A stretch of DNA of 32,049 nucleotides from Lutibacter flavus (lineage in GTDB: Bacteria > Bacteroidota > Bacteroidia > Flavobacteriales > Flavobacteriaceae), in NCBI GenBank assembly GCA_945903795.1, contig CAMDPE010000010.1, forward strand, positions 1 through 32,049, written 5' to 3'. Below, one piece after another: positions 1 through 32,049 of the stretch; within the stretch, counting starts at the first letter, position 1, and each line of letters starts with the position of its first letter. Under the pieces are notes generated by a model. That model was not told the DNA's origin. It was given only the letters and a program-made list of their open reading frames with translations, and ran no database searches. Made by a program: the position numbers and the translations under genes.

Positions 1-2138
1 ACGACTATGAAAATGCCATAAGCACTTTCAATAAAATAATTGGCGGAAACAATGCCGTCGCACAAAATGCCTATTATCATTTGGCGGAATGTTACTTAAA
101 ACAAGACAAAAAACAAGAAGCTTTAAATGCCTTCAGAAATGCGTCGCAAATGCAGTTTGAACCTGAAATTCAGAAAGATGCCTGGTTAAATTATGCCAAA
201 TTAAGTTACGAAATTGGAAATCCGTACAAAAGTGTTCCCGATGTTTTAAAAGAATATATTGAGTTGTATCCAAATTCACCTTCCAGAGATGAAATTAACG
301 AATTAATTATCAGCGCCTATATTACTTCAAAAGATTATAAAGGTGCATTGGATTATTTAAAAGATAAAAAAAGCGCCAAAGAACGTGCACTTTTTCAAAA
401 AGTGGCATTTTATAGAGGTACCGAACTTTTTGCTGAAGGAAATTACGATTTGGCAAAGGCGAATTTTGAAAATTCACTTTCAGTGCCTTTAGATGCTAAT
501 ATTACTGCAAGAGCCACTTATTGGAAAGCAGAATCAAATTATCTTTTAAACAATTTTAGAGAAGCTGCATTAGATTATCAGAAATTCGCAGCAAGTTCTG
601 AAGCATCAAAAACACCCGAATATAAAGAACTGTATTACAATTTAGGTTATGCTTATTTTAAGCAAAAAGACTATGGAAACGCCATTGAAGCCTTCAAAAA
701 ACACAGCGCAAAAAATGATGATGATACCGTTAGAAAAAATGATACCTATTTAAGAATAGGCGATGGTTATTTTGTAACCAGCAACTATAAAAATGCGATT
801 GATTATTACAGTAAGGCCATTGAAATTAGAGGAATTGACACTGATTACGCGCAATTTCAAAAAGCAATAAGTTATGGACTTACAGGCAACGAAAATGCCA
901 AAATAAAGGAATTAAACGCCTTTTTAAATTCTTCATCAAAATCCGGCTTTAAAGACGACGCTTATTATGTTTTAGGTAATTCATACCTAGAAAAAGGTCA
1001 AAATGAATTGGCTCTAGAAAATTATGATAATTTAATTGCAAATTATAAAAGAAGTCCGCTGGTTTCCAAAGCAATGCTCAAAAAAGGGCTGATTTATTAC
1101 AATACCAATAAAAATGAACAGGCTTTAACTGCCTATAAAACTGTGGTGCAACAATTCCCAAATTCGGCTGACGCCAAACAAGCGGTTAAAAATGCGAGAC
1201 AAATTTATGTTGATTTGGGCAGGGTTGATGAATATGCCACTTGGGTAAAAACAATAGGTTTTGTGAATGTAACAGATGCGGAACTGGACAATGATACTTA
1301 TGAATCAGCTGAAAAACAATACCTTCAAAACAATCATAAAAAAGCGATTGAAAGTTTCAAAAAATATTTGGGAAGTTTTCCAAATGGTCTTCATGCCTTA
1401 AATGCTAATTTCTATTTGGCACAATCCTTATTTTCTGAAAACAGACATTCAGAAGCAATTACCAACTATAATTATATAGTGAATCAGTCTCAAAACGAAT
1501 TTACCGAAGACGCGCTTTCACGATTATCATTGGTTTATCTGGAAAATAACAATTGGGAAAAAGCCATTCCGCTATTGGAACGATTGAAAAGTGAAGCCAA
1601 TTTGCCGCAAAATATTGTATTTGCACAATCGAATTTAATGAAAGGCTATTACGCCAATAAAAATTATGGAAAGGCTGTGGATTATGCTGAATTGGTTCTG
1701 AGAAACAATAAATTGGAAGACCGCGTAAAATCGGATGCACATATCATTATTGCACGCTCGGCCCTTAAAACCAACAACGAAACTAAGGCCAGAAGCGCCT
1801 ATGCAACGGTTGAAAAAATTGCCGCCGGTGAGTTAAAAGCCGAAGCTTTGTATTACAGTGCATACTTTCAAAACAAAGATGGAAACTATAAAATCTCCAG
1901 TGAAATTGTGCAAAAAATCGCTGCTGAATATTCCGCTTACAAATATTGGGGTGCAAAAGGACTGGTGTTGATGGCCGACAATCATTACAAATTAAAAGAT
2001 GCCTATCAAGCCACTTATATCCTTGAAAGTGTCATCAAAAACTTCGCCCAGTTTAGTGATGTTGTTGAAGAGGCTTCAGAAGCATTGGCTAAAATAAAAA
2101 TGGAAGAGGCCAAAACCAATGAGTCAATTCAAAATTGA
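1..2138 (+). CDS. TPR repeat protein, 5' truncated by window edge
   Basis: The reading frame is open from base 3, with TPR-like residues (DYENAISTFNKII) ahead of the first possible start (TTG at 81), so the true start lies before the window. About 711 residues are visible. They are almost entirely tetratricopeptide helices; recurrent patterns such as YYNLGYAYFKQKDYGNAIEA and YYVLGNSYLEKGQNELALEN recur roughly every 34-37 residues to near the C-terminus. No catalytic domain is visible. TPR arrays are protein-binding scaffolds. In many Bacteroidota, large exported TPR proteins lie next to outer-membrane barrels, as here, where a barrel gene follows after 93 bases. Inference: a periplasmic or envelope scaffold working with that barrel. 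The signal peptide, if any, is outside the window. The partner and exact role are unknown. Confidence 0.85.
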   Translation, partial: DYENAISTFNKIIGGNNAVAQNAYYHLAECYLKQDKKQEALNAFRNASQMQFEPEIQKDAWLNYAKLSYEIGNPYKSVPDVLKEYIELYPNSPSRDEINELIISAYITSKDYKGALDYLKDKKSAKERALFQKVAFYRGTELFAEGNYDLAKANFENSLSVPLDANITARATYWKAESNYLLNNFREAALDYQKFAASSEASKTPEYKELYYNLGYAYFKQKDYGNAIEAFKKHSAKNDDDTVRKNDTYLRIGDGYFVTSNYKNAIDYYSKAIEIRGIDTDYAQFQKAISYGLTGNENAKIKELNAFLNSSSKSGFKDDAYYVLGNSYLEKGQNELALENYDNLIANYKRSPLVSKAMLKKGLIYYNTNKNEQALTAYKTVVQQFPNSADAKQAVKNARQIYVDLGRVDEYATWVKTIGFVNVTDAELDNDTYESAEKQYLQNNHKKAIESFKKYLGSFPNGLHALNANFYLAQSLFSENRHSEAITNYNYIVNQSQNEFTEDALSRLSLVYLENNNWEKAIPLLERLKSEANLPQNIVFAQSNLMKGYYANKNYGKAVDYAELVLRNNKLEDRVKSDAHIIIARSALKTNNETKARSAYATVEKIAAGELKAEALYYSAYFQNKDGNYKISSEIVQKIAAEYSAYKYWGAKGLVLMADNHYKLKDAYQATYILESVIKNFAQFSDVVEEASEALAKIKMEEAKTNESIQN

Positions 2139-2231
2139 TAAAACCAAAACAACTATAAAATTTGGCGCCTTAAAAGGAACCAAAGTGAAACAAATAAACG
2201 ATTACACTGTTAAACAAACAACAATAAAGCG

Positions 2232-3971
2232 ATGCATAACAAACTCCTTATAACTTCATTCTTAATTTTAGTGACAAGCGTTTCCTTTTCTCAGATAACC
2301 AAGAAAAAAGACACCCTGAAAACTGAGGAAATCACTGTTGAAAAACCTTATGCACCAACAATTTCTGATGCTTTTAAGGTTAGGTCAAATCCCAATATTG
2401 AAAATGAAACAAAAAACTTGGCTAAAGAAAAGGTAAACTACAGCATTTTTTCTGTTCCGGTGGCCTCTACTTTTTCGCCTTCAAAAGGAAAAGTTCAAAG
2501 TATTGCAAGAGGTCCGAAAGAACGTTTGTATGAAAATTATATTTCGGCGGGATATGGAAATTTCAACTCTCCATTTCTTGATGCTTTTATGCACTTTGGA
2601 GACAAAAAAAGCAACGACTTCGGCATATTTTTAAACCATCTTTCATCGCAAGGAGGTATAAAAGATGTGCTGCTGGATGATAATTTTTCTGATTCTAAAA
2701 TCGATGTTTACTTCAAACAATTTGACCGCGATTACAGCTGGCAAATTAATGCTGGTACTCAATTAAAAAAGCAAAATTATTATGGCTTGCCAAACGACAT
2801 ATCTTATAATGATACATTTATTGCTTCCTTAAATGAAGAACAAATCTACAAAACTGTTTATGGAGGCGGAAAAATCAATTTTGAAGATTCCTTTTTTCAG
2901 GGCTCAACAGTTGAAATTGTTAATTTTTCAGACGATTATAATTCCAATGAATTAAGGTTTATGGCAAAACCCAAATTAGAATTTCCAATTTCCTCAGAAA
3001 AAATAAATGGGGAGTTTTTAATAGATCTTGTTGCAGGTAGATTCAAACAAAGTTATGAAATTCCAAACGATGTAAATTACAGTTTTCTGAATCTAGGTTT
3101 CAGTCCAAATTTAGAAATTGTCAGAGAAAATTTCACCCTAAATTTAGGCGCAAAATTGTATTACGTAAACGACTTAGAACATAAAAATACAGACTATTTT
3201 GCGTATCCAAATGTGACAACTTCATTTAAAATGATTGATGAAATTCTTACCGTTGTTGCTGGAGTAACAGGTGATTTGGAACAAAATACCTATAAAAGTT
3301 TTGCTGATGAAAATCCGTTTGTTTCGCCAACATTAGATATTCAACAAACCGACAAACAATACAGCGTATATTTTGGTACCAAAGGAAAATTGGCTTCAAA
3401 TATTGGCTATCATTTTAAAGTAAGCCATACTTCGGAGAAAAATAAACCGTTTTTTATCCAAAATCAGACTAAAACTGATGGTACAATCCTAGTTGAGAAC
3501 GCCTTTGAAGCCGGAAATTCATTTGGAGTAGTTTACGACAATCTTAAAACGCTAGGATTTTTTGGAGAAATAACCATTGATGCTTCCAAAGAATTTAATT
3601 TTACAGGAACGCTAAATTATTCCAACCACGAACCGGAAACACTCCTAGAAGCTTGGAATTCACCAACAATGACGGCAACTATTTCAGCAGATTATCAAAA
3701 TAAAGATTGGTTTGCGGGCGCCAAATTATTTTACAATGGCGAAACTGAAGATTTTGTGATTCCCTATGGTTTTGCATCTGAAAATGGCGAAATCTTTACA
3801 AATGAATCCTATATGGATTTAAATCTGAATGGAGGTTACATATTTTCAGACAGGCTTACTGTTTTTGCAAAAATCAACAATGCACTTGGCGAAAAATACC
3901 ACCGATTTTTAAATTATCAGGTACAAACCTTACAAATTTTAGCAGGTTTAACCTATAAATTTGATTTGTAA
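2232..3971 (+). CDS. outer-membrane beta-barrel protein, TonB-receptor-like without a plug
   Basis: 579 residues. A signal peptide is clear (MHNKLLITSFLILVTSVSFS, cleavage near residue 20). A short region follows with the motif EEITVEKPYAPTISDAF (about residues 32-48), which I associate from memory with a Bacteroidota family usually labelled TonB-dependent receptor. The remainder alternates polar and hydrophobic residues with many aromatics, as beta-barrel strands do, and ends in an amphipathic strand (LTYKFDL). There is no recognisable plug domain, and at 579 residues it is shorter than classical TonB receptors (650-1000). It follows the TPR gene by 93 bases on the same strand, so the two are probably co-transcribed. 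Inference: an outer-membrane channel or assembly partner of the TPR protein. Substrate unknown. Confidence 0.75.
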   Translation: MHNKLLITSFLILVTSVSFSQITKKKDTLKTEEITVEKPYAPTISDAFKVRSNPNIENETKNLAKEKVNYSIFSVPVASTFSPSKGKVQSIARGPKERLYENYISAGYGNFNSPFLDAFMHFGDKKSNDFGIFLNHLSSQGGIKDVLLDDNFSDSKIDVYFKQFDRDYSWQINAGTQLKKQNYYGLPNDISYNDTFIASLNEEQIYKTVYGGGKINFEDSFFQGSTVEIVNFSDDYNSNELRFMAKPKLEFPISSEKINGEFLIDLVAGRFKQSYEIPNDVNYSFLNLGFSPNLEIVRENFTLNLGAKLYYVNDLEHKNTDYFAYPNVTTSFKMIDEILTVVAGVTGDLEQNTYKSFADENPFVSPTLDIQQTDKQYSVYFGTKGKLASNIGYHFKVSHTSEKNKPFFIQNQTKTDGTILVENAFEAGNSFGVVYDNLKTLGFFGEITIDASKEFNFTGTLNYSNHEPETLLEAWNSPTMTATISADYQNKDWFAGAKLFYNGETEDFVIPYGFASENGEIFTNESYMDLNLNGGYIFSDRLTVFAKINNALGEKYHRFLNYQVQTLQILAGLTYKFDL

Positions 3972-4031
3972 ACAATCCTTAAAAGAATTAATTTTTTTTA
4001 TGTAGTTTAGGCTCTTTAAAAACTATATAAA

Positions 4032-5435
4032 ATGAAACATTTTTTTATTGCAGTAATCCTACTTGTTGCTCTTTCTTCTTTTAACGGCCTAAAAACTGTA
4101 AAAATTAGTGAACCAATCATAAATAAAACCGATTCAACCGTTGTTAAACAACTTTTTAATTTGGCTTTGAGTAATGGAAAATCTTACCAATGGCTAAATG
4201 ATTTATCTAATAATATTGGTGGACGATTGTCGGGTTCTCCTGAAGCGCAACAAGCGGTTGAATGGGGAGAAAAGCTAATGAAAGGCTTGGGTTTTGATAA
4301 AGTTTGGTTGCAGCCTGTTATGGTTCCGCATTGGGTGAGAGGCGAAAAAGAAGAAGCCTATTTTACAGTTAACAACATTAAATATGATGTTGCGATTTGC
4401 GCTTTAGGCGGTTCCATTGCAACACCTAAAAAAGGTATTTCCGGTGAGGTAATTGAAGTACAAAGCTTGGCTGAAGCGGAAGCTTTGGGCGAAAAACTAA
4501 GGGGAAAAATAGTATTTTTTAACCGACCGTTTGAAGATACTCCAATTGAAACATTCAAATCATACAGTGGTTGCGTTGACCAACGTGGCGGTGGCGCAAA
4601 AGCAACCGGCAAATTTGGTGTTTTGGGCGTTATTGTGCGTTCTATGACTCACAGTATCGACAATTATCCACATACCGGCGCTATGGGTTACGGCGATATT
4701 CCAGAAAATGAAAAAGTTCCTACTGCAGCAATCAGCACCATCGCTGCAAATTTACTGAGTGAAAAGTTAAAAGAAAATCCGACCTTGAAATTTTACTTCA
4801 AACAAAACTGTGAAACCTTGCCGGATGCTCCTTCTTTTAACGTGATTGGAGAAATAACAGGAAGTGAGTTTCCAACTGAATATATTACAGTTGGTGGACA
4901 TTTAGATTCTTGGGATTTGGGTGATGGCGCCCACGATGATGGCGCAGGAATTGTACAGTCCATTGAAGTTTTAAGATTGTTCAAACTAAATGGCATCAAA
5001 CCAAAACATACGATTCGGGCTGTGTTGTTTATGAATGAAGAAAACGGATTGAGAGGCGGCAAAAAATACGCTGAAGAAGCCAAAAATAACAACGAAAATC
5101 ATATTGCAGCTTTAGAATCGGATTCTGGCGGATTTACTCCAAGAGGATTTTCGATTGATGCCAACGGCAAAAATTTAGAACTAATCAAAAGCTGGAAATC
5201 CTTGCTGGCGCCGTACGGATTACACGATATAAACGAAGGACATGGCGGCGCGGATATTGGTCCGCTTAAATCGGAAACCATTACTTTAGTTGGTTACAGG
5301 CCCGATTCCCAGCGTTATTTTGATTATCACCATGCCGCAAATGACACTTTTGATAAAGTTAATAAAAGAGAACTTGAACTTGGCGCCGCTTCTATGGCTT
5401 CTTTGGTTTATTTGTTGGACAACTATTTAAATTAA
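4032..5435 (+). CDS. M28 family metallopeptidase, carboxypeptidase Q type
   Basis: 467 residues with an N-terminal signal peptide (hydrophobic residues 4-18), so exported to the periplasm or surface. An N-terminal segment NNIGGRLSGSPEAQQAVEWG is typical of carboxypeptidase Q/PGCP relatives. A PA-like insert spans about residues 125-235. The M28 zinc site is complete: H290-x-D292 in GGHLDSWD, D302/D303 in GAHDDGAG, E336-E337 in MNEENG, D364 in ESDSGG and H433/H434 in DYHHAAND. Family members remove N-terminal residues or split dipeptides using two zinc ions. It lies 60 bases after the barrel gene and only 6 bases before the amidohydrolase gene, so it probably leads a three-gene transcription unit of exported hydrolases. 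Family assignment is firm; substrate is not known. Confidence 0.9.
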   Translation: MKHFFIAVILLVALSSFNGLKTVKISEPIINKTDSTVVKQLFNLALSNGKSYQWLNDLSNNIGGRLSGSPEAQQAVEWGEKLMKGLGFDKVWLQPVMVPHWVRGEKEEAYFTVNNIKYDVAICALGGSIATPKKGISGEVIEVQSLAEAEALGEKLRGKIVFFNRPFEDTPIETFKSYSGCVDQRGGGAKATGKFGVLGVIVRSMTHSIDNYPHTGAMGYGDIPENEKVPTAAISTIAANLLSEKLKENPTLKFYFKQNCETLPDAPSFNVIGEITGSEFPTEYITVGGHLDSWDLGDGAHDDGAGIVQSIEVLRLFKLNGIKPKHTIRAVLFMNEENGLRGGKKYAEEAKNNNENHIAALESDSGGFTPRGFSIDANGKNLELIKSWKSLLAPYGLHDINEGHGGADIGPLKSETITLVGYRPDSQRYFDYHHAANDTFDKVNKRELELGAASMASLVYLLDNYLN

Positions 5436-5441
5436 CCAAAA

Positions 5442-7058
5442 ATGAAAAAAGCAATTCTCCTGCTCTTGTTAATTACAGGAATTTCGTGCACAAAAAAAGA
5501 AAAAGTTGATACCATCGTTATCAATGCAAATATTTATACGGTTAATGATCATTTCGACAAGGCGGAAGCATTTGCCATAAAAGACGGTAAAATTATTGCG
5601 GTTGGAACATCAAAGGAAATTCAGGAAAAATATTATGCAGCCATTATAAATGATGCAAAAGGAAAAACAATTGTTCCCGGATTTATTGATGCACATTGTC
5701 ATTTTTACGGATTGGGACTGCAACAACAAAAAGTTGATTTAACAGAAACAAAAAGTTTTGAGGAAGTTGTGCAGCGAATTGTTGATTTTCAAAAAGAACA
5801 TAATGCGGCTTACATCACTGGCCGAGGCTGGGATCAAAACGATTGGCAAGTGAAAGAATTTCCGACCAAAGATAAATTAGATGAATTGTTTCCTAACACG
5901 CCAATTGCCATTACCAGAATAGACGGCCACGCTTTATTGGCCAACCAAGCTGCCATAGATTTGGCTGGAATTACTGTAAAAACGCCTTTTTCAGGTGGAG
6001 AAATTCTTCAGAAAAACGGAAAATTAACTGGTATTTTTATTGATGCGCCAATGGAATTAATTGAAGCTAAAATTCCTGCACCTTCTAAAAAAGCAACTAT
6101 AGAAGCCTTAAAAGATGCGGAAAGAATCTGTTTCGATTTGGGATTGACCACTGTTGATGATGCCGGGCTTTCAAGAGAAATAATTGAATTAATAGACAGT
6201 TTGCAGCAAACCGGTGAATTGAAAATACGGATTTACGCCATGGTTTCGGCAAGTGATGAAAACATTGCTTATTATGCAAAGAAAGGTATTTTTAAAACCG
6301 ATCGTTTAAACGTGCGCTCATTTAAAGTTTATGCAGATGGTGCGTTGGGCTCACGTGGCGCAGCTATGAAAAAACCATACAGCGACCAGCACAATCATTT
6401 TGGCGCTTTGGTAACTCCGTTGGAAAAACTGAAAGAATATGCCGAAAAAATTGCGGCAACTGACTTTCAAATGAACACACACGCCATTGGTGATTCGGCA
6501 AATTACGTGATGTTAAAAACCTATAAAGAAGTTTTAAAAGAAAAAAAAGACAGACGTTGGAGAATTGAACACGCGCAAATTTTGGATACGGCCGATTTTA
6601 ATTATTTTGAAAATATCGTGCCTTCTGTGCAGCCAACACACGCAACTTCCGATATGTATTGGGCGCAAGACCGGATTGGTGCCGAGCGTATGAAAGGCGC
6701 TTATGCCTATAAAGTTTTGTTGAACACTTATGGAAAAGTTGCTTTGGGAACTGATTTTCCGGTTGAAAAAGTAAGTCCGTTGTTAACTTTTTACGCGGCA
6801 GTTGCCCGTAAAGATTTAAATAATTTCCCTGAAAATGGTTTTCAAATGGAAAATGCATTGACACGTGAAGAAACTTTAAAAGGAATGACCATTTGGGCAG
6901 CCTATTCCAATTTTGAAGAACAAGAAAAAGGAAGCATTGAAGTTGGAAAAATGGCCGATTTTATTGTGCTCAACAAGAACATTATGGAAATCGAATCGGA
7001 AAATATTCCAGCCATAAATATTGATGAAACTTTTATAAATGGTGTACGGGTTAAATAA
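5442..7058 (+). CDS. lipoprotein amidohydrolase, YtcJ-like (Amidohydro_3)
   Basis: 538 residues. The N-terminus MKKAILLLLLITGISC is a lipoprotein signal with Cys16 as the lipidated residue, so the enzyme is membrane anchored. The amidohydrolase metal ligands are visible: H85-x-H87 in IDAHCHFYG, then HAIGDSAN, RIEHAQI and ALGTDFPVEK, the usual order for the third amidohydrolase group. Length is close to the 530-600 of YtcJ-type proteins. These hydrolyse C-N bonds of amides or cyclic compounds, but few members have known substrates. It starts 6 bases after the M28 peptidase gene and its last 20 bases overlap the VanX-like gene, so translation of the three is probably coupled. Substrate cannot be named. 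Confidence 0.88.
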   Translation: MKKAILLLLLITGISCTKKEKVDTIVINANIYTVNDHFDKAEAFAIKDGKIIAVGTSKEIQEKYYAAIINDAKGKTIVPGFIDAHCHFYGLGLQQQKVDLTETKSFEEVVQRIVDFQKEHNAAYITGRGWDQNDWQVKEFPTKDKLDELFPNTPIAITRIDGHALLANQAAIDLAGITVKTPFSGGEILQKNGKLTGIFIDAPMELIEAKIPAPSKKATIEALKDAERICFDLGLTTVDDAGLSREIIELIDSLQQTGELKIRIYAMVSASDENIAYYAKKGIFKTDRLNVRSFKVYADGALGSRGAAMKKPYSDQHNHFGALVTPLEKLKEYAEKIAATDFQMNTHAIGDSANYVMLKTYKEVLKEKKDRRWRIEHAQILDTADFNYFENIVPSVQPTHATSDMYWAQDRIGAERMKGAYAYKVLLNTYGKVALGTDFPVEKVSPLLTFYAAVARKDLNNFPENGFQMENALTREETLKGMTIWAAYSNFEEQEKGSIEVGKMADFIVLNKNIMEIESENIPAINIDETFINGVRVK

Positions 7059-7737
7059 AATATTGAAATATTTATTACTTCTTCTGTTTTTTGCTTTTGC
7101 AAAAAAAACAGAAGCCCAACACCTACCGGAAGGATTTGTGTATTTAAATGAAGTGATACCCTCAATTGAGGTAGAATTACGTTATGCCGGCAATCATAAT
7201 TTTATAGGAAAACCAATTCCTGGCTATATTAAGCAGAAACCAATTATTACAAAACAGGCCGCTGAAGCTTTAAAAAAAGTTCAAATAGAATTAAATAAAC
7301 AAAATTTAGGATTAAAAATATATGATGCCTATCGCCCTCAGCAATCGGTTGACTTTTTTGTTGATTGGGCAAAAAACATAAATGACACACTCAAAAAACT
7401 AGAATTTTATCCTAACGTTAAAAAAGAGCTTTTATTCAAAGAACAATACATTGCCGCTCGCTCTGGACATACCAGAGGCAGCACCGTTGACCTTACCATA
7501 ATCGATTTTTATTCGGAAGAAAAAAAGGAATTGGATATGGGAAGTCCTTATGATTTTTTTGGACAGCAATCCTGGGTGACTTATGAAAATTTAACTTCGA
7601 ACCAATTAGAAAACAGAAAGCTGTTGCAAGGTGTAATGAAAAAGTACAACTTCCGAAACTATGAGCAGGAATGGTGGCACTTTACACTTAAAGATGAACC
7701 TTTTCCCGAGACCTATTTTAATTTTACTATTGAATAA
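7039..7737 (+). CDS. D-alanyl-D-alanine dipeptidase, VanX/DdpX-like (peptidase M15D)
   Basis: 232 residues; an N-terminal hydrophobic stretch (residues 10-21) ending near TEAQ suggests export. The VanX zinc motif SxHxxGxxxD is present as S142-G-H144 and D151, and the catalytic E211 and zinc ligand H214 occur in EWWHF. DAYRP at residues 96-100 matches the conserved YDxYRP segment. VanX-family enzymes hydrolyse the dipeptide D-Ala-D-Ala. An exported copy without vanA or vanH neighbours points to recycling of wall-derived dipeptides rather than vancomycin resistance. The chosen ATG overlaps the amidohydrolase gene by 20 bases; a later start would remove part of the signal peptide. It is the last gene of a probable operon and converges on the FUSC gene. 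Confidence 0.88.
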   Translation: MVYGLNKILKYLLLLLFFAFAKKTEAQHLPEGFVYLNEVIPSIEVELRYAGNHNFIGKPIPGYIKQKPIITKQAAEALKKVQIELNKQNLGLKIYDAYRPQQSVDFFVDWAKNINDTLKKLEFYPNVKKELLFKEQYIAARSGHTRGSTVDLTIIDFYSEEKKELDMGSPYDFFGQQSWVTYENLTSNQLENRKLLQGVMKKYNFRNYEQEWWHFTLKDEPFPETYFNFTIE

Positions 7738-7836
7738 CAGAACTTTTAAAAAGGTTGGTTTTTAGGTAAAAAAATGGTTATGACATGAAATTCATTTACT
7801 TTTCAGCAGGTAAATGCATACATCCTCTTAATTATT

Positions 7837-10074
7837 CTAAACTGTTGACCGGTATTTTTTTGTGGAAGAAATTAATTTTTCAGACAATTTAAACAACCAC
7901 TTTAACTGTTCTGAAACTAGTAATGTTTCTCTTAATTTTACTCGGGTTGTCATAGAATCTTCCTCACCAAATGCTATTTCATGGTCACGTTTTTGTGAAA
8001 GATTTTCAAAATAAGTATCATATAAGTTTTTAGCTTTTTTAATATTCTCCGGATTCATCGTTTTTATCTCTGAGTTTGTTTCCAATATTTGTTTTGCCTG
8101 ATCAAGATTTGAACAGATATTTTCAACATAAATATTAAATTCCGAAGGAACTTTGTCTGTTTTATTGTTATTAATGAAAGTTCCCAAAGCAGTTAATGAT
8201 GACAAAAAAGTATTGTTAAAAACAACAATTTCATAAATTGTAGACAGCTCTACTTGTTTGGATTTAGGATCCTGACTCATCCGTTGAAAAGCCGCATTTA
8301 AATCTCCTATTGCTAAAAAAGCTTGTTTCCTTGACAATTTATAGGCTGTAGAAACCGCTCCTTTCTCGCGATAAAAATTAGCTACTTGTTTTAAAAAATG
8401 CTGATTTGATGAAATGGCTTTGCTAAAGTTTTCACTAATATTATGATATTGCCAAGTCGGCCATAAAACATAATTTGAAATAAATGCCAAAGAGGCTCCA
8501 ATTAAAGTATCTACAATTCTATACTGAATGACTGATAAAATATTAGGTTCAAATATAGCATATACAAAAATAACGTTGATCGTTACAAAAACTGCCGCAT
8601 TCCTAAAATTTAATTGAACTAAAGAATATGCCAAAGGCAGAGAAATCGCTGCAACTATACCATAAACAATAATGTTTTGGGTAATTAATATAATGACCAC
8701 AGCAATTACGGCGCCTATCAATGTGCCAACAACCCTATGAATTGACCTGGATTTTGTTAAGCCAAAACTTGGCCGCATAATGATAATAATGGTCAACAAA
8801 ATCCAATACGGATTTTGCATAGAAAATATTTTACCAATGGCAAAACCAACCAAAACTACCACTGCCAATCGTAAAGAATGTTTAAATATTGGAGAATTAA
8901 AACTGAAGTTTTCTGTTAATTTTTTAAAATCGTAATCTTGGGGCGTAATAAACCTGTTGGCTTCTTTTATACTTAAAATTTTATCATTTTTCCTGTAATT
9001 GTTCAGTACACGTTCTATAGCAGTCACATTTTGAACCTGTTTTTCTTGATAATTTTTCAGATTTAACAACATTAAAGTCCCTTTTCTGGCTTTTGGCAAT
9101 CCAACTAAAATTCGGTAATAATCAATATGCCGGTCAATGTTTCTTAAAATTTCGGGAATTTTAGTGTTTGCTTTCAGTTTTTCTTCTTTTCTGATCACTT
9201 TTGAAATGTGCTCCAACTGATTCGCAATCTCAAAAACCAGTTGTTGAAATGCTTCAATTTTCTCTATGTGCTTTTTAAAAACCTCATCAAACTTCTCATA
9301 ATCTACCGGATTTGCAATGGCGAGTTCCAAAATATCCACCAATTCCGTAAAAATCAATTGTTGTCTTCTGGTTCTGTTTGAAGATCCAGATTTATTTCTG
9401 CTTGCTAAAATGATTTCTCGCAGCGTTTCATGATGTTCATTTATTTCAATTTGAAGCTCAAATAATTTGTGCTGCAAAGCTGGTCTATCTATTGAAGAAC
9501 CCAATAATTCAGCTCTAATTCTTAAATATTCAACTGTTTTATCAATGGTTTTGATAAATAATTGATCAACCTGAATTTTTGAAAACAAAATCGATTTTAA
9601 ATAAGTAAGCGATAAATACCACAAGCCGCCCAGCGCAATTAGTGACGCATGCAACAACAAGCTTACTTCGGAATAATCATGGATAAAACTTAAAACAATG
9701 GCCAGCAATCCAACAAAGGAAATCAACGAAGCCCTAAAACCAAAAACTGAAATATAGGAAACAAGAAACACAAAAACTCCCAATAAAGGCAATAATAACC
9801 ATAAAATATTGGCAACTGTGCCAAAAAGCAATGTCAATCCAAACGATAAAAATGTAGCTATTAATATCCCAAAAAACACGTGTTTGTTGCTTCCTGGCAC
9901 ATCGGTTGGGGAACAAAACAAAACGCCCAAAGCAATACTGAAACCAATACTGATATCCTCAAAAATATAAATGCTCAAAAAAACAGGTATCAACATCGCC
10001 ACGGCCAATACAATTCCTTTAAGAAAATCCAAACTTTTAAAAAACCTAAATATCGTTTCTAGCATAAAATTCAA
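7837..10074 (-). CDS. FUSC family inner-membrane protein, YccS/YhfK-like
   Basis: 745 residues with the layout of the fusaric-acid-resistance-like (FUSC/YccS) family: an N-terminal block of about five or six membrane helices (residues 15-165), a soluble, coiled-coil-rich middle (about 170-395, many charged residues), a second membrane block (about 400-520, containing NPYWILLTIIIIMRPSFG and RVVGTLIGAVIAVV), and a cytoplasmic C-terminal helical tail. The motif PYWILLTIIIIMRPSFG followed by TLIGAVIA is the FUSC signature. Relatives are thought to export aromatic acids or other small molecules, but this gene's substrate is unknown. It is a single gene convergent with the VanX-like gene and divergent from the glycosylase gene. 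Residue 4 is also Met, so a start three codons later is possible. Confidence 0.85.
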   Translation of the reverse strand: MNFMLETIFRFFKSLDFLKGIVLAVAMLIPVFLSIYIFEDISIGFSIALGVLFCSPTDVPGSNKHVFFGILIATFLSFGLTLLFGTVANILWLLLPLLGVFVFLVSYISVFGFRASLISFVGLLAIVLSFIHDYSEVSLLLHASLIALGGLWYLSLTYLKSILFSKIQVDQLFIKTIDKTVEYLRIRAELLGSSIDRPALQHKLFELQIEINEHHETLREIILASRNKSGSSNRTRRQQLIFTELVDILELAIANPVDYEKFDEVFKKHIEKIEAFQQLVFEIANQLEHISKVIRKEEKLKANTKIPEILRNIDRHIDYYRILVGLPKARKGTLMLLNLKNYQEKQVQNVTAIERVLNNYRKNDKILSIKEANRFITPQDYDFKKLTENFSFNSPIFKHSLRLAVVVLVGFAIGKIFSMQNPYWILLTIIIIMRPSFGLTKSRSIHRVVGTLIGAVIAVVIILITQNIIVYGIVAAISLPLAYSLVQLNFRNAAVFVTINVIFVYAIFEPNILSVIQYRIVDTLIGASLAFISNYVLWPTWQYHNISENFSKAISSNQHFLKQVANFYREKGAVSTAYKLSRKQAFLAIGDLNAAFQRMSQDPKSKQVELSTIYEIVVFNNTFLSSLTALGTFINNNKTDKVPSEFNIYVENICSNLDQAKQILETNSEIKTMNPENIKKAKNLYDTYFENLSQKRDHEIAFGEEDSMTTRVKLRETLLVSEQLKWLFKLSEKLISSTKKYRSTV

Positions 10075-10082
10075 TTCAACAA

Positions 10083-10090
10083 CAAATTTA
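10083..10090 (-). promoter_or_regulatory. possible -7 box for the FUSC gene
   Basis: The minus strand reads TAAATTTG, an exact match to the Bacteroidota -7 consensus TAnnTTTG, ending 9 bases before the ATG at 10074. I see no TTG at the expected 17-23 base distance upstream, so only half of the promoter is supported. Transcription would start very close to the start codon. Confidence 0.4.
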
Positions 10091-10172
10091 CATCGTATTT
10101 TTCACTTCATTTACTTTTTGTCTTTATATTGGCACAATTAACAATTATTTAAAGAAAGCCTAATAGCAATCA

Positions 10173-10838
10173 ATGTTTATCCATAAACATCCGTACAAAC
10201 CATATATTCCTGAAGGAGCAACCAAGCTTATTGTGGGCACCTTGCCTCCTCCCCGATTTTCAATGGGGAATTTAAAAAAGGGCGATGTTGATTTTTGTTA
10301 TGGCAGCATTGACGGTCAATTGTGGAAAATTTTAGACGAGATATTTACGTTGAACCTGCATTTTGAAACGACTGATTTGGCCATTCAACAGCGAAAAAAA
10401 TTCTTGATTGAAAATAATATGGGCATTTGTGACATTGTTGAATCATGCGAACGAAAAAAAATGGACGCTTCTGATTTGGGAATGTCAACTATCGAATTAA
10501 GAGATTTGTTGTTTTACATCAAAAAACATACTTCAGTCCAAACGCTTTTATTAACTGGCGGAAGCAGCAAAAACGGACCCGAATATCATTTAAGAAGACA
10601 ATTAAAAGAAAAAAATATTGCGCTCAAATTAATTTCTTCGGAAACGCCAAAAATTCATGAATTTGAATTTATTGAAGCTGAAACAAGCAGAAAAATAAAA
10701 GTTATTTCATTAACGGCGCCTTCCGGAAGCGCAAATCGTGCTGTTGGAAGCAATCCGCAATATCAGCTCATAAAAAAACAGCACCCTAAATTCAATACGT
10801 TTGATTTTAGGGTGCTGCAATACAAAAAGTTCTTCTAA
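10173..10838 (+). CDS. uracil-DNA glycosylase family protein
   Basis: 221 residues, no signal peptide, so cytoplasmic. The N-terminal strand KLIVGTLPPPRFS (about residues 18-30) corresponds to the first active-site loop of the uracil-DNA glycosylase superfamily, and LTAPSGSANRAVGSN near residue 180 resembles the Mug-type second motif (NPSGxxR). The middle contains ICDIVESCERKKMDASD, another recognisable part of flavobacterial homologues. Such enzymes remove uracil or mismatched bases from DNA. Exact lesion specificity cannot be read from sequence. The gene stands alone on the plus strand, divergent from the FUSC gene. Its last codons contain a long inverted repeat that serves as terminator for the opposing trp operon (separate entry); its stop codon lies one base from the stop of the convergent CDGSH gene. 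Confidence 0.72.
   Translation: MFIHKHPYKPYIPEGATKLIVGTLPPPRFSMGNLKKGDVDFCYGSIDGQLWKILDEIFTLNLHFETTDLAIQQRKKFLIENNMGICDIVESCERKKMDASDLGMSTIELRDLLFYIKKHTSVQTLLLTGGSSKNGPEYHLRRQLKEKNIALKLISSETPKIHEFEFIEAETSRKIKVISLTAPSGSANRAVGSNPQYQLIKKQHPKFNTFDFRVLQYKKFF
10772..10817 (-). terminator. intrinsic terminator of the trp-CDGSH operon, inside the glycosylase CDS
   Basis: Perfect 12-bp arms CAGCACCCTAAA (10779-10790) and TTTAGGGTGCTG (10806-10817). Inside them, after a T/T mismatch, is a further 4-bp pair TCAA/TTGA around the loop TACGT. On the minus strand the hairpin is followed at once by seven T residues (complement of 10772-10778). On the plus strand no T-run follows, so it acts on leftward transcripts only. 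It begins 23 bases after the CDGSH stop codon. Confidence 0.88.
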
Positions 10839-10839
10839 T

Positions 10840-11073
10840 TTATTTATGTGATCCGTCGCAAAACGGTCCGTTTTTGGTTTCTTTGCAAGCGCACAAGTAT
10901 TTTGTTTCTGTTTTTTCGGCAGTAAAAACAATCGGGCTCATTCCTGATCCTTTGTGTAATCCGTTGCAAAATGGCTGACTTTCAGACAAGCCGCAAGTGC
11001 ACCAGGCATATTTTTTTCCTTCTTCCAATTCAACTGCCAAAGGATTGTCTCCGGCTCTTTTAGGTAACTCCAT
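10840..11073 (-). CDS. dual CDGSH iron-sulfur domain protein
   Basis: 77 residues carrying two complete CDGSH-type 2Fe-2S sites (three Cys and one His each): C25, C27, C36, H40 in CTCGLSESQPFCNGLH, and C61, C63, C72, H76 in CACKETKNGPFCDGSH. There is no membrane anchor, so it is cytoplasmic and resembles the two-cluster Miner2-like group. Known members are redox or cluster-transfer proteins; the specific partner is not known. The gene lies 32 bases after trpA on the same strand, with no terminator between and a strong one 23 bases after it. It is therefore most likely the last gene of the trp transcript. No link to tryptophan synthesis can be read from its sequence. Confidence 0.92.
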   Translation of the reverse strand: MELPKRAGDNPLAVELEEGKKYAWCTCGLSESQPFCNGLHKGSGMSPIVFTAEKTETKYLCACKETKNGPFCDGSHK

Positions 11074-11105
11074 TTTTTTGATTTTTTTAGATTTTGTTAA
11101 AGATA

Positions 11106-11870
11106 TTAATCTCTGATGCCACTCACAAATTTATTTATGTTGGCTGTGCCATTTTCAGCCAAATATTTTACAAATGCCGATCCAATAATGGCGCCTTTTG
11201 CATATTTGGTCGCTTGTTTAAACGTTTCTGCATTTGAAATTCCAAATCCGACAATTTGAGGCGACTTTAAATTTAAATCGGCAATGCGTTTAAAATAATC
11301 ATCCTGCGTTTTTCCGAAAGCATTTTGCGAACCAGTAACACTGGCCGAACTCACCATATAAATGAATCCGTCAGAAATTTTATCGATAAACTGAATGCGT
11401 TCCAATGAGGTTTGTGGCGTTATTAAAAACACATTGATCAAACCATATTTTTCAAAAACGGCTTTATAATTGTCGTTGTATACATCAACCGGCAAATCGG
11501 GAATAATCAATCCGTCGATGCCAATTTCAGCGCATTTTTTGCAAAAATTTTCAATCCCAAACTGCATCATCGGATTGAAATAACCCATAATAATTAAGGG
11601 AATTGTGACGGTTTTACGAATATCTTTTAGCTGATTGAACAAGACTTCTGATGTCATTCCGTTGTCCAATGCTTTTGTGGAACTCGCCTGAATGGTTGGT
11701 CCGTCGGCCAACGGATCGCTAAAAGGCAAACCTATTTCAATAAAATCGACACCGCTTTTTTCCAAATTTTCAATAATTGAAACCGTGTCATTTATTTTCG
11801 GAAAACCGGCCGTAAAATAAATGGACAACAATTTTTTATTTTCCTTTAATTTTTGATTTATTCTGTTCAT
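11106..11870 (-). CDS. trpA: tryptophan synthase alpha chain
   Basis: 254 residues, full length. It cleaves indole-3-glycerol phosphate to indole and glyceraldehyde 3-phosphate, and indole is channelled to TrpB. The catalytic acid and base are visible as E45 in FIEIGLPFSDPLADGPTIQ and D56 in the same stretch. The phosphate-binding end of the barrel is represented by VGFGISNAET and GAIIGSAFVKYL. The start codon lies 3 bases after the trpB stop codon, so the two subunits are probably translated together. It is the seventh and last biosynthetic gene of the operon. The family match is unambiguous. Confidence 0.97.
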   Translation of the reverse strand: MNRINQKLKENKKLLSIYFTAGFPKINDTVSIIENLEKSGVDFIEIGLPFSDPLADGPTIQASSTKALDNGMTSEVLFNQLKDIRKTVTIPLIIMGYFNPMMQFGIENFCKKCAEIGIDGLIIPDLPVDVYNDNYKAVFEKYGLINVFLITPQTSLERIQFIDKISDGFIYMVSSASVTGSQNAFGKTQDDYFKRIADLNLKSPQIVGFGISNAETFKQATKYAKGAIIGSAFVKYLAENGTANINKFVSGIRD

Positions 11871-11873
11871 TTT

Positions 11874-13055
11874 CTACAACTTAAAATATTTAACATACGT
11901 ATCCAAATCCTTATCGCCTCTTCCCGATAAATTCAACACCACCACATCGCTTTCCTTAAATTTTTTCATATTGAAAACCGCCAATGCGTGGGCACTTTCA
12001 ATCGCCGGAATAATGCCTTCCAATTTACACAGTTCCAAACCTGCTGTCATCGCTTCTGCATCGGTAATTGATATAAATTCCGCGCGTTTTGATCTGTATA
12101 AATGTGCATGTAAAGGTCCGATTCCCGGATAATCCAATCCTGCGGAAATAGAATAAGGCTCCGTTATTTGTCCGTCCTCACTTTGCATCAACAACGTTTT
12201 ACTTCCGTGAATCACGCCTTCTTTTCCCAAAATACTGGTTGCAGCGCTTTCACCTGAATGAATTCCCAAACCGGCTGCTTCAACAGCAATTAAATTCACT
12301 TTTTCTTCATCCAAATAATGATAAAAAGCACCTGCGGCATTGCTTCCGCCACCCACACAGGCAATCACATAATCGGGATTTTCCCTGTTCTCATGCACTT
12401 TCAATTGCTTTTTAATTTCTTCTGAAATCACCGATTGAAAACGTGCCACCATATCGGGATATGGGTGCGGCCCAACGACCGAACCAATGATGTAATGTGT
12501 GTTTACCGGATTGTTGATCCAATCGCGGATTGCTTCATTTGTGGCGTCTTTTAGCGTTCTGCTGCCCGACAATGCCGGCACCACTTTAGCGCCCAACATT
12601 TTCATTCGGGCCACATTTGGCGCTTGACGCGCTATGTCAATTTCACCCATATATACCACGCATTCAATGCCCATCAACGCGCAAACCGTAGCGGTTGCAA
12701 CACCGTGCTGCCCTGCGCCAGTTTCGGCTATCACTCTGGTTTTCCCCAACTTTTTCGCCACCAATATTTGTCCGATGGTGTTGTTTATCTTATGGGCGCC
12801 GGTATGACACAAATCTTCTCGTTTTAAGTAAATTTTTGTCTGGTACTTTTCCGAAAGTCTTTTTGCAAAATACAGCGGCGTTGGCCTGCCTACATATTCC
12901 TTCAGCAATTCCTGAAATTCTTTCTGAAAAGAAGGCTCTTGCATAATTTTCAAATAATTATCCTCTAATTCTTTCACATTCGGATACAGCATTTCGGGGA
13001 TAAAAGCCCCGCCAAATTCCCCGTAATAACCTTTCTTGTCTACAAAATAACTCAT
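11874..13055 (-). CDS. trpB: tryptophan synthase beta chain
   Basis: 393 residues, normal length for TrpB1. It condenses indole with serine to give tryptophan using pyridoxal phosphate. The PLP lysine is K89 in [13 protein letters not shown]; the phosphate-binding glycine loop is [12 protein letters not shown]; the conserved [10 protein letters not shown] and LSGRGDKD segments are present. It forms the alpha2-beta2 complex with TrpA. Its ATG overlaps the trpF stop codon in an ATGA arrangement (4 bases shared), typical of coupled translation. It carries the N-terminal [15 protein letters not shown] of the TrpB1 type that partners TrpA. Confidence 0.97.
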
Positions 13056-13660
13056 ACTAATAAGCTTTTAAATTCTTTAATTTCTTTGATATTTTTCAAC
13101 CCGGGTTCCAATTCAAATCCGCTGTTGATGTCGATTCCCAAAAATGCGGGATGCTTCATTTTCTTAATTTCTGCCGAATCATTTTTACTGATGCCACCGC
13201 TCAATAAAAAAGGTGTTTTGCCTGTATAATTTTGAAGCAACTCCCAATTGAATTTGATGCCATTTCCTCCGTAATTGTTCCCTTTTGTGTCGAATAAAAA
13301 AAGAGAAACACACTTTTCAAAAGGTTTTATTGCTGAAAAATCAAAATTTTCATCGACAGAAAATGCCTTGATGATTTTTATGTTTTTTGCTACTAGTTTT
13401 TCGCAATATTCCGAAGTTTCATTGCCGTGCAATTGAACAAAATCCAATGTGTGTTTGTTTGTTTTTTCAATAATTTCTTCGATGGTTTCATTTACAAAAA
13501 CGCCCACTTTTTTTATGGTTGAAGGAATTTCAATTTGCGGAAAATCAGCCACATAGCGTTTTGATTGCCCGTAAAATATAAATCCGATATAATCCGGTTT
13601 CAAAGCCAATAAGCCTGAAATATTTTCTTTGTCCTGCATACCGCAAACTTTAATCTTCAT
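13052..13660 (-). CDS. trpF: phosphoribosylanthranilate isomerase
   Basis: 202 residues, a single TIM barrel. It converts phosphoribosylanthranilate to CdRP by an Amadori rearrangement. The general base Cys is in IKVCGM (C7) and the general acid Asp is in GIDINSGFE near residue 175; DFVQLHGNE and FLLSGGI are conserved barrel-loop motifs. It is a stand-alone enzyme, not fused to TrpC as in Escherichia coli. It starts 1 base after the trpC stop and overlaps trpB by 4 bases. Confidence 0.95.
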
Positions 13661-13661
13661 A

Positions 13662-14447
13662 TTACCTGATTTGAGAAATAAATTCCAAACACGCCAATCC
13701 TGGATCTTCCGTTTTCATAAAAGTTTCGCCAATTAAAAACCCTTGAAACCCGCATTCTTTAAGTCCGGTTATAATTCTTGGGTCGCTGATGCCACTTTCA
13801 GAAACTTTGATGCAATTCTCCGGAATGTTTTTTATCAATGCAATAGAATGCTCTAAATCCACTTCAAAAGTTTTAAGATTCCGATTGTTGATGCCAATGA
13901 TTTTATGGTTCAAGTCAATTTTATCCAATTCTTCCTGGTTATGCACTTCATACAACACTTCCATCCCCAAATCTTCGGCCAACTTGCCGTAATTTATCAA
14001 TTCCTCTTTTGTCAAACAGGCCGCAATCAGCAAAATAGCATCTGCGCCAATCGCTTTTGCTTCCACAATTTGAAATCCGTCCACAATAAAATCCTTTCTT
14101 AAAATCGGAATGGTTTCATTTACGGCACGTGCCTGAATTAAATCGACAATGCTTCCACCGAAAAATTCCGTTTCGGTCAAAATAGATTGTGCGGCAACAT
14201 TGGCATCCAAATAACCTTGAGTTACCTCACCAATCGACACTTTATCGTTGATAATTCCTTTTGAAGGCGATTTTCTTTTGAACTCGGCAATAATTCCTGT
14301 TGAATTTACAGCGGTCAGCGCTTTTTTCAAAGAAATTGGCGTGCGGTTAAAATTTGGGCTTTTCACCAATTTTTCCAAGGAAACTTCACGCATCAATTTG
14401 GCGACTTCCAGCTTTTTATGGGCGATTATTTTATCTAATATGTTCAT
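13662..14447 (-). CDS. trpC: indole-3-glycerol phosphate synthase
   Basis: 261 residues. It closes the indole ring of CdRP. The catalytic lysine region IIAEFKRKSPSKGII, the second lysine in ILRKDFIVDGFQI, the asparagine in GINNRNLKTF and the SESGI phosphate loop are all present. The N-terminal helix LDKIIAHKKLEVAKL is the usual cap of this family. It is a separate protein here, with trpF directly following after 1 base and trpD 35 bases before it. Confidence 0.96.
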   Translation of the reverse strand: MNILDKIIAHKKLEVAKLMREVSLEKLVKSPNFNRTPISLKKALTAVNSTGIIAEFKRKSPSKGIINDKVSIGEVTQGYLDANVAAQSILTETEFFGGSIVDLIQARAVNETIPILRKDFIVDGFQIVEAKAIGADAILLIAACLTKEELINYGKLAEDLGMEVLYEVHNQEELDKIDLNHKIIGINNRNLKTFEVDLEHSIALIKNIPENCIKVSESGISDPRIITGLKECGFQGFLIGETFMKTEDPGLACLEFISQIR

Positions 14448-14482
14448 TTCTTATTAAAATTAAATGATTGAAAAAGTGAAGA

Positions 14483-15472
14483 TTAAAAGTTAACTAATTT
14501 TTGCAAACTTTCTTTTGCCTTCAATCCGAACAAGGAATCTTTGGCTTCTTCAAATGCCGTTTCAAACGATTTGTTGTTGTCAATTATTTTTAATGCGAAT
14601 GCGGCATTTGCCAACACTGCATTATTTTGGGCATCGGTTCCTTCGCCGTTTAAGATGGAACTGAAAATTTCGGCGGCTTCTTTCACCGTATTTCCTCCGA
14701 AGATATCGGACTGGTTTAATCTTTTCAATCCCAATTCTTCGGGCGTGATCAGTTGTTCATTTTCTTTGGTAAATAATTTGAATCCGCTTGTCAACGCAAT
14801 TTCGTCATAGCCGTCCAAACTGTAAACGATGCCGTAATTTGTGCTTGTTTTTTGCAGCAAATAATTGTAAATTCTCGCCACTTCCAGGTTGAAAACACCC
14901 ACCATCTGATTTTGTGGCCGACTCGGATTTACCAGTGGCCCCAACATATTGAAAAATGTTTTCACGCCCAGCTCTTTTCTCACCGGACCAACAGCTTTCA
15001 TCGCCGGATGAAATAAAGGCGCATGCAAAAAACAAATATTGGCACGCTCCATCTGGCGTTTTAAAATAGCTTCATCATTGGTAAATTTATAACCCAGAAA
15101 CTCGAGCATATTTGAGGAACCGCTAACGGAAGAAACACCATAATTTCCGTGCTTGGCCACTTTATTTCCGGTGCCGGCAACAATAAATGAAGTTAAGGTT
15201 GAAATGTTAAATGTGTTTTTACCGTCGCCGCCCGTTCCGCATAAATCGATCGTGTTAAATTCCGATAAATCAACTTTTACCGCCAAATCCAGCAACGCTT
15301 CCTGAAAACCGGAAAGTTCTTCCACAGATATCGGCCGCATCATAAAAACGGTCAAAAATGACGCCATTTGCGAAGCGTTGTAGCTGTTGTTCGCAATTTG
15401 CACAAGCACTTCGCTTGCTTCGGCTTTTGTTAAATATTGCTGTTCAATTAATTTACTTAATATCGTTTTCAT
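14483..15472 (-). CDS. trpD: anthranilate phosphoribosyltransferase
   Basis: 329 residues from the chosen start. It joins anthranilate to PRPP. The PRPP and anthranilate loop CGTGGDGKNTFNIST is near residue 76, and KHGNYGVSS and HPAMKAVGPVRKELG are further signatures. The frame is open 28 codons upstream (to 15556), but that extension would lie inside trpG and has no similarity to TrpD. The ATG at 15472 gives the normal N-terminus MKTILSKLIEQQYLTKAEA and overlaps the trpG stop as ATGA, so it is preferred. Confidence 0.95.
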   Translation of the reverse strand: MKTILSKLIEQQYLTKAEASEVLVQIANNSYNASQMASFLTVFMMRPISVEELSGFQEALLDLAVKVDLSEFNTIDLCGTGGDGKNTFNISTLTSFIVAGTGNKVAKHGNYGVSSVSGSSNMLEFLGYKFTNDEAILKRQMERANICFLHAPLFHPAMKAVGPVRKELGVKTFFNMLGPLVNPSRPQNQMVGVFNLEVARIYNYLLQKTSTNYGIVYSLDGYDEIALTSGFKLFTKENEQLITPEELGLKRLNQSDIFGGNTVKEAAEIFSSILNGEGTDAQNNAVLANAAFALKIIDNNKSFETAFEEAKDSLFGLKAKESLQKLVNF

Positions 15473-16047
15473 ATTGCGTTTGCTTCTATAAAATTTCTGA
15501 CAATTTGTTCGCCAATAGGTGTTAAAATAGATTCTGGATGGTATTGAACCGCACAAATATTGTACTTTTTATGTTGCAATGACATCACCGATCCAAATTC
15601 ATCAACCGCGGTAATTTCCAATTCTTCGGGAAAATCACATAAGGAAGCAATCCAGGAATGATAACGCGCCGCTTCAAATTCCGCAGGAATATTTTTGTAA
15701 ATAACGGCATCCGGACTTTTAACTTTCATGGTGGTGGCAACGCCGTGAAATACATTTTCCAAATTCTCCAGCGAACCTCCAAATACTTCAGTGATGGCCT
15801 GCAAACCCAAACAAACGCCAAAAATTGGTTTTGTTGCGGCGTAGGTTTTAATCACTTCTTTTAAAATTCCGGCCTCATCGGGAATTCCGGGTCCGGGAGA
15901 AAGCATGATGATATCGTATTTTCCAACTGCTTCAACCGTAATTTCGTCATTTCTAAAAACCGTAGGATATTCGCCCGTAATTTTCTCGACCAAGTGTACC
16001 AAATTGTAGGTAAATGAATCGTAATTATCTATAATTATAATTTTCAT
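15469..16047 (-). CDS. trpG: anthranilate synthase component II (glutamine amidotransferase)
   Basis: 192 residues, class I amidotransferase. It supplies ammonia from glutamine to TrpE. The triad is visible: C79 in FGVCLGLQAI, H170 and E172 in QYHPESIL; the oxyanion-hole segment is LSPGPGIPDE. The IDNYDSFTYNLVH start is characteristic. It is located 3 bases after trpE and overlaps trpD by 4 bases. Such proteins may also serve folate synthesis as PabA; no separate pabA is visible in this window, so dual use cannot be judged. Confidence 0.95.
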   Translation of the reverse strand: MKIIIIDNYDSFTYNLVHLVEKITGEYPTVFRNDEITVEAVGKYDIIMLSPGPGIPDEAGILKEVIKTYAATKPIFGVCLGLQAITEVFGGSLENLENVFHGVATTMKVKSPDAVIYKNIPAEFEAARYHSWIASLCDFPEELEITAVDEFGSVMSLQHKKYNICAVQYHPESILTPIGEQIVRNFIEANAI

Positions 16048-16050
16048 GAT

Positions 16051-17442
16051 TTATATTTTTTCTGCCAAAATAACCGCCTTTTTTAGCGCAGCTAATTTGT
16101 TATTTACTTCCTGTAATTCTCCTTCTTCGGTTGAATTGATCACAATTCCAGCGCCTGCCTGATAAAACAAGGTGTTGTTTTTACTCACAAAAGAACGAAT
16201 GGCAATGGCCAAATTCACCGTATTGTTTAAACCTATAAATCCGACAGCGCCGCCGTAAAATCCGCGGGTCTGGTTTTCATACGTATCAATTAATTCCATC
16301 GCTTTAAACTTTGGCGCGCCGCTTAACGTTCCTGCAGGAAAAGTGTCACCCACAATTTCAATGGCTTTCCCAATAGGTTTTCCCTGAACGGTTGACACCA
16401 AATGAATCACGTGGCTAAAATATTGCACTTCTTTAAACACTTCAACGCTTACGTTGCTCGCGTGTTTGCTTAAATCATTTCTCGCCAAATCAACCAACAT
16501 CACATGTTCGGCATTTTCCTTTTTGTCTTTCGATAATTTTTCACCCAGCAAAATATCCTGCGCCATAATTCCAGTGCGTTTAAACGTTCCTGCAATCGGG
16601 TTGATGATGGCTTTTTCTTCATCAACTTTAATTTGCGCTTCTGGTGAAGAACCCATCAATTTAAAACTTCCATAATCAAAATAAAACAAATACGGCGACG
16701 GATTTATGGAACGCAAAGCACGGTAAACATTAAATTCATCACCTTTAAAAGATTGCTGAAACTGACGCGACAACACCAATTGAAAAACATCGCCGCGTTT
16801 GCAATGCTCTTTTGCTTTTACCACATAATTTTTAAAATCTTCATCGGTACAATTGGAAGATTCTTCGCCAGCGGTCTCAAAATTGTACAATCCGTAAGTG
16901 CGCGCGTTAATCAACGTTTCAATTTCGTGAATTCTTGACACTTCGCCTTCGGCAATATTTTCAATCAAAATAAGCTCGTTGTTAAAATGGTTGATGGCGA
17001 TGATAAATTTGAAAAAGCTAAACTGAAAATCGGGAATTTCAGAAGCCGCTTTCTTTGCATTTAGTTTGATGGTTTCAAAATACTGAATCGAATTGTAAGA
17101 AATATAGCCGTAAAATCCGTTAAAACCTTTTATGGCAGCATCGCAATCCACTTTTACTGTGTTGGTGTAGCTTTCAAAAATCGGATAGAAATCGCGATTT
17201 ATTTCTTTACGGTCAAGTTCCATATTTTTATAATGGTAGGTGAACACATTATTATCAGCTTTTAAGGTCACAATCGGCTCGGCGCAAATAAAAGTGAAAC
17301 TTTCCTCTTTACTGTGATAATCGGAGCTTTCCAGCAGCAAACTGTTGGCGTATTTGTCCCTAATTTTCGAATACATTCCAACTGGCGTAATCGTGTCGGC
17401 CAACAGCGTTTTTGAAATTGTCTTAAATTTTAATTCTTTCAT
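16051..17442 (-). CDS. trpE: anthranilate synthase component I
   Basis: 463 residues. It turns chorismate into anthranilate with ammonia from TrpG. The chorismate-binding core is intact: FQLVLSRQF, PSPYLFYFDYG, GSSPEAQIKV, PIAGTFKRTG, HVMLVDLARND, HLVSTVQGK and the loop GTLSGAPKFKAMELI. The LLLESSD segment near residue 36 matches the region that binds tryptophan for feedback inhibition in known TrpE proteins, so end-product inhibition is likely. It is the first structural gene; its ATG lies 23 bases after the attenuator terminator. Confidence 0.96.
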   Translation of the reverse strand: MKELKFKTISKTLLADTITPVGMYSKIRDKYANSLLLESSDYHSKEESFTFICAEPIVTLKADNNVFTYHYKNMELDRKEINRDFYPIFESYTNTVKVDCDAAIKGFNGFYGYISYNSIQYFETIKLNAKKAASEIPDFQFSFFKFIIAINHFNNELILIENIAEGEVSRIHEIETLINARTYGLYNFETAGEESSNCTDEDFKNYVVKAKEHCKRGDVFQLVLSRQFQQSFKGDEFNVYRALRSINPSPYLFYFDYGSFKLMGSSPEAQIKVDEEKAIINPIAGTFKRTGIMAQDILLGEKLSKDKKENAEHVMLVDLARNDLSKHASNVSVEVFKEVQYFSHVIHLVSTVQGKPIGKAIEIVGDTFPAGTLSGAPKFKAMELIDTYENQTRGFYGGAVGFIGLNNTVNLAIAIRSFVSKNNTLFYQAGAGIVINSTEEGELQEVNNKLAALKKAVILAEKI

Positions 17443-17465
17443 TAGACATTAGATTGTTTTGAAAT

Positions 17466-17497
17466 AAAAAAGGACTTACCGCGAGATAAGTCCTTTT
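17466..17497 (-). terminator. trp attenuator (intrinsic terminator in the leader)
   Basis: On the minus strand an 11-bp perfect stem (AAAAGGACTTA / TAAGTCCTTTT; arms 17487-17497 and 17468-17478) with the 8-base loop TCTCGCGG is followed by a T-run (six T in total, 17466-17471). It sits 40 bases after the stop of a Trp-rich leader peptide and 23 bases before trpE. The loop sequence CTCGC (17481-17485) is complementary to GCGAG (17533-17537) just after the leader stop, a possible antiterminator pairing. GCGAG can itself pair with the leader region 17546-17551 as an alternative. Confidence 0.85.
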
Positions 17498-17537
17498 GTT
17501 ATATATTTTAAATAGAAATATAATAGTTTCGGCTCGC

Positions 17538-17591
17538 TTATAAATTAAGAGAGTTCCACCACCAATTAGTATTTGTATTTTTCAGAATCAT
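17538..17591 (-). CDS. trpL: trp leader peptide with three consecutive Trp codons
   Basis: A 17-codon frame reading MILKNTNTNWWWNSLNL, then TAA. The three tandem TGG codons (17556-17564) are the hallmark of a leader peptide that senses charged tRNA-Trp. It sits between a consensus promoter and an intrinsic terminator ahead of trpE. By analogy with the E. coli mechanism, ribosome stalling at the Trp codons would prevent formation of the terminator, while fast translation would allow it. No Shine-Dalgarno sequence is seen, which is normal for this phylum. Too short for automatic gene callers. Assignment rests on position, length and codon content. Confidence 0.85.
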   Translation of the reverse strand: MILKNTNTNWWWNSLNL

Positions 17592-17596
17592 TGCTG

Positions 17597-17626
17597 CAAA
17601 TTTAGCATAGATTTTTAAATACGCAA
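17597..17626 (-). promoter_or_regulatory. trp operon promoter (TTG-N19-TAAATTTG)
   Basis: The minus strand has TTG (17624-17626), 19 bases, then TAAATTTG (17597-17604), matching the Bacteroidota consensus TTG-N17-23-TAnnTTTG exactly. Transcription would start at about 17590-17593, practically at the leader peptide ATG (17591), so the leader would be almost leaderless. A second exact -7 box, TAAATTTG at 17636-17643, lies 39 bases further upstream without a good TTG. It could provide a start with a 5' UTR of about 40 bases. Confidence 0.7.
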
Positions 17627-17655
17627 ATTAAATGTCAAATTTATTTTGCGTATTT
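17617..17655. promoter_or_regulatory. 39-bp near-perfect palindrome between divergent trp and GIN genes
   Basis: The arms 17617-17633 and 17639-17655 pair at 16 of 17 positions (outer 11 bp AAATACGCAAA / TTTGCGTATTT, one T/T mismatch, inner TAAAT / ATTTA) around the 5-base centre GTCAA. It covers the -33 element and the upstream -7 box of the trp promoters and the possible -7 box of the divergent GIN gene (TATTTTTG, 17651-17658). Position and symmetry suggest a regulator binding site; the regulator is unknown. Confidence 0.5.
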
Positions 17656-17672
17656 TTGTTAAAAACTATTCA

Positions 17673-18500
17673 ATGAAAACTGGTAAAACATTTATATTCA
17701 TTTCTTTTTTGCTTATTTTCTCTGCAATCAATGCACAAGAAAAATTAATAGGAAACAAAGATGTAACCATAGAGGACAGAAATCTTTCCGCATTTACCAA
17801 AATAGAGGTGATAGACGACGTGACTGTTTTATTGGTCTATAACGATGAGCAATCCGTAACTGTTGAAGCTGATTCTAATGTGCAAAACGCCATTATTACT
17901 GAAATTAACGACGGATCATTGATTATAAAAACGAGTTCTAAAATAGTGCGCGCGAAGGAATTAACGATTCACGTTAAGGTAAATAAAGATTTAACTGAAA
18001 TTTACGCGTATAACAAAGCCAGCGTAAAATCAAACAATTTACTAAGAATAGATATTCTTACCATAAATGCTTTTGACAATTCGGATTTTAACTTAAAATT
18101 GAGCTCTAAAATTGTTAAAATAAACGCCAAGAAATTAAGCAAATTAGAGTTAGAAATTTTATGCGAGGAAGCTTTTATTATTTCTGAGGAGTCCAGTAAT
18201 TTAAAAGCCATTATTGACACCAAAAATATGGTTATTCACACCTTGGATAAAGCCGTTGTTAATATAACCGGAAACGCTGCCAGTTTACAATTAGAAACTT
18301 TGCACAATAGCGCTTTTAAAGGAAAAGATTTTAAAACCGCAACTGCCGAGGTAAATACTTCCAACAATTCCAGTGCCTATGTAAATACCACTGACACCAT
18401 CGATTTATCGATAAAAAATTCAGGGGAAGTTTATTTATTTTCAAATCCAAAAATTACTTTGACCGAATTTTTTGACAAAGCCAGTCTTCTTAAAAGGTAA
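17673..18500 (+). CDS. exported GIN-domain protein (DUF2807)
   Basis: 275 residues from the ATG at 17673. The frame extends nine codons further to a TTG, but that part overlaps the promoter region and the ATG start gives a clean signal peptide (TFIFISFLLIFSAINAQ). The mature part matches the putative head GIN domain: after the signal, DRNLSAFTKIEVIDDVTVLLVYNDEQSVTVEAD, then repeated beta-helix rungs with alternating hydrophobic residues (LTINAFDNSDFNL, LQLETLHNSAFKG, VNTSNNSSAYVN). These proteins are common in Bacteroidota as secreted or periplasmic beta-solenoids of unknown function. It is divergent from the trp operon with about 80 bases between the trp leader ATG and its own start. Confidence 0.8.
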   Translation: MKTGKTFIFISFLLIFSAINAQEKLIGNKDVTIEDRNLSAFTKIEVIDDVTVLLVYNDEQSVTVEADSNVQNAIITEINDGSLIIKTSSKIVRAKELTIHVKVNKDLTEIYAYNKASVKSNNLLRIDILTINAFDNSDFNLKLSSKIVKINAKKLSKLELEILCEEAFIISEESSNLKAIIDTKNMVIHTLDKAVVNITGNAASLQLETLHNSAFKGKDFKTATAEVNTSNNSSAYVNTTDTIDLSIKNSGEVYLFSNPKITLTEFFDKASLLKR

Positions 18501-18522
18501 TCATTAAAAAGTCATCATATTT

Positions 18523-18618
18523 TGGGCATTCCCGCTTAAAAAGCGGTCGGGTTTTTCGTTGCAATCTTTTTATCGGCAAAAGCCTCAAAAAGTATTTTCA
18601 CTTCAACCCCTAATGCGA
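18523..18618. repeat. flavobacterial-type intergenic structured repeat
   Basis: A 96-base element whose ends are complementary (GCATT 18526-18530 / AATGC 18612-18616) and which encloses two hairpins: CCGCTT-AAA-AAGCGG (18532-18546) and CTTTTT ... AAAAAG (18566-18592). The pattern GGGC-TTCCC ... GGTCGGG ... GCAATCTTTTT ... CTTCAA-CCC-TAA-GCG resembles, from memory, a recurrent intergenic repeat in Flavobacteriaceae. The first hairpin is followed by TCGGGTTTTT and may also terminate the GIN gene transcript. No coding capacity. Confidence 0.55.
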
Positions 18619-18654
18619 ATTAGGATATAAAATATTAGAAGAACAATATTAAAA

Positions 18655-18726
18655 GTTAAAAGTTTTTTCGACCCATTTTTACTTCCATTCCGATAGCTAT
18701 CGGAATCGGTCCACAAAACTTTTAAC
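18655..18726. repeat. nested inverted repeats between convergent genes
   Basis: Outer 12-bp arms GTTAAAAGTTTT (18655-18666) and AAAACTTTTAAC (18715-18726), an inner pair GACC/GGTC (18670-18673 / 18708-18711), and at the centre a perfect 20-bp palindrome ATTCCGATAGCTATCGGAAT (18687-18706). It lies 7 bases beyond the stop codon of the minus-strand transporter. The strong stem could end leftward transcripts or block read-through, though no T-run follows. The CCGATAGCTATCGG core may be a dispersed repeat. Confidence 0.55.
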
Positions 18727-18733
18727 CGTTTTA

Positions 18734-20311
18734 TCAAATCAAACTCAAAATCTGGACTACAATAATCAACAACACCATTGCGATTGGATACACCGTGGCA
18801 TAAGCAATAGCAGGCGCATCTGAATCTACCATAGTATCTGTTGCTGCCAATCCTGGCGTACTTGTCATACTTCCTGTTAAAGTTCCAAGCAAAACAAGCA
18901 CGTTTAATTTATATAAATACCTGGCAGCAATGGTTGTAATTATCATAGGAATAAGGGTAATTATTGCACCATAAACAAATAACTCAACACCATATTGCTG
19001 AAAAGTGCTTTCAAGGTGAGAACCTGCGCTTGTACCTACTGCAGCCAAAAAGAACAACAACCCAAATTGCCTCAAAATCTGATTTGCCTCTCCAGTCATC
19101 GTCCACATTATAGGGCCGGTTTTACCAGTTCTTCCTAAAATAAGCGCCACCACTAAAATTCCACCTGTTAATCCAAGTCCGAACGAAAAATCTCCAAAAT
19201 TAACACTCATTTTTCCCACTAAAATTCCCAAAATAATACCAGCTGCAATAGGTAAAAAATCAGTGCTGGAAAGTTTGTCATCACCAAAAATACGGCTTAC
19301 TTCACCCATATTTTCTTTGGTGCAAATAACAATTAATTTGTCTCCAAATTGTAATTTTAAAGATGGACTTGGTGAAATATCAATTCCTGATCGTCTAACT
19401 CTGGTAATTGTTGCGTTATAGGCTTCCTGAATATGAAGCTGCCCCAATGTTTTTTTAACCACCTCTTTATTGGTAACTAAAATAGAACGAACATCATATT
19501 TTGTATCTAACGGAATTTCCTTTTTCGTTTCTGGTCCCACAAGGAGTTTAACCCTTTCTAAGGCTTCATTTGAACCAACCGCCCTCACAGTATCCCCTTT
19601 TTGCAGAATGACTTCCGCTTCAGGAATAATCACCATATTTTGATGCATAATCCTGGAAATTACCGCTTTGGTCATAAAACGAATATTTAAATCTCCCAAG
19701 CTTTTGCCTATTACATTTTCATTCTCCACCACAAAATGTTTGGCCAAAATTTCAGGAAATTGCGAAAACATCTCAGCTTTAAATATTTTTTCTTGTTCTT
19801 TTATGTTGATACGTAAAATTCGAGGCAAAAAATTAACGAAAAGAATAACGCCAATTACCCCAAACGGATAACCAATACCATAACCAATAGATGCTAAAGG
19901 AGATCCCGTAATATCAATAGCGGTTGCCAAACCAGGCGTGCTGGTTAATGCACCGTTTAACAATCCGATCGCTAAATTTTTGTCCACTCCCAAAAAATAG
20001 GAAATCAAAAAAGTGATTAAGCCTGCGCTAAGAATAAGTAATGTTGCCAACATGGCCAGTTCACGTCCGTTTCGTTTAAACGATTCAAAAAAACTGGGTC
20101 CGGCCTGTATTCCGATAGTAAAAATGAAAAGCACCAAACCAAGATATTGAAAATCTATAGGAACAACCACCCCATAATGGCCAAAAAACAAAGCCACAAA
20201 AATTACGGCGGATACATCCAGAGAAATCCCTTTTATTTTAATTCGACCAATTATAAACCCAATTAAAATAATTAGAAATAATACAAAATAGCTATTTGAA
20301 AACAAACTCAT
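18734..20311 (-). CDS. AspT/YidE-type transporter with two RCK_C domains
   Basis: 525 residues in the order of the aspartate:alanine exchanger family: an N-terminal membrane half (residues 1-170, about five helices), two TrkA-C/RCK_C regulatory domains (about 190-350, FVVENENVIGKSLGDLNI and VVKKTLGQLHIQEAYN), and a C-terminal membrane half (360-525). The family's internal duplication is visible as GALTSTPGLATA near residue 125 and GSMTSTPGLAAT near residue 485. Relatives include aspartate/alanine and succinate exchangers and several uncharacterised YidE/YbjL proteins, so the substrate is not predictable. It is a single gene, convergent with the GIN gene and separated from trxB by a terminator. 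A TAATTTTG box (20329-20336, minus) could be its -7 element, but no matching TTG is seen. Confidence 0.88.
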   Translation of the reverse strand: MSLFSNSYFVLFLIILIGFIIGRIKIKGISLDVSAVIFVALFFGHYGVVVPIDFQYLGLVLFIFTIGIQAGPSFFESFKRNGRELAMLATLLILSAGLITFLISYFLGVDKNLAIGLLNGALTSTPGLATAIDITGSPLASIGYGIGYPFGVIGVILFVNFLPRILRINIKEQEKIFKAEMFSQFPEILAKHFVVENENVIGKSLGDLNIRFMTKAVISRIMHQNMVIIPEAEVILQKGDTVRAVGSNEALERVKLLVGPETKKEIPLDTKYDVRSILVTNKEVVKKTLGQLHIQEAYNATITRVRRSGIDISPSPSLKLQFGDKLIVICTKENMGEVSRIFGDDKLSSTDFLPIAAGIILGILVGKMSVNFGDFSFGLGLTGGILVVALILGRTGKTGPIMWTMTGEANQILRQFGLLFFLAAVGTSAGSHLESTFQQYGVELFVYGAIITLIPMIITTIAARYLYKLNVLVLLGTLTGSMTSTPGLAATDTMVDSDAPAIAYATVYPIAMVLLIIVVQILSLI

Positions 20312-20406
20312 AACCTTAATTTATTAGGCAAAATTAAATACTTATTAGGTTTAATTCCTATTATTGGCGCTACTATTTACGAAAACGATTGAACCAATTT
20401 ATGGCT

Positions 20407-20445
20407 AAAAAAAAGCCTAATTTAATAATTTTAGGCTTTTTTTTT
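20407..20445 (-). terminator. intrinsic terminator after trxB
   Basis: Arms AAAAAAAAGCCTAA (20407-20420) and TTAGGCTTTTTTTT (20431-20444) around a 10-base loop, with T-runs on either strand. It begins 15 bases after the trxB stop codon in the leftward direction and separates trxB from the transporter gene. Confidence 0.88.
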
Positions 20446-20459
20446 ATAATTTTTGTTTG

Positions 20460-21407
20460 TCAATCCAACGATCCCAAATAACGCTCTGCATCCAGAGCGG
20501 CCATACATCCTGTGCCAGCAGCCGTAACTGCCTGTCTGTATTCTTTATCCTGCACATCGCCAGCTGCAAAAACACCAGGCAAATTTGTTTTGGTCGATTT
20601 TCCTTTGGTGATTAAATAACCCGTTTCATCCATATCCAAAACACCTTTAAATATATCGGTATTTGGCACATGCCCTATCGCAATAAAAATACCTGTCACT
20701 TCAATAACTTCTTTTTTACCTGTTTTGTTGTTCACAACACGAACGCCTTCAACTACCTTTTCACCTAAAACCTCATCAATTTCGGTATTATACATTACCT
20801 CAATATTGGCGGTTTTATCAACCCTGTGTTGCATGGCTTTTGATGCTCGCATAAAATCTTTACGCACTAAAATCGTCACTTTTTTACAAAGGTTGGCCAA
20901 ATAAGTTGCTTCTTCTGCGGCGGTATCACCTGCACCAACAACAACTACTTCCTGGCCTTTATAAAAGAATCCATCGCAAGTTGCACAGGCAGAAACACCT
21001 CCGCCAATCAAACGTTGTTCACTTTCGATTCCTAAATACTTAGCCGTTGCACCAGTTGAAATAATAATGGTGCTCGCTTCAATTTGAATGGATTCATCTA
21101 CTATTACTTTATGGATTCCTCCAGCTTCTTTGCTAAAATCAACACTGGTCACCAATCCAAATCTAACTTCCGTTCCAAAACGTTCGGCTTGTTTTTTCAA
21201 ATCTTCCATCATTGCAGTTCCGTCGGTTCCCTCTGGATATCCTGGAAAATTATCTACTTCCGTTGTGGTGGTCAATTGGCCGCCCATTTGCATTCCTGTG
21301 TACATCACAGGTTTTAAATCGGCCCTTGCGGCATAAATTGCTGCGGTATATCCGGCAGGACCGGATCCAATGATCAAACATTTTATTCTTTCAATTTTAT
21401 CAGACAT
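20460..21407 (-). CDS. trxB: thioredoxin-disulfide reductase
   Basis: 315 residues, the normal low-molecular-weight type. It passes electrons from NADPH through FAD to thioredoxin. FAD-binding GSGPAGY (residues 14-20), redox-active CATC (C141 and C144), NADPH-binding VGAGDTAAEEA (usually GGGDSA, here GAGDTA) and the C-terminal FAD motif FAAGDVQDKEYRQAVTAAGTGC are all present. It is a single gene, divergent from the thioredoxin-like gene at 21575, with a strong terminator behind it. A TAAATTTG box (21434-21441, minus) lies 26 bases before the ATG and is the likely -7 element. Confidence 0.97.
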   Translation of the reverse strand: MSDKIERIKCLIIGSGPAGYTAAIYAARADLKPVMYTGMQMGGQLTTTTEVDNFPGYPEGTDGTAMMEDLKKQAERFGTEVRFGLVTSVDFSKEAGGIHKVIVDESIQIEASTIIISTGATAKYLGIESEQRLIGGGVSACATCDGFFYKGQEVVVVGAGDTAAEEATYLANLCKKVTILVRKDFMRASKAMQHRVDKTANIEVMYNTEIDEVLGEKVVEGVRVVNNKTGKKEVIEVTGIFIAIGHVPNTDIFKGVLDMDETGYLITKGKSTKTNLPGVFAAGDVQDKEYRQAVTAAGTGCMAALDAERYLGSLD

Positions 21408-21433
21408 GATCCGTTTTTTATTTTAATAGGTAA

Positions 21434-21441
21434 CAAATTTA
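21434..21441 (-). promoter_or_regulatory. -7 box of trxB
   Basis: The minus strand reads TAAATTTG, an exact TAnnTTTG match, 26 bases before the trxB ATG. No TTG at the expected distance was found, so the -33 part is weak. Confidence 0.5.
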
Positions 21442-21521
21442 TGGCAATTAATTAAAAGTCTTCGCCTTTGTCCATTATTTTTTATGATGCCATTATTACC
21501 AAATACATTAAGAAACAAACT

Positions 21522-21554
21522 TTGCATTATAAATTGAAATTTATGGTAAATTTG
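21522..21554 (+). promoter_or_regulatory. promoter of the thioredoxin-like gene (TTG-N22-TAAATTTG)
   Basis: TTG at 21522-21524 and TAAATTTG at 21547-21554, with a 22-base spacer, fit the flavobacterial consensus. Expected transcription start is near 21561, about 14 bases before the ATG at 21575. Confidence 0.65.
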
Positions 21555-21574
21555 ATTCTTAGAATTTAAATAAA

Positions 21575-21913
21575 ATGAAGGCAATTAAAATCATCAATTC
21601 ATTGGAGCATCTTGAAAATATCTTACAGGAAACAACCGCCGTTTTGTTGTATTTTTCAACAATATCTTGCAATGTTGGTGAAGCGTTGGAGCCTAAAGTG
21701 CACGAATTACTGAATACAGACTTCCCAAAGATGGATTTTTACAAAGTTGATATGAATTTTTCTCCTGAAATAGCCGCAAAATACAGCGCCTTTGTTGAAC
21801 CTACAATCTTGGTGTTTTTTGAAGGAAAAGAAACCATCAGAAAAAGCAGAAATATTGGCATTCACGAATTGCAATCTGCCATTTTGAGACCCTATAAACT
21901 TATTTTCGAATAA
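21575..21913 (+). CDS. thioredoxin-like protein with a CxxG active site
   Basis: 112 residues, no signal peptide, so cytoplasmic. The thioredoxin fold is recognisable: TTAVLLYFSTISCNVGEAL (strand, then active-site helix), FYKVDMNFSPEIAAKYSAF and the cis-proline P76 in VEPTILVFFEGKE, with the C-terminal strand and helix present. The active site is C32-N-V-G35 instead of CxxC, so the resolving cysteine is missing. In flavobacterial relatives I recall a CxxC (for example CxVC) here; a GGT codon replaces what could have been TGT by one base change. A monothiol protein could still form mixed disulfides or act as a binding protein. It is divergent from trxB and lies directly before tRNA-Pro. Confidence 0.8.
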   Translation: MKAIKIINSLEHLENILQETTAVLLYFSTISCNVGEALEPKVHELLNTDFPKMDFYKVDMNFSPEIAAKYSAFVEPTILVFFEGKETIRKSRNIGIHELQSAILRPYKLIFE

Positions 21914-21917
21914 TTGC

Positions 21918-21947
21918 TTGCAAAACCTATTTTTAGCCCTATATTTG
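21918..21947 (+). promoter_or_regulatory. promoter of tRNA-Pro (TTG-N19-TATATTTG)
   Basis: TTG at 21918-21920, 19 bases, then TATATTTG at 21940-21947: an exact consensus match. It begins 5 bases after the stop codon of the thioredoxin-like gene and gives a transcription start about 9 bases before the mature tRNA. Confidence 0.75.
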
Positions 21948-21962
21948 CACACCGAAATTATT

Positions 21963-22040
21963 CGGGGTGTAGCGTAGCCCGGTTATCGCGCCTGCTTTGG
22001 GAGCAGGAGGTCGCAGGTTCGAATCCTGCCACCCCGACCA
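21963..22040 (+). tRNA. tRNA-Pro (anticodon UGG), CCA encoded
   Basis: A complete cloverleaf can be drawn: acceptor CGGGGTG / CACCCCG, D-stem GCG/CGC, anticodon stem CCTGC/GCAGG with loop TTTGGGA (anticodon TGG), variable AGGTC, T-stem GCAGG/CCTGC with loop TTCGAAT, discriminator A, and a genomically encoded CCA (22038-22040). It is followed immediately by a terminator. Confidence 0.97.
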
Positions 22041-22041
22041 A

Positions 22042-22076
22042 AAAAAACTTTTCACAGACTTTGTGAAAAGTTTTTT
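22042..22076 (+). terminator. intrinsic terminator of tRNA-Pro
   Basis: A 15-bp perfect stem AAAAAACTTTTCACA / TGTGAAAAGTTTTTT with a 5-base loop (GACTT) begins 1 base after the CCA end; the 3' arm itself ends in six T. Works rightward. Confidence 0.92.
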
Positions 22077-22131
22077 GTTTTAAGTTGATTTATCATTATT
22101 TCATTAAGATTTAGGAATGTTTTAAAAAGGC

Positions 22132-22393
22132 TTGGAATTATAAATAATTTTTATATTTGGATGAAATAAAAAAATAAAACACACTAATAAAAAGTCACCG
22201 TTTATAATTCCTGCCACTGACGCAAATTAACAGAAGACCATTTTGGGTAACCACCCCGCTAGGAAAATTAAGTTTGGCACACAATATATTACAATCTGGC
22301 CTGAGTAAACATTTTCAAACTCCAACATTTGACGAATACAGGTATATTATTACAAAAAAAGTGTTTTACAAAAAATTTGCAAAACACTTTTTT
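22132..22393 (+). ncRNA. candidate small RNA with own promoter and terminator
   Basis: The stretch 22077-22411 has no acceptable protein gene. TTG (22132-22134), 17 bases and TATATTTG (22152-22159) form a consensus promoter pointing right, and the hairpin at 22355-22393 ends in six T on the same strand. This would give a transcript of about 228 bases. A start-less open frame (22208-22402) overlaps it and might instead be a gene remnant. No known RNA family was recognised. Confidence 0.35.
22355..22393 (-). terminator. intrinsic terminator after the lactate operon
   Basis: Arms AAAAAAGTGTTTT (22355-22367) and AAAACACTTTTTT (22381-22393), 13 bp perfect, loop 13 bases, with A and T runs on either side so that it can act in both directions. 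In the leftward direction it begins 19 bases after the lutC stop codon and closes the lactate cluster. In the rightward direction it could end the candidate small RNA. Confidence 0.85.
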
Positions 22394-22411
22394 AATTGTT
22401 GAAATTTAAAT

Positions 22412-22993
22412 CTAGATAAGAAATATTGTCAAACTCATAGCACCTTGAGCTCCTATAACCAAACATTGTTCAATATCTGCTGTTTTTGAAGGACCCGAAA
22501 TAAAAAGCCCAAAAGTCCGCGTTCTATTTGCTATCATTTTATATGCATGATGCATGTGCTGACACAAATCCTTTTTCTGTAAAATGAGTACCAGATCATT
22601 GGTTATAAAAGGCAATATTCTTATTGAAAATTGTTCATCAGAAATCCATATGGCGCCATTTTCGGCTACGCCAAATACGCCTTTTAGAATTGCCAAATCC
22701 AAATTTTCAAGATCTTTTGGTTTTGTTTGTTCACTTATTTGCACATTGCCCAAAACAGATTCCGAAATTTGAGAAAAAATTCTTTTTGCGTTCGGATACC
22801 TGTTTTTAATTTCAAGATCTAGGTCTTGTATTTGGCCTAATTCTTTGATGTTTCCACCAACTGACTCAACATTTTTTTTAAAGGTTTCCACTAAATTAAT
22901 CGTTTCTTCAAAAGAATTTACATCAATTTCAGGCAATGATATCAATGTTGGTTTATTTTCTTTAATCGACTTTAAAATTGATGATTTACCCAT
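22412..22993 (-). CDS. lutC: lactate utilization protein C (LUD domain; LldG)
   Basis: 193 residues from the chosen ATG. The frame is open 26 codons upstream, but that extension lies inside lutB and has no family similarity; MGKSSILKSIKENKP is the usual start. The LUD/DUF162 domain is marked by the C-terminal GPSKTADIEQCLVIGAQGA; VAENGAIWISDE is another conserved part. LutC has no iron-sulfur motif of its own. With LutA and LutB it forms the membrane-associated L-lactate oxidising complex known from Bacillus subtilis (LutABC) and Shewanella (LldEFG). It overlaps lutB by 8 bases and is the last gene of the cluster. Confidence 0.9.
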   Translation of the reverse strand: MGKSSILKSIKENKPTLISLPEIDVNSFEETINLVETFKKNVESVGGNIKELGQIQDLDLEIKNRYPNAKRIFSQISESVLGNVQISEQTKPKDLENLDLAILKGVFGVAENGAIWISDEQFSIRILPFITNDLVLILQKKDLCQHMHHAYKMIANRTRTFGLFISGPSKTADIEQCLVIGAQGAMSLTIFLI

Positions 22994-24356
22994 TATTTTT
23001 TCTGTTTTTATACCATTGATCAAAGTTACCATTTTCAACTTTTGGAAACTCTCTCGATTTTCCCCAAGCATTCAATTTTGAATAAACCATAAATCTAGGT
23101 GCATATTTAAGCATCCATCTTACAGAGATTCCTAATACTGCATATAATTTTGGTCTTCCCAAAACCATTCCCGTTATTTTAAGTATTGTTTTTTTAATTA
23201 GCGGTTGCTTTTGCTCTTTTGTGATGATTTGCCGCCATTTGTACAATTGTTCATGGATATTAATTTTAACCGGACAAACATTTGAACATGAACCACATAA
23301 AGTTGATGCAAACGGAAGGGAACTGTGCTTTTTCATATCCATTCCTGGAGATAAAATAGATCCAATAGGACCTGGAATAGTCGCGTTATAGCTAAATCCA
23401 CCACTTCTTCTGTAAATAGGGCAAGTATTCATGCAAGCGCCACAACGAATGCAACTTAGAGAGGACCTAAAATCCTCACGACTTAATTGTTCGGTTCTTC
23501 CATTATCTACAATTACAATATGTATTGCATTTCCTGGTGCAGGTTTGTTAAAATGAGAAGAATAAGTGGTGATTGGCTGTCCTGTTGCACTTCTTGCCAA
23601 CAAACGTAAAAACACACCCAAATGCTCTTCTCTGGGAATGATTTTTTCTATACCCATACAGGCAATATGTACCTTTGACAAGTGCACTCCCATATCTGCA
23701 TTGCCTTCATTTGTGCAAACTACAAAACCACCGGTTTCGGCAATAGCAAAATTAACACCAGTAAGGGCAACATCTGCGTTAAGAAATTTATCCCTTAAGT
23801 GCTTCCTAGCTTCATTTGTTAAGTACTGAGGATCTCCATTACTAGGTTTTGTTCCCAAATGCTCTTGAAACAAAACATCTATTTCTTCCTTGGTCTTATG
23901 AATTGCAGGCAATACAATATGACTAGGCGGTTCTTTTGCCAATTGCACAATGCGTTCACCTAAATCCGTGTCAATTACTTCAATGCCTTTTGACTCTAAA
24001 TAAGGGTTTAAATGACATTCTTCGGTAAGCATCGACTTACTTTTAACAACTTTTGTAGCATTGTTTTGTGTAAGTATTTTATAAACTATCTTATTATGCT
24101 CTTCCGCATTTGAAGCCCAATGCACTTCAATTCCATTACTTTGGGCGTTTTTTTCAAATTCAACTAAATAGTTATCTAAATTAGACAAAACATTGGCTTT
24201 AATTCCGGAGGCTAAATCTCTCAGATATTCCCAGCCTTTAACATGGTGGGCAGCAGTATCTCTTTTTTCTCGAACATACCACAATGCTTTATCATGCCAA
24301 TTTACTTTTGCCTCATCTTTATTGAATATTTCTGCTAGTTTTGAGTGACTCATCAT
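22986..24356 (-). CDS. lutB: lactate utilization protein B, iron-sulfur subunit (LldF)
   Basis: 456 residues. The N-terminal LUD domain (about 60-290) contains GVNFAIAETGGFVVCTNEGNA. It is followed by a ferredoxin-like part with C302, C305, C308, C312 (CIRCGACMNTCP) and C354, C357, C361 (CGSCSNVCP), enough for two 4Fe-4S clusters with nearby ligands. It passes electrons from L-lactate oxidation towards the respiratory chain. Its ATG shares one base with the lutA stop (TAATG), so translation is coupled. The second codon is also ATG, giving a one-residue uncertainty in the start. Full length for the family (about 460-480). Confidence 0.94.
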   Translation of the reverse strand: MMSHSKLAEIFNKDEAKVNWHDKALWYVREKRDTAAHHVKGWEYLRDLASGIKANVLSNLDNYLVEFEKNAQSNGIEVHWASNAEEHNKIVYKILTQNNATKVVKSKSMLTEECHLNPYLESKGIEVIDTDLGERIVQLAKEPPSHIVLPAIHKTKEEIDVLFQEHLGTKPSNGDPQYLTNEARKHLRDKFLNADVALTGVNFAIAETGGFVVCTNEGNADMGVHLSKVHIACMGIEKIIPREEHLGVFLRLLARSATGQPITTYSSHFNKPAPGNAIHIVIVDNGRTEQLSREDFRSSLSCIRCGACMNTCPIYRRSGGFSYNATIPGPIGSILSPGMDMKKHSSLPFASTLCGSCSNVCPVKINIHEQLYKWRQIITKEQKQPLIKKTILKITGMVLGRPKLYAVLGISVRWMLKYAPRFMVYSKLNAWGKSREFPKVENGNFDQWYKNRKNNG

Positions 24357-25093
24357 TATATACAGCTATTTAAGATTTCGGCAATATGCATTACCCTCAA
24401 AGGTTGGTTATTCCTATTTATTAAACCATCTAGATGCATTAAACAAGAATGATCAGCACCAGTGATTACTTCAACACCATTGTCTAAATGATCCTGAATA
24501 CGGTCTTTTCCCATTTTTACGGAAATGGCTTCTTCGAAAACTGAAAACGTTCCTCCAAACCCGCAGCATTCGTCTTTTCTTGTTAAAGACATCAATTCAA
24601 TTCCTTTCACTTCTTTCAATAATTCTTCTTCTGTCGAATAATAATCATCCATCCTTTCAGAACAAGACCCTAATTTTAACCCCCTTAAACCGTGACAGCT
24701 TTTATGCAATCCGACTTTATAGGGAAATGAAGCCCCTAAATTTGTTTTGCCTAAAATGTTGACAATAAATTCGCACAATTCATAAGAATTTTTTCTGACA
24801 TTTTTAACGGCTTCCGTCTGCTCTAAAATATCAAAATGTTCTTTAATATGATGAATGCAACTTCCTGATGGTCCAACGATATAATCGTATTCTTTAAAAT
24901 TTTCAACAAATATCTGACAGGCTCCTTTTGCATCTTCTTCATATCCAGAATTTCCCAATGGTTGTCCACAGCAGGTTTGACCTGTTGGATAATATACTTC
25001 TACGCCCAATTTCTCTAATAACTCAAGAGTCGCAATACCTACTTTTGGATATAGTTGATTGATATAACAAGGTATAAAAAGACCTACTTTCAT
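24356..25093 (-). CDS. lutA: lactate utilization protein A, CCG-domain subunit (LldE)
   Basis: 245 residues with two cysteine-rich CCG domains: CCG at 41-43 in TCCGQPLGNSG and at 176-178 in ECCGFGGTFSV, each preceded by its upstream cysteine motif (FIPCY at the N-terminus, LHKSCHGLRG in the second half). These domains bind iron-sulfur clusters as in GlpC and HdrB. It is the first of the three Lut genes, 148 bases after the porin gene. A 27-codon frame ends 4 bases before its start (separate entry). Confidence 0.94.
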   Translation of the reverse strand: MKVGLFIPCYINQLYPKVGIATLELLEKLGVEVYYPTGQTCCGQPLGNSGYEEDAKGACQIFVENFKEYDYIVGPSGSCIHHIKEHFDILEQTEAVKNVRKNSYELCEFIVNILGKTNLGASFPYKVGLHKSCHGLRGLKLGSCSERMDDYYSTEEELLKEVKGIELMSLTRKDECCGFGGTFSVFEEAISVKMGKDRIQDHLDNGVEVITGADHSCLMHLDGLINRNNQPLRVMHIAEILNSCI

Positions 25094-25097
25094 CTGT

Positions 25098-25181
25098 TTA
25101 AATTTTATTTTTTAGCGGTAACAGCTGCTGTTCGCCATTAATCATTCGTTTGTGTGTCAAAATTTGTAATGCTCGTTTCAT
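25098..25181 (-). CDS. possible 27-residue upstream peptide before lutA
   Basis: An ATG frame of 27 codons (MKRALQILTHKRMINGEQQ...LKNKI) ends with TAA four bases before the lutA ATG. It fills most of the 148-base gap between the porin and lutA. No similarity to a known family is recognised and it has no signal peptide. Its position would allow coupled translation into lutA. With AT-rich DNA a frame of this length can arise by chance, so confidence is low. Confidence 0.25.
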   Translation of the reverse strand: MKRALQILTHKRMINGEQQLLPLKNKI

Positions 25182-25241
25182 TTGAATTATATTTTAATGA
25201 TTGCTATTTCACAATAATTATTTTATTGCTTTAATTTACAC

Positions 25242-26489
25242 TTAAAAATTTAACGAAGTGGCAAAAACAAACCGCATATTGCTAGCGTTATTCGTGTTTT
25301 GAACTTTTGTGTAATCGGCATTTGCAGTTCCATAAGCTGCGGTATCATAAGACACTTCTCCTTTAAATCTAACCAAACCAGTTCCATATTCTATTCTTGG
25401 CGAAATGCGATAGCTGAAATCTATGTCAGTTCCTCTTGCATATACAGCAACTGTGATGGGATCATCGGCACCATAATTTTTGGTATAACCTGCAAATATC
25501 CCTAAAGTTGTTTTTTCACCAATCAACCCTGAATCAACATCGAACCAAACGGTTCCTGCCGTAAAATTGGTGTATTCATTTTCACCATTGCTGTTGGTGC
25601 CAGAAACGCCATATCCGCCCAACATTACAAAATTATAGAGATTTTGTCCGTAAATACTACCAATTCTGATGGCTGATTTATCGATTTTAATTTTACTAAA
25701 CAAACTTAAGTGGTAACTTCCCAAACTTTCTTCAGATTTGTATTTTAATCCACCAACCACATAAGACAATTGCGGTTTAATTGTTTTATATCCCACATTG
25801 GCACCGATTAAAAAATTTGATTTCAAGCCTAAAACATAAGTGGCGTTAAGCTCTGGAAAAGCGGCGTTTCTAATATAATCTGTTGATGGGACAATTGGCC
25901 CGTTGGATTTAAAATCCAGTTGCGTTGATGCCGCAATGGAAAATTTAGAATTGCCTGTTGCGCCATAACTAAAGCGTAACTGCGGACTTCTTTCCAAAGG
26001 AAAATAAGGCAAACCCGCGTTCCAAGAAACAGTTTGAGGAAATACATCTAACGTAAACATAGGATGCCAATATTGCCCGGCTAATAATTCTGTTTTCGCC
26101 CAATTTAATTTGACGATTGCATGACGCAAGCGTAACAAACCAATTTTATCATTTGCAGATCCTGCAAAATCCCCTTCCAACAAACCGGAAACTTTTGCAT
26201 TTAAAAAACTTGGGGCGGTAATAACAATTCTTGCCCTGGAGTGAATATTTAACATATTAAAATTGGCCTTTGCATTGATGTCTTCACCATTTGCATCCAA
26301 AACCTCTTTTTCAGGAAATATAAGCACATCGCCTTCTCTTGCAGTTACGGTTTGCCTTGTGTCAAAAATGCTTTCAGCCCAAATATGGCCACTAATTTTA
26401 ACAGATAATTTTTCTTCTTCTTGCGCATCAGAAGTGTTTGGCACTAAAAAAAGCGCTAAAAAAGAAAATAAAAGTAGGTAATTTTTCAT
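25242..26489 (-). CDS. outer-membrane porin-like beta-barrel in the lactate operon
   Basis: 415 residues with a clear signal peptide (MKNYLLLFSFLALFLVPNTSDA). The mature protein begins EEEKLSVKISGHIWAESIFDTRQ, resembling DcaP-like porins that start with a KxSGyixxd strand, continues as alternating amphipathic strands (LRHAIVKLNWAKTELLAGQYWHPMF, RFSYGATGNSKFSIAAS), and ends with the terminal Phe (MRFVFATSLNF) used for outer-membrane assembly. No plug or TonB box is present. It lies 13 bases after the dehydrogenase gene and before lutA on the same strand. Inference: a passive channel for lactate or related acids. Function is inferred only from context. Confidence 0.75.
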   Translation of the reverse strand: MKNYLLLFSFLALFLVPNTSDAQEEEKLSVKISGHIWAESIFDTRQTVTAREGDVLIFPEKEVLDANGEDINAKANFNMLNIHSRARIVITAPSFLNAKVSGLLEGDFAGSANDKIGLLRLRHAIVKLNWAKTELLAGQYWHPMFTLDVFPQTVSWNAGLPYFPLERSPQLRFSYGATGNSKFSIAASTQLDFKSNGPIVPSTDYIRNAAFPELNATYVLGLKSNFLIGANVGYKTIKPQLSYVVGGLKYKSEESLGSYHLSLFSKIKIDKSAIRIGSIYGQNLYNFVMLGGYGVSGTNSNGENEYTNFTAGTVWFDVDSGLIGEKTTLGIFAGYTKNYGADDPITVAVYARGTDIDFSYRISPRIEYGTGLVRFKGEVSYDTAAYGTANADYTKVQNTNNASNMRFVFATSLNF

Positions 26490-26502
26490 TATTTAAAGTT
26501 TA

Positions 26503-29325
26503 TTAATTAATTTTTGGTGTTGTTGCCAAATCAATAAGATTGACAATTGATTTAAAATCTGTTTTGCTGTTTTTGCTAAGTCCTATTTCGCAAGTTCTGC
26601 TGGTTGCATAACCATCCGTAACACTTTCAGGAATTTGTTCATCCAGGGTTCTCAAACCATGCTCATTGAGCTCCGGGAAATTAAAACCTTTATTTCCTGC
26701 AAAACCGCAGCAATTGGTTTTTGGTGTATACACTACTGTGGAACACAATTTTGCGATGGCATATAAATCCTCATCAATGCCCATTTTCTTCAAACTGCAC
26801 ACAGAAAATACAGCAACTTCTTTATTTACCGGTTTAAATTCTAAGCGATCCAATAAAAAAGTAGTCGTGAAATTGGTAATGTCGTAAAGTTTTAAAGCTG
26901 AACCTTTCATAGATTCTCTCATTTGTAATGAACACGGACTCATGTCACACAAAATAGGATACTCTCCGTTATTGCTTGCCTTAAGCAAACTTTGGAATAA
27001 TTTATCTGATGCTATATGGGCAGATTCTGCAAATCCTTGTGATTTAAAAGCGAGTCCGCAACATAGGTTATCGCTGGCTTCAGGATAAATAATCTCGCAA
27101 TTGGCTTTGTTTAAAATTTTAACCGTTTTGTTGTAAACCGTGTCTTCATCTCCATAACTGTTTGAAGCACCCATCATTTTATTGATACAGCTCGAAAAAT
27201 AAACCACTTTTAGCGCATTTGGCCTTAAATTGGTTTGATTTTCAATTTTAACATGTGCAGCTTTAGGCGTATATTTTGTCCATTCCATTTTTTGCCCCAA
27301 CATAGAAGTCGCCGCGCCAACCACTTTATTATAAGCATTATGGCCTATAACATTTGCAATGGCGTGACTTACATTTAAGCCAACATGAACGCCTTTTGTG
27401 GCTATACTAAAATTATTGACAATCAGTTTGGCAATTTTATTGCCCGAATGCTTTTTGGCTCTAACGCGTTTTACATAATCACCTGTATCAATATTTACCG
27501 GGCACGCCAACATACACAAACCGTCTGTGGCGCACATAGAATCGAAACCATATTCAAAAGATTTTTCCAATTCACGGGCTTCTTTTGAAAATCCTTCGGC
27601 ATCTAACCTGCTCATTTCCCTATGTAAAACAATGCGCTGTCTTGGAGAAAAACCCAAATCGTAAGAAACACAACTGGATTCACAAAAACCACATTCAATA
27701 CATTTATCAATCTGGTCATCGGCTTTTGGCAACGGTTTCAGGTTTTTTAAATGAACTTTCTGATCTTCATTGATAATCACACCCGGATTTATAATTCCGT
27801 TAGGATCAAAAATTTGTTTGATCTTTTTCATCAAAATATAGGCTTCTGAACCCCATTCCTTTTCAACAAAAGGAGCCATATTTCTTCCTGTTCCGTGCTC
27901 TGACTTCAGGGCGCCGTCGTATTTATCGACTACCAAAACGGCCAACTCATCCATAAAATCTTCGTAACGTTTTATTTCAGAAGCCGTTCCAAAATCCTGC
28001 GTAAAAACAAAATGCAGATTTCCATCCAATGCATGGCCAAAAATTACGGCCTCATTGTAATGGTATTTTTTAAATAAAGCTTGCAAATCCAGCGTTCCTG
28101 CTGCCAATCTTGGTACCGGAAAAGTAATATCTTCAATAATAACCGTTGTACCAATTTTTCTGATGGCACCAATTGTTGGAAACAATCCTTTTCTTATTTT
28201 CCAATATTGGTTGTATAAAGAAGCATCATCGGTAAATTTGATAGGCAATTCTGGTTTTATGTGATTGATGGATTTTTCAATTTCATCAATTTGTGCTGCC
28301 AATAGTTCCTTATTGGGCGCCACCGTTTCAACCAAAACAGCCGAAGCGCCTTCACTTAATGTTGATAGATAATTGGGAACGCCATCCATTTTTTCAACCG
28401 AGCGCAAACTGGCCCTGTCCATCAATTCAACAGCCGCAACCGGTTCCGATTTTAATATTGAAACCACATTACAAGCCATTTCAATATTTTCAAAAATCAT
28501 TAAGGCGCTCGCTTTAAAGGGATGATTTACTACAGTATTGTAGGTAATTTCGGCAATCATTCCCAATGTTCCTTCGGAACCAATCATTAAATGTGTAATA
28601 ACATCAATTGGATCTGTATAATCAACCAAGGCGTTTAAGCTGTAGCCAGTAGTATTCTTCATTTTATATTTATGATGAATACGTTCAACCAGTTCCTGAT
28701 TGTTTTGGGTTTCTTTTATTATTTTGACAACTTCATTAAAAATAACAGCGTGATGAATTTTAAACTGCTCTATACTTTCTGGATCATTGGTGTCCAGTAA
28801 AAAACCATCATAAAATATAATTTTTAAACTTGCCACGGTTTTATAAGAGTTTTCCGATGTACCACAGCACATTCCGCTGGCATTGTTGGCCACAATACCT
28901 CCAATCATTGCTGAATTAATTGAAGCAGGATCAGGTCCAATTTTTCGCCCATATGGCTTTAACAGCATATTGGCTCTTGCACCAATAACACCGGGTTGTA
29001 ACCTTATGCGATTTCCGTTTTCAATTACTTCGTGATTGGTCCAATATTTAGACGTTAAAATGAGGATAGAATCTGAAATTGCTTGTCCAGATAAACTAGT
29101 ACCTGCCGCCCTAAAGGTGACAGGTAAGTTTAACTTATTAGCTTCTTCCAGCAAAAAAGATATTTCTTCAATAGATTTAGATTGAATTACAATTTTCGGA
29201 ATCAATCTGTAAAAACTGGCATCCGTCCCATAAGCCAATGTGCTAGCTTTATCAGTGAATATTCTATCGGAACTAATTTTTTTAGATATCTGCTCAAAAA
29301 ATAATATGTATTTTCCTTCTAACAT
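26503..29325 (-). CDS. dld: FAD and Fe-S D-lactate dehydrogenase, Dld-II type
   Basis: 940 residues, a fusion. The N-terminal FAD_binding_4 domain (about 35-260, with FRAAGTSLSGQA and GGIVANNASGMCCGT) and FAD-linked oxidase C-terminal domain (270-510, GHALDGNLHFV and KSEHGTGRNMAPF) are followed by a ferredoxin-like part near residues 541-552 (CIECGFCESSC) and 600 (CMLACP), and two CCG domains near 755 (NLCCGLAF) and 872 (NCCGFAG). The layout equals Shewanella Dld-II and E. coli YdiJ. Together with LldEFG and a lactate permease, as here, it oxidises D-lactate to pyruvate. YdiJ-like enzymes can also use D-2-hydroxyglutarate, so substrate rests on gene context. It follows the permease gene by 10 bases. 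Confidence 0.9.
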   Translation of the reverse strand: MLEGKYILFFEQISKKISSDRIFTDKASTLAYGTDASFYRLIPKIVIQSKSIEEISFLLEEANKLNLPVTFRAAGTSLSGQAISDSILILTSKYWTNHEVIENGNRIRLQPGVIGARANMLLKPYGRKIGPDPASINSAMIGGIVANNASGMCCGTSENSYKTVASLKIIFYDGFLLDTNDPESIEQFKIHHAVIFNEVVKIIKETQNNQELVERIHHKYKMKNTTGYSLNALVDYTDPIDVITHLMIGSEGTLGMIAEITYNTVVNHPFKASALMIFENIEMACNVVSILKSEPVAAVELMDRASLRSVEKMDGVPNYLSTLSEGASAVLVETVAPNKELLAAQIDEIEKSINHIKPELPIKFTDDASLYNQYWKIRKGLFPTIGAIRKIGTTVIIEDITFPVPRLAAGTLDLQALFKKYHYNEAVIFGHALDGNLHFVFTQDFGTASEIKRYEDFMDELAVLVVDKYDGALKSEHGTGRNMAPFVEKEWGSEAYILMKKIKQIFDPNGIINPGVIINEDQKVHLKNLKPLPKADDQIDKCIECGFCESSCVSYDLGFSPRQRIVLHREMSRLDAEGFSKEARELEKSFEYGFDSMCATDGLCMLACPVNIDTGDYVKRVRAKKHSGNKIAKLIVNNFSIATKGVHVGLNVSHAIANVIGHNAYNKVVGAATSMLGQKMEWTKYTPKAAHVKIENQTNLRPNALKVVYFSSCINKMMGASNSYGDEDTVYNKTVKILNKANCEIIYPEASDNLCCGLAFKSQGFAESAHIASDKLFQSLLKASNNGEYPILCDMSPCSLQMRESMKGSALKLYDITNFTTTFLLDRLEFKPVNKEVAVFSVCSLKKMGIDEDLYAIAKLCSTVVYTPKTNCCGFAGNKGFNFPELNEHGLRTLDEQIPESVTDGYATSRTCEIGLSKNSKTDFKSIVNLIDLATTPKIN

Positions 29326-29335
29326 AAATGATTTT

Positions 29336-31051
29336 TTATAATGAATTTAGATAAACTGTTAATTTATCAGTGATGTCAAACCCATATAACATGATTAAAC
29401 CAATAATTCCGGCAAAAACCACATAATAAAGTGTTGGTAAAATAGTTTTACGTAAAACAATACCTTCCATGCCAAGCATACCAACAGTTGCTGCCGCAGC
29501 CACAACATTATGAATGGCAATCATATTTCCTGCTGCAGCGCCAACTGCTTGCAAAGCAACAAAAACGGAACCTGTTAATCCTAAATTTACCGCAGTTGAA
29601 AATTGGAATTGTGCCAGCATCATATTGGAAACGGTGTTAGACCCTGCGATAAAAGCTCCTAATGCGCCTACCGTAGCTGCAAAAGCAGGATAAATTCCTC
29701 CCATTGTATCTGCTACCCATTGTGCCATCGCGATTGGCATACTTGCGTAATCATTAACATTTACACCTGAGTTGATTAAGATTCTAACCATTGGAATTGT
29801 AAATACCAAAACAAATCCGGCACCCAGAAGTGTTTTCGTGGATTCTCCTATAGCAGTAGACAATTCTTTCGCTTTCATATTGTGCAAAAAATAAGTAATT
29901 AAAACAACCAATATCATAATCCCGCCAGGTAAGTATAGTGGCGAAAATGAGGCATTTATTCCAACTTCGCTTAAAATATCTTTATATGATAAGGTTACAT
30001 ATTTCAACGCTTTATCAACCCCTAGTGAGGGTATTCTGCTAATTACTAAAAAGAATGCTACCAAAAGGTATGGCAACCAAGCTTTTCCTAAGGAAATATT
30101 TGTATGTTTATCTGATGCACTACTTAAATGTAAGTCTATGTTACCCATCCAAGTTGAAGGCCAATTTTTTGCTGGTTCGAAATCCCAGATATCTTTAGGT
30201 ATTAAAAATTTTGCTTTAGCAGCGGTAACTACAATTACCAATCCTACAAGCGCTCCAATAAGTGAAGGAAACTCCGGGCCTAAAAACACACCCGTTAATA
30301 CGTAAGGAATTGTAAAGGCCAATCCGGAAAAAATAGCGAATGGAGCAATAGACAAACCTTCAGACCACGATTTATTTTTACCAAAATAACGTGTTAAAAC
30401 CATACACATAAACAAAGGAATTAATGTACCTATAATCCCATGAATAATAGCCACTTCAGAAGTGACTATTTGTAAAAATTGTTCCCAATTGGTTCCGGCA
30501 GCTATTAACTGAGCATCTAATTCACTTGTTTTTAAACCTGTGGTTACCCCAATTACAATCGGAGTACCAACAGCACCAAATGATACAGGAGTTGACTGAA
30601 TCATCATTCCAATAACAACAGCTCCTAAGGCGGGGAAACCCAATCCTAGTAATAATGGGGAGGCAATTGCTGCTGGGGTACCAAAACCTGAAGCGCCTTC
30701 AATAAAACTTCCAAATAACCAGGCAATAATAATTACCTGAACTCTTCTGTCTGTGCTTATATTGGTAAAACCAGCGCGAATAACTTTTAAAGCCCCTGAA
30801 TGTTTAAGGGTATTTAATAATAAAATAGCTCCAAAAATAATCCATAAGATGGAAGCTGTTACTCCCAAGCCTTCTAAAGTGGAAGCAATAATTCTGTTTA
30901 CGGGCATTCCCCAGGCAAAATAAGCGATGATGATCGCCACTAATAATACAAATGGCATTGCCCTTTTTGCAGGCCACCTTAATCCTACCAGCAATATGCC
31001 AGCCAAAAGGATTGGAAAGAAAGCCAAAAAGGCTTGGATTGATAAATTCAT
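29336..31051 (-). CDS. lctP: L-lactate permease family transporter
   Basis: 571 residues, an integral membrane protein with about 12-14 helices and the normal length of LctP/LldP (about 550). Conserved stretches include [18 protein letters not shown] at the N-terminus, [33 protein letters not shown] (about 120-155) and [19 protein letters not shown] (about 465-485). It imports lactate (and glycolate in known members) with protons across the inner membrane. It is the first gene of the leftward lactate cluster, preceded by a 518-base spacer that should hold its promoter. Confidence 0.95.
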
Positions 31052-31569
31052 AATAAAGTTTTAATTGGTTAATATTAATTTGGTTCTTATTTAACTCACT
31101 CTCAACAGGATTAAATAAGAGATGATATAATAAGGTCGATAATTATAAAATTATTTTCCTCAATTTTAATTTTCACATTGTACGCTTTAATACATTAAAT
31201 TAATGTTGAATAAGCAAACTGTAAATCAATAAAAAGTCTATACCAGCGATATCTTAAAAAAGTAAAGTTTTCTATAGTCTTGAACTTTATATTATATCTA
31301 CACAAATCAACTTTTTCTTGCCATTTTAGCAACATTGAAAGTATTTAAATGTGATAAACAACCACGAAAACGTATTCGTAAATTATTTTATCAAATGTAT
31401 TTAGAATTATAAGTTTGGAAAAGAAGATTATTTGCAATTTGTAATATTAAATTTGCATAATGATTAATTTAATAAAATTGATTTCATAATAATTGACATT
31501 TTAATAAATTAAACAAGACCTTCTTAGCGGTAATAATTTTTTGTACATCCAAATATTTGTAAGTGGGTT
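31052..31569. other. 518-base non-coding spacer upstream of the lactate operon
   Basis: Very AT-rich with no credible gene on either strand. It holds a 9-bp inverted repeat, CTTATTTAA (31086-31094) and TTAAATAAG (31111-31119), 35 bases before the permease ATG; two TTGGTT copies (31065-31070 and 31080-31085); and a 7-bp inverted repeat TAAAGTT / AACTTTA (31263-31289). A minus-strand TACATTTG (31392-31399) is the only exact -7 match in this direction, but it lacks a TTG at the right distance and would give a leader of about 335 bases. The promoter of the lactate operon is therefore not resolved. No intrinsic terminator after ppdK was seen. Confidence 0.5.
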
Positions 31570-32049
31570 TTAGTTTAAGGCATCAATTTTGGTATATTTA
31601 ATAGCTGCTATTGCTGCAGCCAAACGTGCTATTGGAACTCTATATGGAGAACAACTTACATAATCCAAACCAATGCTATGGCAAAATTCAACGGAACTTG
31701 GTTCCCCTCCGTGTTCACCGCAAATACCTACTTTTAGCTTAGGATTTGATGAACGTCCTTTTGCTGTCCCCATTTTAACCAATTGCCCAATACCTTCCTG
31801 ATCAAGTACATGAAATGGGTCAGCTTTTAAGATACCTTTTTGAATGTATATGGGTAAGAATTTACCAGCATCATCGCGAGAGAATCCAAAGCCCATTTGC
31901 GTGAGGTCATTGGTTCCAAATGAAAAGAATTGAGCAACTTCGCCAATTTGATCGGCCGTTAAGCAAGCCCTGGGAATTTCAATCATTGTTCCAATCAAAT
32001 AGTCAATTTCTGCTCCTTTTTCTTCAAAAACTTTATCAAAAACGTTTTT
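31570..32049 (-). CDS. ppdK: pyruvate, phosphate dikinase, C-terminal part (cut by window edge)
   Basis: The frame is open to the last base of the window; 159 residues of the C-terminus are visible, starting [20 protein letters not shown]. It is the PEP/pyruvate TIM-barrel end: [56 protein letters not shown] and the catalytic Cys loop [18 protein letters not shown]. The full enzyme (about 880-910 residues) interconverts pyruvate, ATP and phosphate with PEP, AMP and pyrophosphate. Together with the lactate cluster it can channel pyruvate made from lactate into gluconeogenesis. The N-terminal nucleotide-binding and phosphohistidine domains lie outside the window. Confidence 0.95.

Follow-up and report, generated by a model that had tools for sequence, protein, structure and literature searches.

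We conclude with high confidence, from sequence, conservation and folding models, that the trpE leader of a Lutibacter-like flavobacterium acts as a ribosome-mediated transcription attenuator of the trp operon. The reported feature at this locus is real; it is very probably a trp attenuator that belongs to the ribosome-mediated class and has a variant layout. The elements of a trp attenuator, their conservation, their spacing and their competing pairings were all recovered computationally. Both conservation and the folding of the nascent RNA around a modelled ribosome support the proposal of the initial annotation that the logic of known trp leaders operates here with a different RNA layout.

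The window, i.e., the whole stretch of 32,049 nt that was analysed, carries on its minus strand, in this order, TTG, 19 nt, TAAATTTG, 5 bases, the MILKNTNTNWWWNSLNL frame, 40 nt, a hairpin, six T, 23 nt and trpE (Table 1). All the elements claimed earlier were found at their positions when the minus strand was read, including the 17-codon frame with three tandem Trp codons (17591-17538) and the GCGAG (17537-17533) that is able to pair with CTCGC (17485-17481). The gene order of the downstream operon is trpE-G-D-C-F-B-A, with trpE and trpF assigned by matches below curated cut-offs. RNA folding, proposed beforehand as a check, gave a z of -4.42 for the leader, none of 200 shuffles being equally stable. 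A separate RNA element, a match to Flavo-1 RNA (RF01705, 44.4 bits, gathering score 42), was observed on the minus strand at 18541-18630 of the window. It follows a putative transporter gene (18734-20311) that is likewise on the minus strand.

Table 1. Features of the trp leader and operon, with positions in the window
Feature	Position	Strand	Basis and details
-33 element TTG of flavobacterial promoter	17624..17626	minus	sequence; 19-nt spacer to -7 box
-7 box TAAATTTG, consensus TAnnTTTG	17597..17604	minus	sequence; consensus from PMC9723704
Predicted transcription start, about 1 nt before leader ATG	17592	minus	inferred from position of -7 box
Leader frame MILKNTNTNWWWNSLNL plus stop, 17 codons	17538..17591	minus	ATG 17591-17589, stop TAA 17540-17538
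Three Trp codons TGGTGGTGG, presumed stall site	17556..17564	minus	sequence and conservation
Region 1, CUCUCUUA	17546..17553	minus	pairs with region 2 when uncovered by ribosome (folding)
Region 2, UAAGCGAG	17533..17540	minus	GCGAG (17537-17533) also pairs with region 3
CC, predicted partner, in antiterminated form, of GG (17493-17492) at base of terminator 5' arm	17531..17532	minus	folding
A+T-rich linker, weak predicted hairpin	17498..17530	minus	folding
Predicted intrinsic terminator hairpin, 13 bp, 4-nt loop UCGC, one G-U pair	17468..17497	minus	sequence prediction, folding
Region 3, CUCGC, loop and closing C of terminator	17481..17485	minus	sequence, folding
Terminator U tract, six T	17466..17471	minus	sequence; 23 nt before trpE
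trpE, first operon gene	16051..17442	minus	best NCBIfam match TIGR00564, E 4.5e-122, below the model's curated cut-off; ATG at 17442
trpG, trpD, trpC, trpF, trpB, trpA	11106..16047	minus	five over one cut-off each; trpF below curated cut-offs

Promoter, leader frame and terminator

With regard to the promoter, what had been described as a consensus promoter is present, but its type is flavobacterial, with TTG, a 19-nt spacer and TAAATTTG. The flavobacterial -7 box is reported to lie at -12 to -5 with the consensus TAnnTTTG (PMC9723704), and because of this placement the start point is predicted at about 17592. Of 143 leaders, 139 carry a TAnnTTTG motif no more than 60 nt from a leader ATG in frame. 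When the smallest gap is used for each leader, the distance is 5-11 nt in the 33 Lutibacter leaders and has an overall median of 10, with a second group at about 17-20. The predicted untranslated 5' part is about 1 nt in the window and 1-7 nt in Lutibacter, and the trp message is predicted to be almost leaderless. An untranslated part of more than 10 nt is reported for 87% of those F. johnsoniae transcripts that have a probable promoter, in a phylum without Shine-Dalgarno sequences (PMC6847099). The ribosome would have to load onto nearly leaderless RNA, which makes the timing of transcription-translation coupling testable here.

A leader frame with W(x)W, a lenient rule accepting any two Trp codons with at most one codon between them, precedes trpE in 146 of 149 loci: 33/34 in Lutibacter, 106/108 in other Flavobacteriaceae and 7/7 in other families of the order. 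The complete TGGTGGTGG run is in the leader frame in 139 of the 149 loci (33/34, 101/108 and 5/7, respectively). The Trp codons and the hairpin, whose loss in close relatives would have spoken against the initial annotation, are kept both in the genus and family-wide. Among the three misses, L014 (the Lutibacter one) and L060 are severed by contig ends, L060 beginning with TGGTGGTGG, and L080 shows no leader. The 108 other Flavobacteriaceae genera were taken from 179 with a trpE match besides Lutibacter; the choice was not random and comprised the 28 genera that matched best, a further 60 that ranked directly below them and 20 from the bottom of the list. All 33 Lutibacter leaders read exhibit WWWN(S/A)L. 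A pattern based on the leader gave 33 matches, 25 of them in Lutibacter and the rest in Flavobacteriaceae, in Flavobacteria or Bacteroidetes bins and in one 'Gelidibacter' bin.

At the level of the class, the E-value required of a trpE match was reached in 38 of 119 genomes. The loci read numbered 29; two of them are Flavobacteriaceae and two (L185 and L195) repeat genomes already sampled. A leader frame was found in 22 of these 29 loci, four of them with W-x-W, and was not found in the other seven, three of which have at most 160 nt of upstream sequence.

Two variants of the leader frame were observed. In L023 (Lutibacter genome G017), AAA replaces the stop TAA and the frame ends at a TAG a few codons on, with the AAGCGAG of region 2 kept. 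L036 and L037 (genomes G037 and G052, from another family of the order) exhibit two tandem WWW leader frames before trpE, and a separate hairpin with a T run lies behind each of the two. In their second leaders, the loop match read by eye is UGUGGG:CCCACA in L037 and UGCGGG:UCCGCA in L036, with one pair changed on both sides.

The hairpin between the leader and trpE had been described as 11 bp long. Its T run and its distance of 23 bases from trpE stand, but the stem comprises 13 bp with one G-U pair around the loop UCGC. Three terminator-like sites occur in 17300-17900, where 0.2 would be expected; they include this hairpin and its mirror image on the opposite strand. By the search rule, a terminator lies between the leader and trpE in 143 of the 146 leader loci, the exceptions being L048, L107 and L147. 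Of 38 genomes of the genus, 26 contain the Lutibacter terminator core, each a single time and adjacent to trpE; in four of these it reads on the opposite strand from trpE. A counterpart pattern for other genera likewise occurs a single time per genome, in 47 of 80 genomes of the family, although not all of these sites were placed relative to trpE. We rejected the possibility that the hairpin is a repeated house terminator, because the core occurs once per genome and, in Lutibacter, beside trpE. In four of the 33 Lutibacter leaders (L017, L027, L031 and L035), the hairpin core has the usual sequence in exact reverse-complement form, as an inversion in place would produce, and region 2 remains complementary to UCGC over four pairs.

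Competing pairings and the position of the ribosome

Region 1 consists of the codons immediately after WWW and region 2 lies at the leader stop. The pairing of GCGAG with a CTC of the leader, as annotated initially, exists but is larger: the helix CUCUCUUA:UAAGCGAG comprises seven pairs around one mismatch and includes the stop codon. Region 3 is the terminator loop, extended in most Flavobacteriaceae genera by the first two nucleotides of the 3' arm (e.g., L055). The 2:3 pairing was scored in 143 of the 149 loci, leaving out the three without a leader and the three without a terminator by rule (L048, L107 and L147) and using only the first leader of L036 and L037. In 96 of these 143 leaders the best 2:3 helix begins 18 nt downstream of the last Trp codon, and in 135 it begins 17-20 nt downstream; for the start of the stop codon, this distance varies between 6 and 42 nt. 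The distance of region 2 from the stall site is thus better kept than its distance from the stop.

The front edge of a ribosome lies about 10 nt beyond its A-site codon. With the third Trp codon in the A site, a 10-nt front edge ends exactly at the end of region 1. We used this assumed distance of about 10 nt in a masked folding, in which the nascent RNA is folded with the part covered by the ribosome kept unpaired and a pairing probability above 0.5 is counted. The counts refer to 136 Flavobacteriaceae leaders (33 Lutibacter and 103 others), the seven loci from other families being left out. When the third Trp codon holds the ribosome, 135/136 leaders form the pairing between region 2 and the loop, compared with 52-61 when the loops are shuffled, and exactly the 2:3 helix forms in 133/136 (33/33 in Lutibacter and 100/103 in the others). 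Without a ribosome, regions 1 and 2 pair in 111/136, compared with 14-17 when region 1 is shuffled. The values for the window are 0.99 for 2:3 under stalling and 0.94 for 1:2 without a ribosome. With the ribosome at the stop, the 2:3 pairing exceeds the threshold in 0/33 Lutibacter, 2/103 other Flavobacteriaceae and 1/7 loci of other families, its absence being due mostly to the mask, which covers region 2. The leaders of other families are weaker in masked folding, with the exact 2:3 helix under stalling in 5/7 and 1:2 without a ribosome in 2/7.

The mutually exclusive structures proposed in the initial annotation are supported by these folds: in the computation, region 2 pairs either with the leader or with the terminator. 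Given the assumed front edge, the spacing is such that a ribosome stalled at the Trp codons frees region 2 and a ribosome at the stop covers it.

The following mechanism would fit this arrangement. RNA polymerase would start almost at the leader ATG, followed by the ribosome. When Trp-tRNA is ample, the ribosome would reach the stop and open and cover region 2, so that the terminator folds and transcription stops before trpE. When no ribosome translates the leader, regions 1 and 2 would pair and the terminator would again fold. When Trp-tRNA is short, the ribosome would stall on WWW, its front edge covering region 1 and leaving region 2 free. Region 2 could then capture the terminator loop as soon as it is made, and probably also the GG at the base of the 5' arm, with the result that the terminator would not form in time and the operon would be transcribed. 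What we infer in this model is that the leader is translated, that the ribosome stalls, how far its front edge reaches, that the terminator is delayed and that tryptophan governs the response.

Once the full terminator has been transcribed, it still exceeds 0.5 at equilibrium in 134/136 leaders with the ribosome at WWW. Antitermination can therefore only be kinetic, since the terminator wins at equilibrium even under starvation, and it would depend on order and speed, the loop being captured before the 3' arm is made. In the starved folds, C residues following region 2 (CC in the window) contact the GG at the base of the 5' arm above 0.5 in 126 of 130 leaders, compared with 81-96 when the linkers are shuffled; this measure leaves out the seven loci of other families and six loci without GG in the arm. 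Part of the 5' arm may thus also be held in the antiterminated form.

The outcome at equilibrium also lends weight to the alternative that the leader-peptide logic is the same but the 5-7 bp loop pairing is not an antiterminator. It would instead be a pseudoknot that coexists with the terminator, or would tune pausing, and read-through would be set by the proximity or coupling of the ribosome. As region 3 is mostly loop plus two nucleotides of the 3' arm, the remaining stem could indeed still form. Nevertheless, an arrangement that frees region 2 only at low tryptophan would make sense only if the pairing opposes termination, and the additional pairing of the GG at the base of the 5' arm in the starved folds points the same way. 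We consider this alternative unlikely, although it retains some weight, and prefer a loop pairing that acts as the antiterminator.

An earlier measure of pairing with the 5' arm was dropped, as its control was saturated (136/136 real leaders and 128-135 shuffled). The linker hairpins are about as stable as expected from shuffled sequence (median z -0.11, n=136).

The loop pairing across lineages

The partner sequences of the 2:3 helix differ between lineages. They are UCGUGA:UCACGA in most genera, GCGAG:CUCGC in Lutibacter and GUGAG:CUCAC in three near genera, and GAGAAGC:GCUUCUC, GAACAGC:GCUGUUC and CCGGAU:AUCCGG are found in other families. Over the 143 leaders, which are not independent, the mean score of region 2 against the loop is 15.3, compared with 9.5 for shuffled loops. 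A threshold of 10 is lenient, being reached by 142/143 own loops (the exception is L042), by an average of 60 (maximum 74) of 143 shuffled loops and by the linker adjacent to the terminator in 76/143.

When loops were exchanged among 26 leaders from 17 families, seven of which are represented twice or three times, none of 20,000 permutations reached the observed mean (15.7 with own loops and 12.2 with exchanged ones), the own loop being the unique best partner in only 3/26. The 26 were those of 28 prepared leaders that gave a terminator by rule, L036b and L193 giving none; L037, L042 and ten class-level loci (without a leader, from Flavobacteriaceae or repeated) were also left out of the set. 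By eye, L193 exhibits UGUGAAC:GUUCACA. In L187, L194, L197 and L200, from other families, the target of region 2 lies in the 5' arm of the terminator, as in E. coli. In L051 (Flavobacteriaceae genome G118), UCGUGA is retained at region 2 and the terminator loop is UUUU, which does not match it; this locus represents either another register or a decayed switch.

Within the family, the five core pairs of the 2:3 helix are standard in 93-95 of 95 loci, with almost unchanged letters (L051 and L148 left out). The leader alignment proposed in the initial annotation bore out the conserved TGG runs but not the covarying stems: for the large clade, RNAalifold predicted only the 2:3 helix, without a covariation bonus. 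There is little covariation within the family because the helix is nearly invariant there. No consensus helix was predicted from the alignment of the Lutibacter-like clade, and an earlier alignment of the whole set recovered only the terminator; in the MAFFT alignment A1, region 2 of the Lutibacter-like clade is two columns out of register with the rest. Between Lutibacter (GCGA:UCGC) and the near genera (GUGA:UCAC), there is a change on both sides. On a TrpE tree of 23 loci it maps as one change with weak support (54/15), and it may be a single event.

So little letter change is more than a helix alone needs, and for this reason the CGUGA/UCACG pair (GCGAG/CUCGC in Lutibacter) could be viewed as a binding motif for a protein or small RNA. 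It is difficult to reconcile this view with the unrelated sequences of other lineages, which remain complementary, or with the two halves that differ together between Lutibacter and the near genera, and we regard it as highly improbable compared with an RNA helix.

A shade less probable still is that the attenuated small RNA or the peptide itself is the main product and acts in trans, as do rnTrpL and peTrpL of S. meliloti, whose leaderless trpL the layout resembles (PMC7298713). In the leaders analysed here, the N-terminal part of the peptide varies and it is WWW and the RNA elements that are kept, which speaks against this reading and is still compatible with an added role in trans. Finally, control of the operon by another tryptophan sensor, with the small frame being incidental, is scarcely credible: TrpR, TRAP and T-box are known alternatives for trp operons, but none was found over cut-off, and the WWW run with its fixed spacing would be left unexplained. 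Each of these sensors was rejected, TrpR with 0/26 genomes over cut-off and one sub-threshold match in G003, TRAP with its protein in 0/26 genomes, and T-box with no covariance model match in the window or its own genome.

Wider reading and comparison with known systems

We tentatively propose, as a possibility somewhat short of even, that Flavobacteriaceae, and perhaps Bacteroidia at large, have their own attenuator layout. In this layout, the antiterminator would capture the terminator loop and block nucleation of the hairpin, without competing for the stem; the pairing sequence would drift between families, the ruler that separates the capture segment from the Trp codons, about 18 nt or the front half of a ribosome, would be fixed, and transcription would start at or beside the leader AUG. 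As a compact system with more than 100 natural variants, the leader lends itself to testing whether termination can be blocked by pairing with the terminator loop.

The trp attenuator is probably one of several amino-acid cases, because a His leader precedes hisG and an Ile/Val-rich frame precedes ilvD. Upstream of hisG in the genome of the window (L161), a His leader MNFTQNHHHHFHYRTQVS is followed by a terminator-like hairpin, and a 10-base match links the start of the leader frame, UUUUACACAA, to the stretch after the stop, UUGUGUAAAA (all by eye). In the his leader L153, both matching halves differ from those of L161 and still match. In relatives (e.g., L170), a frame rich in Ile/Leu/Val and then a terminator-like hairpin were seen by eye more than 100 nt upstream of ilvD; the ilvD contig from the genome of the window stops short of this region.

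With regard to the literature, the initial annotation referred to Trp leader attenuation as known in Proteobacteria, which is incomplete, as Actinobacteria have it (PMC1262725) and it has been suggested for F. psychrophilum (PMC9723704). In that member of the same family, strong clues were reported for leader-peptide attenuation upstream of amino-acid operons; the main text of the paper does not contain the word 'tryptophan', and in the parts considered here it presents no trp leader, antiterminator or comparative analysis (PMC9723704). Small frames reminiscent of leader peptides were described in Bacteroides thetaiotaomicron (PMC7366714). A survey from 2010 gave no case outside Proteobacteria and Actinobacteria before its own in Firmicutes (PMC2965389). 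Among the titles and beginnings of abstracts searched, which included few subscription journals, no trp antiterminator was recognised for this phylum. A comparative study of attenuation by Lopatovskaya and others, from 2010, may cover Bacteroidota. The class of attenuator is old. For the layout seen here, with its fixed ruler and its wide occurrence within the family, no description is given in the literature covered. The analysis provides a worked-out amino-acid attenuation switch for Flavobacteriaceae, and less completely for other Bacteroidia, where the sources covered had suggested such switches and not dissected them.

The E. coli trp leader comprises a short peptide with tandem Trp codons, a 1:2 anti-antiterminator, a 2:3 antiterminator and a 3:4 intrinsic terminator, region 3 being mainly the 5' arm of the terminator. 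The leader described here shares with it the tandem-Trp peptide, the 1:2 and 2:3 pairings and the intrinsic terminator. In contrast to E. coli, the terminator loop serves as region 3 (in most family members together with two 3'-arm nucleotides), the 2:3 helix has 4-8 bp, the stop codon falls within region 2 or close to it, the predicted 5' untranslated part is about 1 nt and no TrpR was found. The long 2:3 stem that takes up the 5' arm in E. coli has only a short CC:GG contact with that arm as its counterpart in Flavobacteriaceae. The short loop-based antiterminator that had been noted as unlike the E. coli stem is thus the rule in the family, with the contact at the base of the 5' arm as a refinement.

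The trp attenuators of Corynebacterium and Streptomyces also exhibit double or triple UGG, a terminator and short conserved complementary segments, in their case triples common to both hairpins; these are GC-rich (gGCC-rGCy-GGCC) and belong to another phylum (PMC1262725). The present leader also resembles trpL of S. meliloti, which is leaderless, encodes a WWW leader peptide (14 residues there) and has no transcriptional repression (PMC7298713). S. meliloti differs in belonging to another phylum, in having no sequence similarity beyond WWW and in the trans roles reported there for rnTrpL and peTrpL (PMC7298713).
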